Source: Hyphomicrobiales bacterium
Lineage (GTDB): Bacteria; Pseudomonadota; Alphaproteobacteria; Rhizobiales; Devosiaceae
Direction of reading: 5' to 3'
NCBI GenBank assembly: GCA_004144345.1
Contig: SEEL01000024.1
Location: forward strand, 1-50,055
DNA length: 50,055 nucleotides
Part shown: positions 1-50,055 of the stretch, one piece after another
How the letters are laid out: each line of letters begins with the position of its first letter
Numbering within the stretch: position 1 is the first letter of the stretch
Notes under the pieces: model-generated
What the model was told of the DNA's origin: nothing
The model's database searches: none
Seen by the model: the letters and a program-made list of their open reading frames with translations, nothing else
Position numbers and translations under genes: made by a program

Positions 1-289
1 GCCATTGGCGGCACGGTGGACGGCAGGGACAGTTACCAGCCCTGTCGAGCAGGTGCGTTAGGAGCCGGTAGGGCGGCGCATCTGAACCACCGCCGGACGT
101 GGAGAGAGATTCCGGCAGATCATCGGTCCTGAGGAAACCCCGGTTGCAGCGGCGAGGCGCGAGCCTCACTCCCTGCGGACTACCCGCGTCGAGGTTAAGC
201 CCTCGCCGCTGCTCGCTCTCGCCCGAGAAGGGAGAGAGCCACTGCCCGAACCCGGAGGCCGCGCGGCCGTCCGGCGCTCACGCTCACCC
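1..289. other. Left-edge region without a recognised gene
   Basis: No convincing gene is seen here. Short open frames run in from the left edge (frame 1 is open to a TGA at 130-132, frame 2 to a TAG near 58-60). One could be the last codons of a gene lying mainly outside the window, but none is recognisable. An imperfect hairpin (CTCTC/GAGAG plus CCC/GGG arms, 216-238) lies downstream of the minus-strand ORF at 290-490 and could serve as its transcription end, although it has no T-run. I could not match 1-130 to a known structured RNA. Confidence 0.4.
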
Positions 290-490
290 TCAGAACCAGC
301 CCAGGAGGCCCATCACGATCGCCACCCCACCGGCCAGCGCCACCAGAACCAGCCCGATGCCGCCGCCGCGAGAGGGAACCGGCCCCGGCTGTCCGCCCTC
401 GAGGCCGATGGCCTTCAGCCCGTCGAGCCGTTTCGGCGCGCCCCATTTGAGGCGGCGGAAATTGAAGATGTTGCTCGGGCGGCGGGCCAT
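290..490 (-). CDS. Small membrane protein of unknown function (66 aa)
   Basis: Family not recognised. The predicted protein has a basic N-terminal part (ARRPSNIFNFRRLKWG), a Gly/Pro-rich middle and one strongly hydrophobic C-terminal segment (about residues 45-64) ending just before the stop. That pattern suits a small single-pass, tail-anchored inner-membrane protein. The ATG at 490 has no obvious Shine-Dalgarno sequence. A longer antisense-type frame (195-524) overlaps it but lacks protein-like composition. The gene is divergent from the exported protein at 666, with about 175 bp between them that presumably hold both promoters. It could still be a chance ORF in GC-rich DNA. Confidence 0.45.
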   Translation of the reverse strand: MARRPSNIFNFRRLKWGAPKRLDGLKAIGLEGGQPGPVPSRGGGIGLVLVALAGGVAIVMGLLGWF

Positions 491-665
491 GCCGGCAATA
501 TGGTCGCGGCCGCGCCCGCTGCAAGGCTCAGGCCGGCAGCCTCCGGCCAGCCGCCACGCTGGATATTATGGCGGCATAGCGCCCGTCGCGGCCGCCGCCG
601 GGGCCGTTAAGCGCGTCTGCGGGCCGAACTTGCTGCGGTCACAGAGGCTTCGTAGGCTGGCCGCC

Positions 666-1217
666 ATGAACAGGTTAAAACTGCCCCTCGCCGCCCTTGC
701 CCTCGCTCCCCTGCTGCTGCCGGCGCCTGCCGCCGCCGAAGCGAGCCTTGCCGCCTATGGGGCGGTGCGCGAAGGGCTGCTTGCGGTTTGGGACGAGTTG
801 CCGCTCACCGTCGAGGCGGCGACGCTGAGCGACGGGCCGGCCACCGGCTTCGGCCAGTTCACGCCGCGCAGCAGCCGCGAATTCGCGCCGGGCGAGACGG
901 TCAATGTCTATGCCGAGCTGATCGGCTATGGCGCCAGCGAGACCGCCGACGGCTATTATCTCCGCCAGCTCGATGCCGATCTGACGCTGCTCGATGCCGC
1001 CGGCAATGTGCGCGCCAGCCAGCCGGCCTTCTTCACCTCCAGCACAAAGACGCGCCAGCGCCTGCTCGAGACCTGGCTCAGCTTCACCGTCACGCTAAGC
1101 GATTTCGAGCCGGGCGAGTATCGCCTGCATTATGTCGTCCACGACCGGGCGGGCGAAAAGCAGACCAGTTTCGAGCTGCCCATCACGCTCACCCCTGCCC
1201 CGCCGGCCGGCGGGTAG
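666..1217 (+). CDS. Exported protein of unknown function (183 aa)
   Basis: The frame is open from 99, but the ATG at 666 is chosen because it begins a classical signal peptide: MNRLK, a Leu/Ala-rich core, then a PAPAAAEA cleavage region near residues 20-24. The mature part of about 160 residues is probably periplasmic and beta-rich. It has patterns such as FAPGETVNVYAELIGYG and FEPGEYRLHYVVHD that resemble an immunoglobulin-like or carbohydrate-binding beta-sandwich, but I assign no family. No cysteines or catalytic motifs stand out. The stop lies 24 bp before the HAD phosphatase start at 1241, so the two may be co-transcribed. Start and export are well supported; function is unknown. Confidence 0.7.
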   Translation: MNRLKLPLAALALAPLLLPAPAAAEASLAAYGAVREGLLAVWDELPLTVEAATLSDGPATGFGQFTPRSSREFAPGETVNVYAELIGYGASETADGYYLRQLDADLTLLDAAGNVRASQPAFFTSSTKTRQRLLETWLSFTVTLSDFEPGEYRLHYVVHDRAGEKQTSFELPITLTPAPPAGG

Positions 1218-1240
1218 CGGCGCAGGGCAAAGCGGCCTAT

Positions 1241-1948
1241 ATGCCCGCCATGAACGCCTCCGACATCGCCCTAAAACCCTTCGCCGCCGTGGTTTTCGAC
1301 ATGGACGGCACGCTCCTCGACACCGAACTGGTGTTCAAGGAGGTCCTGTGGGACGTGTCGCGCGATTTCGGTTTCACCATGACCGACGACATCCATCTCG
1401 GCATGATCGGCACCAGCCACGAGGCGACGCGGGCGCTCTTGGTCGAATCCTATGGCGTCAGCTTTCCCTATGAACTGTTCGACGCCGAATGCCGCCGCCT
1501 CATGCATGGCCGAATGGCCGATGCGGTGCCGGTGAAGTCCGGGGTCACCGAATTGCTGGGCGAACTGGCCGGGCGGCGGATCCCGATCGCCGTCGCCACC
1601 TCGTCGCGTTCCGCCCATGCCTTGGGCCATCTCGGCACGGCCGGGCTGCTCGACAAGTTCAGCGCCATCGTCACCCGCGACGACGTCGCCAACCCCAAAC
1701 CCCACCCCGAGCCCTATCTGCTCGCCTCCGGCCGCCTTGGCGTCGCGCCGGGCGATTGCCTCGCGGTCGAGGATTCGCACACCGGGGTCCGCGCCGCCCA
1801 TGCGGCCGGCATGCAGACCATCATGGTGCCCGACCTGATGCCGCCCAGCGAGGCGATCCGGGCGCTCTGCGCGGCGGTCCTGCCAAGCCTCCACGAGCTT
1901 CGTTCGGCGGCCTTTGCCGCCCCGGCCGCCGCTGTGGCGCAAAGGTAA
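1241..1948 (+). CDS. HAD-superfamily hydrolase, beta-phosphoglucomutase/phosphatase-like
   Basis: A 235-residue haloacid dehalogenase family phosphatase of subfamily IA. Motif I is DMDGTLLDTE near residues 20-29, with nucleophile and acid/base Asp. Motif II is the ATSS stretch, motif III the Lys in NPKPHPEPYL, and motif IV is EDSHTGVRAAHAAGM. The alpha-helical cap between motifs I and II is typical of phosphoglycolate or sugar-phosphate phosphatases and beta-phosphoglucomutases. The exact substrate cannot be read from sequence. ATG 1241 or ATG 1250 could be the start; upstream sequence in this frame belongs to the preceding gene in another frame. It follows the exported protein closely and is probably co-transcribed. 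The enzyme is cytoplasmic. Confidence 0.88.
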   Translation: MPAMNASDIALKPFAAVVFDMDGTLLDTELVFKEVLWDVSRDFGFTMTDDIHLGMIGTSHEATRALLVESYGVSFPYELFDAECRRLMHGRMADAVPVKSGVTELLGELAGRRIPIAVATSSRSAHALGHLGTAGLLDKFSAIVTRDDVANPKPHPEPYLLASGRLGVAPGDCLAVEDSHTGVRAAHAAGMQTIMVPDLMPPSEAIRALCAAVLPSLHELRSAAFAAPAAAVAQR

Positions 1949-2194
1949 ATGCGCGCAATTTGAATTAACTACGTGGCGTCATCGCAACGCCCCGGTCACC
2001 ACAGCCAACATCCTGAAATTTATAGGGTTTCCCCTTGCGGCGGGAGCCATTAACCTCATTTTAGGAACCTAAGAACTATGGTTAAATCCAGGTAAATTTC
2101 GGTTCCATCCGCGGGAAAGCTCGTCTAGGGTGACCCCGCTTGAACGGCCAAAGCTGGCACTGCCTTGGGGGCGGTCCGGGGGAAGGACGGGGGA
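1949..2194. promoter_or_regulatory. Intergenic region with two near-CtrA boxes upstream of the SleB hydrolase
   Basis: This AT-richer intergenic stretch contains TTAA (2050-2053)-N7-TTAG (2061-2064) and TTAA (2082-2085)-N7-TAAA (2093-2096). Each is one base off the CtrA consensus TTAA-N7-TTAA known from Caulobacter and rhizobia. They lie 100-145 bp upstream of the hydrolase start. The boxes are seen directly; control by CtrA is inference from the motif and from the biology of cell-wall hydrolases. Confidence 0.4.
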
Positions 2195-3052
2195 TTGAGG
2201 GCTAACGCGCTACCTCGCGCGCTGTTGGGATTGCTGGCCGTGGGCGCTGCTGCGCTCATGGGCTTTGGCGCGTCCGCACAGGACCTCACCGTCGCCTATG
2301 TCACGCCTGCCGAACTGACGCCCGCCCTCGCGGCCTCGCGTCTGACCCCGCTACCGATGCAGTTGCGCGGCAGCTTCTCGGCCGAACAGCCGGCCCTCAC
2401 CAATGATCTGCTCGCCGCCTATGTGGCGCGCCAGCAGGAGCTCAAGAGTTTTGACAGCTTCGACGTCACGCCCAATGTGCTGACCGAAGACGTGCTGCTG
2501 GGCTATATCGACCGCACCCGCGGCACCAATCTGGCGCTCGATGCCATCGACTCGGTGGCCCACAGCTCCGCGCTCAACCCCGACATGCTCGAGACCTACG
2601 CGCAGCAGAAATTCGTGCCGACGGTCAAGAAGGTGAAGCTGAGCAAGGAAGAGCAGCTCTGCCTGACCCAGGCGATCTATCACGAAGCACGGGGCGAGAG
2701 CGAAGCGGGCCAGCTGGCGGTGGCCAATGTCATCATCAACCGCGCCTTCTCGAAGAAATTCCCCTCGACCATCTGCGGCGTGGTGTTCCAGAACGCCGAC
2801 CAGGGCCGCTACAAGTGCCAGTTCACCTTCGCCTGTGACGGCCGCTCCGATTTCGGCACGGAAAAAGGCGCCTGGAACCGCGCCGTGAAGATGGCGCAAG
2901 TGGCCTATCACGAGTTCCAGAATGGCGACCGCCCGGGTGTGGTGCCGAACTCGACGCTCTACTACCACACCACGGCAGTCGCCCCGAGCTGGTCGAACAA
3001 GTTCACCCGCGTCGCGAGCATCGGCGCGCATCTGTTCTACGCGTCGAACTAA
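2195..3052 (+). CDS. SleB-type cell wall hydrolase (exported)
   Basis: A peptidoglycan hydrolase of the SleB/CwlJ family (Hydrolase_2 domain). The C-terminal 130 residues carry the hallmark region EEQLCLTQAIYHEARGES, whose Glu is the presumed lytic transglycosylase residue. NRAFS, FQNADQGRYKCQF and the closing YYHTTAVAPSW / GAHLFY blocks follow. The N-terminus is a signal peptide (RALLGLLAVGAAALMGFGASA), so it acts in the periplasm. I choose TTG 2195 because AAGGA (2183-2187) sits 7 nt upstream; TTG 2165 in the same frame lacks a good ribosome-binding site. About 110 residues between signal peptide and catalytic domain are unassigned. It ends 5 bp from the convergent response regulator, so no terminator separates them. 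Confidence 0.88.
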   Translation: MRANALPRALLGLLAVGAAALMGFGASAQDLTVAYVTPAELTPALAASRLTPLPMQLRGSFSAEQPALTNDLLAAYVARQQELKSFDSFDVTPNVLTEDVLLGYIDRTRGTNLALDAIDSVAHSSALNPDMLETYAQQKFVPTVKKVKLSKEEQLCLTQAIYHEARGESEAGQLAVANVIINRAFSKKFPSTICGVVFQNADQGRYKCQFTFACDGRSDFGTEKGAWNRAVKMAQVAYHEFQNGDRPGVVPNSTLYYHTTAVAPSWSNKFTRVASIGAHLFYASN

Positions 3053-3057
3053 GCCCC

Positions 3058-3687
3058 TCAGCCCAGCTGCAGCGCCGTCTTCACCAGTTCCACGGTGTTG
3101 CGGGCGCCGAGTTTTTCCATGATCCGCGCGCGGTGCACTTCGATGGTGCGCGACGAGATCCCCAGCGTCACCGCCGTCTCCTTGTTCGTCCGTCCACCAA
3201 GGATGTGGTTGAGCACATCGCGCTCCCGCTCGGTCAGCGCCGCGATCCCCTGCACCGTCACCGCATCGCCTGAGCCGCGCAGGTCAGTGCGCAGTTCGTC
3301 GACGATCGCCTGCAGCATCTGCGTGTACTGGTAGGGCCGCGCAAAGACCGAAGACACGCCGCGCTTCATCAGCCGCACCACATCATCAGGCGACACGTCG
3401 CTGTCCACCAGCGCGAAGGTCCGCACACCGAACGACATCGAGGGGAGCAACATGATCAGATCCACATGCTGATCCAGCGTGTGACTATCGACAATCACGA
3501 CATCGGGACGGTCAAACTTCAGCAGGCCAAGCAAACCGGAAACGGACGTTGCGCTCAGGGTCTTGAAGCCCTGTCCGGCAAGCGTGCCCAAAATCTCTTC
3601 GGTTTCCAGCGCGTCGTCGTGGACAACATAGGCAACCCGGTCGCGATTGTACTTGGCGACATAGGCGGTCGGCTGGTCCGTCCTCAT
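3058..3687 (-). CDS. LuxR-family (NarL/FixJ type) DNA-binding response regulator
   Basis: A 209-residue two-domain regulator. The receiver-like part has acidic residues (VVHDDALE, about 22-29), a candidate phospho-acceptor Asp67 in VIVDSHT, and RP (117-118) where receivers normally have the conserved Lys-Pro. The C-terminal LuxR HTH begins ALTERERDVLNHILGGRTNKE and contains SSRTIEVHRARIMEKLGA, a classic GerE helix pair. I choose ATG 3687 because AGGAG lies 5 nt upstream; ATG 3690 and GTG 3705 are in frame alternatives. No sensor kinase is adjacent. The perfect palindrome at 3746-3765 is a plausible operator, perhaps for autoregulation. The Lys-to-Arg change suggests altered phosphorylation or an atypical receiver. 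Confidence 0.85.
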   Translation of the reverse strand: MRTDQPTAYVAKYNRDRVAYVVHDDALETEEILGTLAGQGFKTLSATSVSGLLGLLKFDRPDVVIVDSHTLDQHVDLIMLLPSMSFGVRTFALVDSDVSPDDVVRLMKRGVSSVFARPYQYTQMLQAIVDELRTDLRGSGDAVTVQGIAALTERERDVLNHILGGRTNKETAVTLGISSRTIEVHRARIMEKLGARNTVELVKTALQLG

Positions 3688-3697
3688 CATCACTCCT

Positions 3698-3713
3698 CGT
3701 TCCACAAGGAACG
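3698..3713 (-). repeat. Short inverted repeat before the response-regulator ribosome-binding site
   Basis: CGTTCC-ACAA-GGAACG is a perfect 6-bp inverted repeat with a 4-nt spacer. On the minus strand it would form a small hairpin in the 5' leader directly before the AGGAG sequence of the LuxR-type regulator. It could be a regulatory hairpin or part of an operator. Confidence 0.4.
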
Positions 3714-3745
3714 ATCTAGATAGAATCCGGCTCCGCAGAATCTAC

Positions 3746-3765
3746 AACTGACGAATTCGTCAGTT
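3746..3765. promoter_or_regulatory. Perfect 20-bp palindrome, putative operator
   Basis: The core CTGACGAATTCGTCAG is flanked by AA and TT, so all 20 bp are self-complementary. It lies about 60 bp upstream of the LuxR-type response regulator start and in the pckA-regulator gap. LuxR/NarL regulators bind dyad sites of about this size, so autoregulation or a promoter operator is likely. The palindrome is seen directly; the ligand protein is inferred. Confidence 0.6.
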
Positions 3766-3815
3766 TGTTTAGGTAGGAACCCGAACTTATCAAGGACTTG
3801 GCAGCCACCGGGCGA

Positions 3816-3847
3816 ACGCAAACGGCGGGCCCCAAGGGGACCCGCCG
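3816..3847 (-). terminator. Rho-independent-type terminator of pckA
   Basis: The GC-rich hairpin CGGCGGG/CCCGCCG with an inner CCCC/GGGG and one bulged base (3823-3847) is followed on the minus strand by TTTGCG. It lies about 30 bp past the pckA stop codon and before the downstream regulator. The T-run is short. Confidence 0.6.
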
Positions 3848-3875
3848 GACACAGATTCAGTGGTTCGCTACCGCC

Positions 3876-5426
3876 CTATTCGGCGGCACTGGCGATTGGC
3901 CGTTCGAGCTTGCCGATATTGTGGGCGAACATGCGGGCAAGGCTCGCGGCGGCCGTGTCATAGGCGACGGCATCCGACCAGCTCGCACGCGGATCGAGCA
4001 GCCGGCGCGGCAGGCCCGGCACGTCGAGGGGCACCTCGAAGCCGAAATTCTCGTCCCGCCGCATCGGCGCATTCGTGAGTTCACCCGACAGAGCGGCGGC
4101 GACCAATCGCCGGGTCGCGGCGATGTCGATGCGCTTGCCGATGCCATAGGCGCCACCGATCCAGCCGGTATTGATCAGCCAGACGCTGGCGCCGCTCTCG
4201 GCCAGCTTGTCGGCAAACAGATCGCCATAGACGCGCGGATGGTGCGACATGAACGGCGCGCCGAAGCAGGCAGAGAAGGTTGCGGTCGGCTCGGTGATGC
4301 CGCGCTCGGTGCCCGCCACCTTCGCCGTGTAACCGGACAGGAAGTGGTAGACCGCCTGCTCGGGCGTCAGCCGCGCGATGGGCGGCAATACACCAAACGC
4401 ATCGGCCGTGAGGAACACGACCGTGCTCGGCACGGCGCCGACGCTGCCCGGTGCGGTTGCCGACAGCACATCCAGCGGATAGGCGGCGCGCGTATTTTCG
4501 GTCAGCGACAGATCGGCGAAATCGGGCTCGGCGGTCGTGTCGTCGAGCACGACATTCTCGATCACCGTCGCAAAGCGCTGCGTCGCGGCAAAGATTTCGG
4601 GCTCGGCCGTCGCGCTCAGATTGGCGGTCTTGGCGTAGCAGCCGCCCTCGATATTGGCGACGCCATTGTCGCTCCACAGATGCTCGTCATCGCCGATCAG
4701 CGGCCGGGCTGAATCCGAGCTGAGCGTCGTCTTGCCGGTACCGCTGAGGCCGAAGAACAGCGCCGTGTCGCCTGCCGCACCGATATTGGCCGAGCAGTGC
4801 ATCGGGAAGATGCCCTTGAGCGGTGCATGGAAGTTGAGCAGCGAGAACACCGATTTCTTGATCTCGCCGGCGTAGGCGGTGCCGGCGATCAGAACGATGT
4901 TGCGCGTCATGTCGAGCGCGATCACCGTGCCGGTGCGCGTGCCGTGCCGCTCGGTATCGGCAACGAAGCTCGGGATGTGGAGGATCGTCGCGGCCATGGC
5001 TTCGCCACCCTGGCGCTGGCGGATCAGCAGGTTGCGGATGAACAGCGCATGCCAGGCCGTCTCGGTGACGACGTCGATCGCCATGCGGAAGGCGGGATCG
5101 GCGCCGGCACTCAACTCCTCGTGATAGAAGGAGCGGCCGGCAGCATGGGCAAGCATGTCCTCGAGCAGCAGATCGAACTGCGTCGGGCTCATGGCGGCGG
5201 TGTTGTCCCACCACACATTGGGCGCCGTGAGTTCGTCGCGGACAATGTACTTGTCCTTGGGCGAACGTCCGGTAAAGGCGCCGGTGGTTACGGCCAGGGC
5301 GCCATGAGCGGTCAGCCGCCCTTCGCCTGCCATAAGTGCGGCGGTTGCCAGTTGCGCCCGATTGCTGCCGCTACGGATCGTCGCAATGCCTTTAAGGCGG
5401 CGCAGTAGAACCCCAGTTTCAGCCAC
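3876..5426 (-). CDS. pckA: Phosphoenolpyruvate carboxykinase (ATP)
   Basis: Catalyses ATP + oxaloacetate to PEP + CO2 + ADP, the entry to gluconeogenesis, in the cytoplasm. Diagnostic motifs are GRSPKDKYIVRDE (oxaloacetate site), the metal/substrate region HCSANIG, the kinase-1 P-loop GLSGTGKTTLSSD, and INTGWIGGAYGIGKRI. Length of about 516 residues is normal. I choose GTG 5426 because GAGGG precedes it by 4 nt; TTG 5462 is in frame but its spacing is poor. The first 25 residues (AETGVLLRRLKGIATIRSGS) differ from typical rhizobial PckA, which enters GEGRLTAHGALAV with a tyrosine-rich segment, but the core is intact. The gene is divergent from chvI, an arrangement conserved in rhizobia, where ChvI can influence pckA. 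A terminator follows at 3816-3847. Confidence 0.95.
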   Translation of the reverse strand: MAETGVLLRRLKGIATIRSGSNRAQLATAALMAGEGRLTAHGALAVTTGAFTGRSPKDKYIVRDELTAPNVWWDNTAAMSPTQFDLLLEDMLAHAAGRSFYHEELSAGADPAFRMAIDVVTETAWHALFIRNLLIRQRQGGEAMAATILHIPSFVADTERHGTRTGTVIALDMTRNIVLIAGTAYAGEIKKSVFSLLNFHAPLKGIFPMHCSANIGAAGDTALFFGLSGTGKTTLSSDSARPLIGDDEHLWSDNGVANIEGGCYAKTANLSATAEPEIFAATQRFATVIENVVLDDTTAEPDFADLSLTENTRAAYPLDVLSATAPGSVGAVPSTVVFLTADAFGVLPPIARLTPEQAVYHFLSGYTAKVAGTERGITEPTATFSACFGAPFMSHHPRVYGDLFADKLAESGASVWLINTGWIGGAYGIGKRIDIAATRRLVAAALSGELTNAPMRRDENFGFEVPLDVPGLPRRLLDPRASWSDAVAYDTAAASLARMFAHNIGKLERPIASAAE

Positions 5427-5678
5427 TTCGCCCTCTATCTGTTGATGCGTGACGTGCCGCAACCCTTAGGTGACGCGGCCGTTGCGGGGACAGAGGGCAA
5501 TCGGTCGTAGGACGGAAGTTCTAGGAAATATGGCAGGGCCGCCCAAGGAATGGCGACGCAGGACCGTCTAGTGTATAGCGGTTGGGCGCCATACTTAGTG
5601 CGCAATTGTGGCAGTCTCGTTCCGCCACATTTGGCAGGCCCGGCCGAGTGCCAACTGACCCAATAGAAAGGGACTTGG
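5427..5678. promoter_or_regulatory. Divergent pckA/chvI promoter region
   Basis: About 250 bp between the divergent pckA and chvI starts must hold both promoters. AGAAAGGGAC just before the chvI ATG acts as its ribosome-binding region. I could not assign a convincing -35/-10 pair or a ChvI box by eye. Confidence 0.4.
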
Positions 5679-6392
5679 ATGCCTAAGATCGCCCTGGTGG
5701 ACGATGACCGCAATATCCTCACTTCGGTGTCGCTGACGCTCGAAGCGGAGGGGTACAACGTCTCCACCTATACCGACGGTGCCTCGGGTCTCGAGGGGCT
5801 GACATCGGACCGCCCGGACCTGGCCATTCTCGACATCAAGATGCCGCGCATGGACGGCATGGAGCTGCTGCGCCGCCTGCGCCAAAAATCCGACCTGCCG
5901 GTGATCTTCCTGACGTCGAAAGACGAGGAAATCGACGAGCTGTTCGGCCTCAAGATGGGCGCCGACGATTTCATCAAGAAGCCGTTCAGCCAGCGCCTGC
6001 TGGTCGAGCGGGTCAAATCCATCCTCCGCCGTTCCGCCCCGCGTGAACCCGGTGCCGCCGGCGCCAGTGCCGATCCGCAGCCCGGCAAGCAGTTGATCGA
6101 GCGTGGCAACCTCGTGATGGACGAAGAACGTCACACCTGCACCTGGAAGGGCCAGCGCGTCACGCTGACCGTCACCGAGTTCCTGATCCTTCAGGCCCTC
6201 GCGCTCCGTCCGGGCGTCGTGAAGTCGCGCAATGCGCTGATGGATGCCGCCTATGACGACCAGGTCTATGTGGACGACCGCACGATCGACAGCCACATCA
6301 AGCGGCTACGCAAGAAGTTCAAGGCGGTCGACGACGATTTCGAGATGATCGAAACGCTCTACGGCGTCGGCTACCGCTTCAAGGAACAATAA
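5679..6392 (+). CDS. chvI: ChvI, OmpR/PhoB-family response regulator
   Basis: The transcription factor partner of ChvG, controlling acid, envelope and symbiosis or virulence responses in rhizobia. The N-terminal receiver shows VDDD (8-10), phospho-acceptor Asp52 in [13 protein letters not shown], and FIKKPF with the conserved Lys. The C-terminal winged helix ends [16 protein letters not shown] ... GYRFKE. Its 237 residues match ChvI orthologues. It starts a tight plus-strand run with chvG (6-bp gap), hprK, EIIA and HPr, divergent from pckA, which is the conserved Hyphomicrobiales arrangement. It links envelope sensing to PTS-based carbon control. Confidence 0.95.
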
Positions 6393-6398
6393 GCTCCA

Positions 6399-8198
6399 AT
6401 GGCCGTGACCGGACAGGACCTGCCGGGACTGCGCAAGCAGAACGTGACGGCGCGGCGCCACAACGCCGCGCTATCGCGGCTGTGGGGCGCCGTCCGCCGT
6501 GAAGCGGGCCGCTTCGGTTCCGCCATCCAGCGCGTCCTGTCGCTGACGGTTTTTTCCAGCCTCACCTGGCGCATCATCACGCTCAACCTCGTGGCGTTGG
6601 CCGTGCTGGTGACCGGTATCGTCTATCTCAACCAGTGGCGCGCCGGGCTGATCGACGCGCGGGTCCAGTCGCTGCGCGTGCAGGGCGAAATCATCGCCGC
6701 CGCGATCGCCGCCTCGGCGACGGTGGACAGCGACGTCATCCAGGTCGATCCCGACCGCCTGCTGCAGCTCAAATCGGGCGCGGCGTCGTCGCTCTCCTAT
6801 TTCGATCCCAGCCTTGAATTCCCGATCAACCCGGAGCGGGTTGCGCCGCTGCTGCGCAACCTCGTGACGCCGACCAAGACGCGAGCGCGCATCTACGACC
6901 AGTCGGGCTTCATGATCCTCGACTCGGCATCGATCTATTCGCGCGGCGAAGTGCTGCGTGCCGGCCGCTCGGCCACACCAAGCACGGGCAGCACCGACTG
7001 GTGGACCGCCTTCCTCGCCTGGGTCCCCGGCGACGATTTCCCGCCCTATCAGGAATATGGCGCCAACGAAGGCGCCCGTTATCCCGAAGTCGCCGCAGCG
7101 CTCAACGGCTCGCCCGCCGACGTGGTGCGCGTCGATAGCTCCAATCAGCTGATCATCTCCGTCGCCGTGCCGGTGCAGCGCGTCCGCGCCACGGTGGGCG
7201 TGCTGCTGCTGTCGACGCAGCCGGGCGAGATCGACTCGATCGTCGCGACAGAGCGCTGGGGCGTGCTGCGCATCGCGCTGGTGGCGGCTACCGTCACCAT
7301 CATGCTCTCGCTGCTACTCGCCGGCACCATCGCTGGTCCGCTGCGCCGCCTGTCGGAAGCGGCCGAGAAGGTGCAGACCTCGATCTCGAGCCGGCAGGAG
7401 ATTCCGGACTTCACCTACCGCACCGACGAGGTCGGCCATCTGAGCCGCGCGCTGCGCTCGATGACCTCGTCGCTCTACAACCGCATCGAAGCGATCGAGC
7501 GCTTCGCCGCCGATGTGGCGCACGAGCTCAAGAACCCGCTGACGTCACTGCGCTCCGCCGTCGAAACGCTGCCGCTCGCCAAGCGCGACGAAGACCGCCA
7601 GCGCCTCAACGCCATCATCCAGCACGATATCCGCCGCCTCGACCGCCTGATCTCCGACATCTCCAATGCGAGCCGCCTCGATGCCGAACTGGCGCGCGAG
7701 AGCGCCGAGCCGATCGATCTCGACAAGCTCGCCGAGGCGATGGTCTCCATCCAGCATGATGTCGCCTCGTCGCGGCAGGTGAACGTCGTTCTGGAAAAGC
7801 GCACGGGCCGTTTCCCGCCGACCATGCTCGGCCACGACAGCCGCATCGCGCAGGTCCTCAACAACCTCATCGACAATGCGGTGAGCTTCTCGCCCGAAGG
7901 CGGCACCGTGACGGTGACGCTCGCGACCGACGAGGACACCATCGTCGCCAGCGTGCGCGATGAGGGTCCGGGCATCCGTGGCGACATCTCGCGCATCTTC
8001 CAGCGCTTCTATACCGACCGTCCCGACGGCGAGCATTTCGGCGACCATTCGGGTCTTGGTCTTGCCATCTCGAAGCAAATCATCGACGCGCATCGCGGCA
8101 CCATCGTCGCCGCCAATCGCGAAGACCGCTCGGGCGCCATGTTCACCGTGACGCTGCCACGCGCTGCGATCGAACGGACGTCCCGTCCGCGGAAGTGA
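6399..8198 (+). CDS. chvG: ChvG, membrane sensor histidine kinase
   Basis: The 599-residue sensor for ChvI, in the inner membrane. A basic cytoplasmic N-terminus precedes TM1 (about residues 55-75, IITLNLVALAVLVTGIVYL). A periplasmic sensing domain of about 200 residues follows, then TM2 (IALVAATVTIMLSLLLAGTIAG), a HAMP region, the DHp helix with phospho-acceptor His375 in DVAHELKNPLTSL, and a complete ATPase domain (NNLIDNAVSF, DEGPGI, GLGLAISKQIID). Length and architecture match rhizobial ChvG/ExoS. In those species periplasmic ExoR inhibits the kinase; exoR is not in this window. The ATG lies 6 bp after the chvI stop, so translation is probably coupled. Confidence 0.95.
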   Translation: MAVTGQDLPGLRKQNVTARRHNAALSRLWGAVRREAGRFGSAIQRVLSLTVFSSLTWRIITLNLVALAVLVTGIVYLNQWRAGLIDARVQSLRVQGEIIAAAIAASATVDSDVIQVDPDRLLQLKSGAASSLSYFDPSLEFPINPERVAPLLRNLVTPTKTRARIYDQSGFMILDSASIYSRGEVLRAGRSATPSTGSTDWWTAFLAWVPGDDFPPYQEYGANEGARYPEVAAALNGSPADVVRVDSSNQLIISVAVPVQRVRATVGVLLLSTQPGEIDSIVATERWGVLRIALVAATVTIMLSLLLAGTIAGPLRRLSEAAEKVQTSISSRQEIPDFTYRTDEVGHLSRALRSMTSSLYNRIEAIERFAADVAHELKNPLTSLRSAVETLPLAKRDEDRQRLNAIIQHDIRRLDRLISDISNASRLDAELARESAEPIDLDKLAEAMVSIQHDVASSRQVNVVLEKRTGRFPPTMLGHDSRIAQVLNNLIDNAVSFSPEGGTVTVTLATDEDTIVASVRDEGPGIRGDISRIFQRFYTDRPDGEHFGDHSGLGLAISKQIIDAHRGTIVAANREDRSGAMFTVTLPRAAIERTSRPRK

Positions 8199-8204
8199 TG
8201 CCGG

Positions 8205-8693
8205 ATGACCGGGCCGAACAAAACCAACCTGCACGCGACCGGTCTCGTCCTCGGCAAGACCGGCTTGATTCTCCGGGGCCCGAGCGGCGCCGGCAAATCG
8301 CTGCTCGCTCTTGAGCTGCTCGACGAATGGGAAGCGCGCGGGCTTGGCGCCAAACTCGTCGCCGATGACCGCATCGATATCGAAGCGACAGCGTCCGGCC
8401 TCGTCATGCATGCCCCCAAGGCGATCGAGGGGCTCATCGAACTGCGCGGTCGCGGCATTGTGAACCGGCCGTTTGTTGCCCACGCGCCGCTGCATCTGGT
8501 GGTCGATCTGGTCGACGGCCTTGAGCGCATGGTCGAGGAGGATGCACTCGCAACCACGCTGCAGGGCGTTGTATTGGCGCGTTGCCCGGTGCCGCGTGCC
8601 GGCATTGTCGACAGCCGCCATCAAGTTCTGCTGATCCGTGAGGCTTTGCGTGCACTTAGCCCCAGTCAGCCCCGCGTCAAAAAAACCGCTTGA
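8205..8693 (+). CDS. hprK: HPr kinase/phosphorylase, C-terminal-domain-only form
   Basis: Phosphorylates and dephosphorylates the regulatory Ser of HPr. Only the catalytic domain is present (162 residues against about 310 in Gram-positive bacteria), as is usual in Alphaproteobacteria. It has Walker A GPSGAGKS (25-32), VADDRIDIE and the HprK signature ELRGRGIVN. The ATG lies 6 bp after chvG. Together with the EIIA and HPr genes it forms a regulatory PTS rather than a sugar transporter; no membrane EIIC is present and ptsP (enzyme I) is not in the window. No defect in catalytic residues is seen. Confidence 0.93.
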   Translation: MTGPNKTNLHATGLVLGKTGLILRGPSGAGKSLLALELLDEWEARGLGAKLVADDRIDIEATASGLVMHAPKAIEGLIELRGRGIVNRPFVAHAPLHLVVDLVDGLERMVEEDALATTLQGVVLARCPVPRAGIVDSRHQVLLIREALRALSPSQPRVKKTA

Positions 8694-8797
8694 ATCAAGG
8701 GAGTCGAGGGGCGAAGTTCCGTCCTGCTTTGGGCATCGGAACATCGTTATTTGCCGATGCACTACTCGTCCGCGGCGGACCTGTCTGGGGATAGTGT

Positions 8798-9196
8798 ATG
8801 ATCGGTCTGGTACTCGTGACGCACGGCGCACTTGCCGTCGAGTTCAAATCCGCTCTCGAACATGTGGTGGGTCCACAGGAGCAGGTCGAAACGATCTGCA
8901 TCGGCCCCGATGACGACATGGAAGCGCGGCGCGAAGACATCATCGCCGCCGTCGGCGCGGCCAATAGTGGCGATGGAGTCGTGATCCTCACGGACATGTT
9001 CGGCGGCACGCCGTCCAACCTCGCGATCTCGGTGATGAAGACCGTTGGCGCCGAAGTCATCGCCGGCATGAATCTGCCAATGCTGGTGAAGCTGGCGCGG
9101 GTGCGCGGCGATCTCGAGCTGAAGCCGGCCGTGACCATGGCCGCCGAGGCCGGGCGCAAATACATCAATGTCGCCAGCGAGTCGCTTGGCGGCTAG
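8798..9196 (+). CDS. PTS EIIA component, mannose/fructose-family type
   Basis: A 132-residue EIIA(Man) domain. It begins MIGLVLVTHGALA, with the phosphorylatable His9. GGDGVVILTDMFGGTPSN-like spacing (SGDGVVILTDMFGGTPSNLA) and the ending typical of the free-standing rhizobial EIIA (ManX/PtsL) follow. No transporter partner (EIIB/C/D) is present, so it probably receives phosphate from HPr and acts as a regulator. The 104-bp gap after hprK could hold a separate promoter, but the gene order hprK-EIIA-HPr is conserved across the order. Confidence 0.92.
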   Translation: MIGLVLVTHGALAVEFKSALEHVVGPQEQVETICIGPDDDMEARREDIIAAVGAANSGDGVVILTDMFGGTPSNLAISVMKTVGAEVIAGMNLPMLVKLARVRGDLELKPAVTMAAEAGRKYINVASESLGG

Positions 9197-9220
9197 CCGA
9201 TCCCGGCTTACATTCGCGAC

Positions 9221-9535
9221 ATGGATTCCGCCGTGAATGCCGGCCGCGCGCTGGCCCAGCAAATGACCATCGTCAACCGCAAGGGCCTCCACGCCCGCGC
9301 CTCGGCGCGCTTCGTGCGCACCGCCGAATGCTTCGATGCCGAGATCAAGGTAACGCGCGAAGGAACGACCGTTGCGGGCAATTCGATCATGGGCCTGATG
9401 ATGCTCGGCGCCGGACCGGGCTCGACCATCCTGGTGCAGGCCTCCGGCAAGCAGGCCCGCGAGGCGCTCGACGCCATCACCATCCTCGTCAACAACGGCT
9501 TCGACGAGGACAGCGACGGCGCCAGCGCGGAATAG
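9221..9535 (+). CDS. HPr phosphocarrier protein
   Basis: The central phosphocarrier of the PTS. His24 in NRKGLHARASARFV is the enzyme-I site. The GNSIMGLMMLGAG segment carries the regulatory Ser that HprK modifies. Its 104 residues include a 14-residue N-terminal extension before MTIVNRKG. ATG 9263 is a possible later start, but rhizobial HPr proteins also have an N-terminal leader, so 9221 is kept. The gene lies 24 bp after EIIA and is co-transcribed with hprK and EIIA. This is a regulatory system, probably linking nitrogen/carbon status to ChvG/ChvI and PckA. Confidence 0.93.
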   Translation: MDSAVNAGRALAQQMTIVNRKGLHARASARFVRTAECFDAEIKVTREGTTVAGNSIMGLMMLGAGPGSTILVQASGKQAREALDAITILVNNGFDEDSDGASAE

Positions 9536-9562
9536 CAGGGTCGATCGCCCGCCGCGCGGGAC

Positions 9563-9578
9563 ATAAAGCTTTCTTTAT
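9563..9578. promoter_or_regulatory. SahR-like operator upstream of ahcY
   Basis: The inverted repeat ATAAAG-N4-CTTTAT lies just upstream of the ahcY promoter -35 element. It resembles the TAAAG...CTTTA palindrome reported for SahR, the S-adenosylhomocysteine-responsive repressor of methionine-cycle genes in Proteobacteria. The repeat is seen; assignment to SahR is from memory of the motif and is not certain. Confidence 0.5.
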
Positions 9579-9585
9579 ATCCCCA

Positions 9586-9614
9586 TTGCCGGAACTGGGC
9601 GCCGCCTCTATAAG
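9586..9614 (+). promoter_or_regulatory. Candidate sigma-70 promoter of ahcY
   Basis: TTGCCG (9586-9591), a 17-bp spacer and TATAAG (9609-9614) sit about 30 bp before the ahcY ATG. The SahR-like palindrome lies immediately upstream. Confidence 0.5.
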
Positions 9615-9644
9615 GCGGGCAAACAGCCCTTCCGGAGACAGTTC

Positions 9645-11036
9645 ATGGCCGAATACGCCGTCAAAGACATTTCGCTCGCCGATTACGGCCGCAAGGAAAT
9701 CGGCATGGCCGAGATCGAGATGCCGGGCCTGATGGCGATCCGCGAGGAATATGCCGCCGCGCAGCCGCTGAAGGGCGCGCGCATTGCCGGCTCGCTCCAC
9801 ATGACCATCCAGACCGCCGTGCTGATCGAGACGCTGGTCGCGCTCGGCGCCGAAGTCCGTTGGGTCAGCTGCAACATCTTCTCGACCCAGGACCATGCCG
9901 CCGCCGCCATCGCGAAGGCCGGCATCGCGGTGTTCGCCCACAAGGGCGAGACGCTGGAAGAATACTGGGACTTCACCGACCGCATGATGGAATGGCCGGG
10001 CGGCCAGGCTCCCAACATGATCCTCGACGATGGCGGCGACGCCACCATGCTGGTGCTGACCGGCGCCAAGGCCGAGACCAATCCCTCGATCCTCGACAAG
10101 CCCGGCAATGAGGAAGAAGAGATCTTCTTCGCCACCATCAAGAAGCGCCTTGCCAAGGATCCGACCTTCTATTCGAAGATCCGCGCGGCCATCCGCGGCG
10201 TCTCGGAAGAGACCACCACGGGCGTGATGCGTCTCTACCAGCTGCATGAGAAGGGCGAACTGCCCTTCCCGGCCATCAACGTCAACGACAGCGTCACCAA
10301 GTCGAAGTTCGACAACAAGTACGGCACGCGTGAATCGCTGGTCGACGCGATCCGTCGCGGCACCGACGTGATGCTGGCCGGCAAGGTCGCGATCGTCTGC
10401 GGCTATGGCGATGTGGGCAAGGGCTCGGCGGCCTCGCTGCAGGGCGCTGGCGCCCGCGTGCTGGTCACTGAAGTCGATCCGATCTGCGCGCTGCAGGCGG
10501 CGATGGACGGCTTTGAAGTCGTGACGCTCGAAGAGGCGGCGCCGCGCGCCGATATCGTTGTGTCGGCGACCGGCAACAAGGACATCATCACCGTCGATGC
10601 CATGCGCGCCATGAAGGACATGGCGATCGTGTGCAACATCGGTCACTTCGACAATGAGATCGACGTCGCTGGCCTCCGCAACTTCAAGTGGACCAACGTC
10701 AAGCCGCAGGTCGATTTGGTAGAACTGAGTTCCGGCAAGCGCATCATCCTGCTGTCGGAAGGCCGCCTGGTGAACCTCGGCAATGCCACGGGCCATCCGA
10801 GCTTCGTGATGTCGGCGTCGTTCTCGAACCAGACGCTGGCGCAGATCGAGCTGTGGACCAACGGCAAGAACCTCGAGCACAAGGTGCACGTGCTGCCCAA
10901 GCGCCTCGACGAGAAGGTCGCCGAACTGCACCTGAGCAAGCTCGGCGCCAAGCTCACCAAGCTGACCAAGCAGCAGGCCGACTATATCGGCGTCTCGGAG
11001 AACGGCCCGTTCAAGGCCGAGCACTACCGCTACTGA
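9645..11036 (+). CDS. ahcY: Adenosylhomocysteinase
   Basis: Hydrolyses S-adenosyl-L-homocysteine to adenosine and homocysteine, removing the inhibitor of SAM methyltransferases; cytoplasmic, NAD-dependent. Its 463 residues include [17 protein letters not shown] (75-91), the NAD loop GYGDVGKG (253-260) and the C-terminal KAEHYRY tail that completes the partner's cofactor site. The insert near residues 148-190 is typical of the longer bacterial form. It has its own promoter and SahR-like operator and a terminator (11064-11100), so it is probably monocistronic despite following HPr. The position next to the PTS cluster is conserved in rhizobia. Confidence 0.97.
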
Positions 11037-11063
11037 GCGCACGCTCCACGGACAGATCGTCGC

Positions 11064-11100
11064 AAGGCCCGCTTCGCAAGGAGCGGGCCTTGTCCATTTT
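11064..11100 (+). terminator. Terminator of ahcY
   Basis: A perfect 9-bp stem AAGGCCCGC (11064-11072)/GCGGGCCTT (11083-11091) lies 28 bp past the ahcY stop, with a weak T-tract (GTCCATTTT) after it. Confidence 0.7.
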
Positions 11101-11401
11101 CGTGGATGCCGCAGAAGCCCCGCACGCCGCCGTTAACCTTCGTTAACAAATCAGTCGTCATTAACCATTCGTTCACTGTTCGGACCGAGGTCAATCCCCT
11201 CTCGATTCGATTTGCCCGCTCTGCACACCCCGGCGACTCTTTTTCGAGATTCGACGCGTCGGTATGGTCAGGGTGATTCGGGCTCTCCGCTTTGGGCAAT
11301 CGCCATCGCGGATCGTGTTTGGGACGCCAGCGTTTTCCGGCGTTGAAGTGACCTGCGTTGCGGCAGGACTGTTGGCGAGTTTCAATCTTTGGGGTGACTG
11401 C
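11101..11401 (+). promoter_or_regulatory. DivL-like gene upstream region with CtrA-like and GANTC sites
   Basis: Between ahcY and the DivL-like start no gene is credible, although the frame of the kinase stays open from 11264. The region carries GTTAAC twice (11132-11137 and 11142-11147) and TTAACCAT (11161-11168), a motif associated with CtrA-regulated promoters. It also carries four GANTC sites (11204, 11235, 11248, 11275), with two more just inside the gene (11415, 11433). GANTC is the CcrM methylation target in Alphaproteobacteria. The sites are read directly; cell-cycle control is inferred. Confidence 0.5.
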
Positions 11402-13759
11402 ATGCGGCCGGACGGATTCCGGAGACGATTGGGATTCGCACTTGGTGGTGCGGCAACCCTGACGCTCCTCACCGCAGCGCCGGCACTCGCACAGGGCCTC
11501 TCCACGTCCAACCTCATGGGCGCCGTACCGCTGGCGATCGGCCTCGGCGCCGGTGCCTTCGGCCTTCTCGCTCTCGTGCTGGTCCGCCGCGCGGCGCGCG
11601 AGGGCCGCTCTGCGCAGAATCGCGCCGCTGGCCAGATCTCGACGCTGCGCGCCCTTGCCGACGATTACGAAGCGCTGCTGTCGGGCGCCGGTGAAGTCAC
11701 CATCGTCTGGTCCGGCAAGACCGTGCCGCGCTTCCTCGGCGCTGCCGCGTCCATCTTGCCGACCGGCCGCCGCATCGAAGGCGTGCTCGATTTTCCATCC
11801 TGGCTCAATCCGGCCGACGCCGCGACACTGGGGCAGAAAACGGCTGATCTGCGCAGCGGCGGACATGGCTTCGACATCGTGCTGATGACCCGCGACGGCC
11901 GGCGCGTCCGCGCCATGGGCTGGGCGCTTGGAGCCGGCGCCGCGCTCCGCCTCCGCCCCACCATCCAGCAGCCCGACGCGGTGCTCGCGCGCAGCAACGA
12001 GGTTGCAGCCGTCCTCGCGCATCTGCCCGATCCCGCCGTGCTGTTCGCCGCCGATGGCAGCCTCACGTTCGCCAACACTGCCTATCAGGCACTGTCGCGC
12101 GGCAGGAACATCGCGCCGGGCGACCTCGCGCAGATGGCTGGCCTCGACGCCGTCGACGTGGCCCTGCCGGTCGGCCGCGCCGTCTATCTGCGGCAGAAGC
12201 CAGCGGCGGCGCCGGTGCCGGTCCCTGCGCCCGCCAGCGACGGCCTCGCGCATCTGAGCGCCATCATTGATGCGCTCGCGACGCCCATCGCCATCTTCAA
12301 CGCCAATCGCGAACTGGTGCAGTCGAACCGCGCTTATGCTTCGCTGTGGCGGCTCGATCCGAAATGGCTGAAGCCGGGGATGGACGAGCGCGCCATCCTC
12401 GATCGCCTCCGCACCGACGGCATGCTGCCCGCCGAGCCCGACTACCAGGCGTGGCGCGCCAAGCACCTCCAGTCCTACACGCTCACCGCGCCACGCGAGA
12501 GCGAGCCCTGGCACCTGCCGGACGGCCGCACCGTGCAGGTGATCGCCGCACCCGCCGGCCCCAAGGGCGGCGTGATCTATGTGTTCGAGGACATCACCGA
12601 CCAGCTCAAGCTCAAGAGCCAGCATCGCACGCAACTCGACGTGCAACGCTCGACGCTCAACGCGCTCAGCGAGGGCGTCGCGGTGTTCGGCACCAATGGC
12701 CGTCTGACGCTCAGCAACCCGCGCCTGTCGACGCTGTGGAAGCTGCCGACCAATCTGCTCGAGACCAATCCGCATATCGACCAGATCATCGAGGCCGTGG
12801 CGCGCGCGCTGCCCGAGGATGGCCCGGGCCTCTGGCGCGACCTCAAGCGCGGCATCGTCGATCTCAATCCGACCCGCACCGACCAGCAGGGCCGCATCAC
12901 CCGCGCCGACGGGCGGATGCTCGATTTCGCCATGACCCGCCTGCCCGACGGGCAGACGATGATGACCTTCGTCGATGTCACCGAGAGCGCCAATTACCAG
13001 CGCGTGCTGACCGAGCGGAACGAAGCGCTGGTCACTGCCGACCGGCTGAAGGACGCGTTCGTCCAGAACGTCTCCTACGAACTGCGCTCGCCGCTCACCA
13101 ACATCATCGGCTTTGCCGATCTGCTCGCCTCGGAAGCGGTCGGGCCGCTCACCGACAAGCAGAAATCCTACACCGACTACATCCGCGCCTCTTCGGTGAC
13201 GCTGGGCGTGCTGATCGACAACATCCTCGATCTCGCCACCGTCGATGCCGGCATCGCCGACATGAAAACCGACCCGCAGGACGTGCAGGCGCTGATCGAC
13301 AAGGCGCGCGCCGGTCTCGCAGCCACCTTCCCCGATGTCGACGGCGAAGCGCCGCTCAACATCGAGGTTGAGATCCCCGAAGAGCTGCCGGTGCTCTATG
13401 CCGACGGCACGCGCATCGTGCAGGTGCTCTACAATCTGCTGTCGACCGCGGCGCGCTTCTCCGAGCCGGGCGGCAAGGTGAAGCTCAGCGTCATCGCGCG
13501 CGGCCAGCGCATGATCTTCACGGTCGAAGACGACGGCGCGCAGATGAACGAGGAAATGCGCGCCGCCCTCAGCGACCGCAGCGACAGTTCCCATGCCAGC
13601 GCGCGGCAGCGCGGCGCGGGCCTCGGCCTCGCCATCGTGCGGAGCTTTGTGCACCTCCATGGCGGCACCATCAGCGTCGAGCGGCGCGAGCCGCGCGGCA
13701 GCCGTGTCGTTGTGAGCCTGCCGCTCAATGCGGGCCTCGCCAGCACCGCCGCCGAATAG
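11402..13759 (+). CDS. divL: DivL-like PAS sensor with Tyr replacing the phospho-acceptor His
   Basis: A 785-residue membrane sensor. The ATG at 11402 (GGGGTGA upstream) starts a signal/TM segment (LGFALGGAATLTLLTAAPALA), and a second hydrophobic stretch (VPLAIGLGAGAFGLLALVLV) follows. PAS-like regions come next (for example around ALATPIAIFNANRELVQSN and LNALSEGVAVFGTNGRLTLSN). The DHp helix reads FVQNVSYELRSPLTNIIGF, with Tyr559 where kinases have His. The ATPase part is retained (LYNLLSTAARFSEPGG, EDDG, GAGLGLAIVRSF). Tyr at this site, multiple PAS domains and about 770 residues are the signature of Caulobacter DivL (Tyr550), which tunes the CckA-CtrA relay rather than acting as an ordinary kinase. 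The gene precedes tsaE by 36 bp. Confidence 0.85.
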   Translation: MRPDGFRRRLGFALGGAATLTLLTAAPALAQGLSTSNLMGAVPLAIGLGAGAFGLLALVLVRRAAREGRSAQNRAAGQISTLRALADDYEALLSGAGEVTIVWSGKTVPRFLGAAASILPTGRRIEGVLDFPSWLNPADAATLGQKTADLRSGGHGFDIVLMTRDGRRVRAMGWALGAGAALRLRPTIQQPDAVLARSNEVAAVLAHLPDPAVLFAADGSLTFANTAYQALSRGRNIAPGDLAQMAGLDAVDVALPVGRAVYLRQKPAAAPVPVPAPASDGLAHLSAIIDALATPIAIFNANRELVQSNRAYASLWRLDPKWLKPGMDERAILDRLRTDGMLPAEPDYQAWRAKHLQSYTLTAPRESEPWHLPDGRTVQVIAAPAGPKGGVIYVFEDITDQLKLKSQHRTQLDVQRSTLNALSEGVAVFGTNGRLTLSNPRLSTLWKLPTNLLETNPHIDQIIEAVARALPEDGPGLWRDLKRGIVDLNPTRTDQQGRITRADGRMLDFAMTRLPDGQTMMTFVDVTESANYQRVLTERNEALVTADRLKDAFVQNVSYELRSPLTNIIGFADLLASEAVGPLTDKQKSYTDYIRASSVTLGVLIDNILDLATVDAGIADMKTDPQDVQALIDKARAGLAATFPDVDGEAPLNIEVEIPEELPVLYADGTRIVQVLYNLLSTAARFSEPGGKVKLSVIARGQRMIFTVEDDGAQMNEEMRAALSDRSDSSHASARQRGAGLGLAIVRSFVHLHGGTISVERREPRGSRVVVSLPLNAGLASTAAE

Positions 13760-13795
13760 CTCGCCCCGCGCGCCTCGGAATGCTATCCAAACCGG

Positions 13796-14221
13796 ATGGG
13801 GACGGAGCGAATCTTCCTTGAAGACGACGGCGCCACGGCGCGGCTCGGCGCCGTGCTGGCGGCGACGCTGAAGCCCGGCGATCTGGTGCTGCTGTCGGGC
13901 GGCCTCGGCGCCGGCAAGACGGCGCTGGCGCGCGCGCTGATCCGCGCGCTGGTCGGCGATCCCGGCCTCGATGTGCCCTCGCCCAGCTTCGCGCTGGTGC
14001 AGCCCTATGAAGCGAACGGCGCGCCGCTGCTCCATGCCGATCTCTACCGCTTGCGCAGCGAGCGCGAGATCGACGAACTCGGCCTGTTTGACCGTGCCGA
14101 CGCGATTGTTCTCGTCGAATGGCCGGAACGCGCGCCGGAGCTCGCTTCGCTTGCGACGCTCGCCATCAGCCTCAACGTGCCCGCCGATGGCCGCGGCCGC
14201 ATCGCCGAGGTCACGCGTTGA
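13796..14221 (+). CDS. tsaE: TsaE, tRNA t6A-modification ATPase
   Basis: An essential ATPase of the TsaBDE complex that makes N6-threonylcarbamoyladenosine at position 37 of ANN-decoding tRNAs. The 141-residue protein has P-loop GGLGAGKTALARAL (about 36-49), PSPSFALVQPYE (the switch region), HADLYRL and VLVEWPER, all diagnostic. In many relatives tsaE is followed by (or fused to) an aminoglycoside-phosphotransferase-like gene and a nucleotidyltransferase (amgK/murU) before addB; here it runs directly into addB by a 4-bp TTGA overlap. The start ATG 13796 lies close after the DivL-like gene and may be coupled to it. Confidence 0.93.
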   Translation: MGTERIFLEDDGATARLGAVLAATLKPGDLVLLSGGLGAGKTALARALIRALVGDPGLDVPSPSFALVQPYEANGAPLLHADLYRLRSEREIDELGLFDRADAIVLVEWPERAPELASLATLAISLNVPADGRGRIAEVTR

Positions 14222-17184
14222 GCCGTCGCGGCCTCTACAGCATCGCGCCGCATGGCAAGTTTCTGGAGTTGCTCGCCGATCGCGTGCTCGACGGCACGCT
14301 GCTTGGGGGCTGGGACCAGAGCGGCCCGTTCTGGCTCAGCGACATCACCATCATCCTGCCGACGCGCCGCGCCCGCCTCGTGCTGGCCGACATCTTCGCC
14401 CGCCGCCTCGGCGGCGCGGCGCTGCTGCCCGATATCCGCACTTTCGGCAGTGAAGTCGCCGAGGAAGAGCCGTTCCTGCCGCCCATCGAACAACCGCCAA
14501 TGCCGGTGGCAGCGAGTGGTATCGAGCGCCGCCTGACGCTGTCGCGGCTGGTGCGCCAGTTCGCGCTCTCGGCGCAGGGTTTCGCCACGCCGCCCAACGC
14601 CGCCGAGGTGCTGACCCTCGCCGACTCGCTCGGCCAGCTGATCGACGACCTCATCATCGAGGGCGGCGATCTGAGCAAGCTCGATCCGCTGATGATCGGC
14701 GATCTCGCCGGCAACTGGCAGGACACGCACCGCTTCCTCGATGTTGCGCTCAAGGCGTGGCCGCAATTGCTCGAGTTCGGCGGCAAGGTCGATCTGGCCG
14801 CTGCGCGCAATGAGCGCCTGCGCCGCCAGGCCGAAACCGCGCCGCTGGTCTATGGCGAGCGCCCGGTGATCGCCGCCGGCTCCACGGGCTCGATTCCGGC
14901 GACCGCCAATCTGCTCAAGGCCATCGCCCAATTGCCGCGCGGCGCCATCGTGCTGCCGGGACTCGATACCAGCCTCAGCGCCCAGCAACATGAGATGCTG
15001 CTCGACGGCAAGAACACCGAGGGCCATCCGCAATATGTGCTGGCGCGCCTCTTGCGCAGTTTTGGCGCTGGCATTGCCGATGTCGAGGAACTGGCCGGCG
15101 ACGCCCCGCGCACGACCATCCTCCGCCACGCTTTGGCGCCGAGCGAGGAGACCTCGCATTGGACACGCGCGCACGACATGGTCGCGACCGATCTGGACGC
15201 GGCGCTCGCCGGTGTCTCGATACTCGCCGCGCCCAGCCTCGATATCGAAGCCCGCGCCATCGCGCTGGCGGCCCGGCAGGCGGTATATGACGGCCGCAGC
15301 GTCGGTATCATTTCGCGCGACCAGTCTCTGGCGCGCCGTATCGCGGCCGAGTTGAAGCGTCACGGCATCTTCGTCGACGATCCCGCTGGTGTACCGCTGT
15401 TCCAGTCCCGCACCGGCCGCCTCGTGCGGCAGGCCCTTGCGGTTGCCGTCGGCCGCTACGCACCGATCGACACCGTCGCGCTGCTGCGCAATGCCAGCGT
15501 GACGCTCGACATCGAGCGCAGCGACGTGATGCGGCAGGCCAACAGGCTCGATCTCAAGCTGCGCGGCACGCGCCCGCGCCAGGGGCTCGAGGGCCTGGTC
15601 GATCTCGCCAAGGATGACGACCACGCCCTGCGCGATGTGCTGACGCGGCTCGGCGCCGCGCTCGATTCGCTCTGCAAATTGCTCGAACAGGCTGAGATCG
15701 ACGCTGCCGCCCTCGCCATGGCGCTCGATGCGACGCTCACCGGCCTCGGCGCCGCCCCGGACCTGCCGGGCATGATCGAGTTCCGCGCCTGGGCGGCTGC
15801 CCTTGCCAGCGTCGGCGATCGCGGCGCCCCCTTCCCGCCCCGTATTCTCGACAGTGTGCTGTTCACGCTGATGGCCGGTGAGAAGACAGCGCCCGCGGAA
15901 CGCCGCCGCGACGACATCCACATCTGGGGCGAGCTCGAAGCCCGCCTGATGAGCCCCGATCTGATGATCCTTGCGGGCGTCAATGAGGACATCTGGCCCG
16001 GTCCAGCCGATCCCGGTCCGTGGCTCAGCCGCGGCATGCGCATCGCCATCGGCCTCGCGCCGCCCGAGCGGCAGCAGGGACAGGCGTCGCACGATTTCGA
16101 AATGGCGCTCGGCAATGCCGAAGTCATCGTCGCCTATGCCGAGCGCATCGGCACCTCGCCCGCCCTCGCCTCACGCCTCGTGCAGCGGCTCGATGCCTTT
16201 GCCGGCGACGCGCAGGCCAAGGCCATGCGGGCACGCGCGCAGCATTGGCTGACGAACGCGACGGCGCTCGACTATGCCGGCCGCCCCGTCCCGGCAAAGC
16301 GGCCGCTACCGACGCCGGTCGCGGCGCACCGGCCGCGCAATCTCTCGATCACCGAGATCGAGCCGCTGATGCGCTCGCCCTATGACATCTACGCCAAGAA
16401 GGTGCTGCGGCTGCAGCGCCTCGAGCCGCTCGGCGCGCAGCCCGACGCCAAGGAACGCGGCTCAATGATCCACAAGGTGTTCGAGCGCTTCGTGCTCGAA
16501 GGCCTTGGCTTCGCCGCGCCCGATGCGCTGGCCCGGCTCGACGCCATGGCCGAGGAAGAATTCGCCGGCCTCGATGCCATTGGCGAGCGCCGCGCCATCT
16601 GGCTCAGGCGCTTCAATCGCGCCGCGCAATTGTTCCTCGCCTATGAGCGCGAGCGCACCGGCCACGTCTCGGCACGCACGGCCGAGATCAAGGGCAGTTG
16701 GGTATTCCCCACGCTCGACAATTTCACGCTGGTGGGCAAGGCCGACCGCATCGATCAGCTCAGCGACGGCACGCTTGAGATCATCGACTTCAAGACCGGT
16801 GGTGTGCCGGCCTCCGGCGACATGCGCGATTTCGATGCGCCGCAACTGCTGCTCGAAGCGGCGATGGCGCGCGCCGGTGTGTTCCCCGGCATCGCGGCGC
16901 GCGACGCTTCTGCGCTCACCTACATCAAGATCGGCCTCGGCCCCGCCGCGTTCCAGATCACGCCCTTCCGCCTGCGCAAGGACATGCATCTGATGGAGGC
17001 CGTCGACGAGATCGAGCGCCGCCTGCAGCGCCATGTCGAGCGCTTCCTGATCCGCGACGATCTGCCGATGACGGCGCGCATCCGGCCGCGCGTCATCACC
17101 GGCCGCAAGCCCTATCCCGGCGACTATGATCATCTGGCGCGCGCCGATGAGTGGACGCTGACGGCGGGGGTGGACGATCCATGA
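14218..17184 (+). CDS. addB: AddB, subunit of the AddAB helicase-nuclease
   Basis: Partner of AddA in recombinational repair of double-strand breaks. The 988-residue protein carries a helicase-like N-terminus beginning TIILPTRRARLVLADIF. No Walker A motif is seen, as in other alphaproteobacterial AddB. A C-terminal PD-(D/E)XK nuclease carries GKADRID ... LEIIDFKTGG. I see a single cysteine (in SLCKLL), so the iron-sulfur cluster of Bacillus AddB must be absent. TTG 14218 is chosen because its TTGA overlaps the tsaE stop. The ATGA overlap with addA fixes the other end. The amgK/murU genes common upstream in relatives are missing. Confidence 0.92.
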   Translation: MSRRGLYSIAPHGKFLELLADRVLDGTLLGGWDQSGPFWLSDITIILPTRRARLVLADIFARRLGGAALLPDIRTFGSEVAEEEPFLPPIEQPPMPVAASGIERRLTLSRLVRQFALSAQGFATPPNAAEVLTLADSLGQLIDDLIIEGGDLSKLDPLMIGDLAGNWQDTHRFLDVALKAWPQLLEFGGKVDLAAARNERLRRQAETAPLVYGERPVIAAGSTGSIPATANLLKAIAQLPRGAIVLPGLDTSLSAQQHEMLLDGKNTEGHPQYVLARLLRSFGAGIADVEELAGDAPRTTILRHALAPSEETSHWTRAHDMVATDLDAALAGVSILAAPSLDIEARAIALAARQAVYDGRSVGIISRDQSLARRIAAELKRHGIFVDDPAGVPLFQSRTGRLVRQALAVAVGRYAPIDTVALLRNASVTLDIERSDVMRQANRLDLKLRGTRPRQGLEGLVDLAKDDDHALRDVLTRLGAALDSLCKLLEQAEIDAAALAMALDATLTGLGAAPDLPGMIEFRAWAAALASVGDRGAPFPPRILDSVLFTLMAGEKTAPAERRRDDIHIWGELEARLMSPDLMILAGVNEDIWPGPADPGPWLSRGMRIAIGLAPPERQQGQASHDFEMALGNAEVIVAYAERIGTSPALASRLVQRLDAFAGDAQAKAMRARAQHWLTNATALDYAGRPVPAKRPLPTPVAAHRPRNLSITEIEPLMRSPYDIYAKKVLRLQRLEPLGAQPDAKERGSMIHKVFERFVLEGLGFAAPDALARLDAMAEEEFAGLDAIGERRAIWLRRFNRAAQLFLAYERERTGHVSARTAEIKGSWVFPTLDNFTLVGKADRIDQLSDGTLEIIDFKTGGVPASGDMRDFDAPQLLLEAAMARAGVFPGIAARDASALTYIKIGLGPAAFQITPFRLRKDMHLMEAVDEIERRLQRHVERFLIRDDLPMTARIRPRVITGRKPYPGDYDHLARADEWTLTAGVDDP

Positions 17185-20100
17185 GCCGTACCCTCCTCAA
17201 TCCCATGCCGGCGGCCATCACCGGGCCGCAGCAGCAGGCCTCCGACCCCAGCGGCTCGGTGTGGGTGACGGCCAATGCCGGCTCCGGCAAGACCTATGTG
17301 CTCACCAATCGCGTGCTGCGCCTGTTGCTGTCGGGCGTGGCGCCCGAGGAGATCCTCTGCCTCACCTACACCAAGGCCGCTGCCGCCGAGATGCGCGGCC
17401 GCGTCGCGGAGCGCCTCGCCCAATGGGCACTGATGCCTGACGACAAGCTGCGCGACTCGATCGAAGCCATCGAGGGCGCGCCGCCGGGCGCCGGCATGTT
17501 GCTGCGCGCACGCTCGCTTTTTGCCCATGCGCTCGAAACGCCGGGCGGGCTCAAGATCCAGACCATCCACGCCTTCTGCGAAAGCGTGCTGCACCGTTTC
17601 CCGAAGGAAGCGGGCGTGCCCTTCGACTTCACCGTCATCGAGGATTTCGAGCGCGACGCGATGCTGCTCGAAGCCCGCGAGACGGTCATCGCGGCGGGCC
17701 TGAGGCGCGGCGAGAACGCCAGTGCCGTTGAAACGCTGTTTGGTTTGCTGAGCGATTTCCAGATCGAGACCGCGGTGCGCGAGGCACTGGGGCAGCAGCG
17801 TGTGCTACGCGGCATCCTCAAGGATATTCCGCGCGCCAAGGCTGAGTTGCATCGCCGCGTCGGCAATCCGCCCAGCGTCGAGGATGCCATCGCGGCCATC
17901 GCCGATGGCTATTCGCTGACGGCCCACGACCACAATGAAATCTTCGCGCTGCTGCCGCCTGATCCCGATGGCGACGATTTCGTCGACCGGCTGTCGCGCA
18001 TCGATCCGCACCACCCGGATGTCGAGGCGCTCTACGAAGCTTTCCTCACCAAGGAATGCACGGCCCGCAAGACTTTGCTCAAGAAGGCCACGGCGCTGCT
18101 GATCCCCGATGTTGCCGAGAAGGCCATCAACGAGGCGCGGCGGCTGGAGCTCGCCCACAATGACCGCCTCAAGGCGGAACTCGTGGCACGCAGCGAAGCC
18201 ATGCTCGATATCGTCGCGGCCATCTCGGCGCATTACGAGAACGCCAAGCGCGCCCGCTCGCTGCTCGATTTCGACGATCTCGTCGAAAAGCTCGGCCAGC
18301 TGCTCGACATGCCAGGCCAGGGCGAGTGGGTGCTCTACAAGCTCGACGCCCGCATCAGCCACATCCTCGTCGATGAAGGTCAGGACACCAATCCGCAGCA
18401 ATGGGAGGTGATCCGCTCGCTCATCGCCGAGTTCTTCTTTGGCGAGAGCGCCGCGCAGCGCCCACGCACCTTGTTCGTCGTCGGCGACCAGAAGCAGTCG
18501 ATCTTCTCCTTCCAGGGTGCCGATCCGTCCGAGTTCATCAACACCGGCCGGCAGGTGGCGTTCACCGCGCGCTCGGTCGAGTTCGCCTTCAAGCCCGTAC
18601 CGCTGCGCTACAGCTTCCGCACTCTGCCCGAACTGCTCAGGGCGGTGGATTTGGTGTTCGCCCAAGGCGCGCTCGCTGATGGCGTGCTTGAGCCCGAAAT
18701 GCTGCACCACACGGCGCGCGCCGATGCCGGCGGCATGGTGACCCTCTGGCCGCCGGTCAAGCAGGAAGAGGAAGAGAGCGACCCCGACAATTGGCCCACC
18801 GAGGCGCCGCTCGAACAGACGCAGAGCGCGCCACGCCGCGTCGCCGAAAAGATCGCGCGCGAGATCAAGGGCTGGATCGATGGCGGCCGGCCGCTCGGAC
18901 CGCGCGGCAAGCCTATCACCGCCGACGATGTGCTGATCCTCGTCCAGGTGCGCAGCGTCCTCTTCCACGAGATCATCCGCGCGCTGATCCGCGCCGAAGT
19001 GCCGACCCCCGGCGCCGATCGCCTTGCCGTCACCACCCATATCGGCACGCTCGATCTGATGGCGCTGGGCGATGTGCTTTCCAACAGCGCCGACGATTTG
19101 CAATTGGCTGCTTTGCTGCGCTCGCCGCTGTTCGATGTCAGCGAGCAGGATCTGTTCGACACGGCCCAGCCGCGTGCCGATAAGCAATCGCTGTGGTCGG
19201 CGATGGAAACATCCGGCATCGCCTCGATCCAGGCGGCGCGGACGCAACTCGGCGAGTGGCGTGCGAGGCTCGATTTCGAGCGTCCGTTCGATTTCTATAG
19301 CGAAATTCTCTATCGCCATGGCGGGCTGAGGAAGTTCCGCTCGCGCTTCGGCTCCGAGATCGACGATGTCGTCGCCGAATTCCTTGAGCTGGCGCTCGCC
19401 AATGAGCAATCGTCGCAGCCCTCGCTGATCGGATTCCTCTCCGATCAGCGCTCACGCGATGTCACCATCAAGCGCGAGCTCGCCGCCGAAGGCACGGGCG
19501 TGCGGGTGATGACCGTGCATGGCGCCAAGGGCCTCGAAGCGCCCATCGTCATTCTCGCCGACGCGGCCAGCACCGAAGAGGGCCGCGACCGCCGCGCCGT
19601 GTTCCTTAACGAGATGCCGCCGCTCTTCATCCATGCGTCGAGCAAGGCCACGCATGTGCTCGAAACGCAGCCGCTGCGCCAGGACGCCGAGGCGGCGCAG
19701 AAGGCCGAATATTGGCGCAAGCTCTATGTGGCGATGACGCGCGCCGAGGACGAGCTTTACGTCACCGGCTATCTCACCAAGGCGCGCGAGGGCGCCGGCA
19801 GCTGGTACGAGGCCATCGCCAATGGCCTCCGCGACCAGTCAGAGATTGTCGCCGACGCCGACGGCAATGAGCTCGCGATGATCTTTCCGCGCGAGCGACC
19901 CGCACCGAAGCCGACGCAGCTCGCCGATCGTGCCCCTGCCGCCCGCGCCACGCTCACTCTGCCCGAACTGCCCAAGCACCAGCTGCGCCGCATCGTGCGG
20001 CCGTCGCGCGCCGCCGATGACATCGAGCCCGATCGCGCGCTCGATACCACCGCTGAGCGCCTCGGCGATCCGCGCGATCCCGAAGCCGCGCGCAAGGAGG

Positions 20101-20600
20101 GCATCGCGCTCCATGCGCTGCTGCAGCATCTGGCGCGGATCGAGCCGGCACATTGGGATGCGGTTGCCGCCAAGGCGTTGCCGGTGCTGCTGCCCGACTC
20201 GCCGGCGCATGCGGCGCTCTTGGCAAAAGCCCGTTCCATTCTCACCCGGCCCGAGCTTGCCGAACTCTTCGGCCCCGCCTCGCGCGGCGAGGTGCCGATC
20301 CTCGCGCAGGCCAGGCGCAAAGGCGCGCCGATCACGCTTGCGGGACGCATCGACCGGCTGGTGGTGAAACCGCATTCGGTGCTGATCGTTGACTACAAAT
20401 CGGACGCGCGCGCGCCCCAGAACGACACTGATGTGCCCCCTGCCTATGTCACCCAGCTCGGCCTCTATGCACTGGTTGCACGGCAGCTCTTCCCGGGGCA
20501 TTCTGTGGAGGCAGCCATCCTGTGGACGTCTTTGGAATCATTGATGAATCTTCCGGCGGAGAAGCTGCGTCACGCCGTGGTGGATTTCACCATGGGGTGA
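17181..20600 (+). CDS. addA: AddA, UvrD-type helicase/nuclease subunit of AddAB
   Basis: A 1139-residue superfamily 1A helicase with a nuclease domain. It has Walker A in VTANAGSGKTYVLTNRVLR (about residues 29-47), LCLTYTKAAAAEM (motif Ia), VDEGQDTNPQQWE (motif II) and VGDQKQSIFSFQGADP (motif III). MTVHGAKGLEAP and YVAMTRAEDELYV (motifs V and VI) follow, and a C-terminal PD-(D/E)XK site LIVDYKSDA. The ATG overlaps the addB stop (ATGA), so AddA and AddB are made together. It processes broken DNA ends for RecA loading. trxA follows after 92 bp with its own candidate promoter. Confidence 0.95.
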   Translation: MSRTLLNPMPAAITGPQQQASDPSGSVWVTANAGSGKTYVLTNRVLRLLLSGVAPEEILCLTYTKAAAAEMRGRVAERLAQWALMPDDKLRDSIEAIEGAPPGAGMLLRARSLFAHALETPGGLKIQTIHAFCESVLHRFPKEAGVPFDFTVIEDFERDAMLLEARETVIAAGLRRGENASAVETLFGLLSDFQIETAVREALGQQRVLRGILKDIPRAKAELHRRVGNPPSVEDAIAAIADGYSLTAHDHNEIFALLPPDPDGDDFVDRLSRIDPHHPDVEALYEAFLTKECTARKTLLKKATALLIPDVAEKAINEARRLELAHNDRLKAELVARSEAMLDIVAAISAHYENAKRARSLLDFDDLVEKLGQLLDMPGQGEWVLYKLDARISHILVDEGQDTNPQQWEVIRSLIAEFFFGESAAQRPRTLFVVGDQKQSIFSFQGADPSEFINTGRQVAFTARSVEFAFKPVPLRYSFRTLPELLRAVDLVFAQGALADGVLEPEMLHHTARADAGGMVTLWPPVKQEEEESDPDNWPTEAPLEQTQSAPRRVAEKIAREIKGWIDGGRPLGPRGKPITADDVLILVQVRSVLFHEIIRALIRAEVPTPGADRLAVTTHIGTLDLMALGDVLSNSADDLQLAALLRSPLFDVSEQDLFDTAQPRADKQSLWSAMETSGIASIQAARTQLGEWRARLDFERPFDFYSEILYRHGGLRKFRSRFGSEIDDVVAEFLELALANEQSSQPSLIGFLSDQRSRDVTIKRELAAEGTGVRVMTVHGAKGLEAPIVILADAASTEEGRDRRAVFLNEMPPLFIHASSKATHVLETQPLRQDAEAAQKAEYWRKLYVAMTRAEDELYVTGYLTKAREGAGSWYEAIANGLRDQSEIVADADGNELAMIFPRERPAPKPTQLADRAPAARATLTLPELPKHQLRRIVRPSRAADDIEPDRALDTTAERLGDPRDPEAARKEGIALHALLQHLARIEPAHWDAVAAKALPVLLPDSPAHAALLAKARSILTRPELAELFGPASRGEVPILAQARRKGAPITLAGRIDRLVVKPHSVLIVDYKSDARAPQNDTDVPPAYVTQLGLYALVARQLFPGHSVEAAILWTSLESLMNLPAEKLRHAVVDFTMG

Positions 20601-20606
20601 TAAGGA

Positions 20607-20635
20607 TTGAAGCGTCGCTGGACTCTTCCTAGCTT
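20607..20635 (+). promoter_or_regulatory. Candidate sigma-70 promoter of trxA
   Basis: TTGAAG (20607-20612), a 17-bp spacer and TAGCTT (20630-20635) lie 57 bp before the trxA ATG. Spacing is right; the hexamers are imperfect. Confidence 0.4.
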
Positions 20636-20692
20636 TTGGATCAAACAACGCGCCGCTTCGTTAGTAGGCGATATCCCAAAGGGAATTCCTCA

Positions 20693-21016
20693 ATGACCAA
20701 CCACGTTTCCGACGCCAATTTTGGCGAGGAAGTACTTTCGTCCAAAGAGCCGGTGCTCGTCGATTTCTGGGCTGAATGGTGTGGCCCGTGCCGCGCTATT
20801 GCTCCCGTGCTCGAAGAGCTCTCGGCTGAACTCCAGGGCAAGGTGAAGATCGTCAAGCTCAACGTCGACGAGAATCCCTCGACCACTGTGAAGTATGGCG
20901 TCCGTTCGATCCCGACGATGATCCTCTACAAGAACGGCGAAGCCGTCGACATGAAGATCGGCGCGGGTACCCCGAAGGCCGGCCTCAGCAAGTGGCTCGA
21001 GAGCTACGCCGCGTAA
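20693..21016 (+). CDS. trxA: Thioredoxin 1
   Basis: A general cytoplasmic dithiol reductant. The 107-residue protein has the canonical active site [18 protein letters not shown] (Cys-Gly-Pro-Cys near residue 30), the cis-Pro in [13 protein letters not shown] and the usual C-terminal helix. The ATG is chosen because AAAGGGAAT precedes it; the frame is open from 20636. The addA-trxA neighbourhood is conserved in rhizobia. A strong terminator follows (21043-21075), isolating it from the second thioredoxin gene 150 bp downstream. Confidence 0.95.
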
Positions 21017-21042
21017 GCGACAAGAATTCTGTAGGCAATCAG

Positions 21043-21075
21043 AAACGCCGCTGGGTCCTCCCCGGCGGCGTTTTT
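21043..21075 (+). terminator. Rho-independent terminator of trxA
   Basis: The hairpin arms AACGCCGC and GCGGCGTT are followed by TTTTTG, about 28 bp after the trxA stop. Confidence 0.8.
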
Positions 21076-21163
21076 GTTGCGCACGGCATGGTGAGCAAAC
21101 CATGCCTTTCCAGCCCGTCCGACTCACCCTAGCCTTCATCGGCTAATACCGATGGAGGTCGTC

Positions 21164-21484
21164 TTGGGCATGCAGGTCAATGACAGCAATTTCAGCGCCG
21201 AAGTGCTCAGCGCCAATGAACCCGTGCTGGTCGATTTCTGGGCCGAATGGTGCCCGCCCTGCAAGGCCATGGACCCCATCCTCGATGACCTCTCGGTCGA
21301 ACTCGCGGGCAAGGTGAAGATCGTCAAGCTCGACGTCGAGACCAATCCGGGCATCGTCACGCAGTACAATGTGCGGGCCATGCCGACGCTGATCGTGTTC
21401 AAGGGCGGCGAGCCGGTGGACATGAAGGTCGGCGCCGGCCAGTCGCGCGCGCAGCTGATCAAATGGCTCGACATGCATGCCTGA
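21164..21484 (+). CDS. Second thioredoxin, with a CPPC active site
   Basis: A thioredoxin-fold protein of about 106 residues, similar to the neighbouring trxA product along its length ([26 protein letters not shown]). The redox site is Cys-Pro-Pro-Cys instead of Cys-Gly-Pro-Cys. The residue between the cysteines tunes redox potential and pKa, so the two proteins probably differ in partners or in oxidising strength. Start: GGAGG (21154-21158) is 5 nt before TTG 21164 and 11 nt before ATG 21170; ATG 21152 overlaps that sequence and is unlikely. It is separated from trxA by a terminator. The copy looks like a tandem duplication that diverged. No export signal is seen, so it is cytoplasmic. Confidence 0.88.
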   Translation: MGMQVNDSNFSAEVLSANEPVLVDFWAEWCPPCKAMDPILDDLSVELAGKVKIVKLDVETNPGIVTQYNVRAMPTLIVFKGGEPVDMKVGAGQSRAQLIKWLDMHA

Positions 21485-21492
21485 AGCGGTTT

Positions 21493-21508
21493 GACCGCCG
21501 CGGCGGTC
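21493..21508. repeat. 16-bp GC palindrome after the second thioredoxin gene
   Basis: GACCGCCGCGGCGGTC is perfectly self-complementary and lies 8 bp beyond the stop. It may form part of a transcription end or an operator for the M24 peptidase gene, whose ATG is 44 bp further on. There is no T-run. Confidence 0.4.
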
Positions 21509-21551
21509 GGGTGTAGCTCAGCCGCACACCAGCTCTTTCCGGGAACAGCTC

Positions 21552-22643
21552 ATGTCCAGCCGTCTTGCACGCGTCCAGGCCCGTATGGCCGAGACCGCCA
21601 CCGACCTGATCGTGGTCGGCCCCTCGAGCCATCTGGTGTGGCTGCTCGGCATGTCGCCGCATGGCGACGAGCGGCCGGTGATGCTGATCGCGACGCCGAC
21701 CAAGGCGGGCATCCTGATGCCGGCGCTCAATGCCGACAGCCAGCGCGGCTATACCGACCTGCCCTTCTATAGCTGGGCCGATGCCGAGGGCCCCGACATG
21801 GCGCTCGCCAAGCTGCTCGCCGATCTGGGCGCCAATGGCAGCGGCCTCCGCGTGGCGCTCGACGAGAGCATGCGCGCCGATTTCGCGCTGCTGCTGCTTG
21901 GTGCTCTCAAGGCACCCCGGCACACCTTCCTCACCGAGACGCTGGGCCATCTGCGCGCCCAGAAGGATCAGCAGGAATTCGCGCTGCTCAAGGCCGCCGC
22001 CGGCATCGACGATCAGGCCATGGCCGCCGCCTTCGCCCATGCCAAGCCCGGCATGACCGAGCTTGAGCTCGACGGCTTCATTCGCGATTTCTTCCGCTCA
22101 AAGGGCGCGCGGCCGGAATTTTCCCTCGTCTGCTTCGGCGAGAACGGCGCCTTCCCGCACCATCATTCGGGCGAGCGCGTGCTCAAGGAAGATGACGCGA
22201 TCCTCATCGATATCGGTTGCCGCAAGGATGGCTATCCCTCCGACATGACGCGCGTCGGCAGCATCGGGCGGAAGCCGGCCGATTTCGACAAGGTCCATGC
22301 CGTGCTCGAACAGGCGGTGCGCGCTGCCGTCGCCGCGGCGAAGCCCGGCGTGCTCGCCAAGACCGTCGATGCCGCCGCGCGCGATGTCATCACCGCCGCC
22401 GGCTACGGCCCGAACTTCCTCCACCGCACCGGCCACGGCCTCGGCATCGATGTGCATGAGCCGCCCTACATCACCGCCACCAGCGAGACGGTGCTCGAGG
22501 CGGGCAATGTGTTCTCGATCGAGCCCGGCATCTATCTCAGCGGCCGGTTCGGCATCCGCCTCGAAGAGATCGTCTTCCTCGGCAAGGACGGCGCAGTCAT
22601 CCTCTCTGAATTGCCGCGTACCGCCTTCGTCGCCGGAGCCTAG
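21552..22643 (+). CDS. M24-family Xaa-Pro aminopeptidase-like protein
   Basis: A 363-residue metallopeptidase with a creatinase-like N-terminal domain and a pita-bread catalytic domain. Metal ligands are visible in LIDIGCRKDGYPSDMTR (two Asp), RTGHGLGIDVHEPP (His), FSIEPGIYL (Glu) and GIRLEEIVFL (Glu). The substrate-binding FPHHHSGE stretch is also present. Likely substrates are dipeptides or oligopeptides with penultimate Pro; related M24 members act on creatine or other amides, so Xaa-Pro specificity is probable but not proven. GGGAACAGCTC lies just before the ATG. It is followed after 49 bp by the GH3 gene on the same strand. Confidence 0.9.
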   Translation: MSSRLARVQARMAETATDLIVVGPSSHLVWLLGMSPHGDERPVMLIATPTKAGILMPALNADSQRGYTDLPFYSWADAEGPDMALAKLLADLGANGSGLRVALDESMRADFALLLLGALKAPRHTFLTETLGHLRAQKDQQEFALLKAAAGIDDQAMAAAFAHAKPGMTELELDGFIRDFFRSKGARPEFSLVCFGENGAFPHHHSGERVLKEDDAILIDIGCRKDGYPSDMTRVGSIGRKPADFDKVHAVLEQAVRAAVAAAKPGVLAKTVDAAARDVITAAGYGPNFLHRTGHGLGIDVHEPPYITATSETVLEAGNVFSIEPGIYLSGRFGIRLEEIVFLGKDGAVILSELPRTAFVAGA

Positions 22644-22665
22644 CCCCGGTCGCGGAAACCGTTCT

Positions 22666-22690
22666 ACACTCCTCCAAAAAAGGGGAGTGT
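22666..22690 (+). promoter_or_regulatory. Hairpin that sequesters the GH3 ribosome-binding site
   Basis: The arm ACACTCCTC (22666-22674) can pair with GGGGAGTGT (22682-22690), giving a 9-bp stem with one U-G pair and a 7-nt A-rich loop. The 3' arm contains the GGGGAG Shine-Dalgarno sequence of the next gene, whose ATG is at 22693. Pairing is seen directly; a role in translational control or temperature sensing is inferred. Confidence 0.55.
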
Positions 22691-22692
22691 TC

Positions 22693-24345
22693 ATGCGTGA
22701 CGACCAGTTTGCGGCCAAGCCGTTCAATCTCGATACGGCGTCGATCGCCTGGGTCAGGGCCACGCTGGCGCGACTGACGCCGGACGAGAAGATCCGGCAG
22801 TTGTTCAATCTGCGGCTGCGCGGCAACGACGCCGCTTCCTATGCCCCGGCGCGCGATTTCCGCCCGGGCGGCATCACCGTGACGGCGGGGGACGACTGGC
22901 CCGCGCAACGCGCCATGGTCGCCGAATTCAACGCCACTGCGCCGGTGCCGCTGCTCGTTTCGTCCGACCTCGAGGGCAGCCGGATGAGCATTCCCGGCGG
23001 CGGCGAATATCCCAATCCGCTGGCGCTTGCCGCGGTCGATGATGTCGCCCTCACCGCGGCCGTGTCCGAAGCGATGGCGCTCGAAGCCAATCAGGTCGGC
23101 GTCAACTGGTCGTTCACCCCGGTGCTCGACATCAATGCCAAATTCAAGAGCGCGATCGTTGCGACGCGCGGCTTCGGCAGCAATGTCGAGACAATCGAGA
23201 AACATGCCGTGGCGCAGATGCGCGCCTTCCAGAAGCATGGCGTCGCCTCCGCCATCAAGCACTGGCCCGGCGAGGGCTTTGACGATCGCGACCAGCATCT
23301 CGTCACCACCGTCAATCCGCTCAGCATGGAGGAGTGGGAGGCGCATTTTGGCCGGCTCTATCGCGCCGCCATCGAGGCCGGCGCGCTCAGCGTCATGGCC
23401 GGCCACATCGCGCTACCGTCCTATGTGCGGGCCAGCATGTCCGACGCCGGCGTCGAGGCCTATCGTCCGGCCTCGATCAGCCGCCTCCTCACGCACAATC
23501 TGCTGCGTGAAAAACTCGGCTTCAACGGTCTCGTCGTCTCCGATGCCACCGGCATGGCCGGCCTCAAGTCCTGGTCGCCCCGCGCCGACTATCTGCCCGA
23601 ACTGATCAATGCCGGCTGCGACGTGATCCTCTTCGCCGACAATGCCGATCTCGACTACAGCTTCATCGCCGCCGCGCTCGACGATGGCCGTCTGAGCTGG
23701 TCGCGCGTCGATGACGCGATAATGCGGCAGCTGGCGCTGAAGGCCGCGCTCGGTCTCCACAAGCCGGCCAAACCCCTGCCCGCCTACGACGCCGCGGCCA
23801 GCAAGCGCATTGCTGACGAGGCAACGCGCCGCGCCCCGACGCTCGTCAAGGACACGCAGTCGCTGCTGCCGCTCAGCCCGCACAAGCACAAGCGCGTGCT
23901 GGTGTTTTCGACCGGCATCGTCTTCCCCTTCATCCCGCACCCGCTGCCGTTCGCGCTGCCCGACATGCTCAGGGACAAGGGTTTTGACGTCACTATGGCG
24001 CAGCCCGGCTCATGGGTGAACCCGAAGGATTACGACCTCATCCTCTACCTCTTCGGTGAGGAGACACTGCTGACGCGCGGCCACATCTTCCTCGACTGGC
24101 TGCGGCTCAATGGCGATTTCATCACCGCCATGCAGCGCTACTGGACCGACGTTCCAACGCTGCTGATCTCGTTCGGCTATCCGTATTATCTCTACGACGC
24201 ACCGCGCGCGCCCACCTACATCAACACCTACGCCACCACCGATGCGATGCAGCGGGCCGTGGTCGAGGCGTTGCTCGGCAATGCGAAATGGAACCGCAAC
24301 TCCCCGGTCGATCCGTTCGCGGGGGATGAGCAGGCGAAGTACTAG
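22693..24345 (+). CDS. GH3-family glycoside hydrolase, beta-N-acetylhexosaminidase-like
   Basis: A 550-residue GH3 enzyme. The TIM-barrel domain (about residues 20-340) contains PLLVSSDLEGSRMS, IKHWPGEGFDDRDQH, where NagZ enzymes read KHFPGHG...DSH, and GLVVSDATGMAG with the presumed catalytic Asp. About 170 residues of C-terminal domain (from KRVLVFSTG) follow, rather than the usual NagZ end. The likely substrate is an N-acetyl-hexosaminide, for example a cell-wall muropeptide or chitin oligomer. There is no signal peptide, so it is cytoplasmic or needs another route. ATG 22693 follows the hairpin-buried GGGGAG. Its TAG stop is shared within a CTAG with the convergent folC. Confidence 0.82.
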   Translation: MRDDQFAAKPFNLDTASIAWVRATLARLTPDEKIRQLFNLRLRGNDAASYAPARDFRPGGITVTAGDDWPAQRAMVAEFNATAPVPLLVSSDLEGSRMSIPGGGEYPNPLALAAVDDVALTAAVSEAMALEANQVGVNWSFTPVLDINAKFKSAIVATRGFGSNVETIEKHAVAQMRAFQKHGVASAIKHWPGEGFDDRDQHLVTTVNPLSMEEWEAHFGRLYRAAIEAGALSVMAGHIALPSYVRASMSDAGVEAYRPASISRLLTHNLLREKLGFNGLVVSDATGMAGLKSWSPRADYLPELINAGCDVILFADNADLDYSFIAAALDDGRLSWSRVDDAIMRQLALKAALGLHKPAKPLPAYDAAASKRIADEATRRAPTLVKDTQSLLPLSPHKHKRVLVFSTGIVFPFIPHPLPFALPDMLRDKGFDVTMAQPGSWVNPKDYDLILYLFGEETLLTRGHIFLDWLRLNGDFITAMQRYWTDVPTLLISFGYPYYLYDAPRAPTYINTYATTDAMQRAVVEALLGNAKWNRNSPVDPFAGDEQAKY

Positions 24346-25634
24346 TCCGGCGGCGTGCCGTTCTTGTCGAGCGCGTAGCCGCCGAGATAAAGCGAGCCGC
24401 AGATGACGACGCGGGCGCCGTCCACTTTGGCGGCCGCGTCGAGCGCCGGGCCGAGGGCGCGACAGGCCTTGGCATCGAACCCGGCGCGCTGCGCCTCGGC
24501 GGCGATGTAGCCGGCCTTGTGCGCGTTGATCTCGCCGGGGATGCTCAGCGTCAGCACTTTCGGATTGAGCGCGCGGAACGGTTCGAGGAAATCGGCGGGC
24601 TCGCGCGTGTTCATCATGCCGAGGAGCAGCACCAGCGGCTTCGGCCGGGCGGCGTTCATTTCCTCGAGCGAGCGCGCCAGCGCCGCGGCGCCATGCGCAT
24701 TATGCGCGCCATCGAGCCACAGCTCCGATGCGGCCGGCAGCTGGTCGCGCAGTCTGCCCTTGAGCGGCTGGATGCGGCCGGGCCAGACGACCTTGCGCAG
24801 CCCTTCGGCGATCTGCTTGTCGCTCACCGGCAACTTGAAATGCCGCACCGCAGCAATCGCCAGCGCCGCATTGTCGAACTGGTGATGCCCCACCAGCGCC
24901 GGCGTCGGCAGATCGAGCAGCCCGTCCTCGTCCTGGTAGATCAGCCGGCCATCCTGCGCGTAGCCATCATAGTCGCGGCCCTGCACGAACGGCTCGACCT
25001 TGAGCCTGGCCGCCGCGCGCTCGATCGCCGCGAGGCCCTCGTCGCGCTGCCGGCCGATCACCGCCGGGGCGCCGCGCTTCAGAATGCCCGCCTTGTGCGA
25101 AGCGATCTCGGCCACGGTGTAGCCGAGCCATTTCTGGTGATCGAAATCGACCGGCGTGATGATCGTGCCGAGCGGATGGTCGATGACATTGGTCGAATCG
25201 AAGTCGCCACCCAGCCCCACTTCGAGCAGCAGGTAATCCGCCGGCGTTTCGGCAAACAGCTTTAGCGCCGCCGACGTGGTGATCTCGAACTGCGTGATCG
25301 GGGTGCCGGCATTGATGCGCTCGACCTCTTCCAGCGCATCATTGATGCGCCGCGTCGACACCAGCTCTCCGGCGAGGCGGATGCGCTCGTTGAAGCGCAC
25401 CAGATGCGGCGAGGTATAGACATGCACGCGCTTGCCCGCCGCTTCCAGCATGGCGCGGAGGTAGGCGATGGTCGAGCCCTTGGCATTGGTGCCGGCGACG
25501 TGAATCACCGGCGGCAGATGCTGTTCGGGGTTGCCGAGCTTGTCCAACAGGAGGCGCTCGCGCGCCAGATCGAGATCCATGAATCTCGGATAGAGCGCCA
25601 TCAGGCGCTTCAGGATCGCATCGGTGCGGGACAT
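24342..25634 (-). CDS. folC: Folylpolyglutamate synthase/dihydrofolate synthase
   Basis: Adds glutamate to dihydropteroate and lengthens folate glutamate tails. The 430-residue ligase of the Mur family has the ATP loop HVAGTNAKGSTIAYL (G48-S54), LEVGLGGDFDSTN, HHQFDNAALAIAA and LWLDGAHNAHG. The substrate-binding FDHQKWLG is in the expected place. ATG 25634 is used. It ends in the CTAG that it shares with the GH3 gene. accD lies 66 bp upstream on the same strand, matching the trpA-accD-folC order of rhizobia. A REP-like hairpin sits between accD and folC. Confidence 0.95.
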   Translation of the reverse strand: MSRTDAILKRLMALYPRFMDLDLARERLLLDKLGNPEQHLPPVIHVAGTNAKGSTIAYLRAMLEAAGKRVHVYTSPHLVRFNERIRLAGELVSTRRINDALEEVERINAGTPITQFEITTSAALKLFAETPADYLLLEVGLGGDFDSTNVIDHPLGTIITPVDFDHQKWLGYTVAEIASHKAGILKRGAPAVIGRQRDEGLAAIERAAARLKVEPFVQGRDYDGYAQDGRLIYQDEDGLLDLPTPALVGHHQFDNAALAIAAVRHFKLPVSDKQIAEGLRKVVWPGRIQPLKGRLRDQLPAASELWLDGAHNAHGAAALARSLEEMNAARPKPLVLLLGMMNTREPADFLEPFRALNPKVLTLSIPGEINAHKAGYIAAEAQRAGFDAKACRALGPALDAAAKVDGARVVICGSLYLGGYALDKNGTPPD

Positions 25635-25659
25635 GACGCTAGACTGCCAGAAACCTCGG

Positions 25660-25686
25660 CTCGCCCCCGCATAGGCGGGAATGAGC
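25660..25686. repeat. REP-like inverted repeat between accD and folC
   Basis: CCCCGCATAGGCGGGAATGA resembles the widespread CCCGC...GCGGGAATGA intergenic palindromes. CCCGC and GCGGG form the arms. It may stabilise or end the transcript between accD and folC. Confidence 0.4.
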
Positions 25687-25700
25687 GCACGATAAAGAGC

Positions 25701-26654
25701 TTACTCCGACGCGGCCTGCGCCACCGGCGCCTCGGCCAGATCGTCGTCATTGGCGACTGATGGCAGCGGCAGCTTCGGCGGTGCCTCGGCCAGCCCTGCC
25801 GGCGACGCGGCGCCGGTCAGCATGGCGATCAGCGAGCCGATGGTGGAGCGCAGATTGTGGCGATGGACGACCATGTCCACCATGCCGTGCTCATAGAGAT
25901 ATTCCGAGCGCTGGAAGCCCTTGGGCAGCTTCTCGCGGATCGTCTGCTCGATGACGCGCGGACCGGCAAAGCAGATCAGCGCGCCCGGCTCGGCGATGTG
26001 GACGTCGCCCAGCATCGCATAGGACGCCGTCACGCCGCCCGTGGTCGGGTTGGTAAACACCACGATGAAGGGCAGGCCCGCGTCGCGGAGGCGCAGCACG
26101 GCAACCGTGGTGCGCGGCATCTGCATCAGCGACAGCGTGCCTTCCTGCATGCGCGCGCCGCCCGAAGAGGCGAACAGCACCAGCGGGGTCTTGGTGTCGG
26201 CGGCCTTTTCGAGGCCGGCGATGATCGCCGAGCCCGCGGCCATGCCGAGCGAGCCGCCCATGAAATCGAAATCCTGCACGGCAACCGTCACCGGCTGGTC
26301 GTAGAGCTTGCCCTGCGCCACCAGCACAGCGTCTTCCATGCCGGTCTTGGTGCGCTGCTCCTTGAGGCGGTCGCTATAGCGCTTCTGGTCGCGGAATTTC
26401 AGCGGGTCCTGCGCCACCGGCGGCAGCGGCACGAGGTCGTACTTGCCGCCATCGAGGAACGCCGCCATGCGGTCGCTGGCCTTGATCTTCATGTGGTGGC
26501 CAGAACCCGGCACCACCCACTGGTTGGCTTCGAGATCGCGGTAAAACACCATCTCGCCCGACTCGGGGTCTTTCACCCACAGATTTTCAGGCGTCTCCCG
26601 TTTGTTGAGAAACGACCGGATTTTCGGGGGGAGAACGTTGTCGATCCAGCTCAT
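25701..26654 (-). CDS. accD: Acetyl-CoA carboxylase carboxyltransferase, beta subunit
   Basis: Transfers the carboxyl from biotin-BCCP to acetyl-CoA with AccA, the first committed step of fatty acid synthesis. The 317 residues include [58 protein letters not shown] and [16 protein letters not shown]. In the N-terminal zinc-ribbon position the Cys4 motif of E. coli (KC..C and VCPKC) is replaced by [10 protein letters not shown] and VVPGSGHH, so all four zinc Cys are gone; the rhizobial family already shows most of this loss. It follows trpA with 78 bp between. The C-terminal tail after LAEAPPKLP is low in complexity. Confidence 0.96.
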
Positions 26655-26732
26655 GGCGATCCTTCAGGGGCGATTGAGGCCCGTCTAAGATGCGATTGTG
26701 GCAATATAGGCGTCGGCGCCGCGCCGCGCAAA

Positions 26733-27557
26733 TCAGCTGCGGGCTCTGCGCACACCCGATGCAAGGCCCGAAACCAGCGTGGTGACGGCGGCAACCGTGC
26801 CCGGCGTCGCCTTGCCATCAACGAGCGAGCCCAGCACCGCGTTGCAGATGGCCGTGCCGACGACCACGCCATCGGCGTCGCGGCCAATCAGCGCCGCATC
26901 GTCCGCCGTCTTGATGCCGAAACCGACGGCCACGGGCAGATCGGTGTGCGTCTTGATGCGCTTGACCGCTTCGCCCACCGCCGCATGCGATTTGATCGCC
27001 GCGCCGGTGATGCCGGTCATCGAAACATAGTAAACGAAACCCGACGTGTTCTTGAGCACTACCGGCAGTCGCTTGTCGTCCGTCGTCGGCGTCGCGAGGC
27101 GGATGAAATTGAGCCCGGCCTTCAGCGCCGGGATGCAGAATTCCTCATCTTCCTCAGGCGGCAGATCGACGACGATCAGCCCGTCCACGCCGGCCGCCAG
27201 CGCGTCCTTGATGAAGGCGTCGACGCCGTGGATGTAGATGGGGTTGTAATAGCCCATCAGCAGCAGCGGCGTGTCCTGGTCGGTCTTCCTGAACTCGGCG
27301 ACCATGGCCAGCGTCTTGTTCAGCGTCTGGCCCGCTGCGAGCGCGCGCTGCCCGGCCGTCTGCACACCGGGGCCATCGGCCATCGGGTCCGAGAACGGCA
27401 TTCCAAGCTCGATGAAATCAGCACCTGCCCCGGGCAGTGCCTTGAGGATTGCCGCGCCAGTCTCATAGTCGGGATCGCCCGCCATCGTGAAGATGCCGAG
27501 GGCCGGACGGTTCTGCTGCGCGCAAGCCGCGAAGCGGTCGGTAAAACGGGTACTCAT
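26733..27557 (-). CDS. trpA: Tryptophan synthase alpha chain
   Basis: Cleaves indole-3-glycerol phosphate to indole and glyceraldehyde 3-phosphate. The 274-residue TIM barrel has [19 protein letters not shown] (catalytic Glu and substrate loop), [21 protein letters not shown] (catalytic Asp) and [16 protein letters not shown] 27557 forms an ATGA overlap with the trpB stop. The frame is open upstream into trpB but not coding there. Alpha and beta are made together and form the channelling alpha2beta2 complex. Confidence 0.97.
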
Positions 27558-28774
27558 TGATTCATCCCGAGATAGCGGCCAACCGATTCCACGTCCTTGT
27601 CGCCGCGGCCCGAGAGGCAAAGCACGATCGTCTCATCCGCCTTCATGGTCGGCGCGAGCTTGAGCACCTGCGCGAGACCATGCGCCGATTCCAGCGCCGG
27701 AATGATGCCCTCAATGCGGGTCAGCAACTGGAACGCCTCCAGCGCTTCCTTGTCGGTGATCGGCACATAATTGACGCGCTTGGTGTCGTGCAGGAACGAA
27801 TGCTCCGGTCCGACGCCCGGATAGTCGAGGCCGGCCGAAATGGAATGGCCTTCCAGGATCTGGCCGTCGGCATCCTGCAGCAGATAGGTTCGGTTGCCAT
27901 GCAGCACGCCGGGGCGGCCACCCGTCATCGAGGCGGCATGGCCGTTCTCGACATCGATGCCGTGCCCACCGGCCTCCGCGCCATAAATCTTGACGCTCGG
28001 CTCATCGAGGAAATCGTAGAAGGTGCCGATGGCATTGGAGCCGCCGCCGACGCAGGCCACCAGCGCATCGGGCAGCTTGCCTTCGGCCTCCAGCATCTGC
28101 GTGCGGATTTCCTCGCCGATGATCTTCTGGAAGTCGCGCACCATCATCGGATAGGGATGCGGGCCTGCCGCGGTGCCGATCAAATAATAGGTCGTGTCGA
28201 CATTGGTCACCCAGTCGCGCAGCGCCTCGTTCATGGCGTCCTTGAGCGTGCCGGCGCCGGCCGTCACCGGCCGCACTTCGGCGCCCAGCATGCGCATGCG
28301 CAGCACGTTCGGCCATTGCCGCTCGACGTCGGTGGCGCCCATGAACACCACGCAGGGCAAATTGAATTTCGCACACACCGTCGCCGTCGCCACGCCATGC
28401 TGGCCGGCGCCGGTTTCGGCGATGATGCGGGTCTTGCCCATGCGCTTGGCGAGCAGTATCTGGCCCAGCGTATTGTTGATCTTGTGCGAGCCGGTGTGGT
28501 TCAGCTCTTCGCGCTTCAAGTAGACCTTGGCGCCGCCCAGATGCTCGGTCAGCCGCTGCGCGAAATACAGCGGCGACGGGCGGCCCGCATAATGCGTCCG
28601 CAAATCCGCCATCTCGGCGATGAAGGCGGGATCGTTCTTGGCGGCGGTGTATTCCGCCTCGAGGTCGCGGATCAGCGGCATCAGCGTTTCGGCGACATAG
28701 CGCCCGCCGAAAATACCGAAACGGCCATCCTCATCGGGACCGTTACGCAGTGAATTGGCCCCGCTCGATGGCAC
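27554..28774 (-). CDS. trpB: Tryptophan synthase beta chain
   Basis: A PLP enzyme that joins indole and serine to tryptophan. Diagnostic stretches are [30 protein letters not shown] (PLP Lys), [15 protein letters not shown], the phosphate cradle [29 protein letters not shown], and LSGRGDKD at the end. GTG 28774 is chosen: AAGGGA ends 9 nt upstream, overlapping the trpF stop, and the resulting N-terminus resembles rhizobial TrpB. GTG 28783 would abut that Shine-Dalgarno sequence with no spacer. The gene is 406 residues and is translationally tied to trpF (13-bp gap) and trpA (ATGA). Confidence 0.96.
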
Positions 28775-28787
28775 GACACGCACTCCC

Positions 28788-29438
28788 TTAAGCGTGGGCA
28801 GCGCGCGCCTTCTCGATGAAAGCGCGGATCAGCCCCGCATCCTTGACGCCCGGCGCCGTTTCGACGCCCGACGACACATCGACCCCCATCGGCCGCGTCG
28901 CCTTGATGGCAGCGGCGACCGTATCGGGCGTCAGGCCTCCCGAAAGCATGAAGCCCTGCGACGGGTCAAGCGCCTTGAGCAGCGCCCAGTCAAAGGTCTG
29001 CCCCAGTCCGCCGGGCCGGTCGGCGCCCTTGGGCGGCTTGGTGTCGAGCAGGATGCGGTCGGCGCATTCGGCATAGTCGGCAATATGCGCCACGTCTTCG
29101 GGTCCGCCGATCGAGCAGACCTTCATGATGGCGATGCCGGCCTCGTCGCGGATCGCCTCGACGCGATGCGGCGTTTCGGGGCCATGCAACTGGATCCAGT
29201 CGGGCCCAAGCGCGGCCACCTGCGCCACCAGCGTATTGTCGGGGTTCACCAGCACCACGCAGGTTTCGACACGGCCGCGCGCCAGCGAGATCAATTCGCC
29301 GATCGGATCGAGTTCGAGATGGCGGGGGGAGCGGGCAAAATGCATGAAGCCCACCATGTCCGCGCCGGCGTCAATCGCCGCGTCCAGAATGGCTTCATTC
29401 TTGACGCCGCAAATCTTGATGATGAGGGGATCGCTCAT
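28788..29438 (-). CDS. trpF: Phosphoribosylanthranilate isomerase
   Basis: Converts N-(5-phosphoribosyl)-anthranilate to CdRP in tryptophan synthesis. The 216-residue TIM barrel has IKICGVKNE (catalytic Cys10), [44 protein letters not shown] (catalytic Asp), [12 protein letters not shown] and [19 protein letters not shown] 29438 lies 3 nt after the lapA stop. trpF, trpB and trpA are in one operon with lapA, ihfB and sppA upstream. No attenuator or Trp-rich leader is seen before them. Confidence 0.97.
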
Positions 29439-29441
29439 ACG

Positions 29442-29783
29442 CTAGGGCTTGGCCAGATCGTCGACAAGGGAAAGGTTGGGCGAGCGGCGCATGGCGTCCA
29501 CTTCGCGGTTCAGCCGCTCGGTTTCGCGGCGGTAATTGCGCTCGTCACGGCGATGCGGAGCCTGGGCGAACCAGGTGGCGACGCCGCCCAGCACCACGCC
29601 GAACAGCAGCACGGTAAACAGCACGAGGAACAGCGGCACGCCGACGCCCGGCGTGGTCAGCGCTTCTGACGGCACCAACGGGTTGAAATTGACCACCACC
29701 AGCTGGCGGTTGGCGAGCGCGAAAACAATCAGCGCGAGGCAGAGCGGCACCAGCACAACCCAACCGACAATGCGTCTCAACAT
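29442..29783 (-). CDS. LapA-family inner membrane protein (DUF1049)
   Basis: A 113-residue protein with two transmembrane segments (about 5-25, VGWVVLVPLCLALIVFALAN, and 49-70, VPLFLVLFTVLLFGVVLGGV). NRQLVVVNFNP, characteristic of LapA domain proteins, lies between them, and a charged C-terminal tail (RRDERNYRRETERLNREVD) that may be coiled coil follows. LapA/LapB proteins act in envelope lipopolysaccharide assembly in enterics; the role here is inferred. The position between ihfB and trpF is conserved in rhizobia. Confidence 0.9.
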   Translation of the reverse strand: MLRRIVGWVVLVPLCLALIVFALANRQLVVVNFNPLVPSEALTTPGVGVPLFLVLFTVLLFGVVLGGVATWFAQAPHRRDERNYRRETERLNREVDAMRRSPNLSLVDDLAKP

Positions 29784-29806
29784 ATCCCTATTCCGTCCGC
29801 GCCCAC

Positions 29807-30088
29807 TCAGCTCTTGTTGAGCCGTTCGCGGATTTCCTTGCCGGCCTTGAATTGCGGCACGTACTTTTCGCCGACATCCACCTGCTCGCCGGTGCGCGGA
29901 TTGCGCCCGACGCGCGCCGGGCGGTTCTTGACCGCAAAGGCGCCAAAGCCACGCAATTCGACCCGGTCGCCCCGCGCCATGGCGTTGCCGACCTCGTCGA
30001 GGATCGCGTTGACGATGTTCTCGATGTCGCGCTGGAACAGATGCGGGTTTTCACTCGCGAGCTTCTCGACCAGTTCAGACTTGATCAT
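29807..30088 (-). CDS. ihfB: Integration host factor, beta subunit
   Basis: A DNA-bending protein that binds with IHF-alpha. The 93 residues begin [18 protein letters not shown]. They include NPRTGEQ (the arm region, GRNPRTGE) and [18 protein letters not shown], the hallmark of the HU/IHF family. The ATG at 30088 is used; the frame is open upstream to 30148 without support. It is part of the sppA-ihfB-lapA-trp run. Confidence 0.95.
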
Positions 30089-30129
30089 CTCGTTCCCGTT
30101 TCTGCGGCAAGGATAAACCGTTTCCCTAG

Positions 30130-31074
30130 TCAGGGGGCAAGTTGCCAAAGGGAAACAAGCCCGTCAAGCACGACCGGACCTTCGGCCGGCAGGCCCAGTG
30201 CCGCACGTGCCTGCCCGCCCAGCCAGCGGCCGGCGTCCATCCAGCCCGGCCGGGCGGTCGGATACCAGGTGGCGACCGGCAAATCGGCCTTGATCGATTT
30301 GTTGGCTTCGAGCCAGGCGATGGCCTCGGCCTCGCCGCCCACTTCGTCCACCAGCTTGCTCTGAATGCCCTGATTGCCCGTGACGATCCGGCCATCGGCC
30401 AGCGGCAGCACCTCGGCGCGGCTCAGGCCGCGGCGCTCGGCCACCACATCGACGAACCAGGAAAAACTGTCATCCACCAGCGCCTGCAGCGAGGCGCGGA
30501 CTTCGGGGCTCATCGGCTCGTCGATATCGGGCTCGGCCTTGAGCGGGCCGGACGCCACCTTGTCGAAATCGACCCCCACCGTCTGCAGCAGCTTGCTGGC
30601 GTCAGTGGTCTGGAACAGCACGCCGATCGAGCCGACAATCGACAGGCGCCGCACGAAAATGCGGTCCGTGGCGATGGCGGCCATATAGGCGGCCGAGGCG
30701 CCCAGTTCCTTCACATAGGCAACGACGGGCTTCTTTTCGCGCAGCTTGCCGATGGCATCGTAGAGTTCCTCGCCGCCGGCGGTGGTGCCGCCGGGCGAGT
30801 TGATGGCGATCAGCACGGCCTTGACCGTGTCGTCCTCGCCGATCGCCTCGAACGCCCTGAGGCGTGCCGGGTCCGACGCGATGGTGCCGTCGATCACGAT
30901 GCGCGCAATGGAATCGCCCACCGACAGCCCATTCTCCGTCGCAAAGCGGGCGCTACCGGCAAGGATCGCGATCACCAGCGCGATGAACGCGATAATGCGC
31001 CAGCGAAAGCGCGACCGCCGCAACTGGCTGGCCGCCGGGATGGCGTGGGCGGGATCGATGATCGGATCGGACAT
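30130..31074 (-). CDS. sppA: Signal peptide peptidase SppA
   Basis: A membrane-bound serine protease that degrades cleaved signal peptides. The 314 residues have a TM segment at about 25-41 ([16 protein letters not shown]), the [14 protein letters not shown] block, the nucleophile Ser127 in [11 protein letters not shown], and the general-base Lys179 in GPLKAEPD. This is the short (single-domain, homotetrameric-type) form rather than the double-length E. coli protein. It is 41 bp before ihfB on the same strand. The wHTH-ATPase regulator lies just upstream (66 bp gap). Confidence 0.94.
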
Positions 31075-31140
31075 AGGCGGCCCCTGAAGACTGTCCAGCG
31101 GCTTACCGGCGGCTCAGGCCTTTGGCAAGGCGACCAAACC

Positions 31141-33609
31141 TCACCCCTGCTCCAGCCGGGCCTCGTCGAGACCGGCCAGGTGATCGGCGTCGATGACGCT
31201 GAGACGCTCGCCCTGGGCCAGCAAGCGAGCGAACGCCGCCTCGCCCAGCTTCGCCGCCAGCAGCTCGCCCAGCCGGTCGCGTTGCCGCTGCTCGGTGGGC
31301 TGCCGGCCATCCGGCCAGGCGCGGATACGGGCGTCGATGATGCCGAGTACCAGCGCGGCATTGGCCTCATCGCCCTGCCAATACTGCCATTCGGCGGCGT
31401 TCTGCAGCACGCACAGATGCCAATAGCTGCCGTCGCGCGGAATGATGGCCGCCGATTGCCGATAGGCGTCGCCGGCGCCCTCGATGTCGCCCAGCGAAAA
31501 CCGGTAGACCGCCATATTGCCGAGCTGGTTGGCGCGATGCAGGCGCGGCGCGCGACGGTTGAGGTCGGGCAAGATCTCCTCGATTAGGTCCAGCGCCAGA
31601 CGCGTATCGCCCGTTTTGTGCAGGATCTCGGTGAAATTCATCACCGAGCGGAAGCGGCCATTGGGGTTGCCGGTTTCGAGATGCAGCGCGAACCCGGCCT
31701 GGCAGCGCGCCAGCCCGGCGCTGCGGTCGCCGGTCAGCCACATATGGATGCCGAGGATCGCCAGCGCCCATGCCTTGGTCTTTGAGGTCGGCATGGCAGG
31801 CAGCAGCGCATCGACCTCGGCGATCAGCTGCGTCGCCTCTTCGATGGAGCGGAAGAAGACGGTGATGCAGGCGAGCAGCACCATGGCCTGGCGGTAGCGC
31901 ACGCCGTCATCATGGTCCCGCAGCCAGCCGACGGCGCCGGTCAACCCTTCCCACGCCCGGATATCGCTGGCATTGAACCGCCCGATTTCGCCGAGCGCAA
32001 GGCCGAGCCGCGCCCGCGCCTGTTCCGATGCCACGGCAGCGTGGCCCATTGCCTCCTCGATGGTGGCGATGCCCTCGGCCCCGAGCTGCTCCTCGATGAA
32101 ATAGCGGGCCGTTTCCGCCGCCAGTTCGACGAACGCGCCCTTGTGCGGGCGCGAGCGGGTCCAGGCCAGCGCGGCGCGCAGATTGTCGCCGTCGGGCCGG
32201 TAGAGGGCGTGCCAGCTCTCGTCGGGGGTGGTCTCCCAGAGTTCGACGCTGCCGGCAAAGAGTTGCGTGAGGAAGGCGGCGTGCCGGTCGCGCGCCGCAT
32301 CGGCCTCGCCGGCCGCGGCAAGCTGTTCGAGCGCGAAGCGGCGCGTGCTGTCGAGCAGCCGGTAGCGCGACCGGCTCATCGCGTCGCGCATCACCAGCGA
32401 ACGGCGCACCAGTTCGGCGACGTGCTGGTCGGCTCCCTCGCCAGCCACGGCGACGACGCCATCGAGTGAGAAGGAGCCGTTGAACACGCCGGCGGCCCGC
32501 AACGTCCGCTGCTGCTCCGGCGGCAGCAGATCATAGCTCCAGCGCAGCGACGCCAACAGCGAACGGTGGCGCGGCAGAGTGGTGTTCCAGTCGGCGCTGA
32601 GACCGGCCAGTTGCGACTCGATCTGCCGGTCGACGGCCTCGAGGCCGATGGTCGCGGCGCGGGCGGCGGCCATCTTGAGCGCCAGCGCCACGCCATCCAG
32701 CCGGCGGCAGAGCCGTTCGACGATGGGATAGTCCTCGGGCAGGACCGCCTCCCCCGACATCTCGACGCAATAGCTGAGGAATTGCGCGGAGGTGGCCAGC
32801 GCTGCGCCGTCGCCGCCGCCGAGCGCAAAGGGCAGCAGCTTGAAGATCCGCTCGCCCGGCAAGGCGAGGGGCACCTGGCTCGTGGTCAGCACCCGCAGGC
32901 CCGGCACGTCTTCGAGCAAGCGGCCGATGACGCGTCCGGCATCGGCCGCGACATGCTCGCAATTGTCGAACAGCAGCAGCGTTTCGGCCTGCCGCAGATG
33001 ATCGGCGAGCAATTGCGCCGCGTCGGCGCCCTGCCGGAACGGCACGCGCAACGTCTGGGTGAGCACGCTTTCAATGAAGGCGCCGCTGTCGAGCGAGGCG
33101 AGATCGATCAGCCACACGCCTCCGGGCAGGCGCCGGGCGCTCGCCACGGCGACGGCCAGCGTCGTCTTGCCGACCCCGCCAGGGCCGACAAGGCTCACCA
33201 GCCGGTACTGGTCGAGCAGGCCGGAAAGCGCTGCCGCCTCCTCGTCGCGAGCGATGCATTCGCCGTAATAGCGCTCGATATTGCCCGGCCCGGCCGGCGC
33301 CACAGGCGCCTCCGCCCCGCCCGGCGCGGGTCCGGCATATTTGTAGCCGCGGCCATGGATGGTGGCGATGTAGCCGGTCCCGAGCACCTTGCGCAGCGCC
33401 GAGATGTGGACCTGCAGCGTGTTGTCCTCGACGATGAGGCCCGGCCAGGCCGCCGCAAACAGCGCGTCCTTGTCGAGCACCGTGTCGGGCGCCGCCAGCA
33501 GCGCGCGCAGCAGATCGAAGGCCCGGGCGGAGAGCTCGAGCGGCCCTGCGGGGCCGACCAACTCCCGCTCCCGCAGTTTCAGACGATAGTCGCCAAACAG
33601 CAGATCCAT
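31141..33609 (-). CDS. Winged-helix transcriptional regulator with NB-ARC/STAND ATPase
   Basis: An 822-residue one-protein regulator. The N-terminal OmpR/CadC-type winged helix (about 1-92) is recognisable from LELSARAFDLLRALLAAPDT, DNTLQVHISALRKVLG and IATIHGRGYKY. A STAND ATPase follows, with RDEEAAALSGLLDQY, Walker A VGPGGVGKTTLAVAVA, Walker B LLLFDNCEHV and an arginine-bearing LTTSQVPL segment. The C-terminal 400 residues are helical repeats, likely TPR-like ligand sensors. Such proteins switch between closed ADP and oligomeric ATP states on binding an inducer. No ligand or target is known. It lies inside the otherwise conserved rpsA-sppA neighbourhood and faces away from the DUF1127 gene, so a shared promoter region of about 110 bp could control both. 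Confidence 0.9.
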   Translation of the reverse strand: MDLLFGDYRLKLRERELVGPAGPLELSARAFDLLRALLAAPDTVLDKDALFAAAWPGLIVEDNTLQVHISALRKVLGTGYIATIHGRGYKYAGPAPGGAEAPVAPAGPGNIERYYGECIARDEEAAALSGLLDQYRLVSLVGPGGVGKTTLAVAVASARRLPGGVWLIDLASLDSGAFIESVLTQTLRVPFRQGADAAQLLADHLRQAETLLLFDNCEHVAADAGRVIGRLLEDVPGLRVLTTSQVPLALPGERIFKLLPFALGGGDGAALATSAQFLSYCVEMSGEAVLPEDYPIVERLCRRLDGVALALKMAAARAATIGLEAVDRQIESQLAGLSADWNTTLPRHRSLLASLRWSYDLLPPEQQRTLRAAGVFNGSFSLDGVVAVAGEGADQHVAELVRRSLVMRDAMSRSRYRLLDSTRRFALEQLAAAGEADAARDRHAAFLTQLFAGSVELWETTPDESWHALYRPDGDNLRAALAWTRSRPHKGAFVELAAETARYFIEEQLGAEGIATIEEAMGHAAVASEQARARLGLALGEIGRFNASDIRAWEGLTGAVGWLRDHDDGVRYRQAMVLLACITVFFRSIEEATQLIAEVDALLPAMPTSKTKAWALAILGIHMWLTGDRSAGLARCQAGFALHLETGNPNGRFRSVMNFTEILHKTGDTRLALDLIEEILPDLNRRAPRLHRANQLGNMAVYRFSLGDIEGAGDAYRQSAAIIPRDGSYWHLCVLQNAAEWQYWQGDEANAALVLGIIDARIRAWPDGRQPTEQRQRDRLGELLAAKLGEAAFARLLAQGERLSVIDADHLAGLDEARLEQG

Positions 33610-33718
33610 GCCGGTCTTATAGCCGGTCGCGCGGCATTTCAGAATTCTTCAGGATCGCGCCAAAGACCTGATCGGCCCGCGGTGGGAGGCTCCTCGCGTC
33701 AGAACGAGGAGATTTCCC

Positions 33719-33910
33719 ATGCTCTACCGCCCGCTGCCCCGCCCCGCCCTCATCCGCATCCGCGCCGCCTTCGCGGGCGTTGCCGGTGCCCTCGCCGCAC
33801 TCCGGCGCAGCAGTGCCGATACCGCCTATCTCCACGGCCTCAACGACAATGAATTGCGCGATCTGGGGATCAGCCGCTGCAACGAACGCGGGGACATCTT
33901 CTACCGCTAG
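33719..33910 (+). CDS. DUF1127 small protein
   Basis: 63 residues. The C-terminal half, LNDNELRDLGISRCNERGDI, is the DUF1127 signature of small proteins involved in RNA-related phosphate and carbon regulation in rhizobia. The basic N-terminal part is rich in Arg and Pro. Expression of related proteins is stress- or phosphate-responsive. GAACGAGGAGATTTCCC gives AGGAG 9 nt before the ATG. It is transcribed away from the wHTH-ATPase gene and shares its stop within CTAG (33907-33910) with the convergent GNAT gene. Confidence 0.85.
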   Translation: MLYRPLPRPALIRIRAAFAGVAGALAALRRSSADTAYLHGLNDNELRDLGISRCNERGDIFYR

Positions 33911-34410
33911 AGCCGCCGCACCATCAGGCGGGCTTCGGGCTCATAGGTCAGGAGCTTGGGAAACAGCTCCGGGATGTCGGCCACTTCGAATTCGTGGCGC
34001 TGCCAGAAGCCCTGGCTGCCATTGACGGCGACAAGGCTCATGGTCGGGAAGCCCTGGGCCCTGGCGTGCTTGCTCAGCGCATTGGTGATGTAGCTGGCGG
34101 CACCGACGCGGCGGGCCACCGGCAGCAGGGCCAGATCGTGGATGTAATAGGTGTCGGGCTCCGCCGGCAGCTCGCCCAACTCGGCATTCAGCGCCGGCAG
34201 CGTGCCGAGGCGCCAGGGATGGCTCAGCACATAGCCAGCCGGCCTCTCGTTCACTTCCAGCAGGTAGGAGCCATGCGGGTAGAGGCGCTGGCGCTCGGCC
34301 AGGACTTCGGGCGCTTCATAGAAATCGGGGTGCACGACGCCCGCCATCCTGGCGACTGCGTCCAGATCATACCCCGTCATGGTGCGCCAGGCGACGCCGG
34401 GAAGCTTCAT
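33907..34410 (-). CDS. GNAT-family N-acetyltransferase
   Basis: A 167-residue acetyl-CoA acyltransferase. The acetyl-CoA-binding core is visible around YYIHDLALLPVARRVGAASYI (the R-R-V-G-A-A P-loop form), and the C-terminal ending FWQRHEFEV matches the family. The substrate cannot be read. ATG 34410 follows CTTGGGGGTTACC, a good GGGGG site. It ends at a CTAG shared with the DUF1127 gene and has no close co-oriented partner apart from rpsA 100 bp upstream, which is separated by a terminator. Confidence 0.85.
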   Translation of the reverse strand: MKLPGVAWRTMTGYDLDAVARMAGVVHPDFYEAPEVLAERQRLYPHGSYLLEVNERPAGYVLSHPWRLGTLPALNAELGELPAEPDTYYIHDLALLPVARRVGAASYITNALSKHARAQGFPTMSLVAVNGSQGFWQRHEFEVADIPELFPKLLTYEPEARLMVRRL

Positions 34411-34438
34411 GGTAACCCCCAAGGGCCAAGGTCTGCCC

Positions 34439-34472
34439 AAGAAATAAGGCCCGCACGGCTAGCGCGCGGGCC
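34439..34472 (-). terminator. Terminator of rpsA
   Basis: GGCCCGC (34448-34454) and GCGGGCC (34466-34472) form a GC stem. On the minus strand it is followed by TTATTTCTT. It is 39 bp beyond the rpsA stop. Confidence 0.7.
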
Positions 34473-34511
34473 TCGATTAAGCAACAGCAAGGCTGCCGAT
34501 CGGGAAGAAGC

Positions 34512-36206
34512 TTACTTCTTCTCGCGGTCCTTGAGGGCGGCGCCCAGGATGTCGCCGAGCGAAGCGCCCGAATCCGACGATCCGTAGTTGGCCACGGCTT
34601 CCTTCTCCTCGGCGATTTCCAGCGCCTTGATGGAGAGGGCGATCTTGCCGGTCTTGCGATCGTACTGGGTGACGCGCGCGTCGACCTTTTCGCCCTTGGA
34701 GAAACGCTCCGGACGCTGGTCGTTGCGGTCACGGCTGAGATCGGCGCGACGGATGAACGCGGTCATCTCGGAATCCGCAATGCGGACTTCGATGCCCCCG
34801 TCATTGACCTCGGTCACGGTGCCGGTAACGACGGCGCCCTTCTTGAGGCCATCACCCGAGCTGTCCTTCTCGTCGCCGGTCGACAGCTGCTTGATGCCGA
34901 GCGAGATACGCTCCTTTTCGACATCAACGTCGAGCACCTTGGCCGAAACCATGTCGCCACGGTTGTATTCGTCGAGGGCCAGTTCGCCCGGCTTCTGCCA
35001 GTCGAGATCCGAGAGATGGACCATGCCGTCCACATCGCCGTCGAGACCGATGAACAGACCGAATTCGGTCTTGTTCTTGACCTCGCCTTCGATGGTCGAG
35101 CCGATCGGGAACTTCTCGGCGAACGATTCCCACGGGTTCTGCAGCGTCTGCTTCAGGCCCAGCGAGATACGGCGCTTGTCCGGATCGACCTCGAGCACCA
35201 TGACTTCCACTTCCTGCGAGGTGGAGACGATCTTGCCCGGATGGACGTTCTTCTTGGTCCACGACATTTCGGAAACGTGGATCAGGCCTTCGATGCCCGG
35301 CTCCAGTTCGACGAACGCGCCGTAGTCGGTGATGTTGGTCACGCGGCCGGTGAACTTGGCGCCCATCGGATACTTGGCCTCGATGCCTTCCCACGGGTCG
35401 GCCTGGAGCTGCTTCATGCCCAGGCTGATGCGGTGCGACTCGTGGTTGATGCGGATGATCTGGACCTTGATGGTCTCGCCGATCGACAGCACTTCCGACG
35501 GATGGTTGACGCGACGCCACGCGATATCGGTGACGTGCAGCAGGCCGTCGATGCCGCCGAGATCAACGAACGCACCGTAATCGGTGATGTTCTTGACCAC
35601 GCCGTCGACGATCTGGCCTTCTTCGAGCTGCTGGACGATTTCCGAACGCTGCTCGGCGCGCGATTCTTCGAGGATCGCACGACGCGACACGACGATATTG
35701 CCGCGACGCTTGTCCATCTTCAGGATCTGGAAGGGCTGCGGCACATTCATCAGCGGGCCGATGTCGCGGATCGGACGGATGTCCACCTGCGAGCGCGGCA
35801 GGAACGCCACGGCGCCTTCGAGGTCGACGGTGAAACCACCCTTGACCTGGTTGAAGATGATGCCTTCGACGCGCTGGTTGGCGTTGTAGAGCTCTTCGAG
35901 CTTGACCCAGCTCTCTTCGCGGCGAGCCTTCTCACGGCTCAGCACGGCCTCGCCCATGGCGTTCTCGACGCGGTCGACATAGACCTCGACCTCGGAGCCC
36001 ACCTTGATCGTGCCGTCACGGCCGGCCTGGCCGAATTCCTTCAGGGCGATACGGCCTTCGGTCTTCAGACCGACGTCGATGATCGCCAGATCCTTCTCGA
36101 TTGCGACGACGATGCCCTTAACGACGGCACCCTCGAGCGGCTCGTTCTCCATGAACGAGTCCATCAGCATCGATTCGAAATCGTCTTTTACAGCTGCGTT
36201 AGCCAA
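34512..36206 (-). CDS. rpsA: 30S ribosomal protein S1
   Basis: Binds mRNA leaders and delivers them to the 30S subunit. The 564-residue protein has six S1 (OB-fold) domains: GAVVKGIVVAIEKDLAIID, RVEGIIFNQVKGGF, VDGVVKNITDYGAFVDL, TGRVTNITDYGAFVEL, EGEVKNKTEFGLFIGL, and a more divergent final one (GTVTEVNDGGIEVRI). TTG 36206 is the start: GGAGAG precedes it, and LANAAVKDDFESMLMDSF is the usual alphaproteobacterial N-terminus, while the frame upstream has no protein-like composition. cmk lies 160 bp upstream, and the gap holds small hairpins that could be a regulatory leader. Confidence 0.97.
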   Translation of the reverse strand: MANAAVKDDFESMLMDSFMENEPLEGAVVKGIVVAIEKDLAIIDVGLKTEGRIALKEFGQAGRDGTIKVGSEVEVYVDRVENAMGEAVLSREKARREESWVKLEELYNANQRVEGIIFNQVKGGFTVDLEGAVAFLPRSQVDIRPIRDIGPLMNVPQPFQILKMDKRRGNIVVSRRAILEESRAEQRSEIVQQLEEGQIVDGVVKNITDYGAFVDLGGIDGLLHVTDIAWRRVNHPSEVLSIGETIKVQIIRINHESHRISLGMKQLQADPWEGIEAKYPMGAKFTGRVTNITDYGAFVELEPGIEGLIHVSEMSWTKKNVHPGKIVSTSQEVEVMVLEVDPDKRRISLGLKQTLQNPWESFAEKFPIGSTIEGEVKNKTEFGLFIGLDGDVDGMVHLSDLDWQKPGELALDEYNRGDMVSAKVLDVDVEKERISLGIKQLSTGDEKDSSGDGLKKGAVVTGTVTEVNDGGIEVRIADSEMTAFIRRADLSRDRNDQRPERFSKGEKVDARVTQYDRKTGKIALSIKALEIAEEKEAVANYGSSDSGASLGDILGAALKDREKK

Positions 36207-36366
36207 ATAACTCTCCGTTTGCGCCCGGCGGTTTGCGTGAACTGACCCGGCTTCACCGCTCAGCAAAAAGCGGTCCGGTGCGCGAAAGCGCGAGCCAGCA
36301 ATTTGATTGGAAGTCCGGTGCCGGTCCTTGGTCGATGACGAAGGGGCTGACGGGGGAAGGTTTGGT
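36207..36366 (-). other. rpsA leader region with small hairpins
   Basis: The 160 bp between cmk and rpsA read on the minus strand include ACCGC...GCGGT with a T-rich loop and GCGC-TTTC-GCGC, two short stem-loops. They could be part of an S1 autoregulatory leader, which is known for S1 in other bacteria, or just structure in GC-rich sequence. Confidence 0.3.
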
Positions 36367-37017
36367 TTAGGGGGTCGAAACCCCCGCCTTCCCGGCCATG
36401 ACCCCGTCGACAATGGCGACGGCAGCGCGGAGTGCGGCCTCTATATCCAAGCGCGTCGTGTCCAGCAAGTGGGCATCGGGCGCCCGGTAGAAGCCGCCAT
36501 TGGGGTTGGCGCGGTCGCGCGCGTCCCGTTCCTCGATCTGGTGATAGAGGGCGTAACGGTCAACCGGCAGGCCTTTCAGCTCGAATTGCCTGGCCCGGCG
36601 CTCCATGCGCGCCTTGCTGTCGGCCTCGATGAACAGTTTTACGTCGGCTTCCGGGCAGATCACGGTGCCGATATCCCGCCCGTCCAGCACCGCGCCGCCC
36701 GGCTGATGCGCGAAATCGCGCTGATACTGGCGCAAGGCCTCGCGGACGGGGCCGATCACCGCCACCTTGCTCGCCAGACTTCCCGCCTCGCCGCTGGTCA
36801 GCGCGTCGAGATCGCTCAGATGCGCCGCATCGAGCGTCCTGGCCGTCGCGATCGCCCGCGCCTCGAATTGCGGGGTATCCACCGCGTCCCGCACCTTGAG
36901 GCCGACGGCGCGGTAGAGCAGCCCCGTATCGAGGTGCGGCAACCCATAATGGCGGGCAAGTCCTTGTGCCAGCGTACCTTTTCCAGACGCGGCGGGGCCG
37001 TCCACGGCAATGATCAT
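36367..37017 (-). CDS. cmk: Cytidylate kinase
   Basis: Phosphorylates CMP/dCMP to the diphosphates. The 216 residues have P-loop DGPAASGKGTLAQGLA (6-21), the CMP-binding DTGLLYRAVG, and AVLDGRDIGTVICPEADVKLFIEA, then the Arg-rich lid (MERRARQFELKG) and DTTRLDIE. The ATG overlaps the aroA stop (ATGA), so cmk translation probably depends on aroA translation. The aroA-cmk-rpsA order is conserved in Alphaproteobacteria. Confidence 0.97.
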   Translation of the reverse strand: MIIAVDGPAASGKGTLAQGLARHYGLPHLDTGLLYRAVGLKVRDAVDTPQFEARAIATARTLDAAHLSDLDALTSGEAGSLASKVAVIGPVREALRQYQRDFAHQPGGAVLDGRDIGTVICPEADVKLFIEADSKARMERRARQFELKGLPVDRYALYHQIEERDARDRANPNGGFYRAPDAHLLDTTRLDIEAALRAAVAIVDGVMAGKAGVSTP

Positions 37018-38312
37018 GCCGCGTCACCGGACGAAAAGCTGGCGCCGACATGCTCGAACGCCCGCACGAAATCCGGAAACAGCCCGGCCATTACGCCTCC
37101 ATCGTCAATGGTCACCGCCTTGTCGGTGGCCATGCCCAGAACGAGGAAACTCATCGCCAGTTTGGGGTCAAGGCGGGTCGCGACCTTTCCCCCGCCCGGC
37201 ACACGCCGCTGCCCCCGCACCAAGAGCCCACCCTCGCGCTCCTCGCACTCGATGCCATTGTCGCGCAGCGCCCGTGTCAGGGCATGCCGGCGCTGCCCCT
37301 CAGCCAGCCCCTCGATCATCGTCTCGCCCTCGGCAAAAGCCGCTGCGATGGCGAGAATCGAGCGGTCCTCGGCCGGAATATCGAGGCTCGCCGGCAGAAT
37401 CGTGCCGACCAGCGGGCCATAGCGCACCGTGAGGTCGGCCGTGGCGCCATCGTCATGGGGCACAAGCGTCAGGTCGCCGCCCAGCAATTGCAGCGCATCG
37501 AGGCTGCCAAGCCGCCCCGGGGTCAGCGAAATACCCGGGATGGTCACCTCGGAATCGGGAGCGAGCAGCGCCGCCACCGCCGGATAGGCCGCCAGCAGCG
37601 GGTCGCCCGGCACGGCATAGTCGAAGCCCGTAAGCGGCTCCATGCCGCTCAAATCGACGCGCTGGCCATCCTCAGCCACCGCCAATTGCGCGCCAAAGGC
37701 CTGCATCAGCCGTTCGGCGACTTCGGCGCCGCCATCGGGCAAATGGAAAATGCTGGTGCCCATGATGGCGAGCGCCATGACCAGCAGCGGCGTCTTCAGC
37801 GCCAGCGCCCCCTCCGGCAGGGCGAGATCGAGCGGCACGGTGAAGCGCGGCCCGCGCAGCAGCAGGCCGTCGCCGTCGCGGCGGACGCGCACGCCGTTGC
37901 GGGCGAAGAATTCGAGCAGCGCGTCATTGACCGGCGTCGCCTCCAGCCCGGTGATCGGGCTGTCGAAATCATGCGCCGCGAGCAGCCCCAGCAGCAGCGG
38001 CGCCGCCTCGCCCAGCCCGCTGAAATCGAGCGGCGCGGCCGGCTCGAACAGCGCGCCGATGCCATTGCCGGCAATTTGCCAGCGCCCGCCATGCCATTGG
38101 GCATCGGCGCCCAGCGCCCGCAGCGCCCCGGCGAGGGCGGCTATCGCCGGCTCACTGCTCATGTTGGAGAGCACGCTCTCGCCGCGCGCCACCCCCGCCA
38201 GGAGCAGCGCGAGCCGCGACACGGCCGGGTCGCCTGGAACGGCAACCGGACCCCGCAACCATGGCGACCGCTCCGCTGCCAGCGGGTTCGGTGGAAGGCT
38301 TGGAGAGAGCAT
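37014..38312 (-). CDS. aroA: AroA-family (EPSP synthase-like) protein with altered active-site motifs
   Basis: A 432-residue protein in the canonical aroA position, coupled to cmk by ATGA. It aligns along its full length with class II EPSP synthase: VPGD near 25, LDFSG near 95, VPGDP...AAYPAVAALLAPDSEVTI near 234-258, ILAIAAAFAEGET near 319 and AMSFLVLGM near 386. However, the family active site is not preserved: PGDKSISHR is PGDPAVSRL (26-34); NAGTGCR is SGLGEAAP (98-105); the RPM segment is lost (121-130); SAQVKS reads ALALKT (169-174); RDHTE reads GAEVAE (195-200); RVKESDR is missing (336-343); DHR is DPK (382-384). EPSP synthase activity is therefore doubtful. No frameshift or stop is present. 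Confidence 0.85.
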   Translation of the reverse strand: MLSPSLPPNPLAAERSPWLRGPVAVPGDPAVSRLALLLAGVARGESVLSNMSSEPAIAALAGALRALGADAQWHGGRWQIAGNGIGALFEPAAPLDFSGLGEAAPLLLGLLAAHDFDSPITGLEATPVNDALLEFFARNGVRVRRDGDGLLLRGPRFTVPLDLALPEGALALKTPLLVMALAIMGTSIFHLPDGGAEVAERLMQAFGAQLAVAEDGQRVDLSGMEPLTGFDYAVPGDPLLAAYPAVAALLAPDSEVTIPGISLTPGRLGSLDALQLLGGDLTLVPHDDGATADLTVRYGPLVGTILPASLDIPAEDRSILAIAAAFAEGETMIEGLAEGQRRHALTRALRDNGIECEEREGGLLVRGQRRVPGGGKVATRLDPKLAMSFLVLGMATDKAVTIDDGGVMAGLFPDFVRAFEHVGASFSSGDAA

Positions 38313-38418
38313 GACGCTACGCCCTGAAAGGACCCCGGCGATCAGTTGCGGCGCAAGCGCGGCAAATCCGTGGCGGTGCGACCCCTTGGCAAACCGGCCG
38401 AACCGCCAGCTTTTGCGT

Positions 38419-38447
38419 TTGACAGGGCCCGGCTTTCCCCCTAACCG
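38419..38447 (+). promoter_or_regulatory. Sigma-70 promoter of the TIGR02300 gene
   Basis: A perfect TTGACA (38419-38424), a 17-bp spacer and TAACCG (38442-38447) lie 49 bp before the TTG start. The remainder of the 183-bp gap to aroA must hold the divergent aroA promoter. Confidence 0.6.
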
Positions 38448-38495
38448 GACGAACCCGAAGCGGGAGGCCCCGCGTTTTCAGCAAAGGAAGCAGCT

Positions 38496-38909
38496 TTGGC
38501 CAGTCAAGACCGCGGCACCAAACGGGAAGATCCCGAGACCGGCAAAAAGTTCTACGATCTGAACAAAGATCCGATCGTATCGCCCTACACGGGCAAGTCC
38601 TATCCGCGCTCCTATTTCGAGCAGAACGTCACGCCCCGGAAGCCCGGCCGCGACGAGGAGCAGGAGGACGAAGAGGAAGTCGAGGAAGTCGAAGTCACGG
38701 CGAATGTGCCGGACGACGGTCCTGAAGTCATTTCGCTCGAGGATGCCGATGCCGAAGAGGCAGGCGATGAGGGCGAAGAGATTCCCGATGTCGAGGATGT
38801 CGAAGACGTCGAAGATATCGGCGAAGACGATGCCGACACCTTCCTCGAGGAAGACGAAGAAGAAGAGGGCGACCTCGATTTCGACGTCGGCGGCAGCGAC
38901 GAGCGCTAA
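38496..38909 (+). CDS. TIGR02300 family acidic protein
   Basis: 137 residues. The conserved N-terminus, GTKREDPETGKKFYDLNKDPIVSPYTGKSYP, is that of TIGR02300, a family largely confined to Alphaproteobacteria and often next to aroA. It is followed by a very long Glu/Asp run (from residue 45 to the end, with EVEEVEV and DVEDVEDVED repeats). Net charge is strongly negative. The function is unknown; nucleic-acid mimicry or binding to basic proteins has been suggested for such tails, but this is inference. TTG 38496 is used, with AAAGGAAG 5 nt before it. tRNA-Ala follows. Confidence 0.9.
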   Translation: MASQDRGTKREDPETGKKFYDLNKDPIVSPYTGKSYPRSYFEQNVTPRKPGRDEEQEDEEEVEEVEVTANVPDDGPEVISLEDADAEEAGDEGEEIPDVEDVEDVEDIGEDDADTFLEEDEEEEGDLDFDVGGSDER

Positions 38910-38924
38910 GGCGCAAATTGCCGC

Positions 38925-38953
38925 TTGCGTCGTTCGAAACGCTCGACTAGACA
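38925..38953 (+). promoter_or_regulatory. Candidate promoter of tRNA-Ala
   Basis: TTGCGT (38925-38930), a 17-bp spacer and TAGACA (38948-38953) lie 54 bp before the tRNA. Confidence 0.45.
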
Positions 38954-39007
38954 ACACCCGCGCTTCGGCAGGCATCGCCCGCCGCGGCGCATCCCAAGGA
39001 TGAAAAT

Positions 39008-39083
39008 GGGGCCATAGCTCAGTTGGGAGAGCGTTTGCATGGCATGCAAAAGGTCGTCGGTTCGATCCCGTCTGGCTCCACCA
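39008..39083 (+). tRNA. tRNA-Ala (anticodon GGC)
   Basis: A full 76-nt cloverleaf with encoded CCA. The acceptor arm GGGGCCA/TGGCTCC includes the alanine identity pair G3:U70. The D arm is GCTC/GAGC, the anticodon stem TTTGC/GCAAA with loop ATGGCAT, and the TpsiC loop TTCGATC. The anticodon GGC is at 39041-39043 and reads GCC and GCU. The terminator at 39091-39119 follows. Confidence 0.97.
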
Positions 39084-39090
39084 TCCTCCA

Positions 39091-39119
39091 AAGCGGCGTC
39101 CCCCGGGGCGCCGTTTTTG
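39091..39119 (+). terminator. Terminator of tRNA-Ala
   Basis: CGGCG (39094-39098)/CGCCG (39109-39113) with a CCCC-GGGG inner pairing, then TTTTTG and more Ts, ending just before the convergent treZ stop. Confidence 0.75.
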
Positions 39120-39129
39120 TTTTTGGCCG

Positions 39130-40890
39130 CTAGCTGCGCCAGGCGACCGCCGACCACGGGCCGAGTCGCAGTACCTCACCCTCCTGGTTGAAGCTGCCGG
39201 TCGAGAGCGGCGCGCCGGTGATGACGCAGGGCATGTCCAGCGCATGCGGCGACGGATTGAGCGCCAGACTCAGCGCCCCCGCCTCGAAAATCCAGGTGAC
39301 GATGATGCCCTGCTCATGCCGCGCGCTCGGCGCGTCCAGGCAGGGCGTCACCGCCAGCGGCCAGACATGGTCCCGGCGATAGGCCGCAAGCTCGCGGAAC
39401 CGCTGCAGTGCGGCGCGGTGCCCCGCCTCGCCATAGGCATCCCAGTCCAGCTTGGCGCTCGCGAAGGCTGCGGGATCGTTTGGATAGGGCAGGTCCCCGT
39501 CCTCGACGTCCTCCTTGAACATCTCGCGCATTTCCCTGTAGCGCCGCTGGTTCGCCTTCTCGCCCTCGGCCGCATCGAGATCGACGAAGAAGGGAAAGGG
39601 CGTATCGAGATTGGCCTCGTCGCCCATGAAGCAGAGCGGAATTTGCGGCGCGATGAATTTGACGAAATGCAGGAAGTCGATCTGGGGCGGCTCGATCCGC
39701 GACGACAGCCGCCTGCCATCGGCGCGGTTGCCGATCTGGTCGTGGTTCTCGACATAGGTGATGAAGCTGTCGGGCGGCAGCCTGCTCGCCGGACCGCCGC
39801 GCGTGCGCCCATCGCTGTCGGGACCTTCGCCGCGGTCGTGCACGAAGCCATCGGCCAGCGCCTTTTCGAGATCGGCGATCGGGTCCTTGCCGGGATCGTC
39901 ATAGCCGGTCTTGTTGCCTTCACCGGTGACGATGAAAGCGAGCACGTGATGGATGTCCTCGTTCCATTGCGCGCAATAGGTCATGGGCATGTTCTGGTCG
40001 TCGCGTTCGAGCCAGTGCGTCGAATTGTTCATGTTCTCGACGATGAGCTTGGCATCGGGCCGCGCGGTTCGCGCCGCTTCGGCCAGCTCACCGAGGAATC
40101 GCGCCTTGGCGTCGCTCTTGATCTCGTGGATGGCGTCGAAGCGCAGCCCGTCGAACCCATATTCGGTGAGCCACATCACGGCGTTCTCGTAGTAGAACTT
40201 CCGTACCCACTGCTTGGTGAAGTCGATGCCCGGCCCCCAGGGCGTCTCGACCGAGTCGTCGAACCATTCCGGCGCATAATCGGCGACGAAATTATCGACG
40301 CTGCCGAAATGATTGTAGACCACGTCGAGGATCATGCTGAGCCCCAGCTCATGCGCCCGCGCCACGAGATCGCGCAGTTCCTCGGGCGTGCCATAGGCAC
40401 TGGCCGGCGCAAAGATCAGCGTGCCGTCATAGCCCCAGTTGCGCGTGCCGGGGAACTGGTTCACCGGCATGATCTCGAGGCAGGTGAACCCCGCATCGCG
40501 GAAATGCTCAAGCTTTTGTGCCAGCGCGCTGAACGTTCCCTCGGGCGTCGCCGTGCCGACATGCACTTCCGCGATCAGCGTCTCGTGCCACGGCCGCTCG
40601 AAAGCCGGCGGCGGCGCCAGTGGCTCTCGAACGACGCTCCAGTCGCTGGTGCTACCCGCCTGCTGACGTGAGGCGAGATCGGGGACGACGAGATCGCCGA
40701 TGCGGAATTTGTAGCGGGTGCCCGGACCCGCTTCGACGGCGATGGTGTGAAAGCCACCCTCGTCCTTCGTCATGGGCTGCGGTGCCGCCCCCTCGATCAG
40801 CAATTCGGCCCGGGAAGCGCCCGGTGCCCACAATTGGAAGGTCGTGCGCCCGGCAGCGAAGCGGGGCCCGAAGCGGAAGTCGTTGGTCAT
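39130..40890 (-). CDS. treZ: Malto-oligosyltrehalose trehalohydrolase
   Basis: Releases trehalose from maltooligosyl-trehalose made by TreY. The 586-residue GH13 enzyme has an N-terminal beta domain (FQLWAPGASRAELLIE), IMPVNQFPGTRNWGYDGTL, MILDVVYNHFG, GLRFDAIHEIKSD (catalytic Asp), LIVENMNN (catalytic Glu candidate) and YVENHDQIGNRADG (catalytic Asp). There is no signal peptide. treY and treX are not near, so it is an orphan in this window. It is preceded by a perfect EcfG-type promoter (40929-40953), so it probably belongs to the general stress response that protects against osmotic and drying stress. ATG 40890 is used. Confidence 0.92.
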   Translation of the reverse strand: MTNDFRFGPRFAAGRTTFQLWAPGASRAELLIEGAAPQPMTKDEGGFHTIAVEAGPGTRYKFRIGDLVVPDLASRQQAGSTSDWSVVREPLAPPPAFERPWHETLIAEVHVGTATPEGTFSALAQKLEHFRDAGFTCLEIMPVNQFPGTRNWGYDGTLIFAPASAYGTPEELRDLVARAHELGLSMILDVVYNHFGSVDNFVADYAPEWFDDSVETPWGPGIDFTKQWVRKFYYENAVMWLTEYGFDGLRFDAIHEIKSDAKARFLGELAEAARTARPDAKLIVENMNNSTHWLERDDQNMPMTYCAQWNEDIHHVLAFIVTGEGNKTGYDDPGKDPIADLEKALADGFVHDRGEGPDSDGRTRGGPASRLPPDSFITYVENHDQIGNRADGRRLSSRIEPPQIDFLHFVKFIAPQIPLCFMGDEANLDTPFPFFVDLDAAEGEKANQRRYREMREMFKEDVEDGDLPYPNDPAAFASAKLDWDAYGEAGHRAALQRFRELAAYRRDHVWPLAVTPCLDAPSARHEQGIIVTWIFEAGALSLALNPSPHALDMPCVITGAPLSTGSFNQEGEVLRLGPWSAVAWRS

Positions 40891-40928
40891 AGCTCGATCC
40901 GGTAAAGGGGTGACGCAATATGACGGCG

Positions 40929-40953
40929 AACGTCAGCGAAAAAACGCGGTTCC
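40929..40953 (-). promoter_or_regulatory. EcfG-type general stress promoter of treZ
   Basis: On the minus strand GGAAC (40953-40949), exactly 16 nt, then CGTT (40932-40929). This matches the GGAAC-N16/17-CGTT consensus of EcfG, the alphaproteobacterial general stress sigma factor. It lies 38 bp upstream of the treZ ATG, which fits a short leader. Confidence 0.75.
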
Positions 40954-41081
40954 CGTCCGCGTCGCGGAAACGCTATGGCGCGCGCCACGTTGCAGCCGCC
41001 GAATGCCGCAGAGGCAATTGCGTTTGGCCTGATTGCGGATACCGTAGTCCCTCGGAAGGCACGGTCTCGGGGGAAATCGCA

Positions 41082-43493
41082 ATGTCGGCTGGTCGCGCGG
41101 AGCTTCTTCGCCATGCCTTGGTGCGAGCCGCCCTTGTCGCCGCCCCGCCCGCCCTCCTGGTCCTCGTCATGTCCCTCGTGTTGCCGGCGGGGCCGGCGTC
41201 ACTTGAGGTGTTTGTGCAGGCCATCGGCCTGCCCGGCCTGCTGTTCGCTTCAATCGGTGAAATGTTCGGGCTGAGCTTCGCGCCGGTCCGGGAGTTTCTG
41301 TCGGGCGATCCGGCCCTCGCCATCGTGCTGGCGATCGCCTTCTACGTGGAACTGGTGATCCTGCTACGCCTCCCGTTGTTCGGCCGGCCGATCATTGACC
41401 TCATCTGGAGGCCGGCACCCGAGTTGATCAACTATCGGCCGTCGCAGAGCGATGGCTTCTTTGCCGGGCGGCTCGAGGAAATGAGCACCCTGATGCGCGC
41501 CGCCGCCGATCTGTCGCGCCCCCGCATCTATCAGGTGACGGCGCGTGAGGGCGGCGGGAAGAGCCGCTTTGCCGCCGAAGTCCTGAGCCGCCTCGAGAAG
41601 GCCGGCTGGGACGCGGGCTTTCTGGCGCCGGGCAGCACGCCGGAGGCGGCGCGCTCAGCCAGCTTCCGCAAGCGCTCCCTGGTGGTGATCGACGAGGCGG
41701 CCTCGACGAACATGCTGTGGGCGATCCTGCTTGAGCTGATCGCCAAGAAGCGGCCCATCCTCATCCTGCTGCTGGAGCGGTTTCCGCTCTCGCCCGATGC
41801 CTCGCTCGATGTCGAAAAGGCCCGCCGGATCCGCGAGGCCATGTGGCCCGCCATCAAGTTGCCGCCGCTGACGGAAGCGCAATTGCGCCTCGCCAATCCG
41901 CAGGCCAGCGCCGCCGCCATTGCCGGCGCGGAGGGCCTGCCGCTTTATGCCATGCTCGGCGACGCCCCGCATGAAGAGCTGAAGCGGCGTGCGGCCAAGC
42001 GCCTCGATCGCGTGGTTTCCGAGGAAGACCTTCGCACGCTGCTGCTCACCAGCCTTGTCGGGCCGTTTCCGATCGAGCGGCTCGTTGAAACCCCGCGCAC
42101 CGTGCACCGGCTCGGGCGCCTTGGCGAATTGCTGGATGTGACACGCGAAGCGCTGCAGGGCACGGTGCCGGGGCTGAAGCCCGATTTCATCGCCGACGAG
42201 GTTGCCCTGCTCAGTGCGGCCGACCTGCCCCGGCCCGAGCTTGACGAGCTGCTGGCAGTGGCCGCTGGCATCAACGCGGTGGCCTGCACGAGGCGTGTCA
42301 TGCGCCTCCGCCGGCGGGCGGCAAGCGACAGCAATCTGCGCGACCTGGCGATGCACATTGAAGATGTCGTGCTGACCCGGGCGCCGGAGGGACTGACGGC
42401 GATTGTCCATAGCGCAGCGGAAGCGGCGGCGGCCTACGCCAAAACCGGTGACGATGCCACTCTGGACCAGTTGTACGACATCCTGCAGGAGGCGCCGTTC
42501 CATCCTGACCTGCAGCGCATCGCTATCATGACGCTCACCTCCATGTGCCGCCGCGGCGCGCCGGTGGTCTCGTCAAAATGGGAAGGCGTCCTCGACGACA
42601 GCCTGTCCGCCGACACGAACCGCTACTCCACGACGCAGCGCCGCGAGGTCCTCCCGGAGTTGGGATACCTGCATCACTGGCTGGGCGAGCTCAATCTGAA
42701 GCAGCGGGCGACGCGCGCCATCGAGCTGTACCGGCGGCTGAATGATGGGCTTGTCGACATCCACGACGACCCGGTTGGGCGCTGGGTCGCGCGCATCGCA
42801 TGCCAGGTCACGCACATATCGGACTCCTGTACGGCGGCCGAAATCGAGCCGTGGCTGGCCGAAACACTGGGTTATGAAGGATCCCGGCCGAGCAGCTCAG
42901 CCCTGGTCCAGATCGCTGCCCACGCGGTTACGGCTTACGCCCGGCTGGGCGATGAGGCCGAGCTGGAGAAATGGACCGCCATCTTCGATCGCTGGGTCGC
43001 GCTGGAGCGAAAGAACCCTCAGCTGCGCGCGTTCGCGGTGATCAAGGCAATCGAGTACCACGGCAAACTGGATCGGGTCGACGACGCCGGCCGCTGGCTC
43101 GCCCGTCTGCCGCCCATCACCGATGCCGCCATCAATGCGGAGGAAAACTCGCTCGAGGGCTGCTGGAACACCACCTTCGCCCTCGACCGGTATGTGAAGG
43201 CGTTCCGGGGACGCGAGCACTTTGACGTCGTGCTGCCCCTTGCCAGCCAGCTGGCCGAAGTGGCCACGCCGCGCTTCGGGAGTAACCGGAAATATATCCG
43301 AAGCTACATGGCGCTCGCCGGAACCATGTTCGATGCCGCCATTGATCTGGGGGATGGAGCGGTGGCCGAACGCTGGCTCAATGAACTGGAGCGCTGGTGG
43401 GACACCGCCGGGGCAGACTATCTTGCGAGCGTGAAACAGCGGCGGGCCGTGTACCAGGCGGCCGACCGGCCGGGCGCTCCGACCATGCACTGA
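41082..43493 (+). CDS. Membrane-anchored STAND-like P-loop protein (803 aa), family not recognised
   Basis: Not recognised by name. N-terminal hydrophobic segments (about 17-36, 42-60 and 77-98) suggest membrane anchoring. FFAGRLEEMSTLM (126-138) looks like the entry motif of STAND/AAA ATPases. AREGGGKS (154-161) is a Walker A with Ala for its first Gly. LVVIDEAA (200-207) is a Walker B, and RPILILLLERF is a plausible sensor strand. The remaining 500 residues look like helical repeats (QLAEVATPRF, ELERWW and many Ala/Leu helices). ATG 41082 has GGGGGA before it; the frame is open from 40920 without support. It is monocistronic with a terminator-like hairpin after it. A signalling or defence role is possible, but no gene beside it confirms one. 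Confidence 0.75.
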   Translation: MSAGRAELLRHALVRAALVAAPPALLVLVMSLVLPAGPASLEVFVQAIGLPGLLFASIGEMFGLSFAPVREFLSGDPALAIVLAIAFYVELVILLRLPLFGRPIIDLIWRPAPELINYRPSQSDGFFAGRLEEMSTLMRAAADLSRPRIYQVTAREGGGKSRFAAEVLSRLEKAGWDAGFLAPGSTPEAARSASFRKRSLVVIDEAASTNMLWAILLELIAKKRPILILLLERFPLSPDASLDVEKARRIREAMWPAIKLPPLTEAQLRLANPQASAAAIAGAEGLPLYAMLGDAPHEELKRRAAKRLDRVVSEEDLRTLLLTSLVGPFPIERLVETPRTVHRLGRLGELLDVTREALQGTVPGLKPDFIADEVALLSAADLPRPELDELLAVAAGINAVACTRRVMRLRRRAASDSNLRDLAMHIEDVVLTRAPEGLTAIVHSAAEAAAAYAKTGDDATLDQLYDILQEAPFHPDLQRIAIMTLTSMCRRGAPVVSSKWEGVLDDSLSADTNRYSTTQRREVLPELGYLHHWLGELNLKQRATRAIELYRRLNDGLVDIHDDPVGRWVARIACQVTHISDSCTAAEIEPWLAETLGYEGSRPSSSALVQIAAHAVTAYARLGDEAELEKWTAIFDRWVALERKNPQLRAFAVIKAIEYHGKLDRVDDAGRWLARLPPITDAAINAEENSLEGCWNTTFALDRYVKAFRGREHFDVVLPLASQLAEVATPRFGSNRKYIRSYMALAGTMFDAAIDLGDGAVAERWLNELERWWDTAGADYLASVKQRRAVYQAADRPGAPTMH

Positions 43494-43529
43494 AGCCCGG
43501 CGCGACGGCACCTGCCGTCGGGCTTCATT
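43493..43529 (+). terminator. Terminator-like hairpin after the STAND-like gene
   Basis: AAGCCC (43493-43498) pairs with GGGCTT (43520-43525), with an inner CGACGGC/GCCGTCG stem. The T-run is weak (TTCATTC). Confidence 0.55.
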
Positions 43530-43780
43530 CGCTGTATCGACGTTCCAGTGCGGTCGCCATGCAGCCACGCAACCACCCTGCCCCGCGCAAGTTGACTCGG
43601 CGCGCCTGTTCCTATGGCGCGTCTCCCTCGTGCAGGCACCCCGGCCTCCCGACCGGGATGCCTGCGTGTGGGTCGCGTGAGCGTCCGGACGCCGCGCCGA
43701 AATACGCAGAGCCCCGGAACTCTCCGCCTCGTTGCAAGCTTTGTAAGCACCGCGCGTCTCGCGCACGACGGAGACCCACC
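43530..43780 (+). other. Leader of the stress operon with a strong hairpin
   Basis: No gene is credible here. A stable hairpin, GCAGGCA (43632-43638)/TGCCTGC (43659-43665) with inner CCCGG/CCGGG, stands about 115 bp upstream of the next start. TTGACT (43592-43597) could be a -35 element, but its best -10 partner is only 15 bp away. GGAAC at 43716-43720 has no CGTT at the EcfG distance. Confidence 0.4.
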
Positions 43781-44371
43781 ATGCCCAACACCCCCTATAC
43801 ATCCGGACCCATCGACACGAGCCTTGGGACCAGCACGCCGCCCGATCTCGCCGCCGATGCCAATGCCCTCATGGACGAGGCCAAGGCCGCTGCCGGCAAG
43901 ATCGCCGACGAAGCCGGTGAGCAGATCGCCAGCCTCACGGACCGGGCGAAGCAGGAAGTCGGCGACGCCACCGAGAAGGTGAAATCGCTCGCGGGCGACC
44001 AGAAGGACCAGCTGGCCGACCAGATGGGCGGCGTCGCCGAGGCGATGGAACGCGCCGCCGACGAGCTCGACGCCAGCAATGGCGATACGGCGCGCTACGC
44101 CCGCATGATCGCCGACAATGCCGAAAAGCTGTCGAGCACCATCCGCGACAACAGCGTCGATGATCTGCTCGGCATGGCGCAGGATTTCGGCCGCCGCCAG
44201 CCGGCGATGTTCATCGGCGCCGCGGCCCTGCTCGGCTTTGCCGCCAGTCGCTTCGTGATGGCCTCGGCCAAGCGCCGCGACGCGGCAATCGAACCGGCGC
44301 CCGCCTACCAGCCCAACAGCACCTCGCCGCAGCAGGGCCCCGCTGACAGCCAGAGCCTAGGAGAAATGTGA
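43781..44371 (+). CDS. Stress-associated protein with helical region and C-terminal TM segment (196 aa)
   Basis: I do not recognise a named family. The first 115 residues are amphipathic helices rich in Ala, Lys, Asp and Gln (MDEAKAAAGKIADEAGEQIA; TDRAKQEVGDATEKVKSLAG), resembling LEA/CsbD/apolipophorin-like stress proteins. FIGAAALLGFAASRFVMA near the C-terminus is a hydrophobic anchor, and the tail is polar. ATG 43781 follows ACGGAGACCCACC. The stop overlaps the next start (TGATG). The three-gene set probably protects or tethers the envelope during stress. Confidence 0.75.
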   Translation: MPNTPYTSGPIDTSLGTSTPPDLAADANALMDEAKAAAGKIADEAGEQIASLTDRAKQEVGDATEKVKSLAGDQKDQLADQMGGVAEAMERAADELDASNGDTARYARMIADNAEKLSSTIRDNSVDDLLGMAQDFGRRQPAMFIGAAALLGFAASRFVMASAKRRDAAIEPAPAYQPNSTSPQQGPADSQSLGEM

Positions 44372-44787
44372 TGTCGCACGCCGAACAAGGGCGGCCGCTG
44401 GGCGATCTGCTCACTGGCCTCGCCAGTGACATTACGGGCCTCTTCCGCAAGGAGATCCAGCTCGCCAAGGCGGAAGCTTCGGAGAAACTCGACGATGCGA
44501 TAAAGGCCGGACGCAGCCTCGCCATCGGCGCCATCCTCGCGATCGGCGCCACCGGCGTCTTTCTCGCGGCGCTGGTCACTGGCCTCGCCGCCCTGCTCAT
44601 CAATATGGGCATGGCGGAAACGCCGGCCGGCTTCGTCGCCGGGCTGATCGTCACCGCCGTGATCGGCGGCATCGCGTGGATGCTGATCTCGCGCGGCCTC
44701 GCCGAACTCAAAGCCAACAAACTCGACATGCAACGCACGGCGCGCTCCCTCCAGATGGACGCCGCGGCCGTGAAGGAGAGCTTCTGA
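44371..44787 (+). CDS. Phage-holin-superfamily (YqjE-like) membrane protein
   Basis: 138 residues. The N-terminal amphipathic region (LASDITGLFRKEIQLAKAEASEKLD) and two TM helices (IGAILAIGATGVFLAALVTGLAALLI and GFVAGLIVTAVIGGIAWMLI) match the holin-like PF07332 family. Despite the family name, nothing suggests phage lysis, since no phage genes are near. ATG 44371 overlaps the previous stop and AGGAGAAA precedes it. It is the middle gene of the 43781-45812 operon. Confidence 0.85.
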   Translation: MSHAEQGRPLGDLLTGLASDITGLFRKEIQLAKAEASEKLDDAIKAGRSLAIGAILAIGATGVFLAALVTGLAALLINMGMAETPAGFVAGLIVTAVIGGIAWMLISRGLAELKANKLDMQRTARSLQMDAAAVKESF

Positions 44788-45812
44788 TGACCTATGACAA
44801 CAAATCGGCCGCCGATCTCGAACGCGAGGTCGAGGCCCAGCGCAGCCGCGTCGAAGAACGTATCGGCGAGATCAAGGACAAGCTGTCGCCCGGCCAACTG
44901 CTGGACGAAGCGCTGAGCTACACCAAGCATGGCGGCGCGCATTTCGCCAGCAATCTGGGCCAGCAGATTTCAAGCAATCCGCTGCCCGCCGCTTTGGTGG
45001 GCGTCGGCCTTGCCTGGCTGATCTCGTCCAACATGAACGGCAATGCGCCGCACACCGCCGCGCCTTCATCCGCCGCGTTCGCCGATGACGACTACTACCC
45101 TTATGCCCGCCTGCCCGCCGGTGGCCTCCGCCGCACCAGCCATGCCCGCAACGATGCCGGTGAATGGTGGAGCGAGTTCGAGAGCTCGGCGGGCCACCGT
45201 TACAAGGCGAGGTCGAATGAACTCGGCGAACGCGCCAGCCACTTCACCGACGAGGCCGGCAAGATGTTCAGCGGCTTCATCGACGAAAGCGGCAGCCGCA
45301 TCCGCGACTTTCAGGACGAGGCCGGCAACAAGCTGGCCGAGGCCCGCGGCTGGGCCGACCACAATTGGCGGATGCTGCAGCGCAATGTCAGCGACAGCGT
45401 CTCCGGCGCTGCCCATGCGGTGCGCGACGCGGCCTCGAGCGTCATGTCGGGCGGCCGCCAGTTCGGCGGTACGGCACAGCAGCAGACCGAGCAGCTGAGC
45501 CGCCAGATCGTCGGCCTGTTCGACCAGCAGCCGCTGATCGCCGGGGCCCTCGCCTTCGCCATGGGCGCCGCCGTCGGTGCTGCCCTCCCGGCCACCGCGC
45601 AGGAGGACGAGTTGCTCGGCAAGCCCGCCGACAAGCTCCGCGGCAAGGCGATGAAGGAAGCCGGTAAGCTCTATGAGCAGGGCAAGGAAAAGGCCGCCGA
45701 GCTCTATGATGAAGCCTCGAGCGAAGCCACCCGCCTCTATGGCGACGCCCGCGACACCGTCACCGACATCGCCAATGGCCAGGGCGGCCCGTCGAGCATG
45801 TCGCGCCACTGA
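44787..45812 (+). CDS. DUF3618 domain protein with helical repeats
   Basis: 341 residues. The DUF3618 domain is at the start: ADLEREVEAQRSRVEERIGEIKDKLSPGQLLDE. Next is a short hydrophobic stretch near 70 (LPAALVGVGLAWLISS), then helices with repeated patterns such as FTDEAGKMFSGFIDESG and FQDEAGNKLAEARG. A second membrane segment (PLIAGALAFAMGAAVGAALPA) and a helical tail (KLYEQGKEKAAELYDEASSEATRLYGDARD) end the protein. ATG 44787 overlaps the previous stop (TGATG). A Rho-independent terminator follows. The repeats suggest a LEA-like or envelope-spacer role. Confidence 0.85.
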   Translation: MTYDNKSAADLEREVEAQRSRVEERIGEIKDKLSPGQLLDEALSYTKHGGAHFASNLGQQISSNPLPAALVGVGLAWLISSNMNGNAPHTAAPSSAAFADDDYYPYARLPAGGLRRTSHARNDAGEWWSEFESSAGHRYKARSNELGERASHFTDEAGKMFSGFIDESGSRIRDFQDEAGNKLAEARGWADHNWRMLQRNVSDSVSGAAHAVRDAASSVMSGGRQFGGTAQQQTEQLSRQIVGLFDQQPLIAGALAFAMGAAVGAALPATAQEDELLGKPADKLRGKAMKEAGKLYEQGKEKAAELYDEASSEATRLYGDARDTVTDIANGQGGPSSMSRH

Positions 45813-45835
45813 CGCGACCCGTCCAAAAGCAGCAG

Positions 45836-45868
45836 CCGGCGATCCCTCGGGGTCGCCGGTTTTGTTTT
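45836..45868 (+). terminator. Terminator of the DUF3618 operon
   Basis: The CCGGCGA/TCGCCGG stem with inner CCC/GGG is followed by TTTTGTTTTG, 24 bp past the stop. Confidence 0.85.
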
Positions 45869-46073
45869 GCGAGGAGCGTTGGTGGAAACGGCCAGTGGCA
45901 CCGGCGCAGCGGGGGTGGAAATCAGGCGCCGGTGCCACTGTTTCGACTTCCGAGGCGGCGATGACGCAAGGACACCGCTGGAGGACGCGGGCTTTGTCGC
46001 ACAGTCCACCTGATACGCCCGTGAGGGCGATTGTCAGCGCTTTTTCAGCTTGGGCGCGGTAGTCTCGCCCATC
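45869..46073 (+). other. Intergenic region before the PepSY gene
   Basis: Apart from the 15-bp inverted repeat (45893-45940) I see no gene or clear promoter hexamers here. The PepSY gene start at 46074 has no obvious Shine-Dalgarno sequence. Confidence 0.4.
45893..45940. repeat. Perfect 15-bp inverted repeat with 18-nt loop
   Basis: CAGTGGCACCGGCGC (45893-45907) is exactly the reverse complement of 45926-45940. The 18-nt loop is G-rich. There is no T-run after it and it is too stable to be chance. Possible roles are a small RNA, a genome-wide repeat or a termination signal. Confidence 0.7.
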
Positions 46074-46529
46074 ATGAGAGCGACCCCGATCTTCCTCATG
46101 GCCCTCGTGCTGGCGCTCGTCGCCCCCCCGGCGCTTGCCAAGTCGGAGAAGGCCGCGCAGCCGCAGGCCGGCGCACCGGGCACGCCTCCGGGCCAGGCCA
46201 AGGCGGATACGCCGCCTCCCGGGCAAGCCAAGAAAGACGACGACAAGCCCCTGCCCCCCGGCCAGGCCAAGAAGCTCGAGCCGCCGCCACCTCCCGCCGC
46301 CGCGTCCGACCCCGAGGCCGCGCGCCTCCTCGTCCTCACGCAGGAGGCATTGCCGCTGGCGCGCATCGTCGCCGCCGCCGAGGCGCGCACCAACGGCCAC
46401 GTCATCAATGCGCGGCTCGTGCGGCTCAAGGATGCGCTGCTCTACCAGCTGACCATGCTCAACGATGATGGCCGCAGCTGGCGCGACTATTACGACGCCG
46501 CGACGGGCGAACCGGTGGTGCTGCCCTGA
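46074..46529 (+). CDS. Exported PepSY-domain protein with PPGQAK repeats
   Basis: 151 residues. The signal peptide is TPIFLMALVLALVAPPALA, with AKS after it. A proline-rich linker holds repeats of PGQAK (three copies with KADTPP, KKDDDK and KKLEPP between). The C-terminal PepSY-type domain reads LARIVAAAEARTNGHVINARLV ... LYQLTMLNDDGRSWRDYYDA. Such domains regulate proteases or sensor kinases in the periplasm. The stop overlaps the response regulator start (TGATG), so it may be a signal-input protein for the adjacent kinase. The linker could bind the cell wall. Confidence 0.85.
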   Translation: MRATPIFLMALVLALVAPPALAKSEKAAQPQAGAPGTPPGQAKADTPPPGQAKKDDDKPLPPGQAKKLEPPPPPAAASDPEAARLLVLTQEALPLARIVAAAEARTNGHVINARLVRLKDALLYQLTMLNDDGRSWRDYYDAATGEPVVLP

Positions 46530-47191
46530 TGCGGATCCTCGTGGCGGAAGACGACGACAAGCTGGCCGGCCTCCTGACCCATTCGCTGGAGGCCGCCGGT
46601 TTCGTCGCCGAGCGCGAGAGCGATGGCGAGAATGTCCATTATCGCGGCGAGAGCGAAGATTTCGACGCCGTGCTGCTCGATCTGGGCCTGCCGACGATGG
46701 ACGGACTCACCATCCTCCGCCGCTGGCGCAAGGCCGGGCGCTCCACACCCATCCTCATCCTGACGGCGCGCGGCCAATGGGAGGAGCGCGTCGAGGGTAT
46801 CGAGGCGGGCGCCGACGATTATCTGGTGAAGCCTTTCCACATGGAGGAGCTGGTGGCGCGACTGCGGGCCATCATCCGCCGCGCCAAGGGCCTCGCCGCC
46901 ACGCCGATCCGCGTCGGCGACTATCTGCTCGATACGCGGCTGATGCAGCTCACCCGCGACGGCATGGCCGTCTCCCTGACGCCGCAGGAATACAAGGCCG
47001 TGGCCTATCTCGCGCATCAGCGCGGCAAGGTCGTGTCGCAGCTCGAACTGACCGAGCACATCTACAATCAGGATTTCGAACGCAATTCCAATTCCATCGA
47101 GGTGCTGATCGGCCGCCTGCGCCGCCGCCTCGGTGCCGATATCATCAAGACCCGCCGCGGCTTCGGTTACTACATCGAGGCGCCCAATTGA
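46529..47191 (+). CDS. OmpR-family response regulator, PhoP-like
   Basis: 220 residues. The receiver has EDD (7-9), the phospho-Asp51 in DAVLLDLGLPTMDG, TARG and YLVKPF with Lys. The winged helix has EYKAVAYLAHQRGKVVSQLELTEHIYNQDFERNSNSIEVLIGRLRRRLG, ending TRRGFGYYIE. Similar to PhoP/QseB. The stop overlaps the kinase start by TTGA. Targets are unknown; the PepSY protein and kinase in the same operon suggest a cell-envelope stimulus, possibly Mg2+ or antimicrobial peptides. Confidence 0.92.
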   Translation: MRILVAEDDDKLAGLLTHSLEAAGFVAERESDGENVHYRGESEDFDAVLLDLGLPTMDGLTILRRWRKAGRSTPILILTARGQWEERVEGIEAGADDYLVKPFHMEELVARLRAIIRRAKGLAATPIRVGDYLLDTRLMQLTRDGMAVSLTPQEYKAVAYLAHQRGKVVSQLELTEHIYNQDFERNSNSIEVLIGRLRRRLGADIIKTRRGFGYYIEAPN

Positions 47192-48582
47192 GCGTATTGC
47201 GCTCGCTGCGCTTCCGCTTGCTGCTGGGCGGGGCGCTGTGGATCGCCGTCGCCCTCGTCGCCTCGTGGATCTTCATCTTCGCGAGCTTCGCCTCGCTGAT
47301 CGAGGCCGACCGGCGCGCCGATCTCGCCGCCAGCCTCGGCCGCATCGTCGCCGAACTCGACCCCGAGAGCACCGTGCCGCTGGCCGAGGGCCCGCTCAGC
47401 GATCCGCGCTATGACACGCCGCTCAGTGGCGTCTATTGGCAGGTCGAGGATCTCGACCAGGGCGGGCTCGTCCGCTCGCGCTCGCTATGGGACATCGAAC
47501 TGCCCGCCGGCCGCATCGGCGAGGGCCGCGCCACGATGAGCCAGCTCGATGTGCCCGACCGGCCGACGCTGATCGTCCTCACCCAGACCATCACCATGCA
47601 GCGCACCGCCGGCACGGCGCGGCATTTCCAGGTCTCGGTGGCCGAGGAGCGCAGCGCCGAGGACGATCCCATCGTCCGCTTCGGCACGACGCTCGCGCTG
47701 TTCCTCGCCATCCTCGCCATCGCTCTGTTCATCGCGGCGATCGTCCAGATCTATGTCGGCCTCAAGCCCCTTGGCACGCTGCAGCGCGGCATCTCGGCGG
47801 TACGCAGCGGCGCGGCTGAGAAACTGCCCGATACCACGACGCTCGAACTGCAACCGGTGACGGCGCAGATCAACGATCTGCTCGAAGCGCAGGAGGCCAC
47901 CATCGGCTTTGTGCGCGAACGCGCCGGCGACCTCGCGCATGGGCTGAAGACGCCGCTCGCCGTGCTCGGCGCCACCGCCGACCGCCTGCGCGCGCAGGGT
48001 GACATCGGCAATGCCGATACGCTGCAATTGCTGACCGAACAGATGAATGAGCGGATCGACTACCAGCTGCGCATCGCCCGGCTCCGCTTCCGTACGCGGG
48101 CGCAGGGCGTCAGCTCCTCGATCAATGATGCGGTGCTGCGCAGCGTCGCCGTGTTGCGCAAGGGTCATCGCGGCGAGCGGATCAAATGGGTGGTCAATCT
48201 CGAAGACCGGCTTGAGGTCGATATCGACCGTCACGACCTCATGGAACTGGTCGGCATCGTGCTCGAAAATGCCGAACACTGGGCGCGGGGCACCATCGCC
48301 ATCCGCGCCATGCGCAGCGGCAACGGCCTTGTCGATCTGATGGTCGAAGATGATGGCGAGGGGCTCACCGACCAGCAGATCGCCCAGCTCGGCCAGCGTG
48401 GCGTGCGGCTCGACGAGCGTTCGGCGGGCCATGGCATGGGTATCGCCATCGGCCTCGAAATCCTGCGGCTCAATCGTGGCACCATGCAGTTCGGCCGCAG
48501 CAAGCTGGGCGGGCTGGCGCTCACCCTCCGCTTCGTGGCCAAGGGCGGGGCGCCCGAAGGCGCCCCGGCGCTTCAGGCATAG
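47188..48582 (+). CDS. Sensor histidine kinase, PhoQ-like
   Basis: 464 residues. TM1 (LLLGGALWIAVALVASWIFIFASF) is followed by a periplasmic domain of about 130 residues, TM2 (FGTTLALFLAILAIALFIAAIVQIYV), a HAMP region, the DHp with His251 in DLAHGLKTPLAVL, and the ATPase domain (VLENAEHWA, VEDDGEGL, AGHGMGIAIGLEI). The HGLKTP H-box and the N-box are those of the PhoQ subfamily. TTG 47188 is used because TTGA overlaps the regulator stop. It pairs with the preceding regulator and PepSY gene. The end overlaps the convergent DUF1236 gene by 10 bp. Confidence 0.9.
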   Translation: MSVLRSLRFRLLLGGALWIAVALVASWIFIFASFASLIEADRRADLAASLGRIVAELDPESTVPLAEGPLSDPRYDTPLSGVYWQVEDLDQGGLVRSRSLWDIELPAGRIGEGRATMSQLDVPDRPTLIVLTQTITMQRTAGTARHFQVSVAEERSAEDDPIVRFGTTLALFLAILAIALFIAAIVQIYVGLKPLGTLQRGISAVRSGAAEKLPDTTTLELQPVTAQINDLLEAQEATIGFVRERAGDLAHGLKTPLAVLGATADRLRAQGDIGNADTLQLLTEQMNERIDYQLRIARLRFRTRAQGVSSSINDAVLRSVAVLRKGHRGERIKWVVNLEDRLEVDIDRHDLMELVGIVLENAEHWARGTIAIRAMRSGNGLVDLMVEDDGEGLTDQQIAQLGQRGVRLDERSAGHGMGIAIGLEILRLNRGTMQFGRSKLGGLALTLRFVAKGGAPEGAPALQA

Positions 48583-49064
48583 AGGATGACGACGATCTTG
48601 AGCGTGGTCGGTGACACGATGATGATGCGGCCGTCGGGCAGCAGGAAGAACAGATAGCCCTCAAAGCCTGGAACAAGCTGGATGATCTGCGCCGGCAGCG
48701 GCGTCAGCACCACGGTCGAGGGCACCGTCGCGCCGAGCACGATGTCGAAATCGACGGTCACCGGCTGCACATTCAGCTGGATCACGTAATTGCGGATTTC
48801 GACCGTCTGCTGGACGGTGACATTGATGTTGATCGAACTGTCGACGTCTACCTTGGTGCCGCCGCCTTCGCTGGACGGCTGCGTGCTGACTTCGCCCGAG
48901 GGTTCGACGCTGACCTCCGACGACGTGCCGGGATCGACCGATGGCGCCGTGCTCACTTCGGCGCTGGCGGAGATTTCGGCACTGGCGGAGACGTCTTGGG
49001 CATAGGCCGGCGCGGCGATGGCCCAGGCAGCGACGAGCAGGGCGGCAATGCTGATCTTGGACAT
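48573..49064 (-). CDS. Exported DUF1236-type protein
   Basis: 163 residues. The signal peptide (KISIAALLVAAWAIAAPAYAQ) precedes a Ser/Val/Glu-rich linker (SASAEISASAEVSTAPS; SEVSVEPSGEVSTQPS) with short repeats, then ININVTVQQTVEIRNYVIQL. The C-terminal DUF1236 domain has PSTVVLTPLPAQIIQLVP, YLFFLLPDGRIIIVSPTTL and KIVVIL. It is a periplasmic or surface protein of unknown function. ATG 49064 is used. It overlaps the end of the PhoQ-like kinase. Confidence 0.85.
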   Translation of the reverse strand: MSKISIAALLVAAWAIAAPAYAQDVSASAEISASAEVSTAPSVDPGTSSEVSVEPSGEVSTQPSSEGGGTKVDVDSSININVTVQQTVEIRNYVIQLNVQPVTVDFDIVLGATVPSTVVLTPLPAQIIQLVPGFEGYLFFLLPDGRIIIVSPTTLKIVVILYA

Positions 49065-49205
49065 TTCTGGTGGTTTCCTGGTCTGAAGGACTCCACCCCC
49101 GCCCCTCAACCACGCTTGCCGGCGATAGTTGCAATGCCACGCAACCAACCAGCTGGAGCAGCATTCTTCCGCCGGGTGGAATACACATTACGACATGAGG
49201 CAATC

Positions 49206-49289
49206 ATGCTGCGCAACGCCACGCTTTTCGCCGGCTATATCCTGTCCATCGCCACCTTTGCCGCCGCCTACAGCTTCATCCCCATGTAA
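49206..49289 (+). CDS. Putative 27-residue membrane microprotein
   Basis: ATG 49206 is preceded by TGAGGCAATC (GAGG 6 nt before it). The peptide LFAGYILSIATFAAAYSFIP is almost all hydrophobic and would span the inner membrane once. It lies between the DUF1236 and sugar-kinase genes and is divergent from the former. The ribosome-binding site is good, so it may be real, but so short a frame can occur by chance. Confidence 0.4.
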   Translation: MLRNATLFAGYILSIATFAAAYSFIPM

Positions 49290-49295
49290 AGATGC

Positions 49296-50055
49296 CTAGT
49301 CGAGAATCGCCGCCAGCTCAGCCACTGTCGGGAACGCCGCGCGCGTCCCCGCCCGGCTCACCGTGATAGCCGCCGCCTCTGCCGCGCAATGCAGCGCCCG
49401 GTCCATCGCAAGCCCGCGCGCATAGCGGCAGGCCGCCAGCACCGCGAGGAAGGTATCGCCGGCCCCGGTGCTGTCGCACACCTGGGCCGGCGCCGCAGGC
49501 ACGGCAAAGCCGCCCGATTGCCCGGCCGACACGGCGCCCTCGCGCCCCAGCGTCACCACCACATCGCCCGCGCCCTGCGCATGGAGGCGCTGCGCCTGCA
49601 GCGCCGGCTCACCCGCGCCCGCCAGTTGCGTCGCCTCGATCCGGTTGAGCACCAGCAGATCCGCATAGGGCACCAGCCCCGCAAACCCCTCACGCATCGC
49701 CGAGGGGTTGAAGACCACCCGCACGCCGCGCGCCTTCGCGGCAATGCAGGCGGCCCGGTTGGTGGCCGTCGTCAGCCCGCCCTGCAGCAGCACCACATCG
49801 CCCGCCGCGAGCTCCGCCACCGCCCGCGCCGCATCCTGAGGCGTCAGCGCATCGGCGCATTGGTTGGACGAAGCGATGGCGTTCTCGCCCTCCGGCCCGA
49901 CAAAGATCAGCGAGCGGTCGCTCGGCATTTCCACCGGGATGCAGCGATCCGTCGCGACACCCTCCGCTTCCAGCGTGGCACGGATCCAGCGCGCATTGTC
50001 ATCATCGCCCAACGTCGCCACGAAACGCAATTCTACGCCCGCCCGCGCCAGCACC
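49296..50055 (-). CDS. PfkB/ribokinase-family sugar kinase, truncated by the window edge
   Basis: The C-terminal 252 residues are inside the window; the N-terminus lies beyond 50055. Seen features are VELRFVATLGDDDNAR, VVLLQGGLTT, VFNPSAMREGF (substrate) and the PfkB signature DSTGAGDTFLAVLAA with the catalytic Asp, then TVSRAGTRAAFP. The substrate is probably ribose or a similar pentose or hexose. The kinase phosphorylates the sugar with ATP. It may belong to a sugar uptake operon to the right. Confidence 0.9.
   Translation of the reverse strand, partial: VLARAGVELRFVATLGDDDNARWIRATLEAEGVATDRCIPVEMPSDRSLIFVGPEGENAIASSNQCADALTPQDAARAVAELAAGDVVLLQGGLTTATNRAACIAAKARGVRVVFNPSAMREGFAGLVPYADLLVLNRIEATQLAGAGEPALQAQRLHAQGAGDVVVTLGREGAVSAGQSGGFAVPAAPAQVCDSTGAGDTFLAVLAACRYARGLAMDRALHCAAEAAAITVSRAGTRAAFPTVAELAAILD

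Follow-up and report, generated by a model that had tools for sequence, protein, structure and literature searches.

The window (the entire 50,055-nucleotide stretch of DNA that was analyzed) contains an open reading frame (ORF) derived from EPSP synthase (EPSPS), with cmk and rpsA next to it (Table 1). An earlier note on this DNA had described an intact gene at 37014..38312; the coordinates are right, the strand is minus, and the ORF is free of internal stops. The order aroA-cmk-rpsA given there was borne out, with cmk identified by TIGR00017 and rpsA lying next. The ribosomal protein S1 models match the rpsA ORF only from about residue 68 to 78, showing that the true rpsA start is inside this ORF.

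Table 1. Features of the aroA-cmk-rpsA locus in the window (motif residues in the numbering of the ORF, lost residues in CP4 numbering)
Feature	Position	Strand	Remarks
rpsA ORF, ribosomal protein S1	34512..36413	-	Downstream of cmk
cmk, (d)CMP kinase	36367..37017	-	TIGR00017, 136.5 bits (cut-off 135.55)
ATGA overlap of putative pseudoenzyme stop and cmk start	37014..37017	-	
EPSP-synthase-derived putative pseudoenzyme ORF	37014..38312	-	432 aa; ATG at 38312, stop at 37014; internal stops, 0
DPK for DHR, residues 382-384	37161..37169	-	H404P, R405K
EGQRR, residues 338-342	37287..37301	-	Preceded by a 5-residue deletion removing K353
SGLGEAAP for GNAGT stretch, residues 98-105	37998..38021	-	N98, T101 lost
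PGDPAVSRL for PGDKSISHR, residues 26-34	38211..38237	-	K28, S29, R33 lost
Intergenic leader, common to putative pseudoenzyme gene and divergent neighbor	38313..38495	.	
TIGR02300 (FYDLN) family gene, divergent	38496..38909	+	Syntenic marker on the other side

Elsewhere in the window, Rfam yields a single match at gathering score, a tRNA-Ala (GGC) at 39008-39083 on the plus strand. An ORF of 857 amino acids (40920-43493, plus strand) has no Pfam match at 1e-5 and contains a GGGKSR stretch that is presumably a P-loop-like motif, and an ORF of 822 amino acids (31141-33609, minus strand) has a Trans_reg_C DNA-binding domain at the N terminus, followed by a long tail with no Pfam match at 1e-5.

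A full-length EPSPS homologue with an altered active site

The homology to class II EPSPS that the earlier note had traced along the length of the protein was recovered with two methods. EPSP_synthase (PF00275) matches residues 19 to 417 with 122.7 bits (cut-off, 22.8) and is the sole Pfam match of the ORF at an E value of ≤1, and CP4 EPSPS (PDB 2ggd) is the nearest solved relative found with phmmer (residues 8 to 430, E value of 9.3e-66). The score of 151.9 bits on the NCBIfam aroA model TIGR01356 lies under the curated equivalog cut-off of 287.25. Three other genomes of the same genus carry a similar copy, with 56 to 59% identity to the window ORF, which shows that the degenerate state is due neither to chance nor to a sequencing fault. 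A scan of the genome contigs retrieved only 3 distant relatives, 24 to 36% identical.

An AlphaFold2 model of the protein, obtained with only five aligned sequences, has a pLDDT of 87.3 and a pTM of 0.87. Ranked by E value, the best PDB matches in Foldseek were liganded and unliganded CP4 EPSPS (TM scores of 0.72 to 0.80, E values of 2.1e-41 or better), followed by other EPSPS and, further down the list, MurA. The model thus predicts that the EPSPS fold is kept. A viral origin was considered and rejected, as the fold search against BFVD gave 0 viral matches with an E value of ≤0.001.

Residues were read, in CP4 numbering, from a 28-row alignment and from a family alignment that includes CP4, E. 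coli AroA, and relatives. In these alignments the window copy presents the replacements K28P, S29A, R33L, N98G, T101E, S173A, Q175A, H404P, and R405K; R128 is lost and K353 is deleted. D326 aligns with a Glu beside an Asp, and E354 and R357 are probably still present, with EGQR aligned to ESDR. We take the ligand residues to comprise seven PEP/catalytic and seven shikimate-3-phosphate (S3P) residues, and S169/S170, CP4 R200, and the remaining members of the S3P set are likewise assumed to be ligands. On this count the window copy keeps 2/7 PEP/catalytic and 0/7 S3P residues. For E. coli, the text available from PMC10305266 lists K22, S23, R27, R124, Q171, and D313 among the ligand contacts, together with K340, E341, R344, H385, and R386.

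The motif readings of the earlier note hold in both alignments. Its statement that Lys and the two Arg ligands have disappeared is slightly too strong for the site as a whole, since E354 and R357 seem to be kept. As judged from the aligned sequences, the ORF is confirmed to be a full-length EPSPS homologue that has lost nearly all its ligand and catalytic residues.

A second EPSPS and the distribution of both types in the family

Three genes of the EPSP_synthase family are found in the genome from which the window derives, namely, the window copy, L001, and L002. L001 appears from its sequence to be MurA-like. L002, located on contig C130 beside a gene that we take to be GlmS-like, is a second EPSPS and scores 342 bits on TIGR01356, above the cut-off. 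Among solved structures it comes closest to 3nvs (Vibrio cholerae AroA; 231 bits) and 6hqv (fungal AROM protein; 229 bits), against 100 bits obtained with CP4, and L002 is therefore of the E. coli-like type. All 17 E. coli active-site residues are kept in the 30 distinct L002-type genes that were read (own genome counted once), out of 97 genomes that hold such a gene. The complete active site and the TIGR01356 score of L002 support the prediction, made previously, that a second EPSPS of active type would be found elsewhere in the genome. The trpA, trpB, and trpF genes on which that prediction had drawn are represented in the window by matches to Pfam Trp_syntA, PALP, and PRAI, and since chorismate synthase is also present in the genome, the shikimate pathway appears to be in use.

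A native-type copy was detected at an E value of ≤1e-20 in 64 of the 136 family genomes; 63 were aligned, and G148, with its copy in two pieces, was dropped. The 25 native copies read from genera g3, g5, g6, g26, g30, g31, and g32 all retain 14/14 ligand residues, and in these genera the L002 query gave weak matches only (best E values of 3e-11 to 6e-21). The L002 type, with 67 to 86% identity, is present in 18/19 genomes of g1 (the genus of the window), in 75/75 genomes of the sister genus g25, and in g7 (2), g28 (1), and g29 (1). G004, the only g1 genome without an L002-type match, is a fragmented assembly that has no cmk match either. All 38 native copies read in g1 (6) and g25 (32), the two genera with both types, are altered. 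In g1, the copy of G006 keeps 5 PEP and 4 S3P residues and lacks D326, K353, and E354; that of G007 keeps 1 PEP and 3 S3P residues; and those of the window, G018, G008, and G004 keep 1 to 2 PEP and 0 to 1 S3P residues. Copy L010 ends at a contig edge and has no cmk, G094, G092, G109, and G125 are unclassed, and L031 and L033 to L036 were not used.

Three further observations concern the family at large. The g25 copies L090 (G069) and L091 (G059) fall within g1 in the aroA tree, as does the cmk of these genomes in the cmk tree, which suggests that the aroA-cmk pair of these genomes was transferred between g25 and g1. Eight genomes of family f1 (G019, G021, G041, G044, G045, G046, G047, and G124) have no native copy at an E value of 1e-20 and match L002, in pieces or whole, at 36 to 48% identity; a further AroA type and a further displacement are likely there. 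Two g32 genomes, G149 and G151 (95 and 98% complete), presented neither a native nor an L002-type EPSPS at the thresholds used.

Selection on the native gene, its possible coupling to cmk, and its loss

The reading frame is free of internal stops in 37 of the 38 altered copies. A stop within the final 15 codons of a match was counted as a natural end, and G115, G114, and G082 were rejected as pseudogenes for this reason. The exception, G100, has two internal stops (codons 28 and 44), both where the copy is read out of frame; this genome is 84% complete and its second aroA is also split over two frames, and its native copy (L083) was excluded from the codon analyses.

The earlier note had proposed to compute dN/dS among close relatives. 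The M0 model, fitted to the window copy together with three sister copies, gave an omega of 0.116 (2ΔlnL of 451 versus an omega of 1), against 0.108 for cmk in three of those four genomes, values that saturation may have made too low. The NG86 omega was 0.34 to 0.60 for aroA of the same four copies and 0.17 to 0.31 for cmk of three pairs. In three g1 pairs the dN of aroA (0.34 to 0.39) is two to three times higher than that of cmk (0.11 to 0.15). Because of the saturation in M0, cmk was used as a clock. For the window, G018, and G008, this clock gives a neutral expectation of 0.20 to 0.24 for aroA identity, whereas the observed values are 0.58 to 0.61 (the window copy and two sister copies share 58 to 59% identity), and non-synonymous change in the three g1 pairs amounts to 0.28 to 0.35 of the neutral amount. 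Identity far above the neutral expectation indicates that the window protein is selected at the protein level. The absence of stops says little on its own, as only 0.9 to 1.5 per lineage would be expected if the three g1 pairs evolved neutrally.

The retention of residues is uneven. Among 112 near-invariant columns defined from 33 canonical rows, the window copy keeps 40/62 of those occupied by Gly, Pro, or non-polar residues versus 13/50 of the polar ones (Fisher test, 5.9e-5), in agreement with the retained hydrophobic framework that had been noted from the sequence. Moreover, six degenerate copies share 11 newly fixed columns, and in 9 of these, R33L and S173A among them, the new residue is Leu or Ala. 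The loss of active-site residues in the alignments, combined with selection mainly on framework positions, supports the assignment of the window ORF as a putative pseudoenzyme.

The ATGA overlap of stop and start with cmk is shared by the window, G018, and G008. None of the 21 copies with ≤5/7 PEP residues has a gap to cmk of more than 80 nt, compared with 6/16 of the others (Fisher test, 0.003, which overstates the difference, because most of the six decoupled copies belong to a single clade and 5/7 was picked as the split post hoc). The Shine-Dalgarno value before cmk has a median of −5.3 in 14 overlapping copies versus −6.3 in 56 loci that have lost the gene (P = 5e-4), which is only a moderate difference; the window has −3.0, and G005, where the gene is absent, is as weak, at −2.4. 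At gaps of 0 to 15 nt the Shine-Dalgarno is mostly not weak (15/16 at −4.5 or better). The signs are thus mixed, and cmk may be translationally coupled to the putative pseudoenzyme gene. Coupling alone, without selection at the protein level, was rejected in view of the M0 omega and the cmk clock.

The cmk locus was also read in 56 genomes that have no native copy (13 from g1, 40 from g25, 2 from g7, and 1 from g29). In 55 of these the divergent TIGR02300 gene, identified with phmmer, lies directly upstream of cmk; the exception, L127, has only 103 bases upstream, and here a loss is scored from the genome search. A sensitive profile search of the upstream ORF stretches of ≥50 amino acids found no convincing aroA remnant, and the single profile match, with an E value of 0.003, was rejected because it lies 1.5 kb off and on the other strand. 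Without regain, parsimony requires at least 10 (nucleotide) or 12 (protein) losses on single-gene cmk trees of 117 tips that are weakly supported in places. The nearest sister to the window, G005, is without the gene and has a cmk 91% identical to that of the window. Its DNA matches the window up to 38411, inside the intergenic leader, and resumes 5 nt before the ATG of cmk, with 107 unmatched bases between the two matches.

Possible reasons for the retention of the altered copy

We give about an even chance to the reading that the window ORF is a retired native aroA, superseded by a probably horizontally acquired enzyme and kept as a folded, translated leader of cmk. The ORF would be the original alphaproteobacterial aroA, still at its ancestral position. 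An ancestor probably acquired an E. coli-type EPSPS horizontally, and the new enzyme would have taken over the shikimate step; the presence, complete active site, and distribution of the L002 type are observed, and to these we add an origin and an order of events that are inferred. The native gene would then have been released from selection for catalysis. The overlap of its stop with the cmk start would have protected it from pseudogenization, since cmk is expected to be translated by termination-reinitiation from that stop. Nonsense mutations would uncouple cmk and misfolding mutations would burden the cell, while pocket mutations would be free. As the product would still be translated, it would have to stay foldable, so that the framework is kept while the pocket drifts; the drift toward small or hydrophobic residues seen in the newly fixed columns would have this cause. 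The way out would be a deletion by which cmk acquires a new leader, taken at least 10 times in the family by the parsimony count on single-gene trees. Among the reasons for retention offered in the earlier note (regulatory, structural, or coupling), we favor coupling joined with foldability.

The main rival, appreciably less probable in our view though a serious one, is that the protein is a true pseudoenzyme with a binding or regulatory function of its own, in which the EPSPS shell binds a partner or a ligand. Amino acid change well below neutral, which a binding function would explain just as well, and the intact fold of the model agree with this, as do two conserved stretches, one close to the N terminus (RSPWLRG, 6/6 g1 copies) and one close to the C terminus (LFPDFVxAFEH, 4/6). 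Against it, the repeated losses by parsimony, together with the absence of the gene in G005, would make such a function dispensable; the dN of aroA exceeds that of cmk two- to threefold in the three g1 pairs; and the newly fixed columns went to Leu or Ala in 9 of 11 cases.

A neofunctionalized enzyme, with other catalysis in the altered pocket, is improbable. DPK is kept in 4/6 g1 copies, E354 and R357 are probably kept, and the PEP half is intact in some sister-genus copies, but the window protein retains few PEP and no S3P residues, the replacements at the same sites differ among sister copies, and L011, the least altered g1 copy, is already without D326, K353, and E354. Still less credit is due to a neutral pseudogene not yet hit by a stop in a GC-rich genome, or to an assembly artifact: the low number of stops expected in the three g1 pairs would allow the former, but identity is far above the neutral expectation, 37/38 copies are intact, and other genomes agree. 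That the protein is still an EPSPS with shifted ligands is hardly credible, since, although E354 and R357 do align and D326 is replaced by a Glu beside an Asp, the alignments offer no substitute for K28, R33, R128, K353, and H404, and the same genome encodes a complete EPSPS.

The retired, cmk-coupled native aroA that we favor has a partial precedent, as displacement of an EPSPS with damage to the old copy is already described. In the text available from PMC1173090, the TyrA-AroF fusion of Pseudomonas syringae contains a damaged EPSPS domain in the cmk-rpsA neighborhood, a stand-alone EPSPS was gained, probably by lateral transfer, and the authors consider a regulatory domain a possible fate of the remnant. 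The likeness lies in the damaged old EPSPS near cmk-rpsA and the replacement that was probably acquired. However, the P. syringae domain is part of a fusion and is missing about 200 residues, whereas here it is a free-standing, full-length ORF that is under selection and belongs to a graded series over two genera. According to the same source, the EPSPS of A. tumefaciens was likely transferred and is not linked to cmk and rpsA. In comparison with class II EPSPS (AroA; CP4, PDB 2gg4, 2gg6, and 2ggd), the window copy shares full-length homology, the aroA-cmk-rpsA position, and the predicted fold, but is without the substrate and catalytic residues and below the NCBIfam aroA cut-off. As in pseudoenzymes in general, in the portions available of PMC5106787 and PMC10211241, the fold is kept, catalytic motifs are lost, and an active relative is present, although here the active relative is another EPSPS lineage and not a recent duplicate. 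A literature search, judged by titles and the beginnings of abstracts, found no EPSPS pseudoenzyme among the papers listed.

The copies form a graded series after replacement, from complete through a changed acceptor site, lost catalysis, and loss of nearly all residues to deletion of the gene, and the reasons for which bacteria retain dead enzymes in operons thereby become directly testable. Moreover, a gene called aroA by position and homology in g1 and g25 may not be an EPSPS, which matters for pathway models and for the prediction of herbicide sensitivity from the annotated gene.

The order of active-site changes in g25 differs from that in g1. In g25, 13/32 copies (L058, L060, L062, L064, L066, L071, L073, L074, L075, L077, L078, L082, and L085) keep 7/7 PEP/catalytic residues and 3 to 5 of the 7 S3P residues, and coexist with a complete EPSPS. 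Their S3P site is rebuilt, with A174 changed to Glu or Asp and K353 to Gln in all 13, S29A in 12, and R200 lost in 10. Three subsets of these PEP-retaining copies gave omega values of 0.06 to 0.10, compared with 0.05 to 0.10 for cmk in the same genomes and 0.05 to 0.06 for canonical AroA of two genera. A PEP half that is strongly selected next to a remodeled acceptor half is the pattern that a new acceptor would be expected to leave. Tentatively, and with the balance of probability against it, the displaced aroA of g25 may have become a new enolpyruvyl transferase for another acceptor, maybe one without phosphate, with the window copy as a parallel, non-catalytic outcome; alternatively, these copies could be EPSPS with altered kinetics. 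If true, AroA and MurA would be joined by a third kind of enolpyruvyl transferase. The PEP-retaining g25 copies are candidate catalysts of an enolpyruvyl transfer that has not been described. According to the gene tree, the PEP half, too, was subsequently lost in several g25 lineages.
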